A stretch of 64,000 nt of DNA from Rhodospirillales bacterium (lineage in GTDB: Bacteria > Pseudomonadota > Alphaproteobacteria > ATCC43930 > CGMCC-115725): positions 1-64,000 of the forward strand of contig DAHUYF010000117.1 in NCBI GenBank assembly GCA_027315365.1, read 5' to 3'. This document shows positions 1-64,000 of the stretch, one piece after another. Numbering within the stretch: the stretch's first letter is position 1; every line of letters starts with the position of its first letter. The notes beneath the pieces are model-generated. The model had not been told where the DNA came from and did not search any database. It saw nothing but the letters and a program-made list of their open reading frames with translations. A program made the translations under genes and the position numbers.

Positions 1-1
1 A

Positions 2-226
2 GCGCCACATCCCAGCCTCAAACCGCAATCCTTTCTCCGCCAGCTTGTGCGTGCCGTTTTGCCACTCGGCGAGGGAATGATTTTAGACCCGTTTGCCGGG
101 GCAGGATCTACGTTAGCCGCGGCAATGGCTGTCGGCTACGAGAGTATCGGAGTCGAATGTGATCCACACTACGTCGAGGTCGCGCGTCGAGCAGTATTCC
201 CGCTCTCGCGCCTCAAGATCGCGTAG
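2..226 (+). CDS. DNA methyltransferase, C-terminal part (cut by window start)
   Basis: An open frame runs in from the left edge and ends at TAG 224-226, giving 74 residues. It contains the SAM-binding motif I DPFAGAGST, preceded by HPSLKP..FLRQLVRA and followed by GYESIGVE. This order, with the FxGxG motif near the C-terminus, is typical of beta-class N4-cytosine/N6-adenine DNA methyltransferases, which methylate a specific base in double-stranded DNA. The catalytic (D/N/S)PP(Y/F) motif would lie upstream, outside the window. The gene converges on the nuclease-like gene at 213-833 and overlaps it by 14 bp, the usual arrangement of a type II restriction-modification pair. GC content is visibly lower than in the rest of the window, suggesting horizontal acquisition. 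The methylated base and target site cannot be read from the sequence. Confidence 0.88.
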   Translation, partial: APHPSLKPQSFLRQLVRAVLPLGEGMILDPFAGAGSTLAAAMAVGYESIGVECDPHYVEVARRAVFPLSRLKIA

Positions 227-833
227 CGCGTTCCAGCTTGTACACCCAGTTTTCGCGCAGCTTGGCGATCCCGCGCTTGTCCAGCGTAGCCGTGCGCGTA
301 CCCAACTCACTGCGCGGATTTTTCCCGAAATCTGTCGTTAGAACTTGCCCCAGGTAAACCTCGGAGAAGCTCATAGGGCGGCGGTCGATAGCCGGCTCCG
401 TGGCCACATCTACCTGATAGACAAAGACGCACATCCATTGATCGCGAGCCCCGTGAGTATCGACCGCACCACCCACTTTCCGCGTTGATTTGATTTCGAC
501 GCCATCGACACCGCTTTTGACCGAGTTGTTCGCATATATGCCTTGCACAATGAGGTCGGGATGGCCGTTAGGATATTGGTTCCGCACGAGAACACGCGCA
601 TGCTTGCCAATACTGGCGGTAAGCATGTCGGATATGGCTCCCGACATGTTCGCAGCCCGAAGCATGTCATCAAGCCTCTGTAACCCCTTTGACGCCAAAT
701 GCGTATTTACGTCGTAGAAAAAATCGTACACGTCCTGCATCGCGATCCGAAAGTCGTCCAGCCGCAACTCGAATGGCAGAAACACACACTCATTGAACCC
801 TTCTGGCACAACCGCATTGCGAACGATTGGCAT
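213..833 (-). CDS. Probable restriction endonuclease partner (PD-(D/E)XK-like)
   Basis: This encodes a 206-aa protein with no family I can name with certainty. The start at 833 (MPIVRNAVVPEG) is preferred because GGGGAGGGG lies just upstream; a longer frame to 923 has no such site. Mid-protein it reads HPDLIVQG, then about 20 residues later GVEIKST, i.e. D-x(n)-E-I-K, the catalytic signature of PD-(D/E)XK nucleases. It is followed by VDTHGARDQWMCVFVYQVD, plausible as the core beta strand. The gene converges on and slightly overlaps a DNA methyltransferase tail (14 bp), so a type II restriction enzyme is the best inference. Its GC content is lower than the surroundings. It could instead be an inactive remnant or another DNA repair nuclease. 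Confidence 0.7.
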   Translation of the reverse strand: MPIVRNAVVPEGFNECVFLPFELRLDDFRIAMQDVYDFFYDVNTHLASKGLQRLDDMLRAANMSGAISDMLTASIGKHARVLVRNQYPNGHPDLIVQGIYANNSVKSGVDGVEIKSTRKVGGAVDTHGARDQWMCVFVYQVDVATEPAIDRRPMSFSEVYLGQVLTTDFGKNPRSELGTRTATLDKRGIAKLRENWVYKLERATRS

Positions 834-1078
834 GTCCCCTCCCCGTTCTTGCAAGCTCATACTAGTTCGGCTAGTCCATCTCTCAAATAGAAGGCGACTA
901 TCGGGTCCTTCACAGCCAGTCAACGTGCCGCTTCAGCAGGGCCGCACCTCTTCAAAGCGTCAGACAGGAGAGTGCACCCGCTCGCGGCGCAAGACTTGCG
1001 CCGCGGTTGTCTCTCCGCTTCCAATTCAGTGCCCGGTTAAAAGTGGATATTTGCGGGAGCGGCGGGCGTTGAACGGCC
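834..1078. other. Intergenic, no gene recognised
   Basis: About 245 bases between the nuclease gene and a doubtful proline-rich frame. Base composition changes here from the lower-GC restriction-modification segment to the high-GC backbone, so this stretch probably contains an island boundary. I see no tRNA, integrase or clear repeat in it. Confidence 0.4.
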
Positions 1079-1303
1079 GTGCAGCGCGATAACCAACTCA
1101 CCGCGTCCGAGACGATCGTTCGGCAGCACCCCGCTTGGCATCTGCGCGACGAGGAGGCAAGCCAGCAGCCGGGCAAGCCCCACCCGCCGGGCAATCCGCC
1201 ACGCCCCGGCGGCGCGGAGCCGCCGCCGATCGAGGAACCGCCGCACCCGATTGCGCCGCCCCGGCCGGAGCCGCCGCCGGCCCCGCTCTCGGCGCGCGGA
1301 TAG
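1079..1303 (+). CDS. Doubtful small proline-rich protein
   Basis: A GTG-started frame of 74 residues. The second half is almost entirely Pro, Gly, Glu and Ala (for example PPGNPPRPGGAEPPPIEEPP). Short proline-rich hypothetical proteins occur in alphaproteobacteria, but such a composition also arises by chance in very GC-rich DNA. No good ribosome binding site is visible and no domain is recognised. Listed only because the stretch otherwise has no gene. Confidence 0.22.
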   Translation: MQRDNQLTASETIVRQHPAWHLRDEEASQQPGKPHPPGNPPRPGGAEPPPIEEPPHPIAPPRPEPPPAPLSARG

Positions 1304-1316
1304 CCGCCGGAACGCC

Positions 1317-1345
1317 GGAGCCCCGCCCGGTGCGGGCGGGGCTCC
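1317..1345 (-). terminator. Strong hairpin downstream of csbD-like gene
   Basis: A perfect 12-bp inverted repeat (GGAGCCCCGCCC, 5-nt loop, GGGCGGGGCTCC) lies 22 bp past the stop codon of the CsbD gene. There is no T-run on either side, so it may be a weak or Rho-assisted terminator, or may protect the 3' end of the mRNA. Confidence 0.6.
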
Positions 1346-1367
1346 TTCGCGCTTCAGCCGTCGGCAG

Positions 1368-1535
1368 CTAATGCTTCAGCGTGTCCTTCACATGCTCCTT
1401 GGCCTCGTGCGCGGCGTCCTTCACCTCGCCCTTGGCCTTGTCGAGCTTGCCTTCGGCTTCGGTCGACTTGTCGCCGGTGGCCTTGCCGACCGTCTCCTTG
1501 ATCGTGCCTTTCACTTTGTCCGTCGTTCCGCTCAT
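1368..1535 (-). CDS. CsbD family stress-response protein
   Basis: A 55-aa, highly charged helical protein beginning MSGTTDKVKGTIKETVGKAT and rich in Lys, Glu, Asp and Ala. The pattern K(V/I)KG..KE..GK.TGD....AEGK.DKAKG is that of the CsbD family (named after the sigma-B-controlled B. subtilis protein), whose members are induced by general stress but lack an assigned biochemical activity. The start at 1535 is supported by GAAGGAGC seven bases upstream; the frame stays open further upstream but without family resemblance. Length fits the family. The 12-bp hairpin at 1317-1345 follows it. Confidence 0.93.
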   Translation of the reverse strand: MSGTTDKVKGTIKETVGKATGDKSTEAEGKLDKAKGEVKDAAHEAKEHVKDTLKH

Positions 1536-1663
1536 GAAAGCTCCTTCGGGCTGTGGTCGTGCGGTACGGACCAACCGCTTTGCATGGGCGTTCGGTTCCG
1601 TCCGAGCCGGAAGGTTGCGCGGGCGCGGACCAGTTTGCGGCGGTCCGGGCTCGCCGGCGCAGC

Positions 1664-2125
1664 CTAAGGCGGCAGCCGCTTGAAGCACTCCATGCCGGCC
1701 GATCGCATGGCATCGCAGCCCAGCACGCTGACCCCGCCGGCCGCGCCGGGATGGAGCGCCACGGCATAACTCTTGCCATCGGCGCAGCGCACGCTCCAAT
1801 AGGCATCGCCCTTGTCGGCATCGTGGCGACCGAAGCCCATGGCGAAGGCGACGACACCGACGCAGCCCTGACCCACGTCCTGGCCCAGCAGCAGCGCCTG
1901 CTCGGTCGACGGCAGGCGCGCCAGCCGGTCATAGGCGGCGTTGCCGGTGGCCAGCGTGTCGGTATGGGGCGGCGGCTCGTTGACGGCATTGCGCACCGGG
2001 GTCACCGGCGCCAGCGCCGCGAGATGGGCGATCCAGAGCACCGCCGCCACCGCCGTCAGGATGATCGCCAGCAGGACCCAGCCGATGATGGTGCGCCGCA
2101 CCCCGCTTTTCTTGCCTGCATCCAT
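1664..2125 (-). CDS. Single-pass membrane protein of unknown function
   Basis: A 153-aa protein. Residues 11-32 (TIIGWVLLAIILTAVAAVLW) form a single membrane anchor after a basic N-terminus (MDAGKKSGVRR), so the rest should face the periplasm. The soluble part contains three cysteines (GQGCVG, VRCADGKS, VLGCDAM) plus one near the C-terminus (ECFKRLPP), which could form disulfides. I do not recognise the family. It lies between the CsbD gene and a ChaC-like gene, all on the minus strand, 71 bp downstream of the latter. Confidence 0.7.
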   Translation of the reverse strand: MDAGKKSGVRRTIIGWVLLAIILTAVAAVLWIAHLAALAPVTPVRNAVNEPPPHTDTLATGNAAYDRLARLPSTEQALLLGQDVGQGCVGVVAFAMGFGRHDADKGDAYWSVRCADGKSYAVALHPGAAGGVSVLGCDAMRSAGMECFKRLPP

Positions 2126-2196
2126 GCCATGGCCCCGCCTGCCCTTTTCTACCACACCCGGCCCGGCCGCCGGCAAAAAGCGACGATGTCGCGGCC

Positions 2197-2835
2197 TCAG
2201 CCCGCGGGCAGGCCGGTGCAGGGCGGCTCGGCCGCCGCCAATTCCCTGACCTTCTGCTCCAGGCGGTGCAGCGGCCCGTCGATCAGGCCGAGCTTCTTCA
2301 GCTCCGCCACGGTATTTTCGAGATATTGCCGGCACGGACCGCGCGCGCCGATGCCCTGGAGAATGAGCCGGGCGGTCTCCTCGAGCGACAGCTTGCCGGT
2401 GTAGTTGTGCCGGGCGCGATCGACGACGAAGGCCTGCGCCGTCACCGGACCCTGCGGCGTCGCCAGCGGCACCTCGCGCAGCAGGTAGGTGCGGTTCGTC
2501 ATCTCGCGTTCCCAGAGGTAATGCAGCGCCGCCGGCACGTCGGGCCGCGGCACGCGATAGACGATGCCCTTGCAGGCGCCGCCGCGATCGAGGCCGAGCA
2601 CCAGCCCCGGCCGCTCCGGCGTGCCGCGATAGCGATGCGAATAGACGCAGAAGCGGCGATGATATCCCCGCAGCAGCGCCGGCCGCGCCTCGACATGGAC
2701 GAAGCCGGGATCCCACATCAGCGAGCCATAGCCGAACACCCAGACGTCGCAGCCGCGGGCGATGCAGTGGGCGATCTCCGGCGCCGACGCCGGCCGCGCG
2801 GCGGCATCGGACCCGGCGGCGCTCTCTCGTTCCAT
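2197..2835 (-). CDS. ChaC-like gamma-glutamylcyclotransferase
   Basis: A 212-aa protein with VWVFGYGSLMWDPGF near residue 30, the nucleotide-fold-like loop that defines the ChaC/gamma-glutamylcyclotransferase superfamily, followed by RRFCVYSHRYRGTPERPGLV. ChaC enzymes cleave glutathione to 5-oxoproline and Cys-Gly in the cytoplasm. The catalytic Glu is expected in the central part (YLWEREM). Length is close to family norm (about 180-230). The start at 2835 is chosen because the family core begins soon after; a 10-residue longer start at 2865 is possible. A frame in the same register continues far upstream without homology, as expected in GC-rich DNA. Confidence 0.88.
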   Translation of the reverse strand: MERESAAGSDAAARPASAPEIAHCIARGCDVWVFGYGSLMWDPGFVHVEARPALLRGYHRRFCVYSHRYRGTPERPGLVLGLDRGGACKGIVYRVPRPDVPAALHYLWEREMTNRTYLLREVPLATPQGPVTAQAFVVDRARHNYTGKLSLEETARLILQGIGARGPCRQYLENTVAELKKLGLIDGPLHRLEQKVRELAAAEPPCTGLPAG

Positions 2836-3060
2836 GACGTCGTCCCGTTCGTCCCGCCGCACCATCCGCGCCGCGTCCGGCGCGGCCGCGTCCAAGCTCG
2901 CGCCGAAGAGCAAACAAGCCCTTAACGCCGCGCCGGCGCCGCGACAGGCCGTGCGGCGCAGTATTTGGCCGCGCCCATCGCCACGACAAGCGCGGCGCGC
3001 GCATTGCCGGCCTGCGCTTTCGCATCGACGGCGGGTGCCCCCGCGCCCTATAACTCTCGC

Positions 3061-4068
3061 ATGCGTCGCCTCGTTCTCTTGCTGTTCCTGGCGTTGGCCG
3101 CCGGCTGCGCCGGCTATACCGGCTATTGGGTCTATCTCGCCCATCGGCTGCAGGCGGAAATCGGCCCCTGGGCCGAGGCGGAGCGTGCGCACGGCACGGT
3201 CCTCGCCTGGGACAGCCTCGCCGTGGAAGGGTTTCCTTTCCACATCCGCCTGCGCTTCATCCAGGCGACGGCGAGCGGCGAAAAGCCGCTGCCCTTCTCG
3301 GTGACCTCGCCGCTGGTGCTCGCCGAGACGCGTCTCTGGGATATCCGGCGCTGGCGGCTCAGCGCGCCGGACGGCGCGCAGGCGGTGCTGCCGGCGGAAA
3401 CCGGCGGCGTTGCCGCAGCGGCGCTCGATGGCCTTCTCACCTCGGACGATGCCGGGGGCGCGCGGCTCGACCTCGCCGCACGGACGCTGGCCGGCAGCGG
3501 CATCGCCGCCGGCGCCACCGTCGCCGCGGCGCAGGCGCAGCTGGTGCTGCCCGCGCACGCGCCGGCCAGCCATCGCGACCCCGCCTTTGCCGCCTCGCTG
3601 CACCTGTCGCACGCGTCCCTGCCGGTAAGGGTGCCGAGCTTCGGCAATGACATCGAGACGCTGAACCTCACCGTAACGCTCAAGGGCGCGCTGCCGCCGG
3701 GCAGGCTGCGCGACGCGCTCGCGCTCTGGCGCCAGGACGGCGGCACGATCGAACTCACCGACGGCACGCTGCATTGGGGGGCGCTCGAAGCGACCGCCGC
3801 CGGCACGCTGGCGCTCGACGATCAGCTGCAGCCGATCGGCGCGCTCACCGCCACCATCGAGAACCACAATGCGATCATCGATGCGGCGGTGGCGAGCGGC
3901 AATCTTCGCGCCGGCGACGCCAATCTGGTCAAGATCGTGCTGGGCATGATGGCGAAGCCCGGCGCCGACGGCCGCAAGCAGCTCACCCTGCCGGTGAGCC
4001 TGCAGAACGACCGCCTCTATCTCGGCCCGGCGCAGATCGCCGCCCTGCCGCGCTTCACCTGGAAGTAG
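3061..4068 (+). CDS. DUF2125 family exported/membrane-anchored protein
   Basis: A 335-aa protein beginning MRRLVLLLFLALAAGCAGY, a signal peptide or membrane anchor, possibly with a lipobox-like AAGC at residues 13-16. The body resembles DUF2125: conserved WDSLAVEGFPFHIRLRF near residue 50 and repeating beta-rich segments (LTVTLKGALPPG, LPVSLQNDRLYLGP). DUF2125 proteins are common in alphaproteobacteria and have no established function; the amphipathic beta repeat suggests a periplasmic, perhaps lipid- or LPS-related role (inference). It converges on the ABM gene with 7 bp between stops and is divergent from the ChaC gene. Confidence 0.85.
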   Translation: MRRLVLLLFLALAAGCAGYTGYWVYLAHRLQAEIGPWAEAERAHGTVLAWDSLAVEGFPFHIRLRFIQATASGEKPLPFSVTSPLVLAETRLWDIRRWRLSAPDGAQAVLPAETGGVAAAALDGLLTSDDAGGARLDLAARTLAGSGIAAGATVAAAQAQLVLPAHAPASHRDPAFAASLHLSHASLPVRVPSFGNDIETLNLTVTLKGALPPGRLRDALALWRQDGGTIELTDGTLHWGALEATAAGTLALDDQLQPIGALTATIENHNAIIDAAVASGNLRAGDANLVKIVLGMMAKPGADGRKQLTLPVSLQNDRLYLGPAQIAALPRFTWK

Positions 4069-4075
4069 CCGGCGC

Positions 4076-4402
4076 TCAGGACCGCGGCGCCTGGGCGCGG
4101 TCGACGGGTCCGTATTGGCGTACCACCTCGGCGACGCTGAGCCGATAATCGGCGAAGAGCTCGGTGCGGCCGCGCTCCTGGGCGCGACGATGCCGCTCGT
4201 GCTCGCGCCAGCGCGTCACCGCCTCGGCGTCGCGCCAGAAGGACAGCGACAGGATCTTGCCGTCGCCGCCGAGGCTCTGGAAGCGCTCGATCGACAGAAA
4301 TCCATCGACCTTCTCCAGCTCCGGCCGGAGCGCGGCGGCGATGTCGAGATAGTCCTGCGTCCGCCCGGGCTTCGGCTGCACTTCGAAGATCACGGCATAC
4401 AT
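4076..4402 (-). CDS. Antibiotic biosynthesis monooxygenase (ABM) domain protein
   Basis: A 108-aa protein of the dimeric alpha/beta barrel fold: MYAVIFEVQPKPGRTQDYLD, then VDGFLSIERFQS and ILSLSFWRDAEAVTRWREHE. These are the two beta strands and the W-R-x-H-x-x-H helix typical of ABM domains, which in characterised cases oxidise quinol-like substrates or degrade haem. The function of stand-alone alphaproteobacterial members is unknown. It lies downstream of the repeat at 4500-4566 and faces the DUF2125 gene. Confidence 0.85.
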   Translation of the reverse strand: MYAVIFEVQPKPGRTQDYLDIAAALRPELEKVDGFLSIERFQSLGGDGKILSLSFWRDAEAVTRWREHERHRRAQERGRTELFADYRLSVAEVVRQYGPVDRAQAPRS

Positions 4403-4499
4403 GAGAGCCCTCCTCTGCTGCGGAACGGACTACGATGGCGAACCTCGCGCCCTCCGTCGCGCGGCGACACCACGGCCGCCGACGAAGCGTCGGCGCGGT

Positions 4500-4566
4500 G
4501 CGGGCTCTCGCGGTTGCTGGCGCAACCGCTGGCGCCCGCCAAGGACGACGCTATCGCGTCGCCTTA
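4500..4566. repeat. Dispersed two-hairpin repeat, copy A
   Basis: Similar over about 70 bases to 28420-28492. It contains the arms GCGGTTGC/GCAACCGC (4-nt loop) and CGACGC/GCGTCG. Its right end supplies the TAA stop of tyrC (4564-4566 on the + strand reads tta). A further perfect 7-bp hairpin (GCCGACG/CGTCGGC, 4478-4494) lies just left. Probably a REP-like element or a mobile terminator; see findings. Confidence 0.65.
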
Positions 4567-5448
4567 CGCCTGCTTCGCCTCGATGATCGAGCGGCGGATG
4601 GCGCGGGTGCGGGTGAAGAGCTCCTGCAGCTTGTCGCCCTCGCCCCAGCGGATGGCGCGCTGCAACGCCGTCAGATCCTCGGTGAAGCGCTGCAGCATCT
4701 CCAGCACCGCCTCGCGATTGTTGAGGAACACGTCGCGCCACATCACGGGGTCGGAGGCGGCGATGCGGGTGAAGTCGCGAAAGCCGCCGGCGGAGAACTT
4801 GATCACCTCGGATTTGAGCGTGTCCTCGAGATCGGTCGCGGTGCCGACGATGGTGTAGGCGATGAGATGCGGCAGGTGCGAGGTGATGGCGAGCACCTTG
4901 TCGTGATGCTCGGCATCCATCGTCACCACCTTCATGCCCGCCGCCCGCCACAGCGCGCCGACGCGCTCGAGGGCATCGGCGTCGCCGTCGGGCAACGGCG
5001 TCAGGATGCACCAGCGGTCGTGGAACATCTCGGCGAAGCCCGCTTCCGGCCCGGAATGCTCGGTGCCGGCCACGGGATGGCCGGGCACCAGATGCACGCC
5101 CGGCGGCAGCAGCGGCTTCAACTCGCGCACCACCGCGCCCTTGACCGAGCCGACATCGCTGACGATCGCTCCCGGCTTGAGCACCGGCGCGATAGCGCGG
5201 CCGATCGCGGCATAGGCGGAAAGCGGCGTGCAGATCATGACGAGATCGGCATCGCGAGCGGCATCGGCGGCCTCTGCGGTGACGCGGTCGGCGAGGCCGA
5301 GCCGGCGGACCGCGTCCAGCGTCGCCGCCTGGCGGGCGCAGGCGACGATCTCGCCGGCGAGGCCGTCGCGCCGCAGCACGCGGGCGAGCGACGAGCCGAT
5401 CAGGCCGATGCCGATCAGCGCGACGCGCTCGAAGCGGAGCGCGCTCAC
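4564..5448 (-). CDS. tyrC: Prephenate/arogenate dehydrogenase (cyclohexadienyl dehydrogenase)
   Basis: A 294-aa protein. It starts with an NAD(P)-binding Rossmann motif (VALIGIGLIGSSLARVLRRD, residues 9-28) and carries the family-specific active-site segment VPGHPVAGTEHSGPEAGF (about residues 121-138). It catalyses oxidative decarboxylation of prephenate or arogenate in tyrosine biosynthesis, in the cytoplasm. No ACT or chorismate mutase domain is fused. Its start overlaps the hisC stop by 4 bp (ATGA), and hisC overlaps the chorismate mutase gene in the same way, so the three are translationally coupled. The stop codon lies within the repeat at 4500-4566. Substrate preference cannot be told from sequence. 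Confidence 0.95.
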   Translation of the reverse strand: MSALRFERVALIGIGLIGSSLARVLRRDGLAGEIVACARQAATLDAVRRLGLADRVTAEAADAARDADLVMICTPLSAYAAIGRAIAPVLKPGAIVSDVGSVKGAVVRELKPLLPPGVHLVPGHPVAGTEHSGPEAGFAEMFHDRWCILTPLPDGDADALERVGALWRAAGMKVVTMDAEHHDKVLAITSHLPHLIAYTIVGTATDLEDTLKSEVIKFSAGGFRDFTRIAASDPVMWRDVFLNNREAVLEMLQRFTEDLTALQRAIRWGEGDKLQELFTRTRAIRRSIIEAKQA

Positions 5449-6539
5449 CTGCGAGCGAGGAAATCAGCGAGCGCCGCGACGACGGCGCGCATCTCCTCCT
5501 CCAATCCCACGGTGATGCGGATATGCTCGGGCAGACCGTAGGCGACCATCTTGCGCGTCAGGATGCCGCGCGACTGCAGGAAGGCGAAGGCGGCATTGGC
5601 GTCCTTGGGCCTGGCGCCGAACCGCACCAGCACGAAATTCGCCACGGCGGGCGTCACCTCGAGCCCGAGCGCGCCGAGTTCGCGCTCGAGCCAGGGGCGC
5701 CAGCGGTCGTTGTGCGCGCGCGCGCGATCGACGGCGGCCACATCCTCGAGCGCCGCCACCGCCGCCGCCTGTGCCGGCAGGTTGACGTTGAACACGCCGC
5801 GCACGCGGTTGAGCACGTCGACGATGCCGGCCGGCGCATAGGCCCAGCCGATGCGCAGGGCGGCCAGCGCATAGATCTTGGAGAAGGTGCGCAGCATGAC
5901 GACGTTGTCGCTGCGCTCGGCCAGCTCGATGCCGGGCTCGTAATCATTGCGCGTGACGAACTCGGCATAGGCGGCGTCGAGCACGAGCAGCGTCGATCTC
6001 GGCAGCCCGGCATGCAGCCGGTTCACCTCTTCGCGCGGCAGGCAGGTGCCGGTGGGATTGTTGGGATTGGCGAGATAGACGAGGCGCGTGCAGGGCGTCA
6101 CCCGCGCCAGCATGGCGTCGACGTCGGCGGTGAGATCCCGCTCCGGCACGGCGACCGGGCTCGCCCCCACGGATTGCGCCGCAATGGGATACATGAGAAA
6201 GCCGTGGCGGCTGTAGACGACCTCGTCGCCCGGCCCGGCATAGGCGCGCGCCAGCAGGCTGATGAGCTCGTCCGAGCCGGTGCCGCAGACGATGCGCCGG
6301 GCGTCGAGGCCGTAGCGCCGGGCGACCGCCTCGCGCAACGCGGTCGAGCCGCCGTCGGGATAGCGGTGCAGCTCATGCGCCTGCGCACGATAGGCCTCGA
6401 CCGCACGCGGGCTCGGACCCAGCGCGCTTTCGTTCGAGGCAAGGCGAATGACGCGCGCCGCGCCTTCGGCCTTCGATTCGCCGCCGACATAGGGCGAGAT
6501 GTCGAGGATGCCGGGACGCGGCATCGGAAGCTCGGTCAT
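5445..6539 (-). CDS. hisC: Histidinol-phosphate/aromatic aminotransferase
   Basis: A 364-aa class I/II PLP aminotransferase. Visible motifs are IRLASNESALGPSP (residues 31-44), HRYPDGGSTALREA (58-71), LANPNNPTGT (156-165) and the PLP-lysine segment RTFSKIYALAALRIGWAYA with Lys221. HisC converts imidazole acetol-phosphate to histidinol-phosphate; paralogues located beside tyrC usually transaminate prephenate or aromatic keto acids. Because it is coupled to chorismate mutase (upstream, 4-bp overlap) and tyrC (downstream, 4-bp overlap), a role in tyrosine/phenylalanine synthesis is likely, perhaps besides histidine. No other his genes are in the window. Confidence 0.94.
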   Translation of the reverse strand: MTELPMPRPGILDISPYVGGESKAEGAARVIRLASNESALGPSPRAVEAYRAQAHELHRYPDGGSTALREAVARRYGLDARRIVCGTGSDELISLLARAYAGPGDEVVYSRHGFLMYPIAAQSVGASPVAVPERDLTADVDAMLARVTPCTRLVYLANPNNPTGTCLPREEVNRLHAGLPRSTLLVLDAAYAEFVTRNDYEPGIELAERSDNVVMLRTFSKIYALAALRIGWAYAPAGIVDVLNRVRGVFNVNLPAQAAAVAALEDVAAVDRARAHNDRWRPWLERELGALGLEVTPAVANFVLVRFGARPKDANAAFAFLQSRGILTRKMVAYGLPEHIRITVGLEEEMRAVVAALADFLARR

Positions 6540-7426
6540 GGCTGTCTCCCGTCGCCGCGCTGGCCCAGCGCCGCGGGCGCAATGGGCTTGGCATAGGAGC
6601 CGAGATGCGCCACGCGCGCGATCTGGTCGCCAAGCGTCGCCAGCGCCTTCGCCAGCCGCGGATCCTCCTCGGCGACGCCGTCGTCGATCTCGACCAGGTG
6701 CCACGCGCCCTCGCCGCCGGGCTCGTGGGCGGCGAAGAGGGTGACCGCGAGGCCGGCGTCCTTGAGCGCGCCGATGAGCCGGGCGCGGCTCAGCTCGCCG
6801 GCGAGTTCGAGGGCGATCAGGCTGCGATCGGCGTCGGTCGGATCGGGCTCGGCATGGCCGACGGCAAGCGCGTCGAGGCCGCCATCGCCGCGGGCATTGC
6901 CTCGCCCGGCAAAGGGCAGCCGGGCGAGGACGCGCGGCGCCGCCGCGCCGCTGCGCGCCAACAGCGGCCACCATGGCTCGCGCTCGCCTTCCGCCGGCAT
7001 CGGCAGCACCGCGACCGCCACCTTGCCGTCGGTGAGCGCGCGCAGCGCTTCGCCCAGAGAATGAAAGGCGGTCATCGGAATGTGGCTGCCGAAATGATCG
7101 CGGGCGAGATCCCAGTAATCCGGCATTTCCTCGAGCGCCGAAACGGCGACGGCGAAGCCGCCCTGCATCATCACCGCGCCGCTGATGAGCTCGCGCCAAA
7201 GCCGCACCAGGACGGTGCGCGGAAAGCCGCCGCGGTGGCGCGCCACAAGCCGGCGCAGGATGCGCGCCTCGCGGCCTGGCCGGAGCGCCGCGACGCGGCC
7301 GCGCGCCTTGGCGCCGGCGACCGCTTCCACGATCTCCGCCCGTTCCATGATGAGGTCGTGCAGCCGATCGTCGATCTCGTCGATGCGGCGGCGCAGATCG
7401 TCGAGCGTGGATGTGGTCGTGGCCAT
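6536..7426 (-). CDS. Chorismate mutase with degenerate prephenate-dehydratase-like and ACT-like tail
   Basis: A 296-aa protein in three parts. Residues 1-90 are an AroQ-type chorismate mutase (LDDLRRRIDEIDDRLHDLIM, then ARILRRLVARHRG), which converts chorismate to prephenate. Residues about 95-205 look like a worn prephenate dehydratase module (HFGSHIPMTAFHSLGEALRA, GKVAVAVLPMP) in which I cannot find the catalytic TRF motif. Residues about 215-296 resemble the ACT domain of P-proteins (SLIALELAGELSRARLIGAL, then VAHLGSYAKPI). It is first in the operon with hisC and tyrC, so prephenate would feed tyrosine synthesis; the tail may serve in feedback control. ATG at 7426 is the only sensible start for the AroQ domain. 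Confidence 0.85.
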   Translation of the reverse strand: MATTTSTLDDLRRRIDEIDDRLHDLIMERAEIVEAVAGAKARGRVAALRPGREARILRRLVARHRGGFPRTVLVRLWRELISGAVMMQGGFAVAVSALEEMPDYWDLARDHFGSHIPMTAFHSLGEALRALTDGKVAVAVLPMPAEGEREPWWPLLARSGAAAPRVLARLPFAGRGNARGDGGLDALAVGHAEPDPTDADRSLIALELAGELSRARLIGALKDAGLAVTLFAAHEPGGEGAWHLVEIDDGVAEEDPRLAKALATLGDQIARVAHLGSYAKPIAPAALGQRGDGRQP

Positions 7427-7491
7427 GAGGATATCGTCAAAACGGAAGGCGATACTGATAGTTCGCCGGACCGCCGAAAGCAAAGAAAACG

Positions 7492-7522
7492 TTGACAGGG
7501 CCGCACCCCGATCCCTAGCTAT
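7492..7522 (+). promoter_or_regulatory. Candidate sigma-70 promoter for metX-metW
   Basis: A perfect -35 hexamer TTGACA (7492-7497), an 18-bp spacer and TAGCTA (7516-7521) as a poor -10 box, 60 bp upstream of the metX start. The position is right for the divergent intergenic region; the -10 match is weak. Confidence 0.4.
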
Positions 7523-7581
7523 GCCCGGCCCGGGAGGCGCCTTTTCCCAGGCGATCCCATGGCTTGCGTCCAGAGAACACC

Positions 7582-8748
7582 GTGACCGTCCCATCGCCCG
7601 CCCGCGAGACCGCGCTTGCCTCCGACCGCCCGGGCTTCCGCCTGGTGGTCGACGAGACGCTGGCGCTCGATTGCGGCGTGTCGCTGGGCCCCTATACCAT
7701 CGCCTACCAGACCTACGGCCGGCTCAATGCCGACCGCTCCAACGCCATCCTGATCTGCCATGCACTCACCGGCGACCAGTATGTCGCCGAAAAGCATCCC
7801 GTCACCGGCAAGCCGGGCTGGTGGGAGACGCTGGCGGGGCCGGGCAAGGTGCTCGACACGGACCGCTACTATCTCATCTGCGCCAACGTGCTGGGCGGCT
7901 GCATGGGGTCGAGCGGACCGATGGAGATCAACCCCGCCACCGGCACGCCCTGGGGCCTGGGATTCCCGGTGATCACCATCGCCGACATGGTGCGGGCGCA
8001 GACCCGGCTGATCGATCATCTCGGCATCGAAACGTTGTTCTGCGTCATCGGCGGCTCGATGGGCGGCATGCAGGTCCTGCAATGGGCGGCGGCGTTTCCC
8101 GAGCGCGTCTTCGCCGCCGTGCCGATCGCCACGGCGGCGCGGCATTCGGCGCAGAACATCGCCTTTCACGAGGTCGGCCGACAGGCGATCATGGCCGACC
8201 CGCAGTGGTGCCAGGGGAACTATCTCGAGCTGGGACGGCGTCCCGGGCGCGGCCTCGCCGTGGCGCGCATGGCGGCGCACATCACCTATCTCTCGGAGCC
8301 GGCGCTGCACCGCAAATTCGGCCGCAGCCTGCAGGACCGCTCGGCGCTCACCTACGGCTTCGACGCCGATTTCCAGGTGGAGAATTATCTGCGCCACCAA
8401 GGCATCACCTTCGTCGAGCGCTTCGACGCCAACTCCTATCTCTACATCACCCGCGCCTGCGATTATTTCGATCTCGCCGCCGAACATGGCGGCGCGCTGG
8501 CCAACGCCTTCCGCGGCACCAAGACGCGCTTTTGCAGCATCTCCTTCACCAGCGACTGGCTCTATCCCACCTCGGAGAACCGCGCCATCGTCCACGCGCT
8601 GAACGCGGTCGCGGCCAATGTCAGCTTCGTCGAGGTCGAGACCGACAAGGGCCACGACGCGTTCCTGCTGGAGGAGCCGGAATTCTTCGCGACATTGCGC
8701 GGCTTCCTCGACGGCTGCGCCCGCCATCGCGGGCTCGAGACGCCGTGA
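7582..8748 (+). CDS. metX: Homoserine O-acetyltransferase
   Basis: A 388-aa alpha/beta hydrolase-fold acyltransferase that transfers an acyl group from acetyl-CoA (in some members succinyl-CoA) to homoserine, the first committed step of methionine synthesis. Visible motifs are [33 protein letters not shown], the nucleophile elbow [13 protein letters not shown] (Ser159) and the C-terminal catalytic His in [16 protein letters not shown] take GTG at 7582 ([10 protein letters not shown]); a TTG six codons upstream at 7564 is the alternative, and neither has a strong ribosome binding site. The metX stop overlaps the metW start (GTGA), the common alphaproteobacterial metX-metW order. No SAM-II riboswitch was recognised upstream. 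Confidence 0.95.
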
Positions 8749-9395
8749 GCGCCGACGGCGACCTGCGCGCCGCTCCCGCCAGCGCGCGCCTGCGCGGCGA
8801 TCTGCGCCTGCTGGCCGACATGATCGCAGCCGGCACGCGCGTGCTCGATGTCGGCTGCGGCGACGGCGAGCTGCTCGCCTTCCTGGTCCAGGAAAAAGGC
8901 ATCGACGGACGCGGCATGGAGATATCCCAGTCCGGCGTGAACGCCTGCGTGCGTCACGGGCTGTCGGTGATCCAGGGCGACGCCGATCACGATCTCCAGG
9001 ACTATCCCTCCGACGCCTTCGACTACGTCGTGCTGAGCCAGACGCTGCAGGCGACGCGCCAGCCGCGGCGCGTCGTCGAACATCTGGTGCGCATCGGCCG
9101 GCACGCCATCGTCTCGTTTCCCAATTTCGGGCATTGGCGCATCCGCCTCAACCTGCTGCTCCACGGCCGCATGCCGCGCACGCCGGTGCTGAGCCACGCC
9201 TGGTACGAGACGCCGAACATCCATCTCTGCACCATCCTCGATTTCATCGCGCTGTGCGACGAGCTCGGGGTCGGCATCGAGCGCAGCGTGACGCTCGACC
9301 GCCACGGCCTGCCCTACCGCCTCAAGGCGCAGGGGACGCTGGCCAATCTCATGGCCGAGCAGGCGGTGTTCCTGCTGCGCGGCGCGCGCGGCTAA
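8745..9395 (+). CDS. metW: Methionine biosynthesis protein MetW
   Basis: A 216-aa protein with a class I SAM-methyltransferase-like fold: [15 protein letters not shown] (residues about 33-47), [20 protein letters not shown] and [15 protein letters not shown]. MetW is known to work with MetX in methionine synthesis (it is required for full MetX activity in some proteobacteria); whether it binds SAM as sensor or substrate is unsettled. GTG start at 8745 overlaps the metX stop. The end overlaps the convergent methyltransferase gene by a CTAA shared stop (9392-9395). Confidence 0.95.
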
Positions 9396-10126
9396 CTTTC
9401 CACCCGCCGCGCTCCGGTGGCGACCGGCAGGTAGGCCGGGCGCCGGCTCTCCTTGCGCTTCAGCGCCGGCTTGGCGTAGAGCTGCTTCGACGCCTCCACC
9501 ACCGAGACGCCGGCGAAGCTGGTGAACCAGCGCTCGCCGACGCGCTCGATCGCCGCCGCCGAGCGCAGCAGCATGCGCGACGCGGTGGGCGGGACCAGCA
9601 GCGCCGTCGACACGCGCTCGGGGGTGAAATCGGCCTCGCGCAGCACGCGCGAGAGCTGCGAGGGCGTGTAGGGATGGCCCTGGCCGAAAGGCGTGCGGTC
9701 GACGCGCGCCCAGATGCCGCGCCGGTTGGGCGCCACCACGAGCAGGCGGCCGCCGCCGGCCATCACCCGCCAAATCTCCTTGAGCAGCGGCCGCGCCTGT
9801 TCGCTGAACTCGAGGCCGTGTACCAGCAGCACGCGGTCGATCGAAAAATCCTGGAGCGGCAATTCGCCTTCATCGGCGAGCGCCACCGCGTTGGGTGCGT
9901 CCTGCGGCCACGCGAGCACGCCTTGCGAGGACGGCATCACCGCCACGACGCGCTCGGCCTCGTCGCGAAACGGCTTGAGATAGGGGGCGGCGTAGCCGAG
10001 GCCAAGCAGACGCATGCCGCGCAGGTCCGGCCAGATCAACCGGATGCGGCGGCGGATCATGCGCCGCGCCACCTGGCCGAGACGGGTCTCGTAGAAATCC
10101 CGGAGATCGATCACGTCGACATACAT
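9392..10126 (-). CDS. Class I SAM-dependent methyltransferase
   Basis: A 244-aa protein with a degenerate methyltransferase fold: MRLLGLGYAAPYLKPFRDEA replaces the usual glycine-rich motif I, and VLLVHGLEFSEQARPLLKEI followed by VMAGGGRLLVVAPNRRGIWA matches motifs IV-V of the Methyltransf_11 family. Alphaproteobacterial relatives often lie near a hydroxyacylglutathione hydrolase gene; here the neighbour is a GST gene on the other strand. Substrate unknown. The start MYVDVIDL at 10126 is the first in-frame ATG before the conserved region. It converges on metW with a 4-bp stop overlap. Confidence 0.82.
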   Translation of the reverse strand: MYVDVIDLRDFYETRLGQVARRMIRRRIRLIWPDLRGMRLLGLGYAAPYLKPFRDEAERVVAVMPSSQGVLAWPQDAPNAVALADEGELPLQDFSIDRVLLVHGLEFSEQARPLLKEIWRVMAGGGRLLVVAPNRRGIWARVDRTPFGQGHPYTPSQLSRVLREADFTPERVSTALLVPPTASRMLLRSAAAIERVGERWFTSFAGVSVVEASKQLYAKPALKRKESRRPAYLPVATGARRVES

Positions 10127-10304
10127 GTCGAGAGTGTAGCATGGTCCGCCACGGCAAATTAGGTTAACCTCCGGAAGCCTGCCGCAGAGAGCCCCGCCCG
10201 AGCGCACCATCCGCCGGTCCGCGACGCCTCGGACGATGCGGCGCGGCGCGGCGGCGCAATGACGAATTCTCAATCGCTCCGTGCAGAAGATCGGGAGTCA
10301 ACCA

Positions 10305-10925
10305 ATGAAGCTTCGCTATTCCCCCACCTCTCCCTACGTGCGCAAGGTCATGGTCGTGGCGCTGGAGACCGGCCTCGCCGAGCGCATCGAACGCATCCCG
10401 ACCATGGTCGCGCCGACCAAGCCCAACGACGAAGTGGCGCGCGAGAACCCGCTGGTGAAGGTGCCGGCGCTCACCACCGATGACGGGCTCGTGCTCTACG
10501 ATTCGCCGGTGATCTGCGAGTATCTCGACACGCTGCATGCCGGGCCGAAGCTGTTTCCGGCCGCCGGCCAGGCGCGCTGGCTGGCGCTCAGGCAGCAGGC
10601 GCTGGGCGACGGCATCCTCGATGCCGCCATCCTCGGCCGCTACGAGATCCTGCGGCCGAAGGAGTATCAGTGGCCGGACTGGATCGACGCGCAGCTGCGC
10701 AAGGTGCGCGGCGCGCTCGGTGCGCTGGAGATCGAGGTCGAGGCGGGTGAGCTTGGCGGTCCGATCGGCATCGGCCAGATCACCATCGCCTGCGCGCTCG
10801 GCTATCTCGACTTCCGCTATGCCAGCGAGGAGTGGCGCGGCAAGCACCGCCGGCTCGCCGCCTGGTTCGACGAGTTCTCCAAGCGCAAATCGATCGAGCT
10901 GACCAGGCCGAAAGACCCGGCATGA
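10305..10925 (+). CDS. Glutathione S-transferase family protein
   Basis: A 206-aa protein with a thioredoxin-like N-terminal domain (MKLRYSPTSPYVRKVMVVAL, then NPLVKVPAL and DSPVICEYLD, the gamma-glutamyl-binding cis-Pro and DSxxI region) and an all-helical C-terminal domain. GSTs conjugate or reduce with glutathione in the cytoplasm; the SPTSPYVRK loop suggests a Ser-type active site. The start at 10305 fits the fold's first strand. Its stop overlaps the start of a truncated cupin gene (ATGA), suggesting the two once formed an operon. Confidence 0.9.
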   Translation: MKLRYSPTSPYVRKVMVVALETGLAERIERIPTMVAPTKPNDEVARENPLVKVPALTTDDGLVLYDSPVICEYLDTLHAGPKLFPAAGQARWLALRQQALGDGILDAAILGRYEILRPKEYQWPDWIDAQLRKVRGALGALEIEVEAGELGGPIGIGQITIACALGYLDFRYASEEWRGKHRRLAAWFDEFSKRKSIELTRPKDPA

Positions 10926-11071
10926 CGCTCCTCGGGGCCGAGCAGGCGATCGCCGCGATCGGCCTCGAACCGCATCCCGAAGGCGGCCATTTCCGCGAGA
11001 CCTTTCGCGGCGGTTGGGCGCCTTTGGCAAACCCGCGCGGCGGGTTCGTCCGCGGCGGCGGGCTGGCCTAA
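10922..11071 (+). pseudogene. Truncated DUF985-type cupin (5' fragment)
   Basis: A 49-aa frame. The first 31 residues (MTLLGAEQAIAAIGLEPHPEGGHFRETFRG) match the N-terminus of DUF985 cupin proteins (LxLxPHPEGGxFRE), which are normally about 140-170 aa. The conservation then stops abruptly and the frame ends after an unrelated WAPLANPRGGFVRGGGLA. The start overlaps the GST stop (ATGA). The broken 3' side abuts the convergent lipase-like gene, with a CTAA overlap. Most likely a deletion remnant left when the downstream DNA was joined. Confidence 0.7.
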
Positions 11072-11994
11072 GCCACCACCCCATCGAGCCAGCCGATGAG
11101 GTCGCGGGTGATCTCGTCGCGATTGAGCTCGTTGAACAGCTCATGGCGGCAGTCGGGATAGAAGCGGTGCGTCACCCGCTCGAGCCCGGCGGCACGGTAG
11201 GCTGCGAGGAGCTGGGTCACGCTCCTGGTGTTCTCACCCACGGGGTCGCGGCTACCGGCGATGACATGGATGGGAAGCCGCTTGGGAATGCGCGCCTGCC
11301 GCGCCGGAGCGGTGACGTCGCCGAGCGCATCGAGCATGTCGATCCAGAGCTGCACGGTGGCGGGAAAGCCGCAGAGGGGATCGGCGACGTAGTTGTCGAT
11401 CTCGGCGGCGTCGCGCGACAGCCAGTCGAAGGCGGTGCGTGCCGGCGCAAACTGCTTGTTGAAGGCGCCGAAGCTCAGCGCGTGGATGAGCGGGCTGCGG
11501 CCGCGCGCCCCCAGCCGCCAGCGCTCGATCCGGGCGACCAGGCGACCCGCCGAGGCGAGCGCGCCGGGTCGGCCGCCGGAGCCCGACAGCACCGCGCCGG
11601 CAAGCTCGTTGCCGCGCTCGCTGATGAAGTGCTGCGCCATGAACGAGCCCATGGAATGGCCGAGGAGCAGGAGCGGTAGTCCCGGGTGCTCGGCGGCCAT
11701 GCGGCAATGAAGCTGGCCGAGATCGTCGATGCAGCGGCGCCAGCCCGCGCGCTCGGCGAAGAAGCCCAGCTCCGCCGGCGTCGGCGCGGTGCGGCCATGG
11801 CCGCGATGGTCGCCGGCATAGACCGCGTAGCCGGCGCCGGTCAGTGCCGCGGCCAGCCGCGCATAGCGGCCGACATGCTCGGCCAGCCCGTGCGCGATCT
11901 GGAGCGCCGCCTTGGGCGCGCCCTCCGGCAGCCAGGCATGGACGAAGCGCGCCGCCCCGTCGGGCGCGGCGAGCGTGAAGGTCGTGCCGCGCAC
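11068..11994 (-). CDS. Alpha/beta hydrolase, monoacylglycerol lipase/lysophospholipase-like
   Basis: A 308-aa hydrolase. ALQIAHGLAEHVGRYARLA and YAGDHRGHGRT are hallmarks of the Hydrolase_4 (lysophospholipase L2/monoacylglycerol lipase) group; the nucleophile is in LLGHSMGSFMAQ, the acid probably in AGSRDPVG and the His in CRHELFNE. It would hydrolyse lipid or PHA-oligomer-like esters. GTG at 11994 is taken as start because GGGGGGA lies 7 bases upstream and the family begins there. It is last in the minus-strand series after phaB, suggesting co-expression with PHA genes. Stops overlap with the cupin remnant. Confidence 0.86.
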   Translation of the reverse strand: MRGTTFTLAAPDGAARFVHAWLPEGAPKAALQIAHGLAEHVGRYARLAAALTGAGYAVYAGDHRGHGRTAPTPAELGFFAERAGWRRCIDDLGQLHCRMAAEHPGLPLLLLGHSMGSFMAQHFISERGNELAGAVLSGSGGRPGALASAGRLVARIERWRLGARGRSPLIHALSFGAFNKQFAPARTAFDWLSRDAAEIDNYVADPLCGFPATVQLWIDMLDALGDVTAPARQARIPKRLPIHVIAGSRDPVGENTRSVTQLLAAYRAAGLERVTHRFYPDCRHELFNELNRDEITRDLIGWLDGVVA

Positions 11995-12017
11995 CCGCGT
12001 CCCCCCGGACCGCAAGC

Positions 12018-12740
12018 CTAATACATGTGCTGGCCGCCGTTGATCGACATGGTCGAACCCGTCAGGAACCCGCCCTCGTCCGACACCAGGAACAGCACGC
12101 CGCGGGCGATTTCGGTCGCGTGGCCGAGGCGCCCCACCGGAATGCGCGCGATGATCTTGTCGAGCACGTTCTGCGGCACGGCGCGGACCATGTCGGTATC
12201 GATATAGCCGGGCGCGATCGCGTTCACCGTGACGCCGCGGCCCGCCCCTTCCTGGGCGAGCGCCTTGGTGAAGCCGTGGATGCCGGATTTGGCGGCGGCG
12301 TAATTCACCTGGCCGTATTGCCCCGCCTGGCCGTTGATCGAGCCGATATTGACGATGCGGCCGAAGCCGCGCTCGCGCATGCCCTCGATCACCAGCCGGC
12401 ACATGTTGAAGCAGGAGGTCAGGTTCGTCGCGATCACCTGGCCCCACTGCTCCGGCGTCATCTTGTGCAGCACCGCGTCGCGGGTGATGCCGGCATTGTT
12501 GACCAGAATCTCGACCGCCCCGAGCTCCTGCTCGATGCGCTTGACCCCGGCTTCGCAGGCCTTGAAATCGCCGACATCGAATTTGTAGGCGGTAATACCG
12601 GTTTCCTGCGTGAAGCGCCGCGCCGCCTCGTCATCGCCGGCGTAATTCGCCGCCACCTTGTTGCCGGCGTCCCTGAGCGCCACCGAGATCGCCCGCCCGA
12701 TGCCGCGCGTTCCGCCCGTCACCACCGCTACCCGTGCCAT
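12018..12740 (-). CDS. phaB: Acetoacetyl-CoA reductase
   Basis: A 240-aa short-chain dehydrogenase with VAVVTGGTRGIGRAIS (NADPH site), NNAGITRDAVLHKM, the catalytic Ser in IVNIGSINGQAGQYGQVNY and Tyr/Lys in NYAAAKSG. The GSINGQAGQYGQ.NYAAAKSG.HGFTKALAQE signature is that of PhaB rather than FabG. It reduces acetoacetyl-CoA to (R)-3-hydroxybutyryl-CoA for PHB synthesis. It lies 82 bp downstream of phaA on the same strand and 23 bp upstream of the lipase-like gene. Confidence 0.95.
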   Translation of the reverse strand: MARVAVVTGGTRGIGRAISVALRDAGNKVAANYAGDDEAARRFTQETGITAYKFDVGDFKACEAGVKRIEQELGAVEILVNNAGITRDAVLHKMTPEQWGQVIATNLTSCFNMCRLVIEGMRERGFGRIVNIGSINGQAGQYGQVNYAAAKSGIHGFTKALAQEGAGRGVTVNAIAPGYIDTDMVRAVPQNVLDKIIARIPVGRLGHATEIARGVLFLVSDEGGFLTGSTMSINGGQHMY

Positions 12741-12822
12741 GGTCTCCTCCCTATGCCGTTGCCGGCCGCCGCCGCGGATTGGCCCGTCGCCGCGCCTTCC
12801 GCAGACAGGTTACTCCAAGCGC

Positions 12823-13998
12823 TCAACCGCGCTCCACGCACATAGCAATTCCCATGCCGCCGCCGATACAGAGCGTCGCCAGCCCGCGCTTGGCATTGCG
12901 CCTCTGCAACTCGTGCAGCAGGGTCACCAGGACGCGCGTCCCCGAGGCGCCGATGGGATGGCCGAGCGCGATGGCGCCGCCATTCACGTTCACCTTTTCG
13001 GGATCCCAGCCCATGTCCTTGTTGACGGCGCAGGCCTGCGCGGCAAAAGCCTCGTTGGCCTCGATCAGGTCGAGATCGTCGGCCTTCCAGCCGGCACGCT
13101 TCAGCGCCAGCCGGCTTGCCGGGATCGGCCCCGAGCCCATCACCGCTGGATCGACCCCGGCGGTCGCCCAGGCGACGATGCGGGCCAACGGCTTGGCGCC
13201 GCGGCGCTGCGCCTCGTCGGCGCTCATCAGCACCACCGCCGCGGCGCCGTCATTGATGCCGGAGGCGTTGCCGGCGGTGACGGTGCCGTTCTTGTCGAAG
13301 GCCGGCCGCAGCTTGGCCAGCGCGTCCATCGTCGTGCCGTGCTTGGGGTACTCGTCGGCATCGACCAGCACGTCGCCCTTGCGCCCGGCGATCTTCACCG
13401 GCGTGATTTCCTCCTTGAACCGGCCGGCCTTCTGCGCCGCCTCGGCGCGCTCCTGCGAGCGTTGGGCGAGCTGATCCTGCTGCTCGCGCGTGATCTGCCA
13501 GCGCTGCGCCACGTTCTCGGCGGTATTGCCCATGTGATAGCCGTTGAAGGCATCCCACAGCCCGTCCCTGATCATTGTATCGACAAGGTCGGTGTTGCCC
13601 ATCTTGACGCCGTTGCGCAGATGGACGCAATGCGGCGCGCGGCTCATGCTCTCATGGCCGCCGGCGACCACGATCGCGCTGTCGCCGGTGCGAAGCGCCT
13701 GAAAGCCGAGCGCCACGGTGCGCAGGCCGGAGCCGCAGACCTGGTTCACGGTATAGGCGGTCGCCTCGGGCGGGATGCCGGCGGCGATGGCCGCCTGGCG
13801 TGCCGGGTTCATGCCCTCGCCGGCGCCGAGGATCTGGCCCATGATGACCTCGGAGACCTCCTTGGCATCGACATTGGCCCGGCGCATCGCCTCGGCGATG
13901 GCGATCTGCCCCAGGTAATGCGCGGGGACGGCACTCAAGCTGCCGTTGAAGGAGCCGATCGGGGTGCGCACCGCGCCGGCAATGACGATTTCGCTCAT
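12823..13998 (-). CDS. phaA: Acetyl-CoA acetyltransferase (beta-ketothiolase)
   Basis: A 391-aa thiolase. Motifs: [17 protein letters not shown] (residues 6-22), the acyl-accepting Cys88 in [22 protein letters not shown], and the C-terminal catalytic segments [14 protein letters not shown] (His) and [10 protein letters not shown] (Cys). It condenses two acetyl-CoA to acetoacetyl-CoA in the cytoplasm. Full length for the family. Together with phaB downstream it supplies monomers for PHB; it is separated from the upstream PhaC-like gene by a hairpin-containing 124-bp gap. Confidence 0.96.
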
Positions 13999-14052
13999 CG
14001 GGACATCCTCGTGCTGGGGGGCTCGCTATCCTCTCTTACATAGACCTCGGCA

Positions 14053-14070
14053 GCGGGTTTGGAAACCCGC
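14053..14070 (-). terminator. Hairpin between PhaC-like gene and phaA
   Basis: Perfect 8-bp stem GCGGGTTT/AAACCCGC with a 2-nt loop, 53 bp past the stop of the PhaC-like gene. No T-run follows on either strand, so it may attenuate rather than stop transcription into phaA. Confidence 0.4.
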
Positions 14071-14122
14071 CGCGAGGGCGATGTCAGGCTAAGGCCGCCG
14101 GGCCGGCGCGACATGATCTGGA

Positions 14123-15352
14123 TCAAGCCGGCCGCCTCGCGGGAACCGCCGTGCGCCGCAGCCACTGCGCCATCGGTGCCCAGACCACCCCCGGCGCCTC
14201 GCGCGCCACGACCATGCCGATATGGCCGAGCGGCGGCGCCAGCCGTTCCGCCGTCGGCAACAGCTCGGCGAGCGCGCCGGCGGTCTTCGGCGGCACGATA
14301 CGATCCTGCGCCGGCAGGACGACGAGGCTCGGCCGCTCGACGCGCTGCGGCAGCACCGCCCGGCCGGCGATGCGCCAGCGCCCGCGCCCCGGCGTGTTGG
14401 CGCCGTACCAACCGCCCAGGCAGTCGCGCGCCACCGGCAGCGCCAGCGGCACGCCGTCATTGAGCCAATCCTCGAGGGCGACGAAGTCGCGCTCCTCGGG
14501 GCAGCCCGGAGCGAGGGCGGCGAAGCGCGAGAATTTACGCAGCGCCAGCAGCGGGTCGAGCGCCGCGAACAGCGCCTGCAGCAGATCGACCGGGACCTCG
14601 CCGAGTGCCGCGAAGCTGCGCGTCAGCGGCTCGGTCATTCCGCCCAGCAGCCGCGCCTGGCCGGCGCGCTCGGCGTGGAAGTCCCAGGGCGTCGCCAGCA
14701 GCGCCAGCGAGGCGACGAGGCCCGGCCGGCGGTCGGCGAGCGCCAGCGCCAGAAGCCCGCCCATGCAGTAGCCGAGGACGGCAAAGGGCGCCCCGGCCAG
14801 CGACGACGCCGCCGCCGCCGCGGCCTCCAGCCGGCCGGCGACATAATCGGTGAGATCGAAACCGCGCTCGAGCGGGCCGGGCTTGCCCCAATCGACCAGC
14901 AGCGGCCGCAGCCCCTCGCCGGCAAGAAAGCGCAGCAGGCTCTTGTCCTCGGCGAGATCGAGAATATAGGCGCGGTTGATCAGCGACGGCACCACCAGCA
15001 CCGGCAGCCCGCGGCCGGCGCCGTAATCCAGCAGGCGCGTCGAGCCCTCCTGCCAGAGCACCGGTGGCTCGTCCAGGTCGCGGCGGTAGGGATGCCGTCG
15101 GTAGCGCTCGAGCCCGTTCAGGAACCCCTCGCCGCGGATCCGCAGCTCGGCATCGACGGCGGCGGCGAAGGCCTCAGCGGCGACGGGCTCGAGGCTTTGC
15201 CGGAGCGCGTTTGCCGCGGGCAGGAGTTCGGGCCTCCAGGGCAGCAAGCCGTCCCTCAAGAGCGGCAAGGCGGCCCGCGAGCTCATCCAGAGCGTCGCCG
15301 CACTGGCGAGATGAAGCGGCAGCGGCCGCGGCCCCTGACGCGGCGCCGTCAT
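14123..15352 (-). CDS. Short PHA synthase-like alpha/beta hydrolase
   Basis: A 409-aa protein. It carries the PHA-synthase lipase-box variant GYCMGG (Cys196), Asp350 in LPAQDRIVPP and His377 in LGHIGMVVAREA, i.e. a complete Cys-Asp-His triad in PhaC spacing, plus VPSLINRAYILDL and LLVDWGKPG typical of PhaC. Class I synthases are near 590 aa; this lacks most of the N-terminal domain and is nearer in size to class III PhaC. It may polymerise hydroxyacyl-CoA or act as a related esterase. The start MTAPRQGPRPLPLHL at 15352 lies 179 bases inside the upstream gene in another frame (see findings). Confidence 0.85.
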   Translation of the reverse strand: MTAPRQGPRPLPLHLASAATLWMSSRAALPLLRDGLLPWRPELLPAANALRQSLEPVAAEAFAAAVDAELRIRGEGFLNGLERYRRHPYRRDLDEPPVLWQEGSTRLLDYGAGRGLPVLVVPSLINRAYILDLAEDKSLLRFLAGEGLRPLLVDWGKPGPLERGFDLTDYVAGRLEAAAAAASSLAGAPFAVLGYCMGGLLALALADRRPGLVASLALLATPWDFHAERAGQARLLGGMTEPLTRSFAALGEVPVDLLQALFAALDPLLALRKFSRFAALAPGCPEERDFVALEDWLNDGVPLALPVARDCLGGWYGANTPGRGRWRIAGRAVLPQRVERPSLVVLPAQDRIVPPKTAGALAELLPTAERLAPPLGHIGMVVAREAPGVVWAPMAQWLRRTAVPARRPA

Positions 15353-15518
15353 GCCGGCCCACACCAAAGGCGGGCGCCCATGCGTTCGGCGCAAGTCCAG
15401 CGAGCAGCCGGGCAAGGCTGTCCGCGAGGTCGGGGTCGGCCGCCACGGCGATCAGCTGCTCCTGCCATAGGTCGAGATACCTCTTGGCCAGGCTCGCGAG
15501 GTCCGGCGGTTCCGCCAT
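15174..15518 (-). CDS. Small helical protein, possible PHA-synthase partner
   Basis: A 114-aa protein, not assignable to a named family by me. The N-terminus (MAEPPDLASLAKRYLDLWQE) and the heptad-like segment ALDELAGRLAALEGRLAALE (about residues 78-97) followed by a basic tail (ARGKRAPAKPRARRR) recall phasin or PhaE-type coiled coils. Its last 59 codons overlap the start of the PhaC-like gene in a different frame. It lies upstream of that gene on the same strand and divergent from phaR. A subunit or granule-associated partner of the synthase-like protein is an inference from context. Confidence 0.62.
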   Translation of the reverse strand: MAEPPDLASLAKRYLDLWQEQLIAVAADPDLADSLARLLAGLAPNAWAPAFGVGRHDGAASGAAAAAASSRQCGDALDELAGRLAALEGRLAALEARTPARGKRAPAKPRARRR

Positions 15519-15573
15519 GGCGCCGGAGTATATCGGCGCCCCCGCGCAAATTCCAGCGACCGCAGCGGTCACT

Positions 15574-15584
15574 CTGCATTGCAG
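15574..15584. promoter_or_regulatory. Candidate PhaR operator CTGC-N3-GCAG
   Basis: CTGCATTGCAG, a perfect dyad, lies in the divergent region between the small PHA gene and phaR. CTGC-N3-GCAG is, from memory, the reported binding motif of PhaR in Rhodobacter sphaeroides. A nearby GCTGC half-site (about 15599-15604) adds to it. Suggests autoregulation. Confidence 0.5.
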
Positions 15585-15662
15585 CATCGCATCGAGAATG
15601 CTGCTATGCTCATTTCTTTGGCAGTGACCGCCGCGGGCGCAGCGGTGGAAGGGATACGGGAC

Positions 15663-16277
15663 ATGGATGAGCAAGGTGGGGCGCAAACACCCCCAGTGGT
15701 GATCAAGAAATATGCGAACCGCCGGCTCTACAATACGGCGACCAGCAGCTACGTGACGCTCGACGACCTCTCGCACATGGTCAAGGAAGGCCGCGACTTC
15801 GTGGTTTTCGACGCCAAGACCGGCGAGGAGATCACCCGCGCCGTGCTCACCCAGATCATCGTCGAGGAGGAGCAGAAGGGGCAGAACCTGCTGCCCATCA
15901 GCTTCCTGCGTCAGCTCATCAGCCTCTATGGCGACAGCATGCAATGGCTGGTGCCCCGATATCTCGAGCATGCGATGGCGACCTTCGCCCGCAATCAGGA
16001 GCAGATGCGCAAGAACCTGCAGGACACCCTCGGCGGCCTCTTCCCCTTCGGCCCGCTGGAGGAAATGGGCAAGCAGAACCTGGCGCTGTTCGAGAAGACG
16101 ATGAAGATGTTCACGCCCTTCCCCGGCGTACCCGGCGCCGGCCCGCGACCGGCCGACAAGCCGACCGAGACGCCGCCATCGGAGGCGAGCCTCAAGGACC
16201 TCACCGACAAGCTCAACACGCTGCAGCAGCAGATCGACGCGCTGAGCAAGGACAAGAAAGAGGACCGGAAGGAGTAG
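15663..16277 (+). CDS. phaR: Polyhydroxyalkanoate synthesis regulator PhaR
   Basis: A 204-aa protein. The N-terminal domain VVIKKYANRRLYNTATSSYV (residues 12-31) with LDDLSHMVKEGRDFVVFDAK is the DNA- and PHB-binding PHB_acc_N domain; LPISFLRQLISLYGDSMQ starts the PHB_acc repeat region. The C-terminus (LKDLTDKLNTLQQQIDALSK) is a coiled coil. PhaR represses phasin and PHA genes and is released when it binds nascent PHB granules. ATG at 15663 is chosen; an open frame extends upstream but without conservation. A CTGC-N3-GCAG dyad lies about 80 bp upstream. The gene abuts the convergent GGDEF-EAL gene with no base between stop codons. Confidence 0.95.
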   Translation: MDEQGGAQTPPVVIKKYANRRLYNTATSSYVTLDDLSHMVKEGRDFVVFDAKTGEEITRAVLTQIIVEEEQKGQNLLPISFLRQLISLYGDSMQWLVPRYLEHAMATFARNQEQMRKNLQDTLGGLFPFGPLEEMGKQNLALFEKTMKMFTPFPGVPGAGPRPADKPTETPPSEASLKDLTDKLNTLQQQIDALSKDKKEDRKE

Positions 16278-17981
16278 TCAGCAGGCCTTCTTGGCCTGGG
16301 CTCCGGGCGCCGCATCCTTCAGCAGCCAAGGCTGCTCGATCGACGGCCTGCCGAAATAATAGCCCTGCAGCAAGCCTACGCCCTCGCGACGCAGGATCGC
16401 CGCTTCCTGCGCGGTCTCGACGCATTCCGCCACCGTAGCGAGGCCGAGGCCGCTGGCCAGCCCGACGAGATGGCGCAGGAACACCTGGTTGTCGTAGTTC
16501 TGGCCGAGATTGCGCACGAAGGAGCCGTCGATCTTGACCGTGTCGACCGCCAGCGCCTGCAGATGGCGCAGCGAGGTGAAGCCGGCGCCGAAATCGTCGA
16601 GCGCGATGCGACAGCCGAGTTCGCGCAGCGATCCCACGAAGCGCGCGCTTTCCTCGATGTCGTGCAGCGCGGCCGTCTCGGTGATCTCGACCACCAGCCG
16701 GCTCGCCAGCTCCGGCTTGCCCTTCAGCATGGTGGTGATCGCCCGCAGCCAGGCGTAATCGGTGGCGGTCAGGCCGGAGATGTTGAAGCCGAGGCAGATG
16801 CCGGGATGCGCCGCGACATCGGCGACCGCCATTTCCAGCACGTGGCGGTCGATGACGCGAATGAAGCCCAGCTGCTCGAGGATCGGCACGAACGCACCGG
16901 CGGAGATGACGCTGCCGTCCTCGCCGATCATGCGCAGCAGGCATTCGTAATAATCGACAGCGCCGGTATCGGCATCGACCACCGGCTGATAGGCGAAGAC
17001 GAGCCGGTCGTCGCGCAGCGCGCGCTGCACCCGCTCGCCCAGCGCCATGCCCATGCGGTGGTGGCGACGCTGCTCCTCGGACAGGCGATAGGGGATGAAG
17101 CAGTTGCGCCCGGCCCGCTTGGCCTCGGCGAGCGCGGTCTCGGCGCGCGTCATCACCTCGTAGGAGGTCTTGGCCTGCTCGGGGAAGGTGGCGCCGCCGA
17201 CCGACACCGTGACGTAGACGGGCCCCGCGGCGGTGGCAACCGGCGTCTGGCTCGCCGCGGAGAGGATCTTTTCCGCCGCCACCGCGATATGCTCTTCGGC
17301 GCAATTCGCCAGCACGATGCCGAAGCGATCGCCGCCGACGCGGCCGATGACGTCGCTCACGCGCAGGCAGCGGTCGAGGCGCTGGCCGATGGCGACGATC
17401 ACCGCATCGGCCGCCTCGTAGCCCAGCGCGTCGTTGACCGCGGTGAGCTTGTCGATGCCGACGGCGAGATAGGCGCCGACGTTGCCTGAGCGCAGGCTCG
17501 AAGAGACGACGTGATCGAGCGCCTCGCGCAGCCGCTTCTTGTTGAAGTGCCCGGTGAGGTCGTCGTAATTCGCTGCGTGCTCCAGCCGCAACTCCTGCGC
17601 CTTGCGGCCGGTGATGAGGCGCCAGACGCCGTGCATGCGCAGCGGACGGCCGGTGGCGTCGAACATGGCGGAGCCGCGGTCATGCACCCAGGCGAAGCCG
17701 CCGTTCTCGGCGCGCACGCGGAATTCGCAGTCGAAGGTGGCGCGCCGCGTCCAGTGCGCGTTGAGCCGCTGTTGGCGGAGCAACAGATCGTCGGGATTGA
17801 GCCGGCCCGCCAGCGCCCGGCCGGTGGCGATGGCGCCGGTATCGACGACGCCGAGCATGGACGCGATCGGGCCGTGCCAGGCGATGGCATCGGTGGCGAG
17901 ATCCCAGTCATAGGCGACGTCACCGGCGGCGGTGAGGGCAGCCTCCAGGCGATGCGGCACGTCTTTCTCGTCCGGAGCCAT
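16278..17981 (-). CDS. PAS-GGDEF-EAL protein, probable c-di-GMP phosphodiesterase
   Basis: A 567-aa protein from ATG 17981 (GTG 17996 and TTG 18032 are alternatives). A PAS-like N-terminus (AYDWDLATDAIAWHG) is followed by a GGDEF domain whose signature reads RVGGDRFGIVL, with Glu replaced by Arg, so cyclase activity is unlikely. The C-terminal EAL domain has ECLLR instead of EALLR but retains the other metal/catalytic residues: GFNISG (Asn), VVEITE (Glu), ALDDFGAG (Asp-Asp), VKIDGSF (Lys), ECVET (Glu) and LLQGYYFG (Gln). Hydrolysis of c-di-GMP is therefore the likely activity, with the GGDEF domain as regulator. No membrane segment is seen. Confidence 0.9.
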   Translation of the reverse strand: MAPDEKDVPHRLEAALTAAGDVAYDWDLATDAIAWHGPIASMLGVVDTGAIATGRALAGRLNPDDLLLRQQRLNAHWTRRATFDCEFRVRAENGGFAWVHDRGSAMFDATGRPLRMHGVWRLITGRKAQELRLEHAANYDDLTGHFNKKRLREALDHVVSSSLRSGNVGAYLAVGIDKLTAVNDALGYEAADAVIVAIGQRLDRCLRVSDVIGRVGGDRFGIVLANCAEEHIAVAAEKILSAASQTPVATAAGPVYVTVSVGGATFPEQAKTSYEVMTRAETALAEAKRAGRNCFIPYRLSEEQRRHHRMGMALGERVQRALRDDRLVFAYQPVVDADTGAVDYYECLLRMIGEDGSVISAGAFVPILEQLGFIRVIDRHVLEMAVADVAAHPGICLGFNISGLTATDYAWLRAITTMLKGKPELASRLVVEITETAALHDIEESARFVGSLRELGCRIALDDFGAGFTSLRHLQALAVDTVKIDGSFVRNLGQNYDNQVFLRHLVGLASGLGLATVAECVETAQEAAILRREGVGLLQGYYFGRPSIEQPWLLKDAAPGAQAKKAC

Positions 17982-18106
17982 ATGTCGCGCGCTCACTGAA
18001 TGATTCGGGCGATCACCAAACCATGGTGCCAACCCTCGAACCTACTGCGGAGCATAGTGGGAACCAATTTATGAAAGCTTAAGTCGCAAGCCGGCGACCG
18101 CTCTCT

Positions 18107-18907
18107 TCAGGATGGCGTGTGTGCCCCGAGGAAGGGGAGCACGGCTTGGTTAAATTCGCGCGGCATGACCTGCGTGAAGCAATGGCCACCCTGGCCGAAG
18201 AATTTCACTTCGGCGCCGGGCACGAGGCGGGCAAGCTCCTCGGAAAAATAGGCCGGCGTCACCACGTCGTCCTGCGCCGCGACGATGAGCGCCGGCGTAC
18301 GGATGCGGGCGAGATCGTCGGTGCGATCGAAGGCCAGAACCGCGTCGATGCGGCTCATGATGATCTCCGGCGGCGCGAAGGTGGCCAGCGACTGGGCCTC
18401 GATCTGACGCAGCTTCTCGTTGTTGCGCGCCACCCAGAAGGGCGGGTAGAGCAGCAAGGTCGAGGCCTGGAGATAGGTTGCGGGACCGAGACGCTGCAGG
18501 ATATCCTTGCGCAGCGCGAAGAGCCGCCGGAAATAGGCGTCCGCCTTGGTCCAACTCGCGGCAATCACCATGCTCGCCAGCCGCTCCGGATTTTCGATGG
18601 CGAGCACCTGGGCGATGGCGCCGCCGGTCGAATGCCCCACCACATGCGCGCGGTCGATGCCGAGTGCGTCCATCAGCCGGACGACATCCTCCGCCATGCG
18701 CTCGACCGTGTAGGAGATGCGGCTGTGGTCGCTTTGGCCGACGCCGCGATGATCGTGCAGGACCACCTCGAAACGCTTGCCGAAGCTCGCAATCTGCTCG
18801 CGCCAGAACGAGGCGAGGCCGCCGAGGCCGCTGACGAACAGAACCGGGAAGCCAGTCCCGTGCCGTTCGTAATAGAGATGGCAATCGCCGATCGAGATAC
18901 GCGGCAT
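18107..18907 (-). CDS. Alpha/beta hydrolase (RutD/3-oxoadipate enol-lactonase-like)
   Basis: A 266-aa hydrolase: ISIGDCHLYYERHGTGFPVL, the oxyanion region LFVSGLGGLASFW, DHRGVGQSD, the nucleophile elbow VVGHSTGGAIAQ and the C-terminal His in FFGQGGHCFTQV with acid in VAAQDDVVTP. Sequence style is that of RutD, enol-lactonases and esterases; the substrate cannot be told. The start MPRISIGD at 18907 is the first residue of the fold. It stands alone on the minus strand next to the GGDEF-EAL gene. Confidence 0.85.
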   Translation of the reverse strand: MPRISIGDCHLYYERHGTGFPVLFVSGLGGLASFWREQIASFGKRFEVVLHDHRGVGQSDHSRISYTVERMAEDVVRLMDALGIDRAHVVGHSTGGAIAQVLAIENPERLASMVIAASWTKADAYFRRLFALRKDILQRLGPATYLQASTLLLYPPFWVARNNEKLRQIEAQSLATFAPPEIIMSRIDAVLAFDRTDDLARIRTPALIVAAQDDVVTPAYFSEELARLVPGAEVKFFGQGGHCFTQVMPREFNQAVLPFLGAHTPS

Positions 18908-19574
18908 GGCAGAGAAAATCCCGGCGGGGACGCAAGCGCCTCGTTTACCGCCCGCCCGGGGTCCTGTCAAACGACGCGCGCGATGGACAGCCATGCGCCC
19001 GCAGAAAGGCCGCTCGCGCCGTGATTGTGACCGGGACGCCCGCGCGCTTCGCGCCCCGCGCGCACGCCGGCTCCACGGACGCAGCCGCGGGTCGGCGGAA
19101 CTTCAATCACGCAGCGAGTGTTAGCGACCCGATGCGCGAACCAAAAAATTCTGTCGGTGCCGCCGCCGCGGTGGACGGAGGTGCGCCGCGGAGGAATGCC
19201 GAAGAGGTTCGGCGCAAGGCAACGGCTGGGCGGCGCTTACCGGCGCTTCCAGACGGCAGCCGCGTGCACCTGCCGCTACCGCACATTGCCCGAGCGGGCG
19301 AGCTATTCAGCTGAAGGATATGCCAGCCAGCGCGCGCCTTTCCCGGCACCCGCAAAATCTTCGGTACCGCGCGCGAGATGATTGCAGACACGAAATCCGG
19401 TTGAAGTCGCCGCCCTCGTCGCCTACCTTGGTTTCTTACCGGGACGTTGCATGGAAGTGATCCGTCCACATCGGGCCCGACAATACGCACCTTCCGTATG
19501 AACGTTGCCCTGACGGCTTGTCGGACGCCTCGCGGCGCACCGCTCCCTTCCCTCCTGCCTCGTCATCAAATCCC
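18908..19574. other. Long intergenic stretch, no convincing gene
   Basis: About 670 bases. Several open frames up to about 130 codons cross it on both strands but none has conserved features, a plausible binding site or typical codon use. TTGAAG (19401) and TACCTT (19424) with 17-bp spacing could be a weak promoter for the XRE gene at 19575. Could hold a small RNA or decayed DNA; nothing can be asserted. Confidence 0.4.
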
Positions 19575-19958
19575 ATGAACACGACGGAATTGAAGCGAAC
19601 GACCGGCCGCACCCAGGATATCGACCGGCATGTCGGTGCCCGGATCCGCGAGCGTCGGATCATGCTCGGCCTGACGCAGCAGCAGCTCGCCGACCTCATC
19701 GGCGTGACCTACCAGCAGGCGCACAAATACGAACGCGGCATCAACCGCGTGTCGGCGGGACGGTTGTTCGAGATCGCCCGGGTGCTGAGCGTTCCGGTCA
19801 GCTATTTCTTCGAAGGACTGGACAACCAGAGCGGCCGGCCGGTGAGCCAGCGCGAGCGCATGTGCCTGGAGCTGGCGCGCAATTTCGCGCAGATCCCGAA
19901 CGAGCGGCATCAGGAGGCGCTGAGCCAACTCGCCCGCGCGCTGGCGACCCAGCATTAG
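19575..19958 (+). CDS. XRE-family transcriptional regulator
   Basis: A 127-aa protein. After a short basic leader, residues about 17-75 form a Cro/CI helix-turn-helix: VGARIRERRIMLGLTQQQLA, IGVTYQQAHKYERGINRVSA, GRLFEIARVLSVPVSYFFEG. The C-terminal 40 residues (ERMCLELARNFAQIPNERHQ) form a helix typical of a compact alphaproteobacterial regulator group with no ligand domain. ATG 19575 is the likely start; a longer frame from 19518 adds an unconserved leader. No obvious target operon adjoins it. Confidence 0.9.
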   Translation: MNTTELKRTTGRTQDIDRHVGARIRERRIMLGLTQQQLADLIGVTYQQAHKYERGINRVSAGRLFEIARVLSVPVSYFFEGLDNQSGRPVSQRERMCLELARNFAQIPNERHQEALSQLARALATQH

Positions 19959-19986
19959 ACGCCCGGCGCCGCGCCCCGGCAGGCGG

Positions 19987-20004
19987 CGGGGCTTCCACGC
20001 CCCG
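19987..20004. terminator. Short hairpin between convergent genes
   Basis: CGGGGC, 6-nt loop, GCCCCG, between the XRE gene (+) and the small gene at 20010-20285 (-). GC-rich with no T-run; a weak terminator for either side. Confidence 0.35.
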
Positions 20005-20009
20005 AAACG

Positions 20010-20285
20010 TCAGGCGGCGTCGAGATGCTTCAGCACGATGATGAGCACCGCGGCCTGGTCGGGATCGGTGCGGCGCAGAAGCTCCTGCTCGATCTGGGTT
20101 GACAGGTCCTGGCGAAGCAGGCTGCTGCGAGCCTGCGGCAGTCTGCGGCAATCGTCGTCCAGCGATCGCAGGACCTGCTGAAGCTCCAATCGCCAGCCAT
20201 CGACCCTACAGCCTTGCGACGCCAAGTCGCGAACGAGGCGATGGTAGCGCCCGAAGAGTCCGATTGTCTCCATCTCCGCGCCCAT
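20010..20285 (-). CDS. Small hypothetical protein
   Basis: A 91-aa, mostly helical protein (METIGLFGRYHRLVRDLASQ near the start; SLLRQDLSTQIEQELLRRTD later) ending in VLIIVLKHLDAA. I do not recognise the family. The start may be ATG 20285 (preceded closely by GGAAAGG) or the internal ATG 20273. It is convergent with the XRE gene and borders the AT-rich repeat region, so its promoter probably lies there. Confidence 0.55.
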   Translation of the reverse strand: MGAEMETIGLFGRYHRLVRDLASQGCRVDGWRLELQQVLRSLDDDCRRLPQARSSLLRQDLSTQIEQELLRRTDPDQAAVLIIVLKHLDAA

Positions 20286-20375
20286 CCTTTCCGCGCGCGC
20301 GAGAGAGCCGCAAGCCGAGAATCCGTCGCGTCTCTCGCCAGCGCAAGTTACATGGGTTTAAAGCCTGCATAGTCA

Positions 20376-20646
20376 AGTTTCATATCATATCATAGATGCT
20401 TTAAACATCATATATTAATAGCAAAGGCTCATGATTAGAGAAATGAGCGACGGCAGCGCTGACGCGCCGGCACGATTGCGTCGCTATGGCCTGTCGGGCT
20501 GGCCTATCTCGGCCTCCCGCCGGGACCGTCATCACGGTGGCGGCGTCCCGTATCGACCGGATGCAGTCGGGACCGTTGACCTCTATTTAGAGGCATGATA
20601 TTAGAATATTGATTGTTTAAACATCATACAACCATCATAAATGATG
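20376..20646. promoter_or_regulatory. AT-rich region with repeated CATCATA motifs
   Basis: Two AT-rich patches flank a GC-rich core. TTTAAACATCATA occurs twice exactly (20400-20412 and 20616-20628); TCATATCATATCATAG precedes the first, and a perfect dyad CATCAT-AA-ATGATG (20633-20646) follows the second. The composition contrasts sharply with the GC-rich surroundings. It lies upstream of the small XRE gene and the membrane-complex operon, so an operator/promoter region is the simplest reading. Confidence 0.55.
20431..20598 (+). CDS. Possible small protein between the repeats
   Basis: An ATG-started frame of 55 codons (begins MIREMSDGSA, ends VDLYLEA), preceded by AAAGG five bases before the start. 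It fits exactly between the two TTTAAACATCATA repeats. No family recognised. It may be chance. Confidence 0.25.
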   Translation: MIREMSDGSADAPARLRRYGLSGWPISASRRDRHHGGGVPYRPDAVGTVDLYLEA

Positions 20647-20710
20647 CAAAAAACATGAATCTCTGCATAATCCACCTCGAGATCCCGGCAATCCCCAGCG
20701 GAAATCAGCC

Positions 20711-20968
20711 TTGCTCACCGCCGCTCAACTGAAGGCCGCCCGAGCGCTGGTCGGCATGGAGCAGCGGGCGCTGGCCGAAGCGTCGGGCGTGTCGCTGCCG
20801 ACCATTCAGCGCATGGAAGCAAGCACCGGCACGGTTCGCGGCGTGATCGAGACCCTGATGAAGGTCATGGCCGCGCTCGAAACCGCCGGGGTCGAGTTCA
20901 TCAACGAAGGCGCGGCCAGCGCCGGCGGCGGCGGCCGTGGCGTGCGCCTGCGCAAGCGCTCAGAGTGA
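20711..20968 (+). CDS. Small XRE-type regulator
   Basis: An 85-aa protein, TTG start. LTAAQLKAARALVGMEQRAL, then ASGVSLPTIQRMEASTGTV, is a Cro/CI helix-turn-helix; the tail ALETAGVEFINEGAASAGGG and GRGVRLRK is the usual ending of a small alphaproteobacterial regulator group in which the EFI..G..GVRL segment forms a short beta structure. It lies 72 bp upstream of the membrane-complex operon on the same strand and downstream of the CATCATA repeats, which are its plausible binding sites. Start codon TTG is supported by the family's usual MLTxxQxxAAR beginning. Confidence 0.85.
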   Translation: MLTAAQLKAARALVGMEQRALAEASGVSLPTIQRMEASTGTVRGVIETLMKVMAALETAGVEFINEGAASAGGGGRGVRLRKRSE

Positions 20969-21040
20969 GCATCCGAGCGACATGCCTTTGTGCACGGCCA
21001 TGCAAGCGCGCGTGACGCCAGGCCGCACCAGGGCGGTCGC

Positions 21041-23062
21041 TTGCCGCCTCCGGTCTCTTCCGCCGTGCTGACCCTCGTCGCCGCCCTGCTCGCCCTCTAC
21101 GGCGCCGCGGCGCTGCTCGGCGTCGTCGGCGGCCGGCGCGTGCTCGTACCGGTCTACGTCCTGAGCGGGTTGGCCGCCGCCGCCACGGCGCTCGGCGCCG
21201 CCCGATTTCTCGCTTCCGGCGCGGCGCCCGAGACCGCCGTGCTGCCGTTGGGGCTGCCCTGGATCGGCGCGCATTTCCGCATCGACGCCTTGAGCGCCTT
21301 CTTCCTGTTCGTGCTCGGCACGGCGGGGGCGCTTACCAGCCTGTTCGCGGTCGATTACGGCGGCCATGACGACGATCCCGGCCGCGTGCTGCCCTTCTAT
21401 CCCGCCTTTCTTGCCGGCATGAGCCTGGTGCTCGTCGCCGACGACGCCTTTAGCTTCCTCGTCAGCTGGGAGACGATGTCGCTCGCCTCCTGGCTGCTGG
21501 TGCTGGCGACGCATCGCCAGAGCGAGACGCGCAGCGCGGCGTTTCTCTATCTCGTCATGGCAAGCATCGGCGTCGGCGCGCTGTTGCTGGGCTTCGGGCT
21601 GCTGGCCGGCGGCAGCGGCGACTTCGCCTTCGCCGCGCTGCGCGGTGCCGCGCTCGGTCCGTGGAAGAGCGGACTGTTCTTCGCGCTTGCCGTCATCGGC
21701 ACCGGCTCCAAGGCGGGCATGGTGCCGCTCCATGTCTGGCTGCCGCCGGCGCATGCCGCGGCGCCGAGCCACGTCTCGGCGCTGATGAGCGGCGTCATGA
21801 CCAAGGTGGCGATTTACGGCTTCATCCGCCTGCTGTTCGATCTCGCCGGACCGGCGCAATGGTGGTGGGGCGCGGTGGTCGTGGCGCTCGGCGGCATCAC
21901 CGCCTTGCTCGGCGTGCTCTACGCGGTGATGCAGAGCGATGTGAAGCGTCTGCTCGCCTATTCGACGGTCGAGAACATCGGCATCATCCTCATCGGCCTC
22001 GGCCTGGCGCTTGCCTTCCACGCCAACCACCTCGACCTGCTGGCGCAGCTGGCGCTGATCGCGGCGCTGTTGCACGCGTTCAACCATGCGACGTTCAAGA
22101 GCCTGCTGTTCCTGGGATCGGGCGCCATCCTGGTGGCGACGCATAGCCGCGACATGGACAAGCTGGGCGGCCTGATCCATCGCCTGCCGATGACCGCCGT
22201 GGCCTTTCTCGTCGGCGCGGTGGCCATCTCCGGGCTGCCGCCGTTCAACGGCTTCGTGTCGGAATGGCTGACCTTCCAGGCGATCGTCAACGGCGCGCTG
22301 CTGCCGCAATGGCTGCTGAAGCTGGCGGTCCCGGTGGTCGGTGCCATGCTGGCGTTGGCGGTGGCGCTCGCCGGGGTCGCCCTGGTCAAGGCGTTCGGCA
22401 TCATCTTCCTCGGCCGCCCGCGCAACAATGCCGCCGCGACGGCGCAGGAGACAGGCGCCCTGATGCTCGCCGCGATGCTGGCGCTGGCCGCGCTTTGCAT
22501 GGTGACGGGCGTGGCGCCGCAGCTCGTTCTGGCCCTGGCGCAGCCGGCGGCGACGCTGCTGCTGCCGCACGGCGCCGGCCTCGACCTCTCGAGCCCGCTC
22601 TGGCTTGCGCCGCTTGGTCCCGACCACAGCTCTTACAGCGGCGGCGTCATCCTGCTGGCGGTGACGTTCCTTGCGGCGCTGCTCGGGCTGGTCATCCACC
22701 GCTTCGCCTCCGACCGCGCGCGCCGCTCCGCGCCGTGGGATTGCGGCTTCCCGGACACGCGACCCGAGACCCAATACAGCGCCGCCGGCTTCGCACAGCC
22801 GATCCGCCGCATCTTCGGCGCGACGGTTTTCGCCGCGCGCGAGCGCATCGACATGCCGGCGCCGGGCGACACACGTCCCGCGCGGTTCGAGATCAGTTTT
22901 CGCGACCCCGTCTGGGAAGCGATCTACGCCCCGACGGCGCGGCTCGTCTCGCTGCTCGCCGACCGGCTCAACCTGCTGCAGTTCCAGACCATCCGCCGCT
23001 ACCTCTCGCTGATGTTCGCAGCGCTGGTGTTGCTGCTGCTCATCGTCGCGGTGAGCCAATGA
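21041..23062 (+). CDS. hyfB: HyfB-like proton-translocating membrane subunit
   Basis: A 673-aa polytopic membrane protein of the NuoL/NuoM/MrpA family. FRIDALSAFFLFVLG, SWETMSLASWLLV, GSKAGMVPLHVWLPPAHAAA (conserved Lys of the antiporter-like half channel), VKRLLAYSTVENIG and NHATFKSLLFLGSGAI are characteristic; the C-terminal extension (SAPWDCGFPDTRPETQYSA and RRIFGATVF) identifies HyfB/HycC rather than NuoL. Start uncertain: TTG 21041 has AGGGCGG upstream; an open frame reaches GTG 20990. It overlaps the next gene by ATGA. First gene of a six-gene complex. Confidence 0.92.
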   Translation: MPPPVSSAVLTLVAALLALYGAAALLGVVGGRRVLVPVYVLSGLAAAATALGAARFLASGAAPETAVLPLGLPWIGAHFRIDALSAFFLFVLGTAGALTSLFAVDYGGHDDDPGRVLPFYPAFLAGMSLVLVADDAFSFLVSWETMSLASWLLVLATHRQSETRSAAFLYLVMASIGVGALLLGFGLLAGGSGDFAFAALRGAALGPWKSGLFFALAVIGTGSKAGMVPLHVWLPPAHAAAPSHVSALMSGVMTKVAIYGFIRLLFDLAGPAQWWWGAVVVALGGITALLGVLYAVMQSDVKRLLAYSTVENIGIILIGLGLALAFHANHLDLLAQLALIAALLHAFNHATFKSLLFLGSGAILVATHSRDMDKLGGLIHRLPMTAVAFLVGAVAISGLPPFNGFVSEWLTFQAIVNGALLPQWLLKLAVPVVGAMLALAVALAGVALVKAFGIIFLGRPRNNAAATAQETGALMLAAMLALAALCMVTGVAPQLVLALAQPAATLLLPHGAGLDLSSPLWLAPLGPDHSSYSGGVILLAVTFLAALLGLVIHRFASDRARRSAPWDCGFPDTRPETQYSAAGFAQPIRRIFGATVFAARERIDMPAPGDTRPARFEISFRDPVWEAIYAPTARLVSLLADRLNLLQFQTIRRYLSLMFAALVLLLLIVAVSQ

Positions 23063-24006
23063 GATCGGCACTGCTGGAGCTGCTGCAGCTTGCCCTGCCG
23101 GTAGGGCTGGCGCCACTGCTCAGCGGGCTGGTGCGCAAGCTGAAGGCGCGGCTCAACGGCCGCATCGGCCCCGGCCTGCTGCAGCCCTATCGCGATCTGT
23201 CGCGGCTGCTGCGCAAGGAGGTGGTGCTGGCGCCCAACGCCTCCTGGCTGTTCCGTACCAGCCCTTACCTCATCTTCGCCGCCATATGGCTCGCCGCGGC
23301 AATCGTACCGACCTTCGCCACCGGCCTGCTGCTGAGCCGCACCGCCGATCTCATCGCGCTGGTGGCGCTGCTCGGCACGGCGCGCTTCGCGCTGGCGCTG
23401 GCCGGCATGGATGTCGGCACCGGCTTCGGCGGCATCGGCGCGTCGCGCGAGATGATGATCGCCTCGCTCGCCGAGCCGGCGATGCTGATGGTCACCTTCA
23501 CCGTGGCGCTGGTGGTGCGCTCGACCTCGCTGCAGCACATCGCCGAGTACCTGCTGACGCACGATGTCGGCATCCGCATCTCGCTGCTGCTGGGCGTGCT
23601 GTCGCTGCTCATCGTCGCCATCGCCGAGAACGCGCGCATTCCGGTGGACAATCCCGCCACCCATCTCGAGCTCACCATGGTGCACGAGGCGATGGTGCTG
23701 GAATATTCCGGCCGCCATCTCGCGCTGATCGAGGGCGCGGCGATGGTGAAGCTGCTGCTCTACGTCTCGCTCGTCGCCGCGATCTTCTTCCCCTGGGGCC
23801 TGGCGACGGATATCGACGACGCCCGCGCGCTCGCCGTCGGATTGGGCAGCTACGTGCTGAAGCTCGCCCTGGCCGGCGTCGCGCTCGCCTTCCTTGAGAC
23901 CAGCATCGCCAAGATGCGCGTCTTCCGTCTTGCCGAACTGCTCGGCGGCGCGCTGCTGCTGGGTCTGCTGGCGGCGATCTTCCTCTATGTGTCGCAGGAG
24001 CTGTAG
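23059..24006 (+). CDS. hyfC: HyfC-like membrane subunit (NuoH homologue)
   Basis: A 315-aa membrane protein with about eight helices. RLNGRIGPGLLQPYRDLSRLLRKE near residue 35 and IAENARIPVDNPATHLELTM near residue 195 are the two cytoplasmic loops of NuoH/HyfC that contact the peripheral arm and form the quinone-like cavity entrance. In hydrogenase-4 and formate hydrogenlyase it anchors the soluble subunits. Its start overlaps hyfB by 4 bp and the next gene starts 9 bp after its stop. Confidence 0.93.
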   Translation: MRSALLELLQLALPVGLAPLLSGLVRKLKARLNGRIGPGLLQPYRDLSRLLRKEVVLAPNASWLFRTSPYLIFAAIWLAAAIVPTFATGLLLSRTADLIALVALLGTARFALALAGMDVGTGFGGIGASREMMIASLAEPAMLMVTFTVALVVRSTSLQHIAEYLLTHDVGIRISLLLGVLSLLIVAIAENARIPVDNPATHLELTMVHEAMVLEYSGRHLALIEGAAMVKLLLYVSLVAAIFFPWGLATDIDDARALAVGLGSYVLKLALAGVALAFLETSIAKMRVFRLAELLGGALLLGLLAAIFLYVSQEL

Positions 24007-24014
24007 GAGGCAAG

Positions 24015-24686
24015 ATGCCGATCTTCGCCAACCCCGCCTACGACACCGCGCATCTGCTCGACACCTTCGTGCTGGTGCTGAGCTTCGCGCTGCTCTATCA
24101 GCGCCGGCTTTTCGCCATGATCACCCTCTATGCTTGGCAGGCCTTCTTTCTGGCGGCGGCCGCCGCATGGCAGGCCTATGCGCAGGACGCGCCGCACCTC
24201 TACATCACCGCCGCCATCGCCCTGGTCTTCAAGGCGATCGTCATTCCGCTCGCCCTCCACCGCATCATCATCTATCTCGACATCCACCGCAGCATTGAGA
24301 CCGCGCTCGGAATCGGCCCCACCATGGCGGTCGGCGTGGGCCTGGTGGCGCTCTCGATCCTGCTCGTGCTGCCGGTGACCGCCGCCTCGGGCGCGCTGAC
24401 GCGCGAGAGCCTCGCCGCGGCGCTGTCGGTGGTGCTGCTGGGCCTCCTGATGATGATCACGCGGCGCAACGCGGTCAGCCAGGTGGTGGGGTTCATGTCG
24501 CTCGAAAACGGCCTCATCCTCGCGGCGGTCGGCGTCAAGGGCATGCCGCTGGTGGTGGAGCTCTCCGTCGCCTTCTCGGTGATGGTCGCGTTCATCATCT
24601 TCGGCGTCTTCTTCTTCCATATCCGCGAGCGCTTCGACACGCTCGACGTCCATGACATGGAGCAGTTCCGCGGAGAGGGACGATGA
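24015..24686 (+). CDS. hyfE: HyfE-like membrane subunit
   Basis: A 223-aa membrane protein with six or seven helices, matching HyfE: LLDTFVLVLSFALLYQRRLF, IVIPLALHRIIIYL, and the NuoK-like core VSQVVGFMSLENGLILAAVG (about residues 154-173) with a Glu in a membrane helix, as used for proton transfer in NuoK/HyfE. It ends in a cytoplasmic tail (RERFDTLDVHDMEQFRGEGR) and overlaps hyfF by 4 bp. Confidence 0.92.
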   Translation: MPIFANPAYDTAHLLDTFVLVLSFALLYQRRLFAMITLYAWQAFFLAAAAAWQAYAQDAPHLYITAAIALVFKAIVIPLALHRIIIYLDIHRSIETALGIGPTMAVGVGLVALSILLVLPVTAASGALTRESLAAALSVVLLGLLMMITRRNAVSQVVGFMSLENGLILAAVGVKGMPLVVELSVAFSVMVAFIIFGVFFFHIRERFDTLDVHDMEQFRGEGR

Positions 24687-26116
24687 GCCCGGTCCACGCC
24701 GTCCTCGCCACGCCGGCCATCGCCGCCATCGTACTCGCGCTGCTGCCGGGCTACCGCCTTGCCGCGCGCCTCAACGTGCTGGCGGCGGCGCTGACGCTGT
24801 CGGCCAGCATCGTGCCGTTCTTCGCGCGGCCGGCAACGACGCCCTTCCTGCTGATCGACGACTTCAATATCTATCTCGTCGCGCTCACCGCCTTCGTCGC
24901 CTTCACCACCAGCCTGTTCAGCGCGCGCTACGTGCTGCACGAGGTGGAGATCGGTCGCCTGCCGGCGGCGAACCTCCGCTTCTACCATGCCATGTACCAG
25001 GCGTTCTGCTTCACCATGCTGCTGGCGCTGACCGCCAACAACCTCGGCGTGCTGTGGGTGGCGGTCGAGGGCGCGACGCTCACCACCGTGCTGATGGTCG
25101 GGCTCTACCGCACGCGCGAGGCGCTGGAAGCGGCGTGGAAGTATTTCATCCTCTGCGGCGTCGGCATCGCGCTGGCGCTCTTCGGCACCATCCTGATGTA
25201 TCTCGCCGCCCAGCCGGTGATGGGCGAAGGGCTGCCGGCGATGACCTGGTCGGCGATCCTGCCGCGGGTCGGCGGCTTCAATCCCGCCATCCTCAACCTC
25301 GCCTTCGTCTTCCTGCTGGTAGGGTACGGCACCAAGGTCGGGCTGGCGCCGCTGCATGCCTGGCTGCCGGACGCGCATGCCGAAGGCCCGACGCCGATCT
25401 CGGCGGTGCTGTCGGGATTGCTGCTCAACGTCGCGCTCTATGCCGTGCTGCGCTTCAAGATGCTGCTCGCCGGCAACGCCCTCGCCGTGGCACCCGGCCC
25501 GCTGATGATCGCCATGGGCCTCGGCTCGCTGCTGCTGGCGAGCTTCATGCTCTACCGCCGGCGCGACATAAAGCGGCTCTTCGCCTATTCCTCGATCGAG
25601 CACATGGGCATCATCACCTTCGCCTTCGGCATGGGCGGCGGCCTGGCCAATTTCGCGGGACTGCTGCACATGACCATGCACAGCCTGACCAAATCGGCGA
25701 TCTTCTTCGCCGTCGGCCACATCACCCAGATCAAGGGCACGCAGAAGATCGCCGAGATCCGCGGCCTCACCGCCAGCCAGCCGCTGCTCGGCTGGGCGCT
25801 GGTGATCGGCGTCGTCGCCATCGCCGGATTGCCGCCCTTCGGCGTCTTCACCAGCGAGTTCCTGGTGCTGACCACCAGCTTTGCGCGCCAGCCGCTGCTG
25901 GCGCTGCCGGTGCTGGCCGGGCTGCTGGTGGGATTCGGCGCGCTGGTGCTGCGGCTGCAGGGCCTCGCCTTCGGCGCCGGCGAAGGCGGCGGCAAGGCGA
26001 GCCCGGCGGCGCTACTGCCGCTGTTCATCCATTTCGCCATGGTGCTGGCGGCCGGGATCTACCTCCCGGGGCCGCTCGTCGCCTGGTTCCAGAACGTCGC
26101 GCGGCTGCTGGGCTGA
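24683..26116 (+). CDS. hyfF: HyfF-like antiporter-type membrane subunit
   Basis: A 477-aa polytopic protein of the NuoL/M/N family: NNLGVLWVAVEGATLTTVLM, LEAAWKYFILCGVGIALAL, YGTKVGLAPLHAWLPDAHAE (half-channel Lys), RRRDIKRLFAYSSIEHMGII and LHMTMHSLTKSAIFFAVGHI. HyfF subunits are the second antiporter-like pump of hydrogenase-4-type complexes. Thus the complex has two pump modules (HyfB and HyfF). A gap of 7 bp separates it from the large-subunit gene. Confidence 0.93.
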   Translation: MSPVHAVLATPAIAAIVLALLPGYRLAARLNVLAAALTLSASIVPFFARPATTPFLLIDDFNIYLVALTAFVAFTTSLFSARYVLHEVEIGRLPAANLRFYHAMYQAFCFTMLLALTANNLGVLWVAVEGATLTTVLMVGLYRTREALEAAWKYFILCGVGIALALFGTILMYLAAQPVMGEGLPAMTWSAILPRVGGFNPAILNLAFVFLLVGYGTKVGLAPLHAWLPDAHAEGPTPISAVLSGLLLNVALYAVLRFKMLLAGNALAVAPGPLMIAMGLGSLLLASFMLYRRRDIKRLFAYSSIEHMGIITFAFGMGGGLANFAGLLHMTMHSLTKSAIFFAVGHITQIKGTQKIAEIRGLTASQPLLGWALVIGVVAIAGLPPFGVFTSEFLVLTTSFARQPLLALPVLAGLLVGFGALVLRLQGLAFGAGEGGGKASPAALLPLFIHFAMVLAAGIYLPGPLVAWFQNVARLLG

Positions 26117-26123
26117 GGCAACG

Positions 26124-27629
26124 ATGGGCAACGGCAGCGATCTCCTCGACTTTCTCGCCCGCGGCGAGACGCTGGCGCAGCGCCCCTGGCCGCGCTTCCG
26201 CCTGGCGCGCGAGCAGTGGCTGGATCTCGCCACCCACCTCGCCGTCGCCGACTGGGCGCTGCTCGGCCTCTGGGCGGAGCCGGGCGAGGTGCATGCCGCG
26301 TTCTGCGACGCCGCCGGCGACGCGGTCGCTACCGCGTCGCTCGCTTGCGCCGACGGCGGCTTCCCGTCGCTCGCCGCGGTGCGCCCGGGCGCGCTCCGGC
26401 TCGAGCGCGCGGTGCAGGATCTGGTCGGGCTGCACGCCGAGGGTATTGCCGACGCGCGGCCCTGGCTCGATCACGGCCAGTGGCACAGCCGCGACGGCAT
26501 CGCCGCCGGCGCGCGCCCGGCGAGCCAGTATGACTTCCTTACCGCCGAGGGCGAGGGCCTGCACCAGATCGCAGTCGGGCCGGTCCATGCCGGGACCATC
26601 GAGCCCGGCCATTTCCGCTTCCATTGCAGCGGCGAGGCGGTGGTGCGGCTGGAACAGCGCCTGGGCTATGCGCACAAGGGCACCGAGCGCCTGATGGAGG
26701 GCAAGCCGGCCGCGGCTGCGGCGCGCCTGGCCGGCCGGCTCTCCGGCGACAGCACCGTTGCCGCGGCGCTGGCCTTCGCCCGTGCGGTGGAGGCGGCGAG
26801 CGGAACCGCGGTGCCGGAACGCGCGGCCTGGCTGCGCGCGCTGCTTGCCGAGCTCGAGCGCATCGCCAATCATCTCGGCGACATCGGCGCCATCGCCAAC
26901 GACGCGGCCTTTACCTTCCTGCAATCGCATCTGACGGTGCTGCGCGAGATGGTGCTGCGTGCCGCCCAATCCTGCTTCGGCCATCGCCTGATGATGGATG
27001 TCGTGATCCCCGGCGGGCTCGTACGCGATCTCGATGGCGCCGGCATCGGACGGCTGCGCGGTCTCGCATCGACGCTCCGGCCGCGCTTTGCCGAGCTGAT
27101 GGCGGTCTATGACCGCAAGCCGTCGCTGCTCGACCGCACCGTCGGAACCGGAATCGTCAACGCCGAGCTGGCGCGGCGCTTCGCCGCCGGCGGCTTCGTC
27201 GGCCGCGCCTCCGGGCGCGGCTTCGATGCGCGCAAGCACCCGGGCTATCCGCCCTACGACCGGCTCGACTTCGCCGTGCCGGTGCTGAGCGACGGCGACG
27301 TGCACAGCCGCCTGATGATCCGCGCGGGCGAGGTCGAGGCGAGCCTCGGCCTCGTCGGGCAGATCCTCGACCGCCTTCCCGCCGGCCCCGTCCTGGTCCC
27401 GCTCGCGGCCGGCGGCGGCGACGGGATGGCGCTGGTCGAGGGCTTTCGCGGCGACATCCTCGCCTGGGTCGCGCTCGCCGGGGACGGCAGCGTGCGCCGC
27501 GCGCATCTGCGCGATCCCTCCTGGTTCCAATGGCCGCTGCTGGAAGCGGCGATCGAGGGCAACATCGTCGCCGATTTCCCGCTCTGCAATAAGTCCTTCA
27601 ACTGCTCCTATTCCGGACACGACCGCTGA
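26124..27629 (+). CDS. NuoCD/HyfG-like large subunit lacking the NiFe ligands
   Basis: A 501-aa protein fusing a NuoC-like N-domain (WALLGLWAEPGEVHAAFCDA, then FPSLAAVRPGALRLERAVQD) to a NuoD/hydrogenase-large-subunit domain (GYAHKGTERLMEG, LERIANHLGDIGAIANDAAF, MMDVVIPGG). Where group 4 NiFe hydrogenases have CGIC, this protein reads RLSGDSTV (about residues 205-212), as in NuoD; the C-terminal DPCxxC is also missing, the end reading LCNKSFNCSYSGHDR (C-x5-C). It therefore cannot bind a standard NiFe centre. This is the pattern of Ehr (energy-converting hydrogenase-related) complexes. Its reactant is unknown. Confidence 0.88.
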   Translation: MGNGSDLLDFLARGETLAQRPWPRFRLAREQWLDLATHLAVADWALLGLWAEPGEVHAAFCDAAGDAVATASLACADGGFPSLAAVRPGALRLERAVQDLVGLHAEGIADARPWLDHGQWHSRDGIAAGARPASQYDFLTAEGEGLHQIAVGPVHAGTIEPGHFRFHCSGEAVVRLEQRLGYAHKGTERLMEGKPAAAAARLAGRLSGDSTVAAALAFARAVEAASGTAVPERAAWLRALLAELERIANHLGDIGAIANDAAFTFLQSHLTVLREMVLRAAQSCFGHRLMMDVVIPGGLVRDLDGAGIGRLRGLASTLRPRFAELMAVYDRKPSLLDRTVGTGIVNAELARRFAAGGFVGRASGRGFDARKHPGYPPYDRLDFAVPVLSDGDVHSRLMIRAGEVEASLGLVGQILDRLPAGPVLVPLAAGGGDGMALVEGFRGDILAWVALAGDGSVRRAHLRDPSWFQWPLLEAAIEGNIVADFPLCNKSFNCSYSGHDR

Positions 27630-28153
27630 TGTGGAAGCTCCTGGCCAGGACGCTGCTGACGAAACCGCTGCCGATCGCGCCGCCGGCGCCGGAGCCGGCG
27701 CAGCTCGCGGAGCTCGGCGAGCGGCTTGCCGCGGTCGCCCGCGCGCAGCTCGGCCGCAGCTTGTCGATCCGCCAGGTCGATGCCGGCTCGTGCAATGGCT
27801 GCGAACTCGAGATCCAGGCGCTCGGCACCCCGTTCTACGATCTCGAGCGCTTCGGGCTGCGCTTTGTCGCCTCGCCGCGCCATGCCGACGTGCTGCTGGT
27901 GAGTGGTCCGGTGACGACCAACATGCGCGAGGCGCTGGAGCGGACCTATGCCGCGACCCCCGATCCCAAATGGGTGGTCGCGGTCGGCGATTGCGCGCGC
28001 GACGGCGGGCTCTTCGCCGAGAGCTATGCGGTGACCGGCGGCGTCTCGGCGGTGATCCCGGTCGACCTCCATATCGCCGGCTGCCCGCCCTCGCCGGTAC
28101 AGCTGCTGAGCGGGCTGCTGGCGCTGCTCGAGGCCGCCGCCCGGCGCCGCTGA
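27629..28153 (+). CDS. hyfI: HyfI/NuoB-like FeS subunit
   Basis: A 174-aa protein with all four ligands of the proximal [4Fe-4S] (N2-type) cluster: Cys55 and Cys58 in DAGSCNGCE, Cys122 in VGDCARDGG and Cys152 in AGCPPSPVQLL. HyfI/HycG-type length. It passes electrons next to the membrane module. The start shares a base with the preceding stop (TGATG). It is the last gene of the operon; no ferredoxin-like HyfA/HyfH, formate dehydrogenase or hydrogenase maturation gene follows. It converges on the DUF1328 gene. Confidence 0.93.
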   Translation: MWKLLARTLLTKPLPIAPPAPEPAQLAELGERLAAVARAQLGRSLSIRQVDAGSCNGCELEIQALGTPFYDLERFGLRFVASPRHADVLLVSGPVTTNMREALERTYAATPDPKWVVAVGDCARDGGLFAESYAVTGGVSAVIPVDLHIAGCPPSPVQLLSGLLALLEAAARRR

Positions 28154-28158
28154 CCGCG

Positions 28159-28335
28159 TCAGATCGGCGGGCCGCGCCGCCGCGCCATGCCGGTGGCCAG
28201 CGCCACCAGAAAGACCACCAGGAAGATGAAGAACAGGATCTTGGCGATCCCCGCGGCGGTCGAGGCAATCCCGCCGAAGCCGAGGACGCCGGCGATGATG
28301 GCGATGACCAGGAACACCACTGCCCAGTAGAGCAT
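28159..28335 (-). CDS. DUF1328 small membrane protein
   Basis: A 58-aa protein with two membrane helices: [20 protein letters not shown], then [20 protein letters not shown], ending MARRRGPPI. This is the DUF1328 (YtjA-like) family, ubiquitous in proteobacteria and often stress-induced, of unknown function. The start at 28335 has GAGGAGG about 7 bases upstream. It lies downstream of the repeat at 28420-28492 and the 57-aa membrane gene on the same strand. Confidence 0.93.
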
Positions 28336-28419
28336 CCGCGCCCTCCTCTCGCTCGGTACGCTCGACAGGAACAAGGCGTCGCCGCCCCGGGTTCCCGCAC
28401 CCGGCGGGCTCGTCAGGCC

Positions 28420-28492
28420 GCGGGCTCTCGCGGTCGCTGCCGCAACCGCTGTCGCCCGCCGCGGACGAACGCGCTTTCGCGCGTTCGCCTTA
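28420..28492. repeat. Dispersed two-hairpin repeat, copy B
   Basis: Second copy of the element at 4500-4566. It has GCGGTCGC/GCAACCGC (one mismatch) and CGAACGCGC/GCGCGTTCG; the second arm pair is longer than in copy A but still complementary. Its right end again supplies the TAA stop of the minus-strand gene (28490-28492). Confidence 0.65.
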
Positions 28493-28663
28493 GAGATCGG
28501 CGAGCCGCACCCAGGCGCCGACGGCGGTGGCCAGGACCAGCCCGACGGCGATGCTCGCCGGTTGCAGGCTGTCGGCCAGCAGCAGCCACAGCAGCAGCAC
28601 GCCGATCGCCACCGCGACGCCGCCCACCAGCGAGGCCGCCGAACGCTTCAGTTTTGTCGCCAT
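28490..28663 (-). CDS. 57-aa membrane protein, MnhE-like fragment
   Basis: A short protein: [20 protein letters not shown], then [20 protein letters not shown] and [17 protein letters not shown]. It has a basic N-terminus and two predicted membrane helices. The [20 protein letters not shown] pattern resembles the N-terminal part of MnhE/MrpE cation antiporter subunits (about 160 aa), so it may be a truncated or miniaturised relative; this is a weak resemblance. It starts 3 bp after the fatty acid hydroxylase stop and so belongs to that operon. The stop lies in repeat copy B. Confidence 0.6.
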
Positions 28664-28666
28664 GGC

Positions 28667-29428
28667 TCAGGCCCTCACCCGTGCGGTGAGCGGATCGTCC
28701 GAGCCGGCGCGCGTGCTGCGCAGGTTCGATTTCACGAAGCGCCCGTCATAGCCGTTGAAGAGATGACCGAGGAGGCCGCGGTCGAGGTCGCTGGTGCCGA
28801 ACAGCCAATCGGCGATGGGATAGGTCAGGTTCATGTTGCGCTCCATCATGATCGCGGGGTTGTGATGGGCGATGTGATGGCGGCGGATGGTGTTGATGAA
28901 GGGAACAAGGCGTACCAGCCGGTCATCGCGCACATGACAGCACCAGTGGAAGAACTCGTAATTGAGATAGACGCCGACGGTGGTGCAGATCAGCAGCCAG
29001 GCCGCGTTGCCCGACCACGCCAGCGCGAGCACCGCCGCGCCAGCCGCGGACAGGGCGATGAAGGTCACCAGCGCGTAGGGCGGGAAGAAGGTGATGCGGA
29101 AGTCGCGGCTGCTCTCGATCGTCGGCTCGCCGTCGGTGAAGAACTGATGATGCGCCAGTGTATGCCGCTTGTAGATGCCCATGAAGCCCTTCACCGGGCG
29201 ATGCATGATGAAGCGGTGGATCCACCATTCGAAGAGGTTGCAGAGCATGAACACCGCCGGCACCGCCAGCCATTCGGCCGCGCGCGGCCGGTCGATGTGC
29301 CGGACCGCGTACCAGATGGTGGCGCCGCCGATGGCATAGATCAGCGCCACATGCGCCCAGCCCCGATACCAGGGCGAGATGCGCTCCCGGTAGTCCGCGC
29401 GGAATGCCGCCTGCCTCCTGCCCATCAT
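28667..29428 (-). CDS. Sterol desaturase/fatty acid hydroxylase family protein
   Basis: A 253-aa integral membrane di-iron enzyme. The histidine clusters are present in order: HRFIMH, HTLAHH, HWCCH and RRHHIAHH, set between about four membrane helices. The family hydroxylates or desaturates lipids (for example carotenoids or fatty acyl chains) using O2. The substrate is unknown. Start MMGRRQAAF at 29428; a second ATG follows directly. The small MnhE-like gene follows by 3 bp. Confidence 0.88.
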   Translation of the reverse strand: MMGRRQAAFRADYRERISPWYRGWAHVALIYAIGGATIWYAVRHIDRPRAAEWLAVPAVFMLCNLFEWWIHRFIMHRPVKGFMGIYKRHTLAHHQFFTDGEPTIESSRDFRITFFPPYALVTFIALSAAGAAVLALAWSGNAAWLLICTTVGVYLNYEFFHWCCHVRDDRLVRLVPFINTIRRHHIAHHNPAIMMERNMNLTYPIADWLFGTSDLDRGLLGHLFNGYDGRFVKSNLRSTRAGSDDPLTARVRA

Positions 29429-29490
29429 GACCCCGCCTCCCGCCAGATGTTATCAGCACTCGACCATGCCCCGTACCGGCACCAAACGGC

Positions 29491-30177
29491 CTAGCTCCCG
29501 GCCTCCGCCGTGGCCCGGGCGAAGGCCTCGATATAGTCGATCAGCCGCTCCGCCGCCGCCGCCGCCGCCTTGCCGTCCCCCGCCGCCACCGCGCGCGCCG
29601 CCTCGGCATGCAGCCGCGCGGCCAGCGGCAGATCGGCGATCTGCCGGTAGTGGATATACCAGAAGCGCCGCGACAGCCCGTGCATCAAAGTCATGGCAGC
29701 GGCGGCGAACTCGTTGCGCGCCGCCTCCAACACCAGCAGGTTGAAATCGCGGTCGAGTCGCATGAACCCGATATCGTCGTTGCCTCGCCCCGCCTGCTCC
29801 ATTCCCTCGGCAATCGCGATGAAGCGCCGGCGCTGCTCCGGGCTCGCGCGCCGCGCCGCGGAGCGCGCCAGCAGCCGCTCGACCTCGCGGCGCAGCTCGA
29901 TCAGGCGGAGCTGGGTGGTCAGATTCTCCTCGGCGACGACGATGCCGCGTCGCGGCCGGATGGCGACCAGCTTCTCGCGCGCCAGCCGCTGCAGCGCCTC
30001 GCGGATCGGCGTGCGGCCGATGCCGAGGCGGGCGCTCAGCGCCGTCTCGGTGACCGCCGCGCCGGGCGCGAGCTGCAGCGTGACGATCAACTCCTCGAGC
30101 GCGCGATAGGCCCGCTCGGTGAGGCTGTCCGCGCTTTCCTCCTCGCGCGGCCGCCGACGTGCGCCCGATCTAGCCAT
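29491..30177 (-). CDS. GntR family regulator (FCD/FadR subfamily)
   Basis: A 228-aa regulator. N-terminal winged helix: ESADSLTERAYRALEELIVT, LQLAPGAAVTETALSARLGI, GRTPIREALQRLAREKLV. The C-terminal all-helical FCD domain has the metal-binding type pattern (RLDRDFNLLVLEAARN, and HAEAARAVAAGD). Such regulators bind small carboxylates or sugar acids. The start at 30177 overlaps the DUF6166 gene by 8 bp, so the two are coupled. A TATAT-N5-ATATA dyad upstream of the operon (30692-30706) may be its operator. Confidence 0.9.
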   Translation of the reverse strand: MARSGARRRPREEESADSLTERAYRALEELIVTLQLAPGAAVTETALSARLGIGRTPIREALQRLAREKLVAIRPRRGIVVAEENLTTQLRLIELRREVERLLARSAARRASPEQRRRFIAIAEGMEQAGRGNDDIGFMRLDRDFNLLVLEAARNEFAAAAMTLMHGLSRRFWYIHYRQIADLPLAARLHAEAARAVAAGDGKAAAAAAERLIDYIEAFARATAEAGS

Positions 30178-30463
30178 GGCGGCCGAGCGCCGCGTCGATG
30201 TCGGCGGAGGTGAGCCGCCAGGCGTTGTCGAGATGCGCCACCACCTCGCGCATGAAGCGCTCATGGGCGGCGAGCGCCGCCCGATCGTCGCCGAGATGGT
30301 CGGCGAGCAGCGCCAGCGCCAGCTGCGCCGGCCCGGCACCCTCATAGGTCCATTCGAAACCCGCCCGCGACAGCCGCCGGAGATCGTGGCGCGGCGGCAA
30401 CAGCCGGCCGTCCACCGTGACAATCGCCCCGTCGAGGCTGCGAGCGCCTTCGTAGACTTTCAT
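30170..30463 (-). CDS. DUF6166 family protein
   Basis: A 97-aa protein: MKVYEGARSLDGAIVTVDGR, then SRAGFEWTYEGAGPAQLALA and LLADHLGDDRAALAAHERFM. The GFEW.Y.G.GPAQLALALLADHLGDD segment defines DUF6166, whose function is unknown and which occurs scattered on plasmids and accessory regions. ATG 30463 is favoured by the upstream GAGGATAG; the frame is open to 30475. It lies between a small ORF and the GntR gene it overlaps. Confidence 0.8.
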   Translation of the reverse strand: MKVYEGARSLDGAIVTVDGRLLPPRHDLRRLSRAGFEWTYEGAGPAQLALALLADHLGDDRAALAAHERFMREVVAHLDNAWRLTSADIDAALGRHG

Positions 30464-30471
30464 CTCTATCC

Positions 30472-30666
30472 TCACGCGGCGAAGATGACGGCAGCGTCAT
30501 CATTGACGCCTGCGAGCGGCAGGCGCCGGGTGATCGACTCCTCGACATCGACCTTCCGTGCCGCCGCGCCCAGACCGGCCATGACGCGGCAGCCGCTCAG
30601 GCATGCGCAATCGAAGGGTCCGCGACCGGCTTTGACCGGCCGGTGCAGCGCCGCGCGAAACGCCAT
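30472..30666 (-). CDS. Possible small protein at head of the GntR operon
   Basis: A 64-aa frame (MAFRAALHRPVKAGRGPFDC, then ACLSGCRVMAGLGAAARKVD, ending VNDDAAVIFAA) with GAGCAGGGGC directly upstream of the ATG. No family recognised. It is the first frame after the AT-rich dyad and ends just before the DUF6166 binding site, which supports a real gene, but coding evidence is thin. Confidence 0.35.
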   Translation of the reverse strand: MAFRAALHRPVKAGRGPFDCACLSGCRVMAGLGAAARKVDVEESITRRLPLAGVNDDAAVIFAA

Positions 30667-30688
30667 GCCCCTGCTCTCCCGATGGGGC

Positions 30689-30722
30689 GGATATATCAGA
30701 CATATACCAGATGCGATCGCAT
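30689..30722. promoter_or_regulatory. Candidate operator of the GntR operon
   Basis: TATAT-CAGAC-ATATA (30692-30706) is a perfect 5-bp dyad in the low-GC sequence GGATATATCAGACATATACC; a perfect 12-bp palindrome ATGCGATCGCAT follows at 30711-30722. Both sit just upstream of the start at 30666. Confidence 0.45.
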
Positions 30723-30954
30723 GATGCGAGACATGCGGTCAATTCGGCTCTTGCCAGAGTGGATGGACGTGCTATCAAGCAGAGTCGCATGGTTTATCGG
30801 GTGACCCCACCCGCTTCTTCACGAAGCCCTGCCTCGATCTAATTCGGTGGCCGGGGAGGACAAACCTCTTGCGAGCGGCGTTTACCGGTAAAGCAGGCTG
30901 GAAAAGCCGCATCTTCAAGAAGAACATCCCTGGCAGGAACGGAAAGCCTTGAGC
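30723..30954. other. Intergenic leader of the MucR-like/cold-shock gene
   Basis: About 230 bases without a supported gene. It should contain the divergent promoters and the 5' leader of the gene at 30955. Long leaders are common for cold-shock genes, but no known RNA motif is recognised. Confidence 0.35.
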
Positions 30955-31662
30955 ATGAACACTCCCACCATGACGGTGACCGCGCGCCTCGCGGCCCGGC
31001 TGCTCGCGCATCGTCAGACCTCGCAGGAAGAGATCGGCGATCTTATCCGCACCGTGCATGAGGCGGTGGCACGGCTCAACCAGGCGCCCGGCGCGCTCGT
31101 CGAGGAACCCGTGGAACAGGAAGCGACGGAGACCCCGGAGGAACCGATACGCCGGAAGCGGCGGGCGCGCCGCGACACGGCAGCAGCGGAACCGGCCGCC
31201 GCCGAGGAAGCACCCGTCACGGCGCTGCCGGCGCAGAAGCTGGTGCGCCGCGCCGAGATGGCGCCGGCCGCGTCGGCCGCGCCAAGCATGATGGTCCCGC
31301 CGCCGCATCACGGCGCCCTGCGCGGTGTCGTACGGTGGTTCGATCCCAAGAGCGGCAAGGGCGCGCTGCGCCTGCCCGGGCTGGGCGACGTCGGCTTCGA
31401 GGCACGGCTGCTGACGGAGTCCGGCATCACGCGGCTGTTCAAGGGCCAGGAGGTCGAAGCGACGCTCGCCGAGGGCTCCGCCGCGCCGCAGCTGCTGCGC
31501 GTGTCGGTGCCCGGCACGGTCTCCGCCCATTCGCTGGGCGGCGGCGTGGTCAAGGGCCGCCATGCGCGACCGGTGGTGGTCGAGCTGAAGCGCGAAGCGC
31601 TGCGCCGCGCTGCCGCGCGCGCCGAGGCCGAGCACGTGCTGGGCTCCAGCCGCACGCGCTGA
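30955..31662 (+). CDS. MucR-like N-terminus fused to a cold-shock domain
   Basis: A 235-aa protein. Residues about 8-41 (VTARLAARLLAHRQTSQEEI, then GDLIRTVHEAVARL) resemble the first helices of MucR/Ros regulators, but no C2H2 zinc finger follows. A charged, Ala/Pro-rich linker (about 45-118, with RRKRRARR) leads to a cold-shock-like OB fold at about 122-185: GVVRWFDPKSGKGALRLPGL, then GDVGFEARLLTESGI and LFKGQEVEATL. RNP1 aromatic residues are lost (KGALRL instead of KGFGFI). A basic tail (KGRHARPVVVELKREALRRA) follows. Nucleic-acid binding is likely. ATG 30955 is chosen over TTG 30949. Confidence 0.75.
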   Translation: MNTPTMTVTARLAARLLAHRQTSQEEIGDLIRTVHEAVARLNQAPGALVEEPVEQEATETPEEPIRRKRRARRDTAAAEPAAAEEAPVTALPAQKLVRRAEMAPAASAAPSMMVPPPHHGALRGVVRWFDPKSGKGALRLPGLGDVGFEARLLTESGITRLFKGQEVEATLAEGSAAPQLLRVSVPGTVSAHSLGGGVVKGRHARPVVVELKREALRRAAARAEAEHVLGSSRTR

Positions 31663-31677
31663 CCGGCGCCTGCGTCG

Positions 31678-33207
31678 TCAGATCGAGGTCAGGGGCTCCG
31701 CCAGCGCCGGATCGCCTTGCGTGGCGATGCCGGCCGCAGGCAGGCGCAAGGTAAAGCAGGAGCCGCGGCCAGGCTCGCTCTCGGCGGCGATCTCGCCACC
31801 CATGAGCCAGCACAACCGCTGGCTCAGCACCAGGCCCAGCCCGGTACCGCCGTATTTCGCGCTGATCGACGCGTCGGCCTGAGAGAAATCGCCGAAGAGC
31901 CGCGCCAGATTGTCGGCGCCGATGCCGATCCCGGTATCGCTGACCGCGAACCCGATCCACTCGCCGGCCGCGTCGCGTTCGCGCGTCACGGCAAGCTCGA
32001 TGCTCCCGCCCTGGGTGAACTTCGCCGCGTTGCTCAGCAGGTTCGACAGCACCTGACGCAGCTTGGCGGCATCGCCCGTCATGACGCCGTTGCCGGCCAC
32101 GGCAGCGAGCGCGAAGCGATTCCCGTTTCGCTCGGCAAGCGGCCGAGCGATCGCGGCGATCTCCGCCAGGAAGCCGTCGAGATCGATCGGCACCGCATCC
32201 ACCTCCATCCGACCGGTCTCGATCTTCGAGAGATCGAGCACATTGCTGACCAGCGACAGCAGCTGCTGGCCGGCAAGGTTGATGCGCGTCAGGTCGGCCG
32301 TCATCCCGAAGCGACCCTCCGCCTGCGCGTCCTCGAGCAGAATCTCGCTGTAGCCGATGACCGCGTTCAACGGCGTGCGCAGCTCGTGGCTCATCTTGGC
32401 GAGGAAATTCGATTTGGCGCGGCTCGCCTGCTCGGCATCGGCCTTGGCCGCGGCCAGCTCCGCTTCGCGCTGATGGCGCTTGGTCACGTCGCGATAGATC
32501 GAGACCGTGCCGCCTTCGGAGGTACGCGAATGCACCGCCATGATGCAACGGCCGCCGAACGCCTCTTCCGACGGCGTGTCGAGGCGGTGATAGCTCTCGA
32601 CCAGATGCTGTGCCCGGCGCGCGCGCGCCGCCGGGCTGAGCGAAGAGGCGTATTCCTCGGCGAGGATCGCGGCGATCTCGGCAAGCGGCATGCCCGGCGC
32701 GAGACGCGGCGCGAGACGCGGAAACAGCCGGACGAAGGCCCGGTTCCACAGCAGCACGCGCTCGTCGGCGTCGGCGATGATGAAGCCGTCGGCCATGCTG
32801 TCGATGCCATCGCGGAAGCGCGCCTCGCCGAGCTTGCGCCGCTCGCGCAGCCGGTTCAGGCGGCGCAGATTGATCATCGCGAAGGTCATGAGCGGCGTCG
32901 ACACCAGTACGGTCACCGTGGCGGTGACCAGGGTGACGGTGGCCGGCGTCTGACGATAATCGAACAGCGCGTTCAGCGCATGAGCATAAAGCTCGGAGAG
33001 CGCCACGACGAAGCAGAGCCACAGCAGCACGACGCGGACCGGCGGGTGACGCGCGAAATAGACCGCGAGATCCAGCGAGATCCGTCCAATCAGGGTGCGT
33101 AGCGCCTGCGGCTCGCTGGCATCGGAAGCCTCGCCATGGGCTGGTGCCGCCCCGGAGCGAGGGCCTGCCGACGGCAAAAGCGGCCCTGTCCACGGCTCCT
33201 GCGTCAA
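31678..33207 (-). CDS. PAS-containing sensor histidine kinase
   Basis: A 509-aa protein from TTG 33207, preceded by GCGGAGG; GTG 33255 is the alternative. Two membrane helices (about residues 55-80 and 87-110, e.g. RVVLLWLCFVVALSELYA) precede a PAS domain (IDSMADGFIIADADERVLLW), the dimerisation/phospho-acceptor domain (FLAKMSHELRTPLNAVIGYS, His phosphorylated), and an ATPase domain with N-box LRQVLSNLLSNAAKF, G1 VSDTGIGIG and G2 YGGTGLGL. No response regulator gene is adjacent and no receiver domain is fused, so it is an orphan kinase. It converges on the MucR-like gene. Confidence 0.92.
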   Translation of the reverse strand: MTQEPWTGPLLPSAGPRSGAAPAHGEASDASEPQALRTLIGRISLDLAVYFARHPPVRVVLLWLCFVVALSELYAHALNALFDYRQTPATVTLVTATVTVLVSTPLMTFAMINLRRLNRLRERRKLGEARFRDGIDSMADGFIIADADERVLLWNRAFVRLFPRLAPRLAPGMPLAEIAAILAEEYASSLSPAARARRAQHLVESYHRLDTPSEEAFGGRCIMAVHSRTSEGGTVSIYRDVTKRHQREAELAAAKADAEQASRAKSNFLAKMSHELRTPLNAVIGYSEILLEDAQAEGRFGMTADLTRINLAGQQLLSLVSNVLDLSKIETGRMEVDAVPIDLDGFLAEIAAIARPLAERNGNRFALAAVAGNGVMTGDAAKLRQVLSNLLSNAAKFTQGGSIELAVTRERDAAGEWIGFAVSDTGIGIGADNLARLFGDFSQADASISAKYGGTGLGLVLSQRLCWLMGGEIAAESEPGRGSCFTLRLPAAGIATQGDPALAEPLTSI

Positions 33208-33338
33208 ACAGACCTCCGCGCACCAAATAATTGGAGAGTTTCCAAACAATAGCACAACGGTTTAATTAATTTTGTCTTAGCGCGGCGGCGTGGCTGCCGC
33301 GGCGGGCGCCGCACCGCGGGCCGGGCGGCCGCGCCGGC

Positions 33339-34223
33339 TTATCGCCCGAAGGCGCTTGCGTCCGGCGCGACGGGGTCGCGCGCCGGCCAGCGACCGCTCT
33401 CGACCTGATGGAAGAATTCATCGCACAGCCGGTTGAAGCCGTCCGGCTCCTCGGTGTTGAGGGTGTGGCCGGTGAGCGGCAGCACCGCGAGCGCCGCCGT
33501 CGCAATCGCCCGCTTGAGGAAGATCGCAGGCTCCAGGCAGGGCCAGTCCTCATCGCCGGTGGCGATCAGCACCGGCACGGCCAGCCGCGCAAGCTCGGGC
33601 TCGAGATCATAGAGCGACGGCCGCCGGCCCTGCACCCGGCGCAAGGTCATCGCCGAGCCCACCGCCGAATGCGCGCCGAGCTGCTCGGCGAACTCCTTCC
33701 AGCCGCGCGGGTCCTTGCGCTCGAAGCGCACCCGCGTCGGGCTGACGGCGTAGGATCTGGCAAAGCCGGCCATGCCCTGCGCCTCGAGCGCGGCGGCGGT
33801 CCCGGCTGCATCCTCCTGAAAGCGCCTGCGCTCGGCCGCATCGGTGGTCGAGCCGTGGCCGCAGCCGCCCAGCACCAGCGACAACGCGCGATCGGGATAA
33901 TGCAGGCCGAAATGTAGCGTGGCGTAGGCTCCCATGGAGACGCCGACGATATGTGCCCGGGCAATGCCGAGCGCGTCGAGCACGGCGCGGATGTCGTCGC
34001 GCGCGCGGTCCTGCGAATAGCGCTCCGGCATCGCCGGCACGTCGGAGGGCGGATATCCCCGGGCGTTATAGGCGATGACGCGGTAGCGCCGCGCAAAATA
34101 GCGGAGCTGCGGTTCGTAGCTGCGGCAATCGCCGGCAAATTCGTGGACGCAGACGATCGGGGTGCCGCTACCGGCCTCCTCGTAATAGAGCCGGATGCCA
34201 TCGTCGGCGGTGAGATGCGGCAT
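33339..34223 (-). CDS. Alpha/beta hydrolase
   Basis: A 294-aa hydrolase: DDGIRLYYEEAGSGTPIVCV, HEFAGDCRSYEPQLRYFA (HEFAGD as oxyanion loop), YNARGYPPSDVP, nucleophile elbow IVGVSMGAYATLHF, acid in ATGDEDWPCLEP and His in LPLTGHTLNTEEP. Substrate unknown; the NARGYPPSD loop is typical of a proteobacterial group linked to small-molecule catabolism. It is the last of four minus-strand genes (XRE-cupin, cysteine hydrolase, deacetylase, this) and likely shares their pathway. Confidence 0.85.
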   Translation of the reverse strand: MPHLTADDGIRLYYEEAGSGTPIVCVHEFAGDCRSYEPQLRYFARRYRVIAYNARGYPPSDVPAMPERYSQDRARDDIRAVLDALGIARAHIVGVSMGAYATLHFGLHYPDRALSLVLGGCGHGSTTDAAERRRFQEDAAGTAAALEAQGMAGFARSYAVSPTRVRFERKDPRGWKEFAEQLGAHSAVGSAMTLRRVQGRRPSLYDLEPELARLAVPVLIATGDEDWPCLEPAIFLKRAIATAALAVLPLTGHTLNTEEPDGFNRLCDEFFHQVESGRWPARDPVAPDASAFGR

Positions 34224-34333
34224 GCGCGCCTCCGCGTCTATGCGAGCGTCGGCCGCTGCGCCGCGTCCAAAGCCCTACCCAGCTGTAGCAGCGGCCGGCG
34301 CGACCGGCAAGCGGCGCCGTGGCGGCGATGCGC

Positions 34334-35227
34334 TCAACCCACGCTCTGCGCCAGGTACCAGTCGAGGATCTCCTCGCCGGTCCACATCACGACGTTCTCA
34401 TGGCCGAGGATGTAGTCGTAGAGCGCCTCGAGATATTTGATGCGATGCGGCACGCCGGTGAGATAGGGGTGGATGGAAATCGCCATCACCCGCGGCGCCT
34501 TGCCGCCGTCCTGATAGAGCCGGTCGAATTGATCGCGGCCGCGCCGCAGGATCTCGTCCGAGGGCTGCTGCTGCACGGCGCTGATGACGACGTCGTTGAT
34601 CTCGACCGTATAGGGAACCGAGACGAGGCGCCCGGTGCGGGTATGGATCGGCACCGGCTGCTCGTCGAGCACCCAGTCGGCAACATATTGGATGCCGAGC
34701 TCGGCAAGCAGGTCCGCCGTCTCGACCGTCTCGGTCAGACCCGGGCTCTCCCAGCCGCGCGGCTTCCTGCCGGTGAAGTCGGCAATCGCCTTGATCGTAT
34801 CGGCGATGGCGGCGCGCTGATCCTCGGTCTTGTGCATCGGCTGTTGCACGAAGCCGTGCCCCATGAATTCCCAGCCGGCATCGCGCGCGGCGGCGCAGGC
34901 CTCGCGGTAGACCGTGCAGGCACTGCCGTTGACCGCGAAGGTGGCCTTGAGTTTCCGCGCCTGCAGCGTCTCGAGAAAGCGCCAGAACCCCACGCGCATC
35001 CCGTATTCGTGCCAGGCCCAGTTCGGCACGTCCGGCAGCAGCGGCTGGCCCATGGGCGGCGGCAGAATCGCGCGCGGCATCGCTCCCGCCGGGCTCCAAT
35101 TCTCGACATTGACGATCGTCCAGACGGCGACCCGGGCGCCGCCCGGAAGCCGCAGGGCGGGGCGTTGGTGTATCGGCTGGTAAGACACCCGCGCCCGGAT
35201 CGCCTTGGCCAAATCCTCGCCGCTCAT
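34334..35227 (-). CDS. Polysaccharide deacetylase family protein (PuuE-like)
   Basis: A 297-aa NodB-fold protein. VAVWTIVNVENWSPAGAMPR, LKATFAVNGSACTVYREACA, WEFMGHGFVQQPMHKTEDQR and GWESPGLTETVETADLLAEL match the cytoplasmic deacetylase group that includes PuuE allantoinase and related amide hydrolases rather than cell-wall enzymes; no signal peptide is present. The metal-ligand motif is GHGFVQQPMH (two His). With the neighbouring cysteine hydrolase it suggests cleavage of ureide or amide bonds. Substrate not determinable from sequence. Confidence 0.87.
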   Translation of the reverse strand: MSGEDLAKAIRARVSYQPIHQRPALRLPGGARVAVWTIVNVENWSPAGAMPRAILPPPMGQPLLPDVPNWAWHEYGMRVGFWRFLETLQARKLKATFAVNGSACTVYREACAAARDAGWEFMGHGFVQQPMHKTEDQRAAIADTIKAIADFTGRKPRGWESPGLTETVETADLLAELGIQYVADWVLDEQPVPIHTRTGRLVSVPYTVEINDVVISAVQQQPSDEILRRGRDQFDRLYQDGGKAPRVMAISIHPYLTGVPHRIKYLEALYDYILGHENVVMWTGEEILDWYLAQSVG

Positions 35228-35252
35228 CTCATGCCTCCCGTCCCTTGCGCCC

Positions 35253-35894
35253 TCATTGCGCCGTCCGCGCCGCCGCCATCTTTGCCATGACGGCCTCGGT
35301 GTCCATCACCCAGCCGAACGCCGTCCGGATGCAGGCGAGCGCGGCATCGTGCAGCGCCGGCCCGTCCATGGTGTCGACGCAATCGCTGACGACGATGACC
35401 GCATAGTCCCGCACATTCGCCGCCGCCGTGGTCGCCAGCACGCAGGAATTGGTATTGACCCCGGTGATCAGCAGCGTGTCGATACCGTGCGTGCGCAGCG
35501 CCACATCAAGATCGGTGCCGAGGAAGCAGTCATAGCGCTTCTTGGAGTCGACCACCCAGTCCGAAGGCCGCTGCAGCCGCGGCATCACCGTGCATCCGGG
35601 CATGCCCATGAGGTTGTGGCGCAGCACGTTCTTGCGCGTCGCGGCCGGATCCTCGGCGCGGCCGCGCCAGAACGGGTTGGCGCGGATTTCCTCGGCGTCG
35701 CGGTAGCGCGTGACCACATGCACGATCGGGATGCCGGCGCCGCGGCACCACGCGAACAGCCGCTCATTGGCGGCGATCACGCGCTCGGCGACCTCGGGTG
35801 CCGTCGGCATGGTGGCGACCGACATGTCGAGATGACCGCGATGCAGATCGATGGCGACGACCGCCGCCTTCGGACGGTCAATACCGGGAGTCAT
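35253..35894 (-). CDS. Cysteine hydrolase, isochorismatase family
   Basis: A 213-aa protein with the D-K-C triad of the family: Asp in VVAIDLHRGHLD, Lys in VDSKKRYDCFLGTDLD and Cys in ITGVNTNSCVLATTAAANVR with the cis-peptide region before it. Relatives hydrolyse biuret, ureidoacrylate, N-carbamoyl compounds or nicotinamide. The neighbouring PuuE-like deacetylase and the divergent catabolic genes favour an amidase role in N-compound breakdown (inference). It starts 45 bp downstream of the XRE-cupin stop on the same strand. Confidence 0.9.
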   Translation of the reverse strand: MTPGIDRPKAAVVAIDLHRGHLDMSVATMPTAPEVAERVIAANERLFAWCRGAGIPIVHVVTRYRDAEEIRANPFWRGRAEDPAATRKNVLRHNLMGMPGCTVMPRLQRPSDWVVDSKKRYDCFLGTDLDVALRTHGIDTLLITGVNTNSCVLATTAAANVRDYAVIVVSDCVDTMDGPALHDAALACIRTAFGWVMDTEAVMAKMAAARTAQ

Positions 35895-35939
35895 GCTCCG
35901 CTCCTCCGCCGCTCGCCGCCTGAGGCCGCGCTCGCGCCG

Positions 35940-36620
35940 TCAGAAGCTTGGCGGCGTGTTGATGAAGATGACGCGGGCCCGCCCGGGCCCCGGATTGCGG
36001 TAGCCATGGGGAAGCTCCGAACGGAAGCAGAAGGAATCGTCGGTACCGAGCATATAGGACTGACCGCCGACGGTGAGTTCGAGCCGGCCCTCGATGACAT
36101 AGCCGACCTCTTCGCCCTCATGAGTGATCATGCCGTCGCTGCCGCCGCCGGGCGCCACGACGTGGATGCTGCCCTGAAGCAGGTGCCCGGGGTCATAGGC
36201 GATCAGCCGCTCCATCTGCAGGCCCGAACCCTGGCGCAGCGGATCCATGGTCACCACCGGGCGCTCGCCGCTGCGCGATACGACGCCGGCCGGCTCGTTG
36301 GGCTTGGCGAACAGCTCGCCGATGGTGATGCCGAGCGCCTCCGAGATGCGATGGAGCGCATTCAGCGAGGGCAGCACCTTGTCGTTCTCGATCTTCGACA
36401 ACAGGCTTTCCGAGCACTCGGCCCTCGCCGCCACCTCGCGCAATCGCAGGCCGCGCGTCATCCGCGCATGCCGGATCCGCACCCCGATCTTGATGCCGTG
36501 ATCCTCGAACGGCGGCACGACGCCGGTCGCCGCCGCGCGCTCGCGGCGGCCGGCGCCAGTCTTTCCGCGCCCGAGCATGGACCTGTCCGCCTGTCGTTTT
36601 GCACGATCTTTACTCATCAT
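35940..36620 (-). CDS. XRE-cupin transcriptional regulator
   Basis: A 226-aa regulator. An HTH of Cro/CI type (IRHARMTRGLRLREVAARAE, then SESLLSKIENDKVLPSLNAL) is joined to a C-terminal cupin (GMITHEGEEVGYVIEGRLEL, FRSELPHGYRNPGPGRARVI). This PuuR/HipB-like group controls amine and small-molecule catabolism, the cupin sensing the effector. GAGGAAAGC precedes ATG 36620. Two CATCAT-CTTTC direct repeats, 20 bp apart, overlap its start and promoter (36615-36646). It is divergent from the hydrolase-MFS pair and probably controls both sides. Confidence 0.92.
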   Translation of the reverse strand: MMSKDRAKRQADRSMLGRGKTGAGRRERAAATGVVPPFEDHGIKIGVRIRHARMTRGLRLREVAARAECSESLLSKIENDKVLPSLNALHRISEALGITIGELFAKPNEPAGVVSRSGERPVVTMDPLRQGSGLQMERLIAYDPGHLLQGSIHVVAPGGGSDGMITHEGEEVGYVIEGRLELTVGGQSYMLGTDDSFCFRSELPHGYRNPGPGRARVIFINTPPSF

Positions 36621-36666
36621 GCTTTCCTCTTGTGCATCATACTTTCTTATTAGTCAAGAGACTTGA
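36615..36666. promoter_or_regulatory. Divergent operator region with paired repeats
   Basis: CATCATGCTTTC (36615-36626) and CATCATACTTTC (36635-36646) are direct repeats exactly 20 bp apart, two helical turns. A dyad TCAAG-AGA-CTTGA (36654-36666) follows. The region separates the XRE-cupin gene from the divergent hydrolase gene. Confidence 0.55.
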
Positions 36667-36727
36667 ACGGTCGCGCCGATGCCGTCAGAATGCCGGTCAC
36701 CGGCCGGATTGCGAGGAATGCGCCCTC

Positions 36728-37951
36728 ATGGACGCGGAAGCGAAGCTGATCGACGCGGCGGTCACGGATACGGCGCCGCATCATGAGCCCTATGGCTGGC
36801 TGCATTGGCCGGCGCATCCCTGGATGTCCTATCAGTTCCGGCGCGCGCTGGGCGAGACCCAGGAGGGCGGCGGCGCGATCGGCGAGTGCTTCCGGGCGGC
36901 TGCGCGCATGGTGCCGGGCGACAAGGAAAGCTGGCACAGGGAGTGGCTGACCGTCGCCGAGCGCAACCGGCGCCGCGGCGACGACGCGGAACGGATCGGC
37001 CATATCCGGACGGCGCAGAATTGCTGGCTGCGCGCCGCGAACTACTATCGCCATGCCGAGTTCTGGCTGCCCGCCAAGGATCCCCGCCGGCTCGAGACCT
37101 TCGAGCTGATGGAGGCCTGCTCCAAGCGCTTCATCCGGCATCTGGCGCCGCCGGGCGAGGCGGTGGACGTGCCCTATGAGAAGGGGGTGTCGCTCTGCGC
37201 CTATTTCGTGCGCGCGCCCTTCGCGGCCGCCCGGCAGCCGGTGCTGATCTGCATGGGCGGACTCGACAGCATCAAGGACGAGATGTGGTTCATGCAGGCG
37301 CATGGCGCGCTTCAGCGCGGCATTTCCGTGCTGATGATCGACGGGCCGGGCCAGGGCGGTACGCTGCGGCGGCACGGCGTCACCACCCGCCACGATTACG
37401 AAGTGCCGATCGGGCGCTGCATCGACTATCTCGCGACGCGGCCCGACGTCGACATGAGCCGGATCGCGGTGTGCGGCTCGAGCCTGGGCGGCTATTACGC
37501 GGCGCGTGCCGGCAGCTACGAGCACCGCCTGGCGGCCTGCATCTCGCACGGCGCGATCTGGAGCATCCCGCATCTCTGGGCCGGCGCCGGCGAGGATCAT
37601 GGGCTCGCCGACCACATCAAATGGGTCTTCGGCGCGACATCGATGCGCGAGGCGCTCGACGAGAAGGCGCGATCCTTCACGCTCGAGGGTGCGCTCGAGA
37701 ACATGCGCTGCCCCTATCTCATCGTCCATGGCGGCTTCGACGTTCTCGGCGTCGCCCAGGCGTCGCGGGTGCACGACTACGCCAAGGCCAAGGGCGTCGA
37801 CGTCACGCTGCGCTTCCTGTCGCAGGAGGAGACCGGCGCCGATCACTGTCAGCACGACAACCCCACCATCGGCCAGGAGATCATGGCCGACTGGCTCGCC
37901 GACCGCTTCGGCATCGACGAGCGCGGCCTGCGCAAGCTGGCGCCGACCTGA
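36728..37951 (+). CDS. Alpha/beta hydrolase of the FrsA/DHPON-hydrolase type
   Basis: A 407-aa protein with a long helical N-terminal cap (about 150 residues, WLRAANYYRHAEFWLPAKDP) before the hydrolase fold: PVLICMGGLDSIKDEMWFMQ, DGPGQGGTLRRHG, nucleophile elbow VCGSSLGGYYAAR, acid in IVHGGFDVLG and His in GADHCQHDNP. This organisation is shared by 2,6-dihydroxypseudooxynicotine hydrolase (C-C bond hydrolase of nicotine breakdown) and related esterases. A C-C or ester hydrolase acting on a breakdown intermediate is the inference. It is followed by an MFS transporter gene in an evident two-gene operon. Confidence 0.85.
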   Translation: MDAEAKLIDAAVTDTAPHHEPYGWLHWPAHPWMSYQFRRALGETQEGGGAIGECFRAAARMVPGDKESWHREWLTVAERNRRRGDDAERIGHIRTAQNCWLRAANYYRHAEFWLPAKDPRRLETFELMEACSKRFIRHLAPPGEAVDVPYEKGVSLCAYFVRAPFAAARQPVLICMGGLDSIKDEMWFMQAHGALQRGISVLMIDGPGQGGTLRRHGVTTRHDYEVPIGRCIDYLATRPDVDMSRIAVCGSSLGGYYAARAGSYEHRLAACISHGAIWSIPHLWAGAGEDHGLADHIKWVFGATSMREALDEKARSFTLEGALENMRCPYLIVHGGFDVLGVAQASRVHDYAKAKGVDVTLRFLSQEETGADHCQHDNPTIGQEIMADWLADRFGIDERGLRKLAPT

Positions 37952-37967
37952 GCGCAGGAGGATGACG

Positions 37968-39230
37968 ATGCGGACAAATGACCGGCTGCCGCCTGCGGCG
38001 GCGATCGGCGCGCTGCTGATCGTGGCGGCAACCTATGTGGTGAATGCCATGGACCGCATGGTGTTTCCGACGCTGCTGCCCAGCGTCGACAGGGAGTACG
38101 GGTTCACGCTGGCCGCCGGCGGCTTTCTCGCCACCGTCTTCACCCTCGGCCTCGGCGTCGCCGGCATGCCCGGCGGCTTCCTGTTCGACCGGACGTCGCG
38201 CAAGACGGTGGCGATCCTCGGCATCGTCGTCTATTCGATCTGCACCGGGCTTACCTGCCTCGCGATCGGATTCTACGACATGGCGGCCTATCGCGCGGCG
38301 TCGGGCGTCGGCGAGGCGCTGCAGAACGCCGCCATCTTCACCATGGCCGGCGCCTATTTCGCGCGCAACCGGACCATGGCCTTCGGGCTGCTCAACTGCG
38401 CCTATGGCATGGGCTCCTTCATCGCTCCGCGCTGGGGAGCGCATCTGCTCGCCCAGTCGGGCAGCTGGCGCCTGCCGCTCTATGTCTACGGCGCGCTCGG
38501 GCTCGCGGGAGCCGCGGCGACGCTGCTCTTCGTGTCGCAGCGCTTCACCGAGCAGAACGCCGAGGAGGCGCGCGTCGGCGCCGATGCGGAGCGCCACATC
38601 CCCGACCGGCTGGTCAATCGGAACACGGTGCTGGTGGCGCTTGCCTCGATCGGCGGCGGCATTGCCGGCTACGGCTATCTCGGCCTCTATCCGACCTTCC
38701 TGCGCAGCGAGCTCCACTTCTCCGTCGAGGCCGCGGGCGCCGCCGCCAGCATGTACGGCGCCGGCGCGCTGATGGGGCTGCTCTGCGGCTATCTCGCCGA
38801 CCGGGTCAATCAGAAATGGCTGACCATCCTGACCTTGATCGGCCTCGGCGTCGTCGGCTACGCGCTCTTCAACATCGCCACGACGCCGCTCTGGCAAAGC
38901 ATCCTGTCCTTCGTCGAGGGCACCGCCTTCAGCGGCTTCCTCTATGTCAACAACTACTCGCTGATGCAGCGCTCGGTGCGCTCGGCCGCGACCGGACGCG
39001 CCTCGGGGCTGGTCGTGACCTGCGTCTACCTGCCGGCCGCGCTCTCGGGCTATCTCTTCGCGGAGCTGGTGGCGCGGCTTGGCTGGAGCGGCGCCGCGCT
39101 GGTGCAGATGTCATTGCTCCTGGTCGTGCCGACGATCGCCATGCTGTTCTTCGATCTGGCGCAGACGAGCTGCGCGGTCGGATCCTCGCCAGGCCGTGCC
39201 GGCGCCGAGGCGGAGGCGCGCAGCGTCTGA
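37968..39230 (+). CDS. MFS transporter
   Basis: A 420-aa protein with 12 predicted membrane helices. GGFLFDRTSRKTVAILGIVV after helix 2 is the MFS loop 2-3 motif (G-x-x-x-D-R-x-x-R-K/R), and CGYLADRVNQKWLTIL repeats it in the second half. AGGAGG lies 6 bases before ATG 37968; an ATG at 37962 overlaps the site and is less likely. The relationship to anion/organic acid symporters is general only. Probable importer of the compound handled by the surrounding hydrolases. Confidence 0.9.
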   Translation: MRTNDRLPPAAAIGALLIVAATYVVNAMDRMVFPTLLPSVDREYGFTLAAGGFLATVFTLGLGVAGMPGGFLFDRTSRKTVAILGIVVYSICTGLTCLAIGFYDMAAYRAASGVGEALQNAAIFTMAGAYFARNRTMAFGLLNCAYGMGSFIAPRWGAHLLAQSGSWRLPLYVYGALGLAGAAATLLFVSQRFTEQNAEEARVGADAERHIPDRLVNRNTVLVALASIGGGIAGYGYLGLYPTFLRSELHFSVEAAGAAASMYGAGALMGLLCGYLADRVNQKWLTILTLIGLGVVGYALFNIATTPLWQSILSFVEGTAFSGFLYVNNYSLMQRSVRSAATGRASGLVVTCVYLPAALSGYLFAELVARLGWSGAALVQMSLLLVVPTIAMLFFDLAQTSCAVGSSPGRAGAEAEARSV

Positions 39231-39392
39231 GGCGACCGACCCGGCGCGGGCCAGGGCCGTCTTATATCGGGTCCACCACGGAGGCACGCGCAATTGCCCT
39301 GCCGCGCAGGCGGGTTTGCGCCCGCCATTGCCTCGGCGCTTACCATGCGGCAGAACCCCTCCTTCACCCACCGCGTCGAGGGAGACCCGCCC

Positions 39393-40085
39393 ATGAGCGA
39401 GACCGCCTTGATCGTCGGCGCCGGCAGCGGCCTCAGCGCCGCGCTGGCCCGCCTGTTCGCGCGCGAGAAGATGCGCGTGGCGCTCGCCGCGCGCCGCACC
39501 GAAAAGCTGGCGCCGCTGCTCGCCGAGACCGGCGCGCGCGCCTGGCGCTGCGATGCCGCAAAGCAGGACGAGGTCGAAGCGCTCTTCGCCGCCGTCGAGG
39601 CCGAGCTGGGCACTCCCGATCTCGTCGTCTACAACCCCAGCGCGCGTTCGCGCGGCGCGATTGCCGAGCTCGATCCCGCCGAGGTGGAGAACGCGCTGCT
39701 GGTGAGTTGCTTCGGCGGCTTCCTGGTGGGGCAGGCGGCGGCGCGGCGGATGCTGAAGCGCGGCAGCGGCACTATCCTCTTCACCGGCGCGTCGGCGAGC
39801 GTCAAGGGCTATGCCCGCTCGGCGCCCTTCGCCATGGGCAAGTTCGGCTTACGCGGGCTGGCACAGAGCCTGGCGCGCGAGCTGGCGCCGCAGAACATCC
39901 ATGTCGGCCACTTCGTCATCGATGGCGGCATCGGCCGCGCCGACGATCCCCGCGCCGGCGAACGCGGCAGGGACGGGCTGCTCGACCCCGATGCCATCGC
40001 CGACTCATATCTCCACCTCCACCGCCAGCACCGCAGCGCCTGGACCTGGGAGATGGAGCTGCGGCCCTGGGTCGAGAGCTTCTGA
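39393..40085 (+). CDS. Short-chain dehydrogenase-like protein without catalytic Tyr
   Basis: A 230-aa SDR: ALIVGAGSGLSAALARLFAR binds the dinucleotide, VVYNPSARSRGA stands in place of NNAG, and ILFTGASASVKGYARSAPFA carries the Ser region. The YxxxK motif reads FAMGKFGLRG: the Lys is kept but the catalytic Tyr is Phe. The tail (HVGHFVIDGGIGRADDP) is common to a subfamily of SDRs with this change. It may bind rather than turn over substrate, or use another residue. It is 162 bp after the MFS stop. A bidirectional terminator follows. Confidence 0.85.
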   Translation: MSETALIVGAGSGLSAALARLFAREKMRVALAARRTEKLAPLLAETGARAWRCDAAKQDEVEALFAAVEAELGTPDLVVYNPSARSRGAIAELDPAEVENALLVSCFGGFLVGQAAARRMLKRGSGTILFTGASASVKGYARSAPFAMGKFGLRGLAQSLARELAPQNIHVGHFVIDGGIGRADDPRAGERGRDGLLDPDAIADSYLHLHRQHRSAWTWEMELRPWVESF

Positions 40086-40100
40086 GGCGATCACCGGCAA

Positions 40101-40137
40101 CCCAAAAAAGACGGGCCGCGCTTCGACGGCGCGGCCC
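40101..40137. terminator. Bidirectional terminator, strongest for the minus strand
   Basis: Stem GGGCCGCGC/GCGCGGCCC (9 bp, 7-nt loop, 40113-40137). On the minus strand a run of six T follows (40104-40109), so it ends the long hyuB-side transcript. On the + strand only a weak TTT follows. Confidence 0.75.
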
Positions 40138-40234
40138 AAGTTTAGGGAGGAAACGCCCGTAAAGGCGTCCGCGACGGATGTGGCACTGCAACACGGGCGC
40201 CGCAATCGCGCGCCGATGCATGGCAGAGCTGCAA

Positions 40235-41995
40235 TCAACGCAAGTCCGAGGTGCCTCGCCGCGCGTGGCGCAGCCGCGCGGTCGCCGCGGCATCGATCTC
40301 GCCTGCGGCGTCGAGCGCCACGCCGAAGCGCTCGGCTGCCTCCGCCGTGGTGTAATAGCCGCGCCGCACGTCGCGGGCGACCAGCGCCGGCGTACGCTCG
40401 AAGGCCGGGCCGTAGCCGCCGCCACCCGGCGTCGAGACGGTGACGGCGTCGCCCGGCACCACGCGGATGTCCTGGTCCTTGGAAAGGTGCGGCGGCACAT
40501 AGGCGCGGCCGCTCTGCTCGACCAGCACCGTATTCAACCCGCCATCGTCGCCGCCGAGCGCGCCCTGCGGGCCGAAGCGGCCATGATCCATGACGAAGGA
40601 GGCGCGCGCCTCGCCGCGGCGCAGCCGCAGCTTGTAGCGAACGCCGAAGCCGCCGCGCTGCCGCCCGGCACCGCCGGAACCTTCGGCCAGCGCGTATTCC
40701 TCGAACAGCACCGGGTAATACTGCTCGACCACCTCGAGCGGCGTCGTCTTGGAGATGCCGATGGTGGAGCAGCCATTGGCGATGCCGTCGAGGCCGCGGC
40801 TGCCGCCGTAGCCGCCGCCGCTGATGAGATACATGACGTAGTTGCGCTGACGCTGCGGGTCGTAGCCGCCCAGCGCGAAATTACCGCTGGTGCCGGCCGG
40901 CGCGGCGAAGAGCAGGTCGGGGATCGCCTTGACCAGCGCTGCGAACACCGCCTCGGCGATGCGCTGGCTGACCTCGGCGGCGCAGCCGGAGACCGGCCGC
41001 GGATACTGCGCATAGAGAAAGGTGCCGTGCGGGTCGGCGATGTGCAGCGGCTCGAAGGTGCCGGCATTGATCGGAACCTCGGGAAAGACGTGCTTGATGG
41101 CGAGGTAGATCGAGGATTTCGTGGTGGCGAGCACGCTGTTCATCGGGCCGCGGCAGGGCGGGCTCGAGCCGCCGAGGTCGAAATGAAGCTCACTGCCGGC
41201 CTTGCGGATCTCGAGCGCGATCTTGAGCGGTCGGTCCTCGACGCCATCGCTGTCGACATAGGCCTCGCCGGTATAGACGCCGTCCGGAATGGCCGAGATC
41301 CGGGCGCGCATCTGCTGCGCGGCGCGGGCGCGCAGCTCGGCGATCGCCGTCTCCACCACATCCTCGCCATAGCGGTCGAGCAGCGCGGTGAAGCGCTTCT
41401 CGCCGATCGCCAGCGCCGCCGCCTGCGCCTTGATGTCGCCGATGCGCTGATCGGATATCCGGATGTTGGAAAGAATGATCGACAGGATCTCTTCGTCGAG
41501 CGTGCCCTCCTTGTAGAGCTTCACCGGCGGCAGGCGCAGCCCTTCCTGCTCGACTTCGGTGGCGTTGGCAGAGAATCCCCCCGGCACCGAACCGCCGGTA
41601 TCCGGCCAATGGCCGGTATTGGCCAGCCAGGCGAAGAGACGGCCGCGATAGAAGAACGGCTTGACGAACTTCACGTCCATCAGATGCGTGCCACCGAGAT
41701 AGGGGTCGTTTACGATGAAGACGTCGCCCGGCCGCACCCCCTTGGCGCGCTCGATCACCGCCTGGGTCGAGAACTGCATGGTGCCGACGAAGACCGGCAA
41801 CCCCAGATCGCCCTGGGCGATGAGCGCGCCGTCGTCGCGATGATAGATGCCGTCGGAGCGGTCAAGCGCTTCGGCGATGACCGGGCTGAAGGCGGCGCGC
41901 ACGAAGGCCAGATCCATCTCGTTGCAGACCTGGACGAGGCCGTTCTGGATCACCGCCAGCGTGACGGGATCGAGCGCGTTGGGCGGCGCGGTCAT
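40235..41995 (-). CDS. hyuB: Hydantoinase/oxoprolinase subunit B
   Basis: A 586-aa protein of the HyuB/oxoprolinase-B family: LDPVTLAVIQNGLVQVCNEM, DPYLGGTHLMDVKFVKPFFY, NTGHWPDTGGSVPGGFSANA, and the C-terminal RYGGFGVRYKLRLRRG-type and GGGGYGPAFER segments (here QRGGFGVRYKLRLRRG). With HyuA it forms an ATP-dependent amidase that opens cyclic amides such as N-methylhydantoin, 5-oxoproline or caprolactam. Its start overlaps the hyuA stop by 4 bp. It is the last gene of the 15-kb cluster, ahead of the terminator at 40101-40137. Confidence 0.93.
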   Translation of the reverse strand: MTAPPNALDPVTLAVIQNGLVQVCNEMDLAFVRAAFSPVIAEALDRSDGIYHRDDGALIAQGDLGLPVFVGTMQFSTQAVIERAKGVRPGDVFIVNDPYLGGTHLMDVKFVKPFFYRGRLFAWLANTGHWPDTGGSVPGGFSANATEVEQEGLRLPPVKLYKEGTLDEEILSIILSNIRISDQRIGDIKAQAAALAIGEKRFTALLDRYGEDVVETAIAELRARAAQQMRARISAIPDGVYTGEAYVDSDGVEDRPLKIALEIRKAGSELHFDLGGSSPPCRGPMNSVLATTKSSIYLAIKHVFPEVPINAGTFEPLHIADPHGTFLYAQYPRPVSGCAAEVSQRIAEAVFAALVKAIPDLLFAAPAGTSGNFALGGYDPQRQRNYVMYLISGGGYGGSRGLDGIANGCSTIGISKTTPLEVVEQYYPVLFEEYALAEGSGGAGRQRGGFGVRYKLRLRRGEARASFVMDHGRFGPQGALGGDDGGLNTVLVEQSGRAYVPPHLSKDQDIRVVPGDAVTVSTPGGGGYGPAFERTPALVARDVRRGYYTTAEAAERFGVALDAAGEIDAAATARLRHARRGTSDLR

Positions 41996-44031
41996 CCGCT
42001 TCCTCCGATGGCGACGACGAGATTGCCGATGGGATCGACGGCGGCGCGGTCGCCGGGCTCGATGATCGTGGTGGCGTCGAGCTGCTCGATCACCGCCGGG
42101 CCGGCGAATTCGGCGCCGAGCGGCAGCGCCTCGCGGCGATAGACCGGCGTCTCGCGCCAGCCGGAAGCGAACCACACGCGGCGCGCGCCGCTCTGTGCGG
42201 CATCGAGGCTCGCCGCCGGCTCGGCCGGAGCCAAGGCAGCGAGATCGACCGGCCGGCGCCGGCCAATCACCGCGGTGTGCAGGTTGACCAGCACGGCGCG
42301 GATCTCCGGCAGCGCCACGCCGAAGCGCTGCCAATACGCCTGCTCGAAGAGGCGCTGCAGCTCCTCGCGGGTCACGGCGACGCCCGGCAGCTCCACGCTC
42401 AGCAGGTGGCTCTGTCCCTGGAACTGCATGTCGGCGCGGTGCAGCAGCCGGATATCCTCCACCTCCGCCCGCTCGCGCGCCAGCGTACGCTCGCCCTCGG
42501 CGATCTGTGCCGACAGCACCTCGCGCGCCAATCCTTCGGGGAGCTGGGCCACCGGCCGGTTGACGGTGCGGACGTAGTCGTGGCGCAGATCGGCGACGAC
42601 GCAGCCGAGCGCGTTGGTGAGACCCGGCCGCATCGGAATGAGGAGGCGCGGGATGCCGAGCTCGCGCGCCAGCGCCGCCGCATGGAGCGGACCCGCACCA
42701 CCGAAGGCGAAGAGGGCGAAGTCGCGGGGATCATGGCCGCGCGCCAGCGACACCATGCGGATGGCGCCCGCCATCTTGTCGTTGGCGATGCGCAAAATGG
42801 CGGCAGCGCTCTGCTCGGCGTCGAGTCCCAGCGGCGCGCCGATGGTCTCCACCAGCCGGGCGCGCAGCCGGTCGAGCGAGACCGCATGCGCCACCGACAG
42901 CAGCCGGCCGGGATCGAGCCGGCCGAGCAGCAGATTGGCGTCGGTGATGGTAGGCTCGCTGCCGCCGCGGCCGAAGCAGATCGGTCCCGGCCGCGCGCCG
43001 GCGCTTTCCGGGCCGACGCGCAGCATGCCGGCGGCGTCGATGCGCGCCAGCGAGCCGCCGCCGGCGCCGATGGTGTGCACATCGACCATCGGCACATGGA
43101 TCGGCATGGCGTATTCGAGCTCGATCTCGGAGGAGACCAGCGGCACGCCGTCCTGGATCAGCGCGACATCCGAGCTGGTGCCGCCCATGTCATAGGTGAT
43201 GAGGTTGGCGAAGCCGGCGGCCCTGGCGGTGTAGGCGGCTGCGATCACGCCCGAGGCTGGGCCCGACATCACCGTCGTCGCCGGCGCCTCGCCGACCAGT
43301 CGCGCCGAGACGGTGCCGCCATTGCCCTGCATCACCAACAGGTCGCCGCGATAGCCTTCCGCCTTGAGCTCGCCCTCCAGCCGCGCAATGTAGCGGTGCA
43401 GCACCGGCTGCACCGCGGCATTGACCGCGGCGGTGACGCCGCGTTCGTATTCGCGATACTCCGACATCAGCTCGTGGCCGACGGTGACGTAGTCATTGGG
43501 CCAGAGGTCGCGCGCGATCTGCGCCGCGCGCCGCTCGTGCGACGGGTTGATGTAGGAATGGAGGAAATGGATCACCAGCGCCTCGGCGTCGAGCGCCAGC
43601 AGGCACGCCAGCGCCTGGCGCAGCCCCTCCTCGTCCAGCGGCTCCACCACCGCGCCCTCGGCGTCGACACGCTCGCTCACCTCGAGCCGCAGCTCGCGCG
43701 GGATCAGCGGCTCGAAGCTGCCGATGAGGCCGTAGGGCTTGGGCCGGGTGCGCCGGCCGAGCTCGAGCACATCGCGGAACCCGCGCGTGGTGACCAGCCC
43801 GACGCGGGCGATCTTGCGCTCCAGGAGCGCGTTGGTCGTGGTCGTGGTGCCGTGCACCACCGCGCCGATGCCGGCGAGGTCGGCGCCCGCCTGCTTCACC
43901 GCCGCCAGCACGCCGAACGCCTGGTTCTCCAGCGTCGTTGGCACCTTGGCGAGGCGCACCTGGCGGCGCTCCTCGTCGAGCAGGATAAGGTCGGTGAAGG
44001 TGCCGCCGACATCGACGCCGATGATGCGCAC
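41992..44031 (-). CDS. hyuA: Hydantoinase/oxoprolinase subunit A
   Basis: A 679-aa ATP-binding subunit of the acetate-kinase/Hsp70-like fold: MRIIGVDVGGTFTDLILLDE (phosphate 1), VVHGTTTTTNALLERK, YREYERGVTAAVNAAVQPVL, LLVMQGNGGTVSARLV, ITYDMGGTSSDVALIQDG (phosphate 2) and FAFGGAGPLHAAALARELGI. HyuA activates the cyclic amide for hydrolysis with ATP. GTG start at 44031, preceded by GAGGGGAG. It lies 14 bp after livF and overlaps hyuB, so it is co-transcribed with the transporter; this ties the imported substrate to a lactam or imide ring. Confidence 0.94.
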   Translation of the reverse strand: MRIIGVDVGGTFTDLILLDEERRQVRLAKVPTTLENQAFGVLAAVKQAGADLAGIGAVVHGTTTTTNALLERKIARVGLVTTRGFRDVLELGRRTRPKPYGLIGSFEPLIPRELRLEVSERVDAEGAVVEPLDEEGLRQALACLLALDAEALVIHFLHSYINPSHERRAAQIARDLWPNDYVTVGHELMSEYREYERGVTAAVNAAVQPVLHRYIARLEGELKAEGYRGDLLVMQGNGGTVSARLVGEAPATTVMSGPASGVIAAAYTARAAGFANLITYDMGGTSSDVALIQDGVPLVSSEIELEYAMPIHVPMVDVHTIGAGGGSLARIDAAGMLRVGPESAGARPGPICFGRGGSEPTITDANLLLGRLDPGRLLSVAHAVSLDRLRARLVETIGAPLGLDAEQSAAAILRIANDKMAGAIRMVSLARGHDPRDFALFAFGGAGPLHAAALARELGIPRLLIPMRPGLTNALGCVVADLRHDYVRTVNRPVAQLPEGLAREVLSAQIAEGERTLARERAEVEDIRLLHRADMQFQGQSHLLSVELPGVAVTREELQRLFEQAYWQRFGVALPEIRAVLVNLHTAVIGRRRPVDLAALAPAEPAASLDAAQSGARRVWFASGWRETPVYRREALPLGAEFAGPAVIEQLDATTIIEPGDRAAVDPIGNLVVAIGGSG

Positions 44032-44045
44032 GGGATTCTCCCCTC

Positions 44046-44759
44046 TCAAGCGCTCAAATAGGCGTGCTGCGCCGCCTCGTCGGCGATCAGCGCCGCCATG
44101 GTACCGCCATAGCGGATGCGGCCCTTCTCGATGATCGCGGCGCGATCGGCGACGCGCGCGGCGAAATGCAGGTTCTGCTCGGAGAGCAGCACGGTCAGGC
44201 CCTCCGCCTTGAGGCGCAGGATGGTATCGGCCATCGCCTCGACGATCTTGGGCGCGAGCCCTTCCGAGGGCTCGTCGAGCAGCAGCAGCAGAGGATTGCC
44301 CATCAGCGTGCGGGCGATGGTCAGCATCTGCTGCTCGCCGCCGCTCATGCGCCCGCCCGGCCGCCGGCGCATCTCGGCCAGGTTGGGGAAGAGCGCGTAG
44401 AGCGCCTCGGGCGTCCAATAGGGCGCCCCCGGGCGCGGCTTCTGGCGCGCGACGTCGAGATTCTCCGCCACGGTGAGCTCGGCGAAGATGCGGCGGTCCT
44501 CCGGCACGTAGCCGATGCCGAGCCGGGCGACGGCATGGGCGGCGGCGCCGTCGATGCGCGCCCCCTCGAAGCGGATCGCGCCCGACTGAGCGCGCAGCAG
44601 GCCGATGATCGCCTTGAGCGTCGTCGACTTGCCGGCGCCGTTGCGGCCGAGCAGCGCCAGCACTTCGCCGCGCCCGAGCGCGAGGTCGAGGTCGAACAGC
44701 ACATGCGCCCGGCCATAGGCGACATTGAGTTTCTCCACCTCGAGCAGCGCCTGCGCCAT
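44046..44759 (-). CDS. livF: Branched-chain-amino-acid-type ABC transporter ATPase
   Basis: A 237-aa ATPase: Walker A in LGRNGAGKSTTLKAI, Q-loop/LivF-specific GYVPEDRRIFAELTVAENL, signature MSGGEQQMLTIAR, Walker B LLLLDEPSEGLAP and H-loop SEQNLHFA. The EDRRIF motif distinguishes LivF from LivG. It is 7 bp downstream of livG and 14 bp upstream of hyuA. Transports, with livG, livHM and livK, an amino-acid-like or aromatic/heterocyclic acid substrate. Confidence 0.94.
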   Translation of the reverse strand: MAQALLEVEKLNVAYGRAHVLFDLDLALGRGEVLALLGRNGAGKSTTLKAIIGLLRAQSGAIRFEGARIDGAAAHAVARLGIGYVPEDRRIFAELTVAENLDVARQKPRPGAPYWTPEALYALFPNLAEMRRRPGGRMSGGEQQMLTIARTLMGNPLLLLLDEPSEGLAPKIVEAMADTILRLKAEGLTVLLSEQNLHFAARVADRAAIIEKGRIRYGGTMAALIADEAAQHAYLSA

Positions 44760-44766
44760 CGCGGCC

Positions 44767-45522
44767 TCACGCGGCGAACATGGCGCCGGAGCCGAGATAG
44801 ACCTCGCGCACCCGGCGGTCGGCGCGGACCGCGGCGGGCGGGCCTTCGGCGAGGATGCGGCCGCGGTCGAGCACGATGATGCGGTCGGCATGGGCGAAGA
44901 CCACGTCCATGTCGTGCTCGGTGAAGAGCAGGCTGATGTCCTGCGCCCGCGCCAGCCCGGCGGCGAGCGCCATCAGCGTCAGCCGCTCCTGCGCCGCCAT
45001 GCCGGCGGTGGGTTCGTCCATCAGCAGCAGCCGCGGCGCCTGCGCCAGCGCCAGCGCCAGCTCGACCCGCTTCAGATCGCCATAGGCGAGGATGCCGCAT
45101 TGCCGCTCGGCCTGGTCCGCCATACCGACACGCTCGAGCAGCGCCGTCGCCTCGGGGCGGTAGAGCGCGGCGGCGCGCGGCAGGAAGGAGAAGACGCGGC
45201 GATGATGCGCGATGAGCGCGAGCTGTACGTTCTCGCGCACGCTCATCGAGGCGAAGCTCTGGGTGATCTGGAAGGTGCGGGCGACGCCGAGGCGGGCGAT
45301 GCGGCGCGGGCTCGCGCCGGTGATGTCGTGGCCCTCGAAGCGGACGGTGCCGCGATCGGGCCGGATCTGGCCGCCGAGCATGTTGAAGCAGGTGGTCTTG
45401 CCGGCGCCGTTGGGACCGATCAGCGCGACGAACTCGCCCTCGGCCAGCGCGAAGCTCACGCCGGCGACCGCCTCGACGCCGCCATAGGCCTTGGCGATGC
45501 CGTCGACCGCGAGCAGGCTCAT
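44767..45522 (-). CDS. livG: Branched-chain-amino-acid-type ABC transporter ATPase
   Basis: A 251-aa ATPase: Walker A GPNGAGKTTCFNMLGG, the LivG hallmark ARTFQITQSFASMSVRENVQ, a signature reading LAYGDLKRVELALALA, Walker B LLLMDEPTAGM and FTEHDMDVVFAHADRIIVLD. The signature is YGDLKR rather than LSGGQ, as usual in LivG. It overlaps the fused permease gene by 4 bp. Cytoplasmic partner of the permease at 45519-47363. Confidence 0.94.
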   Translation of the reverse strand: MSLLAVDGIAKAYGGVEAVAGVSFALAEGEFVALIGPNGAGKTTCFNMLGGQIRPDRGTVRFEGHDITGASPRRIARLGVARTFQITQSFASMSVRENVQLALIAHHRRVFSFLPRAAALYRPEATALLERVGMADQAERQCGILAYGDLKRVELALALAQAPRLLLMDEPTAGMAAQERLTLMALAAGLARAQDISLLFTEHDMDVVFAHADRIIVLDRGRILAEGPPAAVRADRRVREVYLGSGAMFAA

Positions 45523-47363
45523 GTCGCGCCCTCCGCCCGGCGGCGCCAGCGTGCGGCAAAGCCGGCGATGCCCTCGGGAAAGGCCACGACCAGGGTGATG
45601 ATGACGAGGCCGAGCAGCAGCCGCCAGAGATCGGTGTAGCGGCTGATCTCCTCCTGCAGCCCGACGAACACCACCGCGCCGACCGGCGGCCCGGCCAGCG
45701 TGCCGATGCCGCCCAGCAGCACCATCAGCAGCGCGTCGATCGAGCGTGAGATCGCGATGTAGGTGGGAAAGACGCTGCCTTTGCTGTAGGCGAAGAGCCC
45801 GCCGGCCAGCCCGGCGAAGAGCGCCGCGATGACGAAGCCGGTCCAGCGCACCGCCGTGAGATCGATGCCGCTGGCCTCGGCGCGCCGCGGCGCGTCGCGC
45901 CCGCCGCGCAGCGCCGCGCCGAACGGCGCGAAGACGATGCGGCGGAGCAGCCACAGGCTGCCGCCGCACAGCAGCAGGGTCAGCAGGTAGAAGACCGTCT
46001 TGCCGCGCGCCCAATCCGCCGGCCAGACGCCAAGGATGCCGTTGTCGCCGCCGGTGATGCCGGTCCATTGGAAGGCCACCGACCAGACGATCTGCGCCAC
46101 CGCCAGGGTCAGCATGGCGAGATAGACGCCGGAGAGCCGCACGCAGAACCAGCCGCAGGCAAGCGCCAGCAGCGCGGCGGCGACCGGCGCGACGGCCAGG
46201 CCCAGCAGCATCGGCGCGCCGACATCGCGCGCCGCGAGCGCCGCACCGTAGGCGCCAAGGCCGAAGAACGCGGCATGGCCGAAGGACGGCATGCCGCCCG
46301 GCCCCATCATGAAATGCAGCGAGGCGGCGAAGAGCGCGAGGATGACGATCTCGGTGACGACGCTGACGGCGTAGCCGCCGGCGAGCGGCGGCAGCACCGC
46401 GAGCAGCGCCAGCCCCGGAACGACCCAGCGCCAGGCGCGGCCGTCGCCGGCGCCGAGCGGTTGCGCCTCGGCGCCGGCGGCGCGCGGCTCGGCCGCGGCG
46501 CGGCCGAACAGCCCATAGGGGCGGAAGGCCAGCACCACCGCCATCACCAGGAAGATCAGCACCAGCGTGATCTTGGGGAAGACGACGATGCCGAAGGCCT
46601 GCAGCACCGCGACCAGCAGCGCCGCGACATAGGCGCCGGCGATGCTGCCCATGCCGCCAACCACGGTGATGACGAACGCCTCGGCGATGGTGGAGAGATC
46701 CATCTGCAGATTGGCCGCCTCGCGCGGCAGCTGCAGCGCGCCGCCCAGCCCGGCGAGCAGCGATCCCAGGAAGAACACGCCGGTGAACAGCCGGCCCTGA
46801 TTGACGCCGAGCGCCGCCACCATGTCGCGATCCTGCGTCGCCGCCCGCACCAGCGCTCCCCAGCGCGTGCGGTGGAAGAGCAGCCAGAGCGCCGCCAGCA
46901 CCACCGGCCCCACCGCGATCAGCAGCAGGTCGTATTGCGGAAAGGCGCGGCCCAGGATCATCACCGCGCCGCGCAGGCCCGGTGGGCGCGGCGCCAGCAA
47001 TTCCTCCGCGCCCCAGATCTTCAGCGCGAGATCGGCCACCACCAGCACCACGCCGAAGGTGGCGAGCAGCTGAAACAGCTCGGGCGCGCGATAGATGCGC
47101 TTCAAGAGCGCGATCTCGACGGCGCCGCCGATGGCGCCAACCGCCAGCGCGGCGAGCGCGACGCCGCCCCAGAATCCCAGCGGCGTCCGCGGCAGAAGCT
47201 CCACCAGCGAATAGGCGATATAGGCGCCCAGCATGTAGAAGGAGCCGTGCGCGAAATTGACGATGCGGGTGACGCCGAAAATGATCGAGAGGCCACAGGC
47301 CACCAGGAACAGCGAGGAGGCGCTGGCCAGGCCGTTCAGCAACTGGATGACGACGAAGTCCAC
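45519..47363 (-). CDS. Fused LivH-LivM ABC permease
   Basis: A 614-aa membrane protein equal in length to LivH plus LivM. Residues 1 to about 290 are LivH (FGVTRIVNFAHGSFYMLGAY, LIRAATQD-type segment reading ALVRAATQDRDMVAALGVNQ, TVVGGMGSIAGAYVAALLV). After a hydrophilic linker (about 290-315, AAAEPRAAGAEAQPLGAGDG) comes LivM (LHFMMGPGGMPSFGHAAFFG, TGITGGDNGILGV, LGGIGTLAGPPVGAVVFVGL). Normally these are two genes; here one open frame covers both with no internal stop. It overlaps livG (ATGA). A palindromic element separates it from livK. Confidence 0.93.
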   Translation of the reverse strand: MDFVVIQLLNGLASASSLFLVACGLSIIFGVTRIVNFAHGSFYMLGAYIAYSLVELLPRTPLGFWGGVALAALAVGAIGGAVEIALLKRIYRAPELFQLLATFGVVLVVADLALKIWGAEELLAPRPPGLRGAVMILGRAFPQYDLLLIAVGPVVLAALWLLFHRTRWGALVRAATQDRDMVAALGVNQGRLFTGVFFLGSLLAGLGGALQLPREAANLQMDLSTIAEAFVITVVGGMGSIAGAYVAALLVAVLQAFGIVVFPKITLVLIFLVMAVVLAFRPYGLFGRAAAEPRAAGAEAQPLGAGDGRAWRWVVPGLALLAVLPPLAGGYAVSVVTEIVILALFAASLHFMMGPGGMPSFGHAAFFGLGAYGAALAARDVGAPMLLGLAVAPVAAALLALACGWFCVRLSGVYLAMLTLAVAQIVWSVAFQWTGITGGDNGILGVWPADWARGKTVFYLLTLLLCGGSLWLLRRIVFAPFGAALRGGRDAPRRAEASGIDLTAVRWTGFVIAALFAGLAGGLFAYSKGSVFPTYIAISRSIDALLMVLLGGIGTLAGPPVGAVVFVGLQEEISRYTDLWRLLLGLVIITLVVAFPEGIAGFAARWRRRAEGAT

Positions 47364-47392
47364 GCTGCCGTCCTAACGGATATCAGCGAGTC

Positions 47393-47518
47393 CCCTCTCC
47401 GCCCCCCAGGCGCGGAGAGGGCTAGGGTGAGGTGGGGGATTCTCGATTGCGATCATCATTTGCGCCGCGCGCACCCACCTCATCCTAAATCCTTCTCCGC
47501 CCTGAAGGGCGGAGAAGG
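47393..47518. repeat. Palindromic intergenic element between livK and the permease
   Basis: A composite inverted repeat: CCCTCTCCGC/GCGGAGAGGG (47393-47402, 47412-47421), then GGTGAGGTGGG mirrored by CCCACCTCATCC further on, then a perfect 13-bp hairpin CCTTCTCCGCCCT-GA-AGGGCGGAGAAGG (47491-47518). Resembles widespread alphaproteobacterial intergenic repeats of the CCTCTCC/GGTGAGG type. Lying within the operon, it may lower expression of the permease relative to livK. Confidence 0.7.
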
Positions 47519-47547
47519 ACTTTGCCTAATGTGTAGTGACAGCCCCG

Positions 47548-48753
47548 TCACTTCGCCGGCCGGAGCGCCGCGACGTCGGCGTCGGTCGGCTGGTAGTTCT
47601 TGCCGTCGTCGTAATGGAAGTCGACCATCACGCCCTTGCCGTCCTTGACCGCGATCTTGCCGACCCAGGCGCCCATGGTCGATTGATGGTCGATGGCGCG
47701 GAAGACGATGCCGCCGAAGGGCGTCTCCACCGGCAGACCGTCCATCGCCGCGATCATCTTCTGCGTATCGGTCGAGCCCGCCTTGGCGATGGCGGCGGCG
47801 ATCGCCTTGAAGGTCGAATAGCCCACCACCGAGCCGAGGCGCGGATAGTCGTGGAAGCGGTTCTGGTACGCGGCGAGGAATCTCTTGTGTTCGGGCGTGT
47901 CGATCGCGTACCAGGGATAGCCGGTGACGATCCAGCCGCTGGGCGCCTCGTCCTTCAGCGGGTCGAGATATTCGGGCTCGCCGGACAGCGCGCTCACCAC
48001 CGTACGACCGGTGAAGAGACCGCGCGTCGTGCCCTCGCGTACCAGCTTGATGAGATCGCCGCCGAACTCGGCGTTGAAGATCGCCTCGGGCTTCGCCTCG
48101 ATCAGCGCCTCGACCGTCGGCCCGGCGTCGAGCTTGCCGAGGGCCGGCCATTGCTCGCCGACCCATTGCACGTCCGGGCGTCTGGCCGAGAGCAGCTTCT
48201 TGAAATTGGCGACGAAGGAAGTGCCGTATTCGTAATTGGGCGCGATCGTCGCCCAGCGCTTGGCCGGCAGCTTCGCCGCCTCCTCGGCCAGCATCGCCGC
48301 CTGCATGTAGGTCGAGGGCCGCAGGCGGAAGACGTAGTGGCTGCCCTTCTGCCAGACGATGGCGTCGGTCAGGGGCTCGGCGGCGACGAACAGCACCTTG
48401 TTCTGGGTCGCGTAATCGGCCACCGCCAGGCCGATATTGCTGAGGAAGGTACCGGCGAGCAGCGCCACCTTCTGATCGCCGACGAGTTCGCCGGCGATAC
48501 GCACCGCATCCTCCGGCTTGCCGCCGTCATCGCGCGAGACCACCTCGAGCTTGCGCCCCAGCACGCCGCCGCCGGCGTTTATCTCTTCCACGGCGAGCGT
48601 CCAGCCGTTGCGATAGGGCACGGTGAAGCCGGCGATCGCGGTATAGCTGTTGATCTCGCCGATCTTGATCGGCCCCTGCTGCGCCGGCGCCGGCGAGACC
48701 GCCAGCAGCGCCGCGGCAAGGCCCAGCCCCGCTGTCCCCAGTGCTTTCCTCAT
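47548..48753 (-). CDS. livK: Periplasmic substrate-binding protein of the Liv transporter
   Basis: A 401-aa type I periplasmic binding protein. Signal peptide MRKALGTAGLGLAAALLAVS with a likely cut after PAPA-Q; mature protein begins IKIGEINSYTAIAGFTVPYR and has YRNGWTLAVEEINAGGGVLG, VVSRDDGGKPEDAVRIAGEL and VVGYSTFKAIAAAIAKAG. These clusters of Peripla_BP_6 proteins bind amino acids, amides or aromatic acids. The ligand cannot be derived from sequence, but gene order links it to the Mo-hydroxylase/reductase and HyuAB genes. Stop lies 29 bp beyond the repeat element. Confidence 0.94.
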   Translation of the reverse strand: MRKALGTAGLGLAAALLAVSPAPAQQGPIKIGEINSYTAIAGFTVPYRNGWTLAVEEINAGGGVLGRKLEVVSRDDGGKPEDAVRIAGELVGDQKVALLAGTFLSNIGLAVADYATQNKVLFVAAEPLTDAIVWQKGSHYVFRLRPSTYMQAAMLAEEAAKLPAKRWATIAPNYEYGTSFVANFKKLLSARRPDVQWVGEQWPALGKLDAGPTVEALIEAKPEAIFNAEFGGDLIKLVREGTTRGLFTGRTVVSALSGEPEYLDPLKDEAPSGWIVTGYPWYAIDTPEHKRFLAAYQNRFHDYPRLGSVVGYSTFKAIAAAIAKAGSTDTQKMIAAMDGLPVETPFGGIVFRAIDHQSTMGAWVGKIAVKDGKGVMVDFHYDDGKNYQPTDADVAALRPAK

Positions 48754-48806
48754 GACGGTCTCCCCTGCCTGTCCGATCCGATGATGTCAGCTCGCAATAA
48801 TCGTGC

Positions 48807-49679
48807 CTAGCCCGCTCGCGCCGCCAGGGCAAGGCGCGGCGCGACATCGCCGATGACGCGAAGCCGCCCCTGCAGCGCCAGCACCGCGCCGAAGATCAGG
48901 CGCTGCGCGCGCATGGTCTCGGCGAGGGCGGCGCCGCGGTCGAGCGCCGCCGCCACCAGCGCCGGCGGCAGCGCCGCGACGCCGGTGGTGACGAGGCGCC
49001 AGCCCAGATCGCTCGCCGGGTCGAGCGCCGAGGCCGGGCGGCGCGTGATCGCGGGATGATCGACGTCGACGGCATTGGCGACCAGCGTCACCGCCGCATC
49101 CGCCGCCGCGGCGTCGCGCGCCAGCACGGTCGCGGCATCCGCTATTCCAAGCGAGAAGCTGCGGCCGCGCCAGCCGCTGGTGGCGACGCCGCGCACCGGC
49201 CAATCCGACCGGACGCCGGCGCTGCCGGTGAGCGCCGGCCGGGTGACATCGGCGACGAGGCCGATATCGAGCCGCTCGCCCGGCGCGAGGTGGAGGGCGA
49301 TGTCGCCGCCATTGTTGACATAGGCCCGGGCGAGACGGCGTCCGGCCAGCATCGCCGCCAGCACCTCGTCGGCGACCGCCCCCGCCACCGCCGCCATCGC
49401 CGTGAGGAAATCCCCGCGATGCGCCCGGCAGGCGGCCAGCATGCGCCGCGCCACCGGCCCGTCGAGGCCGGGATGCGCGTCATCGGCCGGAAGGCGCAGC
49501 AGCGGCAGCTCGACGACGAGTTCCGGCAGCACGGTGGCAAAGCGCCGCCAGGCCTGCTCATAGGCGGCGGCGATCTCGGCGCGCTCGCCCCAGGCCTCGA
49601 TGACCAGGTCGATCGGCCCGTGCTGCAGGTGAAGCCGGCGGCCGTCCGGCAGCAGGCGCCGCGCCGGGCCGCCGCTCAT
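48807..49679 (-). CDS. UPF0280 family protein
   Basis: A 290-aa protein. GRRLHLQHGPIDLVIEAWGE, the central AYVNNGGDIALHLAPGERLD, and GVATSGWRGRSFSLGIADAA identify the UPF0280 family, an ApbE-like fold (compare NNGGDIA with NxGGDI of ApbE flavin transferases and ATSG...SLGI with the ApbE C-terminal part). ApbE attaches FMN covalently; by analogy UPF0280 may handle flavin or act on the adjacent reductase. This is inference. It overlaps the reductase gene upstream by 4 bp and precedes livK by 53 bp. Confidence 0.88.
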   Translation of the reverse strand: MSGGPARRLLPDGRRLHLQHGPIDLVIEAWGERAEIAAAYEQAWRRFATVLPELVVELPLLRLPADDAHPGLDGPVARRMLAACRAHRGDFLTAMAAVAGAVADEVLAAMLAGRRLARAYVNNGGDIALHLAPGERLDIGLVADVTRPALTGSAGVRSDWPVRGVATSGWRGRSFSLGIADAATVLARDAAAADAAVTLVANAVDVDHPAITRRPASALDPASDLGWRLVTTGVAALPPALVAAALDRGAALAETMRAQRLIFGAVLALQGRLRVIGDVAPRLALAARAG

Positions 49680-51136
49680 CGCTCCTCCCCATCGCGCGCC
49701 ACGGCGAGCGGCCAGGGATTGCCGTCGCGCCAGGGCGTGCCTCTGAGCCGCGGCGAGGCCAGCACCGCCTCGAGCTTCTGCACGCGGTCCATATGGCCGC
49801 CCAGCACCGCGTAGTCGTCGAGCCGCATGGTGAACTCGATCGGCCCGACCAGCGCCGGCGTCGGCACATAGCCAAAGGCGCGGTCGGGCAGCAGCGTGAC
49901 ATCGACCATCAGCGTGATGCCGCCGCCTGGCCAGACATAGCTCGGCGCGCCGCCGCAGGTGACGCGCACCAGCGCGTCGCGCACCGAGCGCGTCAGCCGC
50001 ACCGGGTTCTCGGTCACCCCGGCGCGCAGGCTGCCGCCGGCGCCGGCCATGAACAGCACCGAGGCCAGCGCCGGCTCGCAATTCTCGCCGATGCGCTCGA
50101 CCACCTTGCGCACCGGCTCCGGCATCGCCGCGGGCGCCGGCCGCAGCCGCTCGTCGAGGACGAAATAGGCCGCGTCCTCGCCGGTGGTGGAGACCATGAG
50201 CAGCCGCAATCCCGGCCGCGCCGTCTTGGCATCGATCGCTTCGATGATCGCCAGCGGGTCGGCGACATCGGTGCCGCCCCAGCCGCGCCCGGGCGAGGCG
50301 ACCTGGAAGTAACGGCCGGGGGTCGAGCGCCGGCCGCGCACCCTTATGCCGGCGGGCGCCATGCCGAGGAAGCGGCCGGCCTGGTGCTCGGTCAGCACGC
50401 CAGTGATGTGGTCGTCGACCACGATCACTTCGTCGACATGGCCGAACCACTGCTTGGCGAACATGCCGATGGTGGCGGAGCCGCAGCCAACGCGCATGCG
50501 TTCCTCCTGCACGCCGTCGATCACCGGCGCCCGGCCGGCCTGCACGGTCAGCCGCGCCCCGCCATCGACGGCAAGCTCCACCGGCCCCTTGTTGCAGAGC
50601 GCAAGCAGTGTGTCGCAGGTGACGACGCCTTCCCTCTTGCTGCCGCCGGTGAGATGCCGCACGCCGCCCAGCGCCAGCATCTGTGAGCCGTATTCGGCGG
50701 TGGTGACGTGGCCGACCTGCTCGCCCGCCGCCCGCACCGCGGCCTGCTCCGGGCCGATATAGCGGTCGGTGTCGATCTTCACCTTGACGCCGCAATAGCT
50801 GAAGATGCCCTCGGTGACGACGGTGACGACGTCGACGCCCTGATACCGACTCGCCACGATGAAGGGCGCGGGCTTGTAGTCCGGATAGGTCGTGCCGGAG
50901 CCGATGCCGGTGACGAAGGTCGGCGCGCCCGAGACCAGCGAGCCGTCCCAGTCGGCGTCGGACAGGAACGGTACCACCGCGCCTCGCGCGTCGATCGCCT
51001 GCTGCGCCAGCACCATCGGATCGGTGCGCGTCAGCACGCCGTCGATATTGGCGTAGCGGTCGCAGGCGCCGGCCTTGCCCGGACGGATGCGGCACAGCAC
51101 CGGGCATGCGTCGCAGGTGACGACATCCTCCGCCAT
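49676..51136 (-). CDS. 6-hydroxynicotinate reductase-like FeS protein
   Basis: A 486-aa protein. The N-terminus has a cluster-binding set Cys8, Cys11, Cys15 and Cys25 (VTCDACPVLCRIRPGKAGAC), followed by YANIDGVLTRTDPMVLAQQA, VTEGIFSYCGVKVKIDTDRY and AEYGSQMLALGGVRHLTGGS. This layout matches the family of 6-hydroxynicotinate reductase from Eubacterium barkeri nicotinate fermentation, an FeS-flavoprotein that reduces the pyridone ring. Homologues in aerobic alphaproteobacteria sit beside Mo-hydroxylase and UPF0280 genes; their substrate is not established. One bp separates it from the Mo subunit; it overlaps the UPF0280 gene by ATGA. Confidence 0.85.
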   Translation of the reverse strand: MAEDVVTCDACPVLCRIRPGKAGACDRYANIDGVLTRTDPMVLAQQAIDARGAVVPFLSDADWDGSLVSGAPTFVTGIGSGTTYPDYKPAPFIVASRYQGVDVVTVVTEGIFSYCGVKVKIDTDRYIGPEQAAVRAAGEQVGHVTTAEYGSQMLALGGVRHLTGGSKREGVVTCDTLLALCNKGPVELAVDGGARLTVQAGRAPVIDGVQEERMRVGCGSATIGMFAKQWFGHVDEVIVVDDHITGVLTEHQAGRFLGMAPAGIRVRGRRSTPGRYFQVASPGRGWGGTDVADPLAIIEAIDAKTARPGLRLLMVSTTGEDAAYFVLDERLRPAPAAMPEPVRKVVERIGENCEPALASVLFMAGAGGSLRAGVTENPVRLTRSVRDALVRVTCGGAPSYVWPGGGITLMVDVTLLPDRAFGYVPTPALVGPIEFTMRLDDYAVLGGHMDRVQKLEAVLASPRLRGTPWRDGNPWPLAVARDGEER

Positions 51137-51137
51137 C

Positions 51138-53873
51138 TCAGCCTCCCTTGCCGGCGGCGATGAGCGCCGCGCGCACCCGGTCCGGCGTCGCCGGCACCTG
51201 GCGCAGCCTGATGCCGGCGGCGTGATAAATGGCGTTGAGGATGGCCGGCGCGGTCGGCACCAGCGCCGGCTCGCCGATGCCCTTGGCGCCATAGGGGCCG
51301 AGCGGATCCGCCGCCTCGACCAGCAGGCACTCGATCTCCGGCACGTCGCCGATGGTGGGAATGAGATAGTCGTGCAAATTCTCGGTGCGGCCGGGAACGT
51401 ATTCCTCCATCAGCGCCAGCCCCAGCCCCTGCGCGACGCCGCCCTGGATCTGGCCCTCGACCTGGGTCGGGTTGATGGCGCGGCCGACGTCATGGGCCGC
51501 GGTGATGCGCGTCGCCTTGACCGTGCCGAGGCCGATATCCACCTCGATCTCGGCGATCTGCGCCGCGAAGGCGTAGCTGGCATAGGGGACGCCCTGCCCG
51601 TCATCATCGAGCGGCGTGGTCGGGGGATCGAAGAAGCCGCTGCCGGTGAGCACGTCGCCGGTCTCGTTCGAGGCCGGCAAACCCGCGAGATCGAGCTGCC
51701 GCAGGCGCGCGCCCTGCCGCAGGCCCAGCGGATTGCCGCCGAAGCCGATCTCCGCCGGCTCGGCGAGCCCGGCGAGATCCAGGATCTGGCGGCGGAGATC
51801 CTCGGCGGCGCGCTTGACCGCCGCGCCCGAAACGAAGGTTTGGCGCGAGGCCGAGCTCTTGCCGGCATCGGCGGTGCGGTCGGTGTCGCCGGCAACGAGC
51901 CGCAGCGCGGCGAGCGGCGCGCCCAGCGCGTCGGCGCAGATCTGGGCGAGGATGGTGTTGGCGCCCTGGCCGATATCGACGGCGCCGCTATAGAGCGTGA
52001 GCGCGCCGTCACGGTCGAGTCCGACGCGCATGGTCGAGGGGTTCGACATCGAGGTATTGCCGATGCCGTACCACATCGCCGCCAGCCCGACGCCGCGGCG
52101 GATCGCGCCGGGCTCGCGGTTGAAGCGCGCCGCCGCCGCGCGCGCCGCGCGCCAGCGCGGCCTCAGCGCCTCGAGGCAGGGAACGAGCCCGACGCTCGCC
52201 GCCAGCACCTGCCCGGTCGCGGTGGCATGTCCGGGCCGCAGCGCGTTCAGCAGGCGGAACTCGAGCGCGTCGATGCCGAGCTTTTCCGCGAGCTCGTCGA
52301 GCAGCGTCTCCGTCGCCACCGCCGTCTGCGGCACGCCGAAGCCTCGGAAGGCGCCGGCCGGCGTCTCGTTGGTGTAGATGGCGCGGCCGACGGCGCGGAC
52401 ATTGGGCACGAGATAGGGTCCGCTGGCATGCACCGGCACGCGGTTCGCCACCGTCGGCCCCCAGGAGGCATAGGCGCCGGTGTTGAAATCGGCGTGGAAA
52501 TCGACCGCCGTGAGCCGGCCCTCGGCATCGGCGGCAATGCGCGCACGGATCGATGCCGGATGCCGCTTGGTGGTAGAGGCCATGGATTCCGGCCTTGTGT
52601 AGACGCAGCGCACCGGCCGGCGCAGCAGCCAGGCGGCGGTGGCGATCAGCGGCTGAAGCGACAGATCGAGCTTGCCGCCGAAACCGCCGCCCACCGCGCT
52701 CGGCACGATGCGCACCTGCTCCGGCCGGAGGCCCAGGATCAGCGCCAGCTCGTCGCGGTCCATATAGGGCGTCTGGGTGCAGGCGAAGATTTCGACGCGG
52801 TCGCCGACGCGGCGCGCATAGCCGGCCTCGGGCTCGATATAGGCGTGCTCGACGAAGGTCGTGCGATAGCTGCCTTCGACTACCGCGGCAGCCCCGGCGA
52901 TCGCGCGCTCGACATCGCCGCGCGCGACGCGGCCGGCGATCAGCACGTTGTCCGGCTTGTCCGCATGCAGCGCCGGCGCGCCCGGCGCCAGCGCCGCGGC
53001 GACGCCGGTCACCGGCGGCAGCCGCTCCCAGGCGATCGGGAGATCATCGTCGGTGATCGCCTCGAGCGTCACCGCATCGCCCACCAGCGCCAGCATAGCC
53101 TCGCCGCGGAAGCGCACCTCGCCTTCGGCAAGCGCCGGCTGATCCTTGCCGGTGGGATAGATCCCGAAGCGGTTGGAGCCCGGGATATCGGCCGCGGTGA
53201 GCACGCGCACGAGGCCGGGATAGCGCGCACGGAGTGGCGCGAAGGAGCCGAGCGCGAAGCGCGCCCGCGCATGTGGCGAGCGCACCGCGCGCAGCCACAG
53301 CGCATCCTCCGGCGCGACGTCGGCGCCGAAGCGCTCGCTGCCGGTAAGCTTGGCGGCGCCATCCACCTTGGCGGCGCGCGCGCCCACCGCCGTGCCGACT
53401 GCCGGTGCATTGCTCTCGCCACGACCGGCATGGTCGAGCACCGCCTCGACGATCTTGCGGTAGCCGGTACAGCGGCAGAGCACGCCGCCGAGCGCGTCGC
53501 ACACCGCCGCCTCGTCGGGATCAGGCACGCGCGCCAGCAGGTCGGATGCGGCCATCAGCATGCCCGGCGTGCAGATGCCGCACTGCGCCGCGCCATGACG
53601 GAGGAAAGCCGCCTGCAGCGCGCCGAGCGCGCCGTCTTCCGCCAGCCCCTCGACGGTCACCACCCGACGCCCCGCGGCCTGCGCCGCCGGCACCAGGCAG
53701 GCGCAGATCTGCGCGCCGTCGAGCAGCACGGTGCAGGCGCCGCAATCGCCGGCATTGCAGCCGATCTTGGTGCCGGTGAGGCCGAGCGTGTCGCGCAGGA
53801 GATCGGCGAGCCGCCGCGCCGGCTCGGTCTCGACCGTGACCGCGCGGCCGTTGACGGTAAGCGAGAGGTTCAT
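51138..53873 (-). CDS. Molybdenum hydroxylase: 2Fe-2S and Mo-binding subunits fused
   Basis: A 911-aa protein of the xanthine oxidase family. Residues 1-150 carry two [2Fe-2S] clusters: Cys39/44/47 in [17 protein letters not shown] and the second set in GICTPGML and [16 protein letters not shown]. From about residue 170 it is the molybdopterin subunit ([13 protein letters not shown]-type segment reading [42 protein letters not shown], and [18 protein letters not shown] with the catalytic Glu). The two parts are usually separate genes. Together with the FAD subunit upstream it would hydroxylate a heteroaromatic C-H using water. Overlaps the FAD gene by 4 bp. Confidence 0.93.
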
Positions 53874-54712
53874 GCCGGATCTCCGGCGAGTGCGTCGATG
53901 AGGCGGGCGACGACCGTGCGCGCGGCGTCGCGGCGATAGCCGGCGGTGCCGCGGACATCGTCGATCGGCGCGAGATGCGCCAGATGCGCGTCCTCGACAA
54001 GACCGCCGAGACCCGGAGCGCAGGCGCGCCCGACAAGCGCCGCCTCAAGGTCCCCGAGCCGCTGCGCCACCGGCGCGCAGGCGCCGACGGCGATGCGCGC
54101 CGCAGCGACGCGTCCCGCCTCCACTTCGAGCACCGCCGCCGCCATCACGATGGAGATGACGAGATAGCGCCGGCCGCCGAGCTTGCTGAAGCCGGCGCGG
54201 GCCGGATGGCGGGGCTTCGGCACCAGCACCGCGGTCAGCAGCTCGTCGCCAGCGCGCGCCGTGCGGCGGTTGCCGGTGATGAAGGAGGCGAGCGGCAGCA
54301 CGCGCCGGCCGCGGCGGGAGGCGAGTTCGACCGCGGCGTCGAGCGCCAGCAGCGGCGGCATGCCGTCGGCGGCGGGCGAGGCGTTGCAGAGATTGCCGGC
54401 GATCGTGCCGGCGTTCTGGATCTGCACGCCGCCGACCTCGCGCGCGGCGAGCCTGAGGCCGTCGAGCCAGGGCGGCAGCGCCGCCGCGGCGACGTCGCTC
54501 CAACGCGTGGTGGCGCCGAGGCGGAGATGGTCGCCCGCGTCGATCACGCCGCGCAGCGCTGCGAGCGCGGTGATGTCGAGGATGTCGTCGGCGAGCGGGC
54601 GGCCGACGCGCGCGGGATAGAAATCGGTGCCGCCGGCCAGCACCGTCATCGGCTGGTCGGCCAGCGCCGCCAGGGCTTCGGCGAGATCGGTCGGGCGCAG
54701 ATAAAGCCCCAT
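53870..54712 (-). CDS. FAD-binding subunit of the molybdenum hydroxylase
   Basis: A 280-aa protein of the CoxM/XdhA-FAD family: LRPTDLAEALAALADQPMTV, LAGGTDFYPARVGRP (first FAD motif), LRLGATTRWSDVAAAALPPW, and VQIQNAGTIAGNLCNASPAA (second FAD motif TIGGN). The family-typical C-terminal CO_deh_flav_C domain follows. ATG 54712 with GAAAGGG upstream is chosen over a longer frame to 54775. First structural gene of the cluster, 84 bp after the MarR gene; a TAGAAT -10 box lies upstream. Confidence 0.93.
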   Translation of the reverse strand: MGLYLRPTDLAEALAALADQPMTVLAGGTDFYPARVGRPLADDILDITALAALRGVIDAGDHLRLGATTRWSDVAAAALPPWLDGLRLAAREVGGVQIQNAGTIAGNLCNASPAADGMPPLLALDAAVELASRRGRRVLPLASFITGNRRTARAGDELLTAVLVPKPRHPARAGFSKLGGRRYLVISIVMAAAVLEVEAGRVAAARIAVGACAPVAQRLGDLEAALVGRACAPGLGGLVEDAHLAHLAPIDDVRGTAGYRRDAARTVVARLIDALAGDPA

Positions 54713-54743
54713 CGGGGCGGAGCCCTTTCGTTCGTGTACGTAT

Positions 54744-54775
54744 ATTCTAACAGCCGAGCCGTGCCCTGATGTCAA
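54744..54775 (-). promoter_or_regulatory. Candidate promoter with long spacer, upstream of the FAD subunit
   Basis: On the minus strand TTGACA (54770-54775), a 20-bp spacer and TAGAAT (54744-54749) precede the FAD-subunit gene. A near palindrome around TACGTA (54737-54742) lies at the expected start site. The spacer exceeds the usual 16-18 bp, so the promoter would need an activator or a different pairing. Confidence 0.35.
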
Positions 54776-54796
54776 GCCGCTCGTGCGACGGCGACC

Positions 54797-55240
54797 TCAG
54801 GCCAGCCGTTTCAACAGCTTGAGGAACTGCGCCCGCTCGCGCGGCGAGAGCGGGGCCAGCGTGCGCGCGCTCACGGCGAAGCCCAGCGGCACGGTGCGCT
54901 CGACCAGCGCCCGGCCGCCGGGGGTCAGGCGGAGCCGGGCGCGGCGGCGGTCCGCGGGATCGGCGGAACGGACGATCAGGCGGCGCGCCGTGAGCCGCCG
55001 GATCACGCCCTGGATGGTGGCGGGGTCCATGGCGGTGAGCCGGCCCAGCTCGTTCTGCGACTGCTCGCCGAGAGCGTACAGCTTGACCAATGCTGCGAAT
55101 TGCGTCGGCGTGACGCCGTGCGCCTCGCCGAGCTCGGCGAGGAAGATCGCGGTGGCGCGCTGATGCGCGCGCCGCAGCAGATGCCCGATCTGCGCTTCCA
55201 GCACATAGCCGTCGAGCTGGCCGCCTTTCCTCCGCTTCAT
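54797..55240 (-). CDS. MarR family regulator of the N-heterocycle cluster
   Basis: A 147-aa winged-helix regulator: VTPTQFAALVKLYALGEQSQ, NELGRLTAMDPATIQGVIRR (recognition helix) and LTARRLIVRSADPADRRRAR (wing). MarR proteins near aromatic catabolic genes (for example HcaR, FerC, NicR) bind the substrate or its CoA thioester. It lies between the Mo-hydroxylase cluster (same strand) and the divergent acyl-CoA ligase, and probably controls both. Start MKRRKGGQLDGY at 55240. Confidence 0.91.
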   Translation of the reverse strand: MKRRKGGQLDGYVLEAQIGHLLRRAHQRATAIFLAELGEAHGVTPTQFAALVKLYALGEQSQNELGRLTAMDPATIQGVIRRLTARRLIVRSADPADRRRARLRLTPGGRALVERTVPLGFAVSARTLAPLSPRERAQFLKLLKRLA

Positions 55241-55317
55241 GCCGGCGATCCTAGCCCGGCCGGCGCCGGTTTGAAATTCCGCGCGTACTTCCGCAGGATG
55301 GGGGCGGGAGGAATGCG

Positions 55318-56910
55318 ATGACGATGCGCGGGCTGGAGCGAGGCTATGTCGGTCCTTTCGCCGGCATCGACGTGCCGTGGCTGGTGGCGCTGCGCGCGCG
55401 CAGCCGGCGCGATCATCCCTTCCTGATCTGGGAGCCCTTCGAGGGGCCGGGCGAAAGCCTGAGCTACGGCGCCTTCCACGACCGGGTCGGCCGGCTTGCC
55501 GCGGGTCTCGCCCGACGCGGCCTCGTGCCCGGCGACTTCCTGCTGCTGCATCTCGACAACTGCCTCGAGATCGTCCTCGCCTGGTATGCGGCGGCGACGC
55601 TGGGCGCGGTGGCGGTGACCACCAACACGCGCTCCTCCGGCGAGGAACTGGCCTATTTCGCCGAGCATTGCGGCGCCGCGGCGGCGATAACCCAGCCGGC
55701 CTATGCCGAGTTGGTCAACGCGCATTGCCGGCACATCAAATGGCTCGCGGTCACCGCCCATGACGCCGGGGCGCCGCCGGCAACGGGCCGCGGCCCCGAC
55801 CGTGCGTCCGCCTTCGCGGGGCTCCTCGCCGAGGCCACGGGATCGCCGCGCCGGCCGCCCGAACCGATGGCGCCGGTGGGGGTGCAATACACTTCCGGCA
55901 CCACGGCGCGGCCCAAAGGCGTGGTGTGGACCCATGCCAATGCGCTGTGGGGCGCCAAGGTCAATGCCGCGCATGAGGAGCTGCGGCCGGAGGACGTGCA
56001 CCTCATCTACCTGCCGCTGTTCCACACCAACGCCCAGGCCTATTCGGTGCTGGCAACGCTCTGGGCCGGCGCCAGCGCGGTGATCCAGCCGCGCTTCTCG
56101 GCAAGCCGGTTCTGGAGCGTCGCCGCGAAGCATCGCTGCAGCTGGAATTCGACCATCCCGTTCTGCACCCGCGCGCTCATGGAGCACGAGCGGCCCCGGC
56201 AGCACAGCTTCCGCCTGTGGGGCAGCGCGGTGTCGGAGCCGCCGAGCGACGCGCTCTTTGGCGTCAAGACCATCGGCTGGTGGGGGATGACCGAGACCAT
56301 GACGCACGGCATCGTCGGCGAGGTGAGCCAGCCCAACCCGCCGCTCTCGATCGGCCGGGCCGCCGCCGAATACGACATCCGTATCCTCGGCGAGGATGCC
56401 GGCGCGGTGGCGCCGGGCGAGACCGGCGAGTTGTCGATCCGCGGCATCCCCGGCGTATCGCTCTTCAAGGAGTATCTCAACGACCCACGCGCCACGGCGG
56501 AGAGCTACGATTCCGAGGGCTTCTTCCGCACCGGCGACCGCGTCAGCCTGCTCGCCGAGGGCTTCATCAGATTCGCCGACCGCAGCAAGGACATGCTCAA
56601 GGTCGGCGGCGAGAACGTCGCCGCCTCCGAGATCGAGCAGGCGATCCTCGGCCTGCCCGACGTGGCCGAGGTCGCGGTGGTGGCGAAGAAGCACAAGATG
56701 CTGGACGAGGTGCCGGTCGCCTTCGTCCTGCCGCGCGGCGGCATCGCGGCCGCGTCACCCGATCTCGCCGAGCGCGTCCTCGCCCATTGCCGCGGCAAGC
56801 TGGCGGACTTCAAGCTGCCGCAGGAGGTGCGGCTGGTCGACGCCCTGCCACGCTCCACGCTCGAGAAGATCGCCAAGGCCGAGCTGCGCAAGCTGGTGGC
56901 GGAAAGCTAA
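55318..56910 (+). CDS. AMP-forming acyl-CoA synthetase
   Basis: A 530-aa ANL-superfamily ligase. P-loop YTSGTTARPKGVVWTHANAL (about residues 195-215), GWWGMTETMTHG (A5), FRTGDRVSLLAEGFIRFADR (A7/A8), SKDMLKVGGENVAASEIEQA and the C-terminal catalytic Lys in PRSTLEKIAKAELR. It would activate a carboxylic acid to its CoA thioester. GGGAGGA lies 6 bases before ATG 55318. It is divergent from marR and convergent with the emrB-like gene (CTAA overlap). A role in activating the ring-opened acid of the adjacent cluster is inferred. Confidence 0.92.
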   Translation: MTMRGLERGYVGPFAGIDVPWLVALRARSRRDHPFLIWEPFEGPGESLSYGAFHDRVGRLAAGLARRGLVPGDFLLLHLDNCLEIVLAWYAAATLGAVAVTTNTRSSGEELAYFAEHCGAAAAITQPAYAELVNAHCRHIKWLAVTAHDAGAPPATGRGPDRASAFAGLLAEATGSPRRPPEPMAPVGVQYTSGTTARPKGVVWTHANALWGAKVNAAHEELRPEDVHLIYLPLFHTNAQAYSVLATLWAGASAVIQPRFSASRFWSVAAKHRCSWNSTIPFCTRALMEHERPRQHSFRLWGSAVSEPPSDALFGVKTIGWWGMTETMTHGIVGEVSQPNPPLSIGRAAAEYDIRILGEDAGAVAPGETGELSIRGIPGVSLFKEYLNDPRATAESYDSEGFFRTGDRVSLLAEGFIRFADRSKDMLKVGGENVAASEIEQAILGLPDVAEVAVVAKKHKMLDEVPVAFVLPRGGIAAASPDLAERVLAHCRGKLADFKLPQEVRLVDALPRSTLEKIAKAELRKLVAES

Positions 56911-58448
56911 TCCATCACCGCATGAGCTGCCGTGCCGGGGGCCGGACGGGCGCGGCGCAGCAGCAGCAGCAGCGGCACCGCGGCGAGCGTCATCAGCATC
57001 ATGAACTGGAAGTTGTCGATATAGGCGATCATCGACGCCTGGCGCGTGATTTCCTGGTTGAGCGCGGCGAGCCCGGCCGTGCTGTGAATGTTCCACAGTC
57101 GCTGCACCATCGGCAGATGGAGCGCGGCGCTGAACGGCGTCACCGCCCCGGCCAGCGAGGCATGGACGGCCTGGGTCATCCGATCCTGCAGCGTCTCGAC
57201 CATGGAGATGCCGATGCTGCCGCCGACATTGCGCACCAGGCTGAAGATGCCGGCGCCTTCCGGGCGCAAGGCGGGGTTCAGCGTGGCGAAGGCGACGGTG
57301 CTGAGCGGCACGAAGAGGAAGCCCAACCCCACCCCTTGGATCACGCCCGCCCAGACGATCGGCCACCAATCCATCTCCAGCGAGTAGCCGGTCATCATGT
57401 AGAGCGAGAAGGTAGTGACGACCAGGCCGAACAGCAGCAGCAGGCGGATGTCGACGCGGTTGATCAGCCGGCCGACCGCAAGCATCGCCACCATGGTGCC
57501 GATGCCGCGCGGCATCATCACCAGCCCGGCGGTGGTGACGGGATAGTCCATCAGGTCCTGCAGCATCGGCGGCAGCAGCGCGAGCGTCGCATAAAGGATG
57601 ATGCCGACGACGAAGATCAACACGCAGCTGCCGAGGAAGTTGCGGTCCCTGAGCAGCGTCGGGTTGAGAAAGGGACGATCGGCGATGCTGGTCCACAGCG
57701 CGAACATCCAGAAGCCGCAGACCGCGAGCGCGCATTCGACGACGATCTCGATCGCGCCGAACCAGTCCTCCTGCTCGCCGCGGTCGAGCATGACCTGCAA
57801 GGCGCCGACGCCGAGGCTCAGCAGGGCGAAGCCCAGGAAGTCGAAGCGCTGCCCGCCCTCGCGCCTGGTGTCGCGGACGAAGACGAGAATGCCGAGGAAG
57901 GCCAGGATGCCGACCGGCAGGTTGATGTAGAAGACCCAGCGCCAATCGTAGTTGAAGGTGAGCCAGCCGCCGAGCGACGGGCCCAGGATGGGGCCGACCA
58001 TGATGCCGGCGCCCCAGATCGCCATCGCCTGGCCCTGCTTCTCGCGCGGATTGATATCGAGCAGCACCGATTGCGACAGCGGCACCAGCGCCGCGCCGAA
58101 CACGCCCTGCAGCAGGCGGAACACCACCATCTCGCCGAGGCTGCTGGCGCCGCCGCACAGCATCGAGGCAACCGTGAAGCCGGCGACCGAGGTGAGGAAG
58201 ACCCGCTTGAGTCCGAGTCGGCCGGTGATCCAGCCGGTCACTGGCGTCATGATCGCGGCAGCGACGATGTAGGAGGTCAGCACCCAGGTGATCTGATCCT
58301 GCGCCGCCGACAGGCTGCCTTGCATGTAGGGGAGCGCGACATTGGCGATCGTGGTGTCGAGCGCCTGCATGATCGTCGCCAGCATGATCGAGACGGTGAT
58401 CAGCGCGCGGTTCGGCACCGCGCCGGCGCCGGTGGAGGCTGCAGGCAC
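56907..58448 (-). CDS. emrB: DHA2-family multidrug MFS transporter (EmrB-like)
   Basis: A 513-aa protein with 14 predicted helices. ALDTTIANVALPYMQGSLSA is the DHA2 motif D1, VLTSYIVAAAIMTPVTGWIT follows and GRLGLKRVFLTS is the loop 2-3 motif. GTG at 58448 lies 11 bp after the emrA stop; the frame is open further upstream inside emrA without homology. With the EmrA-type adaptor it forms an inner-membrane drug pump; no TolC gene is nearby. Third gene of a marR-emrA-emrB operon. Confidence 0.92.
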   Translation of the reverse strand: MPAASTGAGAVPNRALITVSIMLATIMQALDTTIANVALPYMQGSLSAAQDQITWVLTSYIVAAAIMTPVTGWITGRLGLKRVFLTSVAGFTVASMLCGGASSLGEMVVFRLLQGVFGAALVPLSQSVLLDINPREKQGQAMAIWGAGIMVGPILGPSLGGWLTFNYDWRWVFYINLPVGILAFLGILVFVRDTRREGGQRFDFLGFALLSLGVGALQVMLDRGEQEDWFGAIEIVVECALAVCGFWMFALWTSIADRPFLNPTLLRDRNFLGSCVLIFVVGIILYATLALLPPMLQDLMDYPVTTAGLVMMPRGIGTMVAMLAVGRLINRVDIRLLLLFGLVVTTFSLYMMTGYSLEMDWWPIVWAGVIQGVGLGFLFVPLSTVAFATLNPALRPEGAGIFSLVRNVGGSIGISMVETLQDRMTQAVHASLAGAVTPFSAALHLPMVQRLWNIHSTAGLAALNQEITRQASMIAYIDNFQFMMLMTLAAVPLLLLLRRARPAPGTAAHAVMD

Positions 58449-58458
58449 GGCCGTCGTC

Positions 58459-59565
58459 TCAGAAGAACGACGCCAGCAGGCGCGCCAGCGCGCTCTGATA
58501 GCGTGTGTCGACCTCGACATCGGCGCTCATGCCGGCGGCCAGCCGGTGGTTCGGATCGGGGTTCTCCACCGCCAGCCGCACCGGCAGGCGCTGCACTACC
58601 TTGACCCAGTTGCCGGAGGAGTTCTGCGGCGGCAGCACCGAGAATTGCGAGCCGGTACCGGGGCTGAGGCTCGTCACCCGCGCCTTGAAGGTGGTGCCGG
58701 GATAGGCATCGACGGTAACCGTCGCCTCGTCGCCGGGCTTCATATGGGTGAGCTCGGTCTCCTTGAAATTGGCCTCGATCCAGGGCTGATCGGTCTCCAC
58801 CAGGGAGAAGGCCGGGGTCGCGGTCGCGAGATAATTGCCGACCGGCAGCTTGTCGACATTGGTGACGATACCGTCGGCCGGGGCAAGGATGACGGTATAG
58901 CCGAGATTGAGCGTGGCTTGGTCGAGCTGCGCCTGCGCCTGGCGCACCATCGGATGTTGGTCGGTCAGGATGTCCGGGTTGCCGCCGAGGCTCGCCAGCG
59001 CATTGGCGAGCTGCTGCTCGATGGCGGCGACCTGCTGGCGCGCGGTAACCAGCCGGTTCTGCGCCTGGTCGAAAGCCGATTGCGAGGTGACGTGCGTCTT
59101 GAGCAGATCCTTCTGCCGATCGTATTCGCGCTGCTGGTAGGCCAGCGTGTCCTTCGCCGCGGCGAGATCGGCCTGGCGCTGGCGGTAGGTCGCGCGCAGC
59201 GCCTCGATCTGCAGCCGGGCATTGGCGAGCGTCGCCTGGGCCTGCTCGACGCTGGCACGGTAGGGCCGGTCGTCGAGGCGGATCAGCACCTGCCCCGCCT
59301 TCACATACTGGTTGTCGTGCACCTCGACCGCGACGACGCGGCCGGGGACGTCGCTGCTGACTGCCACGGTGTCGGCCTGGACATAAGCGTCATCGGTAGA
59401 GACGTAGCGCCCGGAGGTGAGATACCACCAGCCGCCGCCGACGATCACCGCCAGCGGCAGCGCAACCATCAGCAGCAGGCGCAGCCAGCGCGCCCGGGTC
59501 CAGCCGACCCGCCGGCTCAGCGTGCGGTCGCGCTCGCGGCTCCGCTCGGTAATGGTCGAACTCAT
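58459..59565 (-). CDS. emrA: HlyD/EmrA family membrane fusion protein
   Basis: A 368-aa periplasmic adaptor. One membrane helix (about residues 30-49, LLLMVALPLAVIVGGGWWYL) is followed by SGRYVSTDDAYVQADTVAVS (the EmrA-type lipoyl half), a coiled coil (about 100-200, e.g. RQRQADLAAAKDTLAYQQRE), the second lipoyl half (LNLGYTVILAPADGIVTNVD) and a beta barrel (FKETELTHMKPGDEATVTVD). Its start overlaps the marR stop by 4 bp. It links the pump at 56907-58448 to an outer-membrane channel. Confidence 0.94.
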   Translation of the reverse strand: MSSTITERSRERDRTLSRRVGWTRARWLRLLLMVALPLAVIVGGGWWYLTSGRYVSTDDAYVQADTVAVSSDVPGRVVAVEVHDNQYVKAGQVLIRLDDRPYRASVEQAQATLANARLQIEALRATYRQRQADLAAAKDTLAYQQREYDRQKDLLKTHVTSQSAFDQAQNRLVTARQQVAAIEQQLANALASLGGNPDILTDQHPMVRQAQAQLDQATLNLGYTVILAPADGIVTNVDKLPVGNYLATATPAFSLVETDQPWIEANFKETELTHMKPGDEATVTVDAYPGTTFKARVTSLSPGTGSQFSVLPPQNSSGNWVKVVQRLPVRLAVENPDPNHRLAAGMSADVEVDTRYQSALARLLASFF

Positions 59566-60053
59566 ATCATGGTCTCCGCTGTTTCTTGTTCTGCCGGCAC
59601 CGGGGCGCCGTCATCGCCGCGCCGCTCCGAGAGGTTGCCGCGCACGCGCAGCAAAAGATCGATCAGGCGTTCGCGCTCGTCGTCGGCCAGCCCGGCGAAG
59701 GCTTCGGCGCGCACGGCGTCGCCGACCAGGCGCGACTGTTCGAGCAGCGGCGCGGCGCGCTCGGTGAGGTAAAGGCGATGGGCGCGGCGGTCGGCGGGAT
59801 CATCGCGGCGCTGCACCAGCCCCGCCAGCTCCATCCGGTCGACGAGGCGGGCGAGCGTGATCGGCTCCAGCTCCAGCAGCTCGGCCAAGCCCGATTGATT
59901 GATGCCCTCATGGCGCTGCAGGTGCGCCAGCATCTGCCATTGCGCACGGGTCACGCCGAGCGAGCGCGCCCGCTGCTCATAGCGCTTGCGCATGAGCCGG
60001 GCGATATCGTGCAGCACAAAGCCGAAGCTGCGATCGAGCGTCGAGGGAGCCAT
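59562..60053 (-). CDS. MarR family repressor of the efflux operon
   Basis: A 163-aa winged-helix protein: LGVTRAQWQMLAHLQRHEGI, NQSGLAELLELEPITLARLV (recognition helix) and DRMELAGLVQRRDDPADRRA (wing). It is first in an operon with emrA and emrB, as EmrR/MprA is in enterobacteria, and a GCTTAT-A-ATAAGC dyad at 60074-60086 just upstream is a likely self-operator relieved by drug binding. Start MAPSTLDRSFGF at 60053. Confidence 0.92.
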   Translation of the reverse strand: MAPSTLDRSFGFVLHDIARLMRKRYEQRARSLGVTRAQWQMLAHLQRHEGINQSGLAELLELEPITLARLVDRMELAGLVQRRDDPADRRAHRLYLTERAAPLLEQSRLVGDAVRAEAFAGLADDERERLIDLLLRVRGNLSERRGDDGAPVPAEQETAETMI

Positions 60054-60073
60054 GGCAGGGATATAGTGAGCCT

Positions 60074-60086
60074 GCTTATAATAAGC
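60074..60086. promoter_or_regulatory. Probable MarR operator/promoter
   Basis: GCTTATAATAAGC is a perfect 6-1-6 dyad, extended imperfectly to AGCCTGCTTAT and ATAAGCCAGCCT on the two sides. It lies 21 bp upstream of the marR start where a -10 box is expected, fitting autorepression. Confidence 0.6.
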
Positions 60087-60254
60087 CAGCCTGTTTCCGG
60101 AAGGCAGCCTTGCGCCGAACGCAGGGAGCGCCCTCCGGAAATTCTCGCCCTGAGAGTATTACAATAGGCTTTTTCTCTTGCCGTGTCGCTGATCAAGCGC
60201 TTGCGCATTTTCTTAACCCACCCGCGTTAGCCTCGAAGCACAAGGAGAGAGGCC

Positions 60255-60539
60255 GTGGCGGATTGGCTCGACAGGGACGATGCGAAGGCGGTCGCGGTGC
60301 TGGCAACCGCTGCCGTGCGCCAGCTTGGCCGCGACGCGCCGGTGGTCGCAAGCCTGCAGCGGCTGCTGCGCGAGCGCAGCAAGGACGCGTATGAGGATGC
60401 CTGCGACAGCTTCGACGAGCTCGACGCCGGCGTGCGCAAGCGCATTGCCAGCAGCGCGCCGATCATCGCCCGCCGCCGACTCGCCAAGCGCCCGCCGCCG
60501 ACCTTGACCGGCCTGCTGGGCGTGCTCAACCGGCGATAG
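60255..60539 (+). CDS. Small helical hypothetical protein
   Basis: A 94-aa protein (MADWLDRDDAKAVAVLATAA, VRQLGRDAPVVASLQRLLRE, SKDAYEDACDSFDELDAGVR, then IIARRRLAKRPPPTLTGLLG). It is mainly helical, acidic in the middle and basic at the C-terminus. GTG 60255 is preceded by AAGGAGAGAGGCC, a good site. I do not recognise a family. It stands alone on the + strand between the marR operon and an XRE gene it faces with a 3-bp gap. Confidence 0.65.
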   Translation: MADWLDRDDAKAVAVLATAAVRQLGRDAPVVASLQRLLRERSKDAYEDACDSFDELDAGVRKRIASSAPIIARRRLAKRPPPTLTGLLGVLNRR

Positions 60540-60542
60540 CGC

Positions 60543-61388
60543 TCAGCGCGGAAGCGGCGAACGGGCGTTCGCCGCGCCGGTCTCATCGCTCGCCTCGTCG
60601 CCACTGCGGACCAGCATCGTCAGCTTCAGATCGGGATCGCTGGCCAGCGAGAACGCGACCTGCTCGTAGCGCAGGAAGCCGTCCTGCGGATGGTTGAAGG
60701 TCCGCTCGCCGCCCGCGCGTCCCATCACCCCGTGCTCATCCCAGAAGCGTGCGAATTCCGCGCTTTCGCCATGCAGCCCCGCGATGAAGCGGCGGAGTGC
60801 GGCATCGTCGAGATGCGCGCTGCACCCGGCGCGGAACTCGGCCGCGACGCGACGGGCGCGCTCCTCCCAACCGCAGATCAGCGAGCGCGCCTGCGGCTGC
60901 AGGAAGATGAAGCGCAGCAGGTTGCGCTCCCCCGGTCGGTCCAGCCAGCCGGCGAACAGCCGCTCGGCCGGCGCATTCCAGCCGCGGAGGTTCCAGCGTC
61001 GGTCAAGAATGTAGGCCGGCGATGCGATCGTCTCGAGGCAGCGCAGCGCCGCCGCCGGCAGCGACTCGCGCCCGCTCCCGCCGGGATCGGGGTCGCGCTT
61101 TCCTGCGAGTTCGAAGAGATAGGCGCGCTCGGCACGGCCCAGCCGCAGCGCGCCCGCCAGCCGGGCGAGAGCGGAAGGCGACACCGACACCTCCCGCCCC
61201 TGCTCGATCCAGGTGTACCAGGTCGCGCTCAGCCCGCAGAGCTGCGCGACTTCCTCCCGCCGCAGGCCCGGCGTCCGCCGCCGGCTTCCGGCGGCAAGCC
61301 CGATAGCGGCCGGGGTCAGCCTTTCCCGCTGAGCGCGGACGAAGTCGGCGAGCGCACGGCGTTGTTCGCTGGATCTCGCGGCAATCAT
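60543..61388 (-). CDS. XRE regulator with MmyB-like ligand-binding domain
   Basis: A 281-aa regulator from ATG 61388; ATG 61400, four codons earlier, is possible. HTH: LADFVRAQRERLTPAAIGLA, TPGLRREEVAQLCGLSATWY, TWIEQGREVSVSPSALARLA. The C-terminal MmyB-like PAS-type domain contains PAYILDRRWNLRGWNAPAER and RFIFLQPQARSLICGWEERA, which in characterised members binds a fatty-acid-like ligand. It is divergent from a methyltransferase gene, and an 11-bp inverted repeat (61390-61400 / 61439-61449) spans the start region. Confidence 0.9.
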   Translation of the reverse strand: MIAARSSEQRRALADFVRAQRERLTPAAIGLAAGSRRRTPGLRREEVAQLCGLSATWYTWIEQGREVSVSPSALARLAGALRLGRAERAYLFELAGKRDPDPGGSGRESLPAAALRCLETIASPAYILDRRWNLRGWNAPAERLFAGWLDRPGERNLLRFIFLQPQARSLICGWEERARRVAAEFRAGCSAHLDDAALRRFIAGLHGESAEFARFWDEHGVMGRAGGERTFNHPQDGFLRYEQVAFSLASDPDLKLTMLVRSGDEASDETGAANARSPLPR

Positions 61389-61389
61389 G

Positions 61390-61449
61390 GCAGATATCAT
61401 ACCAGTATAACTAGCCACCTTAAACCGGTATCCTCTCGATGATATCTGC
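61390..61449. promoter_or_regulatory. Dyad operator between the divergent pair
   Basis: GCAGATATCAT (61390-61400) and ATGATATCTGC (61439-61449) are exact inverted repeats around a 38-bp centre; inside, ACCAGTATAA and TTAAACCGGTAT form a second imperfect dyad. The arms include an ATG on each strand. Likely binding site of the XRE/MmyB regulator covering both promoters. Confidence 0.6.
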
Positions 61450-61480
61450 TGGCACACGAACTCTTCCGGAGCAGCGCATC

Positions 61481-62257
61481 ATGTCGGACAGCAGGACACA
61501 CGAAGCCTTGGTCGGCCAGCAGTTCGGGTCGCGAGCGGGCGCCTATCTGGGCAGCGCCGTCCATGCGCAAGGCGCCGATCTGCAGGCGCTCGCCGCCCTC
61601 GTGGAGGACGGGCGCGGGGCGCGCGTTCTCGACCTCGGCTGCGGCGCCGGCCATGTCAGCTTCAACGCCGCTGCCCGCGCCGGGGAGATCATCGCCTACG
61701 ATCTTTCCGCCGAAATGCTGTCGGTGGTGGCCCAAGCGGCGGCGGAGCGCGGGCTCGGCAACATCGCAACCCGGCAAGGCGCGGCCGAGCGCCTGCCCTT
61801 CCCGGACGAGAGCTTCGATTGCGTGCTGAGCCGCTACAGCGCCCATCACTGGCGCGATGTCGAGGCCGCGCTGCGCGAGGCGGCGCGGGTGCTCAAGCCC
61901 GGCGGCATCGTCGGTATCGTCGATGCCGTCTCCCCTGGCTCGCCGCTGCTCGACACTTACCTGCAAGCGGTCGAGCTGCTGCGCGACCCCTCGCATGTGC
62001 GCAATTATTCGCGCGCCGAATGGGAAGAGGCGATGGTTCGCGCAGGGTTGAAGCCGCACTCGGTCAGTCCCTATCGCGTGCGCCTCGATTTCGCCACCTG
62101 GATCGAACGAATGCGCACGCCGCAGCTCCAGGCCGATGCCATCCGCGCGCTGCAACGGGCGATGTCCGAGAGCGTCGTGCGCCATTACGAGATCGGCGCG
62201 GATGGCAGCTTCATTCTCGATGTCGCGCTGTTCCGGGCTGAGAAAGCGGCGTCCTGA
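61481..62257 (+). CDS. Class I SAM-dependent methyltransferase (UbiE-like)
   Basis: A 258-aa methyltransferase: QFGSRAGAYLGSAVHAQGAD, motif I ARVLDLGCGAGHVSFNAAA, IIAYDLSAEMLSVVAQAAAE, RQGAAERLPFPDESFDCVLS and VLKPGGIVGIVDAV. The FGxxAxxYxxSxVHxxG(x)DL start is shared with YcgJ-type methyltransferases. Substrate unknown. ATG 61481 (after GGAGCAGC) is preferred over ATG 61439, which lies in the inverted repeat. Divergent from and probably controlled by the XRE/MmyB regulator. Confidence 0.9.
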   Translation: MSDSRTHEALVGQQFGSRAGAYLGSAVHAQGADLQALAALVEDGRGARVLDLGCGAGHVSFNAAARAGEIIAYDLSAEMLSVVAQAAAERGLGNIATRQGAAERLPFPDESFDCVLSRYSAHHWRDVEAALREAARVLKPGGIVGIVDAVSPGSPLLDTYLQAVELLRDPSHVRNYSRAEWEEAMVRAGLKPHSVSPYRVRLDFATWIERMRTPQLQADAIRALQRAMSESVVRHYEIGADGSFILDVALFRAEKAAS

Positions 62258-62264
62258 CCGCCGG

Positions 62265-63611
62265 TCAGCGCAGCCGCGCCAGCACGCGGTCGATGACCGC
62301 ATCGGCCTCGCCGAGATAGCTCGCGGGATCGGTGAGCCGCTCCAGCGCCGCGCGGTCGAGATGCGGCGTCACCACATCATCCACAGCGAGTACCTCGACC
62401 AGCGGCAGCTTCTGGTCGACGGCACGCTCGCAGGCCTGCTGCACCGCATGATGCGCGGCGTCGCGGCCGATCTTCTCGGCCAACGCCATCATCACCGCCT
62501 CGGCCATGATCAGGCCTTGCTGCAGTCCGAGCCCGCGCCGCATCTGCGCGGCATCGACAGTGAGATCGCGGGCGAGCACCGCGGCGTGCTCCAGAGCGCC
62601 GGCGGTCAGCGCGAAGATCTGCGGCAATGCCAGCCATTCGCTCTGCCACGGACCGGTGGCGCGCTCGTGATCCTGCGCCATGGCGGAGAACATCATCGGC
62701 ACCAGCGCGTGCACCCCGCGCGCGGCCGCAAGGATGTACTCGCAGGCGATCGGGTTGCGCTTTTGCGGCATGGTGCTGGAGCCGCCGCGGCCGCTCTGAT
62801 GCGGCTCGAAGGCCTCGCCCACCTCGCTCTGCATCAGTAGCATGACGTCGGTGGCGATCTTGGCCAGGCTGCCGCAGAGCATGCCGAGCAGCGACGCGAC
62901 CTCGACGACGCGCTCGCGGCTGACATGCCAGGGCGCATCGGGCGCGGCAAGGCCGAGTTCGGCCGCGAGCCCTTCGGCCACCGCGCGGCCCTTGGCCCCT
63001 AGCGAGGCAAGCGTACCCACCGCGCCGCCGAATTGCACGGTCAGCGCGCGGCGCCGCACCTCGTCGAAGCGCGTGCGGTGATCGACGAGCGGCGCCAGCC
63101 AGACCGCGCATTTGTAGCCGAAGGTGACCGGCAGCGCGTGCTGGAGGTGGGTGCGTCCGGCCATGACCGTGGTGCGATGGCGGCGCGCCTGCTCGCCGAG
63201 GCCGGCGATGATCTCGCCGAGCCGCGCCTCGATCAGCGCGAGCCCGTCGCGCATCTGCAGCACTAGCGCGCTGTCCATGATGTCCTGCGTCGTAGCGCCC
63301 CAATGGACATAGCGCGCGGCATCGCCGCCGGCGGCGCGGCCCAGCGCCTTCACCACCGCCAGCACGGGATAGCCCACGCTGCGCGTGCTGGCGCCGATTT
63401 CCGGCAGCGAGACGCGCTCCACCTTCGCCGCGGCGGAGATCGCCTCGGCCGCGGCGGCGGGCACGATGCCGAGCCGAGCCTCGACCCGCGCCAGTGCCGC
63501 CTCGACCGCGAGCATCTTCTGCACCAGCCCCGCATCCGAGAACAGCGCCCGCATCGCGTCGCTGCCGAACAGGCCGCCGAAGACCGTGGAATCCGCGGGG
63601 TTGACGCTCAT
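62265..63611 (-). CDS. pcaB: 3-carboxy-cis,cis-muconate cycloisomerase
   Basis: A 448-aa member of the fumarase/aspartase superfamily. Signature SGRGGSSTMPQKRNPIACEY (about residues 271-290), ATTQDIMDSALVLQMRDGLA, and AGRTHLQHALPVTFGYKCAV (the second conserved region, with TTVMAGRTHLQ). It converts 3-carboxymuconate to 4-carboxymuconolactone in the protocatechuate branch of the beta-ketoadipate pathway. Length fits the bacterial PcaB family (about 350-450). It starts 15 bp after the pcaG stop. pcaC/pcaD genes are not in the window; the neighbouring methyltransferase is on the other strand. Confidence 0.93.
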   Translation of the reverse strand: MSVNPADSTVFGGLFGSDAMRALFSDAGLVQKMLAVEAALARVEARLGIVPAAAAEAISAAAKVERVSLPEIGASTRSVGYPVLAVVKALGRAAGGDAARYVHWGATTQDIMDSALVLQMRDGLALIEARLGEIIAGLGEQARRHRTTVMAGRTHLQHALPVTFGYKCAVWLAPLVDHRTRFDEVRRRALTVQFGGAVGTLASLGAKGRAVAEGLAAELGLAAPDAPWHVSRERVVEVASLLGMLCGSLAKIATDVMLLMQSEVGEAFEPHQSGRGGSSTMPQKRNPIACEYILAAARGVHALVPMMFSAMAQDHERATGPWQSEWLALPQIFALTAGALEHAAVLARDLTVDAAQMRRGLGLQQGLIMAEAVMMALAEKIGRDAAHHAVQQACERAVDQKLPLVEVLAVDDVVTPHLDRAALERLTDPASYLGEADAVIDRVLARLR

Positions 63612-63626
63612 CGCGCCGGTCTCCGG

Positions 63627-64000
63627 TCAGACATCGAAGAAGGCGGTCTCTCCCTCGCCCTGCAGCACCACGTCGAAGCGGTAGGCCGACGGGGTGCTGT
63701 TCACGGGCTTGGCGAGGAGCGTCTGGCGCGCGGCGGGATCGTCGATCGCGCTCAGCACCGGATCCGCCTCGTTGGCCGCGGCAAGGTCGGCGAAATAAAT
63801 GCGGGTGACGAGGTGCTTGAGCAGGCCGCGGGCGAACACGGTCATCGCGATATGCGGCGCCTGCAGCGCGTTGCCGCACCCCGGCACCGCGCCCGGACGG
63901 ATGGTGACGAAGCGGTAGCGCCCCTGCCTGTCGGTGAAGACGCGGCCGAAGCCGACGAAGTTCGCATCGGCCGGCTTCTCCTGCCGGTCCTCGGGATGGG
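63627..64000 (-). CDS. pcaG: Protocatechuate 3,4-dioxygenase alpha subunit (cut by window end)
   Basis: The C-terminal 123 or so residues are present. Readable segments are NFVGFGRVFTDRQGRYRFVT, IRPGAVPGCGNALQAPHIAM, TVFARGLLKHLVTRIYFADL and the end YRFDVVLQGEGETAFFDV. This is the PcaG C-terminal half: GRV.TD..GRYRF.T..PG......APH....VF.RGLL.HL.TRIYF. PcaG pairs with the iron subunit PcaH, probably encoded just upstream outside the window, to cleave protocatechuate. The 15-bp gap to pcaB indicates an operon. Confidence 0.93.
   Translation of the reverse strand, partial: HPEDRQEKPADANFVGFGRVFTDRQGRYRFVTIRPGAVPGCGNALQAPHIAMTVFARGLLKHLVTRIYFADLAAANEADPVLSAIDDPAARQTLLAKPVNSTPSAYRFDVVLQGEGETAFFDV

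Follow-up and report, generated by a model that had tools for sequence, protein, structure and literature searches.

An alphaproteobacterial Ehr complex with a predicted polar pocket in place of the NiFe site

The window, a 64,000-nucleotide stretch of DNA from a Rhodospirillales bacterium, encodes a six-subunit Ehr (energy-converting hydrogenase related) complex in the order hyfB-C-E-F-G-I, as confirmed from gene sequence. Its core is predicted to be the proton-pumping and electron-transfer core common to hydrogenase-4 and complex I, and in the large subunit, HyfG, the NiFe site appears to have been replaced by a conserved polar pocket rather than to have decayed. We tentatively propose that the complex, which would carry one Fe-S cluster, pumps ions with electrons from ferredoxin and probably passes these to a quinone. 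Ehr complexes are already known as a class, to which the window adds a member; they have been described in Geobacter, Margulisbacteria, Nitrospira and Sulfobacillus. They are suspected to link redox chemistry in the cytoplasm to the movement of ions across the membrane (PMC6349859). In the annotated records examined, Ehr genes are labelled hydrogenase 4, formate hydrogenlyase, nickel-dependent hydrogenase or NADH dehydrogenase.

A preliminary description of this DNA had named six genes, hyfB, C, E, F, a NuoCD-like large subunit and hyfI, and family models and open frames showed that these are real and in the order claimed:

21065-23062, + strand: hyfB, antiporter-like pump subunit; NF005086 (hydrogenase 4 subunit B), 818 bits against a cut-off of 667
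23059-24006, + strand: hyfC, NuoH/HycD-like membrane anchor; PF00146 (NADHdh), 135 bits
24015-24686, + strand: hyfE, small membrane subunit; NF008556, 84 bits, cut-off 136
24683-26116, + strand: hyfF, second antiporter-like pump subunit; NF005043 (hydrogenase 4 subunit F), 804 bits against a cut-off of 533
26124-27629, + strand: hyfG, large subunit of NuoCD type lacking the NiFe site; PF00346 (Complex1_49kDa)
27629-28153, + strand: hyfI, NuoB-like subunit with a single Fe-S cluster; PF01058 (Oxidored_q6), 116 bits

The start codon of hyfB is ambiguous (GTG at 20990, TTG at 21041 or GTG at 21065), and HyfE resembles its own family only below the cut-off, its position in the operon matching that in relatives. 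Direct reading of the window operon revealed neither the ferredoxin-like subunits HyfA and HyfH nor a maturation protease. The earlier statement that no maturation, formate dehydrogenase or ferredoxin gene adjoins also held for the four flanking genes scanned, which encode an alpha/beta hydrolase, another XRE helix-turn-helix protein, a fatty acid hydroxylase and a GntR regulator. Promoter and terminator scans of the + strand gave nothing useful. A separate complex I is encoded in the window genome, on contig C115.

We aligned HyfG with E. coli HycE, and found without gaps that the four cysteine ligands of a group 4a [NiFe]-hydrogenase correspond to three serines and a glycine (C241 to S207, C244 to S210, C531 to S495 and C534 to G498). 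The motif RLSGDSTV and the C-terminal LCNKSFNCSYSGHDR without DPCxxC, both remarked on earlier, are present, and the replaced segments are as follows:

26742-26753, + strand: S207-G208-D209-S210 in place of CGIC, from the alignment to HycE and relatives
27588-27623, + strand: N489-K490-S491-F-N493 ... D500 in place of GSLDPCxxC; N489, K490, S491, N493 and D500 each in 80/81 rows with 1 gap

Conservation in HyfG was counted over 81 rows (80 relatives and the window), with 15 further distant rows considered separately. Of the 81 rows, just one (L070, at position 207) has a cysteine where one of the four ligands would stand, and none of the 80 relatives has more than one; with the distant rows included, position 207 is cysteine in two rows in all, L070 and L160. 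Residue 210 is serine in 74/81 rows and alanine or threonine in the rest, methionine and proline also appearing in the distant rows, and position 498 is glycine in all rows reaching that far. Two C-terminal cysteines of HyfG lie out of register with the nickel ligands in the alignment to HycE, and C494 varies (cysteine in 76/81 rows, glycine in 3, alanine in 1 and a gap in 1). A frameshift or misread hiding the cysteine ligands, which the preliminary description had considered, can be ruled out because the 80 relatives have at most one cysteine at the four positions; the same motif is found in relatives and the frame is open.

A tree of large subunits, sampled outside the published Ehr reference sequences, contained a 100/100 branch parting HyfG from HycE/HyfG, MbhL, two other NiFe group 4 subunits and NuoD. 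This rules out placement inside a proven hydrogenase group, a second outcome that had been foreseen as damaging to the assignment. HyfG therefore combines homology to group 4 and NuoD subunits with the absence of the Ni/Fe-binding CxxC motifs and a position apart from the catalytic hydrogenases, as expected of an Ehr large subunit. The closest PDB entry by sequence is HycE, 7z0s_E, which was also the best fold match of the predicted HyfG structure (Z 42.9, rmsd 2.8, 476 residues), complex I chains giving Z up to 41.2 with the same model. The absence of MBH and MBS chains among the 50 fold matches listed is no argument against kinship. The AlphaFold model used was built with 63 sequences (pLDDT 84.6), and replaced a first model (12 sequences, pLDDT 72.9) with a disordered pocket; poorly modelled are the tip at 495-501 and residues 136-184, including the beta1-beta2 loop.

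We then examined the residues lining the pocket, with roles taken from PMC9474812 and PMC7684303, and two of these are listed with their positions:

26601-26603, + strand: Glu160, matching Glu193 of HycE, which transfers protons; 81/81 rows
27447-27449, + strand: Arg442, canopy arginine equivalent to HycE Arg478; 80/81 rows, 1 gap

Each of E160, D209, H250, R361 and E403 is found in 81/81 rows, and each of R442, K490 and N493 in 80/81 with 1 gap, while N249 is present in 76/81 rows and replaced by histidine in 5. The proton-delivery route thus appears to be retained, through Glu160 together with Arg442, Asn249, His250, Glu403 and Arg361. In comparison with HycE, the pocket has gained two conserved residues, Asp209 and Lys490, and has Asn493 where the canopy aspartate stood. 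Alignment to NuoCD showed that the quinone-headgroup tyrosine and histidine of NuoD, expected in a complex I, are gone from HyfG (tyrosine to G208, histidine to I159), so that any quinone would need another mode of binding.

The four Fe-S ligands of HyfI are all kept, as claimed earlier (C55, C58, C122 and C152, each in 93/94 rows); HyfI has a CxxC pair, unlike complex I NuoB with its adjacent cysteines (PMC9474812). In HyfC, the E-channel residues R109, E131, E139, E190 and E210 are kept, which amounts to five of the eight in HycD with three changed, and H202, H209, R219 and H220 are specific to the family. Describing HyfC as quinone-site-forming was an overclaim, because HyfG has lost the complex I quinone ligands and HyfC differs from HycD at three of its eight E-channel residues. 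Pump residues are kept in both HyfB (Glu136, Lys216, Lys247, Lys345 and Glu400) and HyfF (Glu129, Lys218, Lys337 and Glu392), and these antiporter-like subunits share the operon with the NuoH-like HyfC, as in other Ehr complexes. Taken together, the residue and family comparisons support an Ehr-type complex with the NiFe site absent and the pump anatomy retained.

Ehr is widespread, being found in 24 of the 289 alphaproteobacterial genomes sampled, and in 51 of 55 of one family. The same six genes occur in the same order in 63 of 80 loci; 16 others are cut by contig ends, and the remaining one, L108, has no recognised hyfB. E. coli hyfA, hyfD, hyfH, hyfJ and hycI, as well as nuoE and nuoF, matched nothing beyond the core genes of the 80 loci, which also means that the NADH-input and NuoI subunits of a complex I (NuoI through its homologue HyfH) were not detected in the operon. 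HyfA, HyfH and the maturation protease were present in the true hydrogenase-4 loci (L143 and L148-L150) and in the Hyc-like L147. Clustering of flanking open reading frames from the 80 loci and the window, as a search for a conserved neighbour naming the donor, yielded only a helix-turn-helix (HTH) regulator gene; the other clusters were the antisense frame of that gene and, judged by eye, broad chance-like families (ABC ATPases, TRAP transporters and kinases). A spermidine-synthase-like gene recurs in 6 flanks, 4 of them from Bradyrhizobium, and an annotated spermidine synthase adjoins the Ehr cluster of Burkholderia multivorans.

One reduced genome hints at possible partners. G170, a 0.9-Mb alphaproteobacterium (completeness 100), has kept Ehr, with hyfC split over two contig ends, and has its nuoB-C-D in broken pieces. 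Searches of G170 found no heme-copper oxidase (PF00115) or PF01512 at E<=0.001 and no NifH at E<=1e-80. It keeps fixABCX, whose proteins score under the NCBIfam naming cut-offs, and a ferredoxin frame, and it also encodes fumarate reductase, glpABC, UbiA, UbiE and atpA/B/D/G; pflB and focA were not found in the part of G170 examined. From this gene content we infer that ferredoxin may be the donor and quinone the acceptor. FixC (E<=1e-100) is present in 8/289 genomes, and G170 is the only one of these without nifH, the other 7 carrying it. Ehr is found in 4/8 FixC genomes and in 20/281 without FixC (Fisher p 0.002, uncorrected for relatedness). FixABCX is ruled out as a general donor, since the window genome, which has neither a nifH nor a FixC orthologue, and 20/24 Ehr genomes are without FixC.

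In the mechanism that we propose, a low-potential carrier, small and soluble and most likely a ferredoxin, would dock directly on HyfI, and the electron would travel through the single HyfI cluster into the HyfG/HyfC pocket. There an acceptor, most likely a quinone held by the new residues Asp209, Lys490 and Asn493 and by the HyfC histidines, would be reduced and protonated, which would drive ions outward via HyfC, HyfF and HyfB. Several points weigh against this proposal: the quinone-headgroup residues are missing, the fixABCX of G170 may serve only other ferredoxin-dependent enzymes, the gene for a donor-docking subunit could lie elsewhere in the genome, and no conserved neighbour besides the HTH gene names a partner. 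A wider scheme, which we consider doubtful, is that the six-subunit Ehr is complex I reduced to a ferredoxin:quinone ion pump, with a single Fe-S cluster and a pocket of a new kind. It could then stand in entirely for complex I in a reduced anaerobic genome, via NADH, FixABCX, ferredoxin, Ehr, quinone and fumarate reductase in turn, and would be switched by its own XRE regulator through ACATCA operators in part of the Alphaproteobacteria. If a quinone is reduced without residues thought essential in complex I, Ehr would be an informative test case for models of redox-driven pumping; the HyfG residue map provides point mutants to test, and a 0.9-Mb genome with Ehr and a dead complex I shortens the list of partners.

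Energy-converting complexes of the complex I/hydrogenase superfamily can be reversible, and Ehr might run in reverse, a proton gradient lifting electrons from quinol or another donor to ferredoxin for nitrogenase or other enzymes, as in Rnf. Some carriers do fix nitrogen, and Ehr occurs in 3/8 nifH genomes vs 21/281 without (Fisher p 0.02, uncorrected for relatedness), but 21/24 Ehr genomes, including that of the window, lack nifH, as does G170, and we consider this reading unlikely.

Electrons could instead reach HyfI from a docked dehydrogenase whose genes lie apart, for example a formate dehydrogenase that has subunits like NuoE/F, in an FDH-Ehr complex as proposed for Margulisbacteria and Saganbacteria (PMC6349859); in Geobacter, Ehr proteins were higher with formate than in hydrogen-containing conditions (PMC7894505). 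We judge this improbable here, as nuoE and nuoF were unmatched near the 80 loci (in a query set without formate dehydrogenase itself), the HTH gene is the sole recurring neighbour, and G170 lacks both PF01512 and, in the part examined, pflB and focA. Just as improbable is that the substrate reduced in the pocket is a small polar compound and not quinone, with the HyfC side rebuilt for it. The conserved new Asp209 and Lys490, HyfC His202, His209, Arg219 and His220, and the loss of the quinone tyrosine and histidine would fit such a substrate, for which MBS offers a precedent as an enzyme acting on neither quinone nor H2 (PMC7684303); however, no adjoining gene hints at one, and a single cluster with a membrane-facing chamber is also compatible with quinone.

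It is very improbable that the complex has no function beyond that of an ion antiporter or leak valve, with a structural Fe-S cluster: key residues are conserved in both antiporter-like subunits, but conservation is about as strict in all four cluster ligands, the proton-delivery residues and the pocket as in the pump, and a redox-silent complex would not need it there. A hydrogenase with its metal on serines or on cysteines elsewhere has almost no likelihood, for although Ser207, Ser210 and Ser495 lie exactly at former ligand positions and L070 and L160 have Cys207, S210 and C494 vary, position 498 is invariably glycine where reached, and no maturation protease match adjoins.

Like published Ehr complexes, the window complex has a group-4-like large subunit without Ni/Fe motifs and membrane subunits of complex I or Hyf type; it differs in that its clade is six-subunit, with no adjoining dehydrogenase found and, in part, with the XRE regulator and ACATCA boxes. 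Hydrogenase-4/FHL-2 (Hyf) and FHL-1 (HycE) provide the best sequence and structure match (7z0s_E) and the same kinds of membrane subunit, whereas the window complex lacks the NiFe ligands, HyfA, HyfD, HyfH and HycI and has asparagine for the canopy aspartate. Complex I (NuoB/C/D/H/L/M/N) shares the large-subunit fold, most of the E-channel and the pumps, but not the absence of the quinone tyrosine and histidine in HyfG or of a NuoE/F match nearby. The MBS sulfane sulfur reductase of Pyrococcus is likewise an MBH/complex I relative without the quinone residues, but is described as lacking the equivalent of MbhL Glu21 (PMC7684303), which HyfG keeps as the invariant Glu160; nor does anything in the window context suggest sulfur. 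The hyc-like mycobacterial rv0082-rv0087 also comprises six genes, with hycD, hycP, hycQ and hycE, and is said to be regulated by rv0081 (PMC6901956). Its gene order and regulator differ from those of the window operon. We take its large subunit to be without the cysteine ligands, and rv0081 to be of a type other than XRE.

The six genes of the preliminary description stand, but the operon starts earlier, with a gene that had not been listed:

20382-20412, + strand: upstream repeat copy 1, possible operator, with an ACATCA box at 20405-20410
20598-20628, + strand: upstream repeat copy 2, possible operator, with an ACATCA box at 20621-20626, then CATCATAAATGATG
20711-20968, + strand: gene for an 85-aa XRE-type HTH regulator, TTG start, first in the operon; PF01381, E 2e-6

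This gene, the only match in the window genome at E<=0.001, was found through BLAST clustering of the flanking open reading frames, in a cluster spanning 36 loci with other positions included, and an HMM built from the cluster with the window gene placed it at the same position in 35/78 other loci. Its position and the boxes suggest that the XRE-type regulator it encodes governs the window Ehr operon itself, and regulator and boxes together would give a handle on the timing of expression. The two repeat copies form a 31-nt direct repeat with 77% identity. ACATCA is common across the whole window (29 sites against 13.6 expected), and single window sites therefore carry little weight. A palindrome, GTTTAAAC, was rejected as the operator, being present in 1/34 loci, and ACATCA was retained instead; it lies within 200 bp upstream of the HTH gene in 24/34 loci, copy 1 of the window falling outside that distance.

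The complex encoded in the window belongs to an already known kind, the energy-converting hydrogenase related (Ehr) complex, and the preliminary description that called it so had made a real observation and read it correctly. The founding Ehr papers are those of Coppi and of Marreiros and colleagues. Our analysis adds the exact residue exchange in the large subunit HyfG, a preserved proton route with an Asp-to-Asn change in the canopy, a stand-alone six-subunit form found across two phyla, a regulator together with its boxes, and an example of Ehr outliving complex I within one genome. The genes form a seven-gene cluster in which neighbours overlap by, or stand apart by, no more than about 100 bases:

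20711-28153, + strand: small HTH gene followed by hyfB, hyfC, hyfE, hyfF, hyfG and hyfI
20711-20968, + strand: XRE-type HTH gene (85 aa), directly upstream of hyfB

The names first given to the six hyf genes are consistent with HMM matches, hyfE scoring under its family cut-off, and candidate starts of hyfB lie at 20990, 21041 or 21065. The source genome (4.97 Mb) carries an ordinary complex I separately, on contig C115. A second XRE-type HTH gene (19521-19958; PF01381, E 6e-15) lies 0.75 kb upstream of the Ehr regulator. Further away, at 11068-15415, two alpha/beta hydrolase-type proteins are encoded; one of them weakly matches the N-terminal part of PhaC, a hint of polyhydroxybutyrate metabolism.

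HyfG residues were mapped by aligning the window protein to its E. coli counterparts HycE, HyfG and NuoCD, and roles in the pocket were assigned from the relevant parts of PMC9474812 and PMC7684303. HycE C241, C244, C531 and C534 correspond to S207, S210, S495 and G498, with both Cys motifs aligned gap-free. Across the window protein and 80 listed relatives, S207 was found in 80 of 81 rows (the single Cys being L070), S210 in 74 (the remainder Ala or Thr), S495 in 79 (one Ala, one gap) and G498 in 80 (one gap). A further 15, more distant Ehr rows had Ser (11), Ala (two), Cys (one) or Gly (one) at position 207, and all had Gly at position 498. More than one Cys at the four former NiFe ligand positions was seen in none of the 81 and 15 rows. 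The earlier claim of a missing NiFe site is thus borne out by a gap-free S/S/S/G exchange, nearly uniform in the listed relatives. Neither of the two C-terminal cysteines of HyfG falls on a Ni-ligand position, and C494 is replaced by Gly or Ala in 4/81 rows. Also missing are the quinone residues of complex I, the NuoD Tyr and His being replaced by G208 and I159.

Judged by its residues, the HyfG pocket is kept and not decaying. Glu160 (equivalent to HycE Glu193 and MbhL Glu21), D209, H250, R361 and E403 were each present in 81/81 rows of the window and listed relatives; the canopy Arg R442, K490, N489, N493 and D500 were each present in 80 (one gap), and N249 in 76, with His in the other five. 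Among the 15 distant rows, E160 and D209 were each retained in 14, and R442, K490, H250, R361 and E403 in all. R442, N249, H250, E403 and R361 match the proton route given for HycE and complex I in a section of PMC9474812, which also describes the canopy Asp as strictly conserved throughout the superfamily. Its position is Asn493 in the window protein and Asn in 14/15 distant rows, Allomeiothermus having Asp. Of the eight residues assigned to the E-channel of HycD, HyfC retains five (R109, E131, E139, E190, E210); E201, E199 and Y102 of HycD are changed to His202, Ala200 and Ala103, and His209, Arg219 and His220 are family-specific. The Fe-S ligands of HyfI, previously described as intact, hold up, since C55, C58, C122 and C152 were each found in 93/94 rows. 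HyfB and HyfF retain Glu, Lys, His/Lys and Glu type pump residues in what we take to be TM5, TM7, TM11 and TM12, respectively.

The closest solved structure to HyfG by sequence was HycE (7z0s_E, E 2e-52), which was also top by fold among the matches listed (Z 42.9, rmsd 2.8, 476 residues), followed by complex I 49-kDa chains (Z 41.2 to 38.9, 318-338 residues, within the best 50 matches listed); the model used had a mean pLDDT of 84.6 and was weak at residues 136-184 and 495-501. A maximum-likelihood tree of 55 rows included 22 of the 80 listed relatives' loci and contained no published Ehr reference rows. A 100/100 branch set all Ehr rows apart from HycE/HyfG, MbhL, NuoD and two further NiFe subunits of group 4, placing the HyfG of the window outside the proven hydrogenases; many inner forks had no support.

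At least 580 relatives were confirmed in named genomes, the 80 used reflecting a cut-off and not the total. All six genes occurred in the same order in 63/80 listed loci, contig ends cutting 16 others; L108 was the single locus without a recognised hyfB. At E 1e-6, E. coli hyfA, hyfD, hyfH, hyfJ, hycI, nuoE and nuoF gave no match outside the core in these 80 loci, several of which are short. In contrast to Ehr loci, true hydrogenase-4 or FHL loci from the same search (L143, L147-L150) contained extra subunits. The 15 distant loci came from two betaproteobacteria, twelve proteobacteria of other classes and an Allomeiothermus silvanus plasmid; 14 had the six genes and the remaining one stops at a contig edge. 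Ehr was found in 24/289 sampled alphaproteobacterial genomes (strong rows) and, at E below 1e-130, in 62/398 proteobacterial genomes (rows). Spermidine-synthase genes lie near several Ehr operons, annotated as such on a Burkholderia multivorans plasmid (L138) and assigned by eye in Bradyrhizobium loci L037, L040, L045 and L054.

The HTH gene was the sole match of its kind within the source genome. Its family, detected when flanking sequences were clustered by BLAST, was counted using an HMM made from that cluster. Among the 78 other loci that offered 500 or more upstream bases, it occurred immediately 5' of hyfB and in the same orientation in 35 (the HyfG rows of two of these, L078 and L140, being identical), and in 0/14 distant loci other than Allomeiothermus. 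On two annotated plasmids the HTH gene and hyfB overlap slightly, sharing a few bases. ACATCA was present within 200 bases 5' of the HTH gene in 24/34 loci (33 listed and the window), at 35 sites against a shuffled mean of 3.75 and maximum of 8, and in 2/29 loci without the HTH gene (249 bases 5' of hyfB); because the loci are related, the HTH and ACATCA counts are not independent events. In the window, a 31-nt repeat bearing ACATCA occurs in two copies. Some 1.2 kb 5' of its Ehr operon and in the same orientation, the Allomeiothermus plasmid encodes an ArsR/SmtB regulator (L141 2470-2808). The mycobacterial hyc-like locus is likewise described, in part of PMC6901956, as being under an adjoining regulator, rv0081.

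Diverged variants were also encountered. In alphaproteobacterial family f28 (genomes of 2.0-2.5 Mb), the loci L145 (9375-16167, - strand) and L146 seem to share the B-C-E-F-G-I order with extremely diverged proteins, the B-F order of L145 being assigned by eye. Their HyfG has about 25% identity and a branch length of 5; the HyfI cysteines are kept, and the Glu160 and Arg442 equivalents are gone from HyfG. The Ehr large subunit of L162, from proteobacterium G328, is without the EPGHF loop (GPVFGGVEASSQF) and has partly lost the NKS signature (LLKSFNPSHAGCDL).

In the relevant portion of PMC7894505, Geobacter Ehr proteins are abundant on formate as compared with hydrogen-containing conditions; a chain of FDH and Ehr is proposed for Margulisbacteria in a passage of PMC6349859, and the passages on Ehr in the Nitrospira and Sulfobacillus genome papers state its function as unknown.

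An alphaproteobacterium, G170 (0.90 Mb, 33% GC, completeness 100), has Ehr as the only complex I-type complex found open. Its hyfB, hyfE, hyfF, hyfG and hyfI are whole, hyfC is divided between two contig ends, and the pocket and cluster residues are present by eye; 51 of 55 genomes of its family have Ehr, one of them in two frames. Complex I survives as a string of nuoB, nuoC and nuoD fragments disrupted by stops and changes of frame. No match to nuoF, G, H or I was obtained in G170, nor were heme-copper oxidase (PF00115), PF01512 or NifH (E<=1e-80) found there. In the 903 kb examined, there was no match to cydA (partial query), gltA, aceE, aceF, lpd, sucA, sucB, ndh, rsxA-E, ydbK or pflB. The genome has atpA, B, D and G, UbiA and UbiE domains, an EtfBA pair adjoining fumarate reductase (FrdB 407 bits, cut-off 264; FrdC 167, cut-off 187; FrdA also matched) and an anaerobic glycerol-3-phosphate dehydrogenase (GlpC 381, cut-off 278; GlpA 412, cut-off 553). 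It also carries a fix operon:

L191 10391-13906: fixABCX, in a genome without nifH

The operon, in the order fixA-B-C-X, encodes ETF, ETF_alpha and Fer4_ETF_QO domains (Pfam), all four proteins scoring under NCBIfam naming cut-offs (FixX 71 of 166 bits). G170 also has an 84-residue ferredoxin reading frame with two Fe-S motifs, presumably akin to FdxN. FixC (E<=1e-100) was found in 8/289 class-sample genomes, seven with nifH and the eighth being G170. A nitrogenase-type electron supply has therefore outlived nitrogenase in G170, where Ehr is the one complex I-type complex found open. We infer a chain in which electrons would pass from ferredoxin to Ehr, quinone and fumarate reductase. Against this, radical-SAM and isoprenoid enzymes also require reduced ferredoxin, and no FixC orthologue was found in the window genome. 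G170 is listed in one genus with G704-G707, genomes of 5.7-7.1 Mb, and its genome reduction within that genus is unusually strong.
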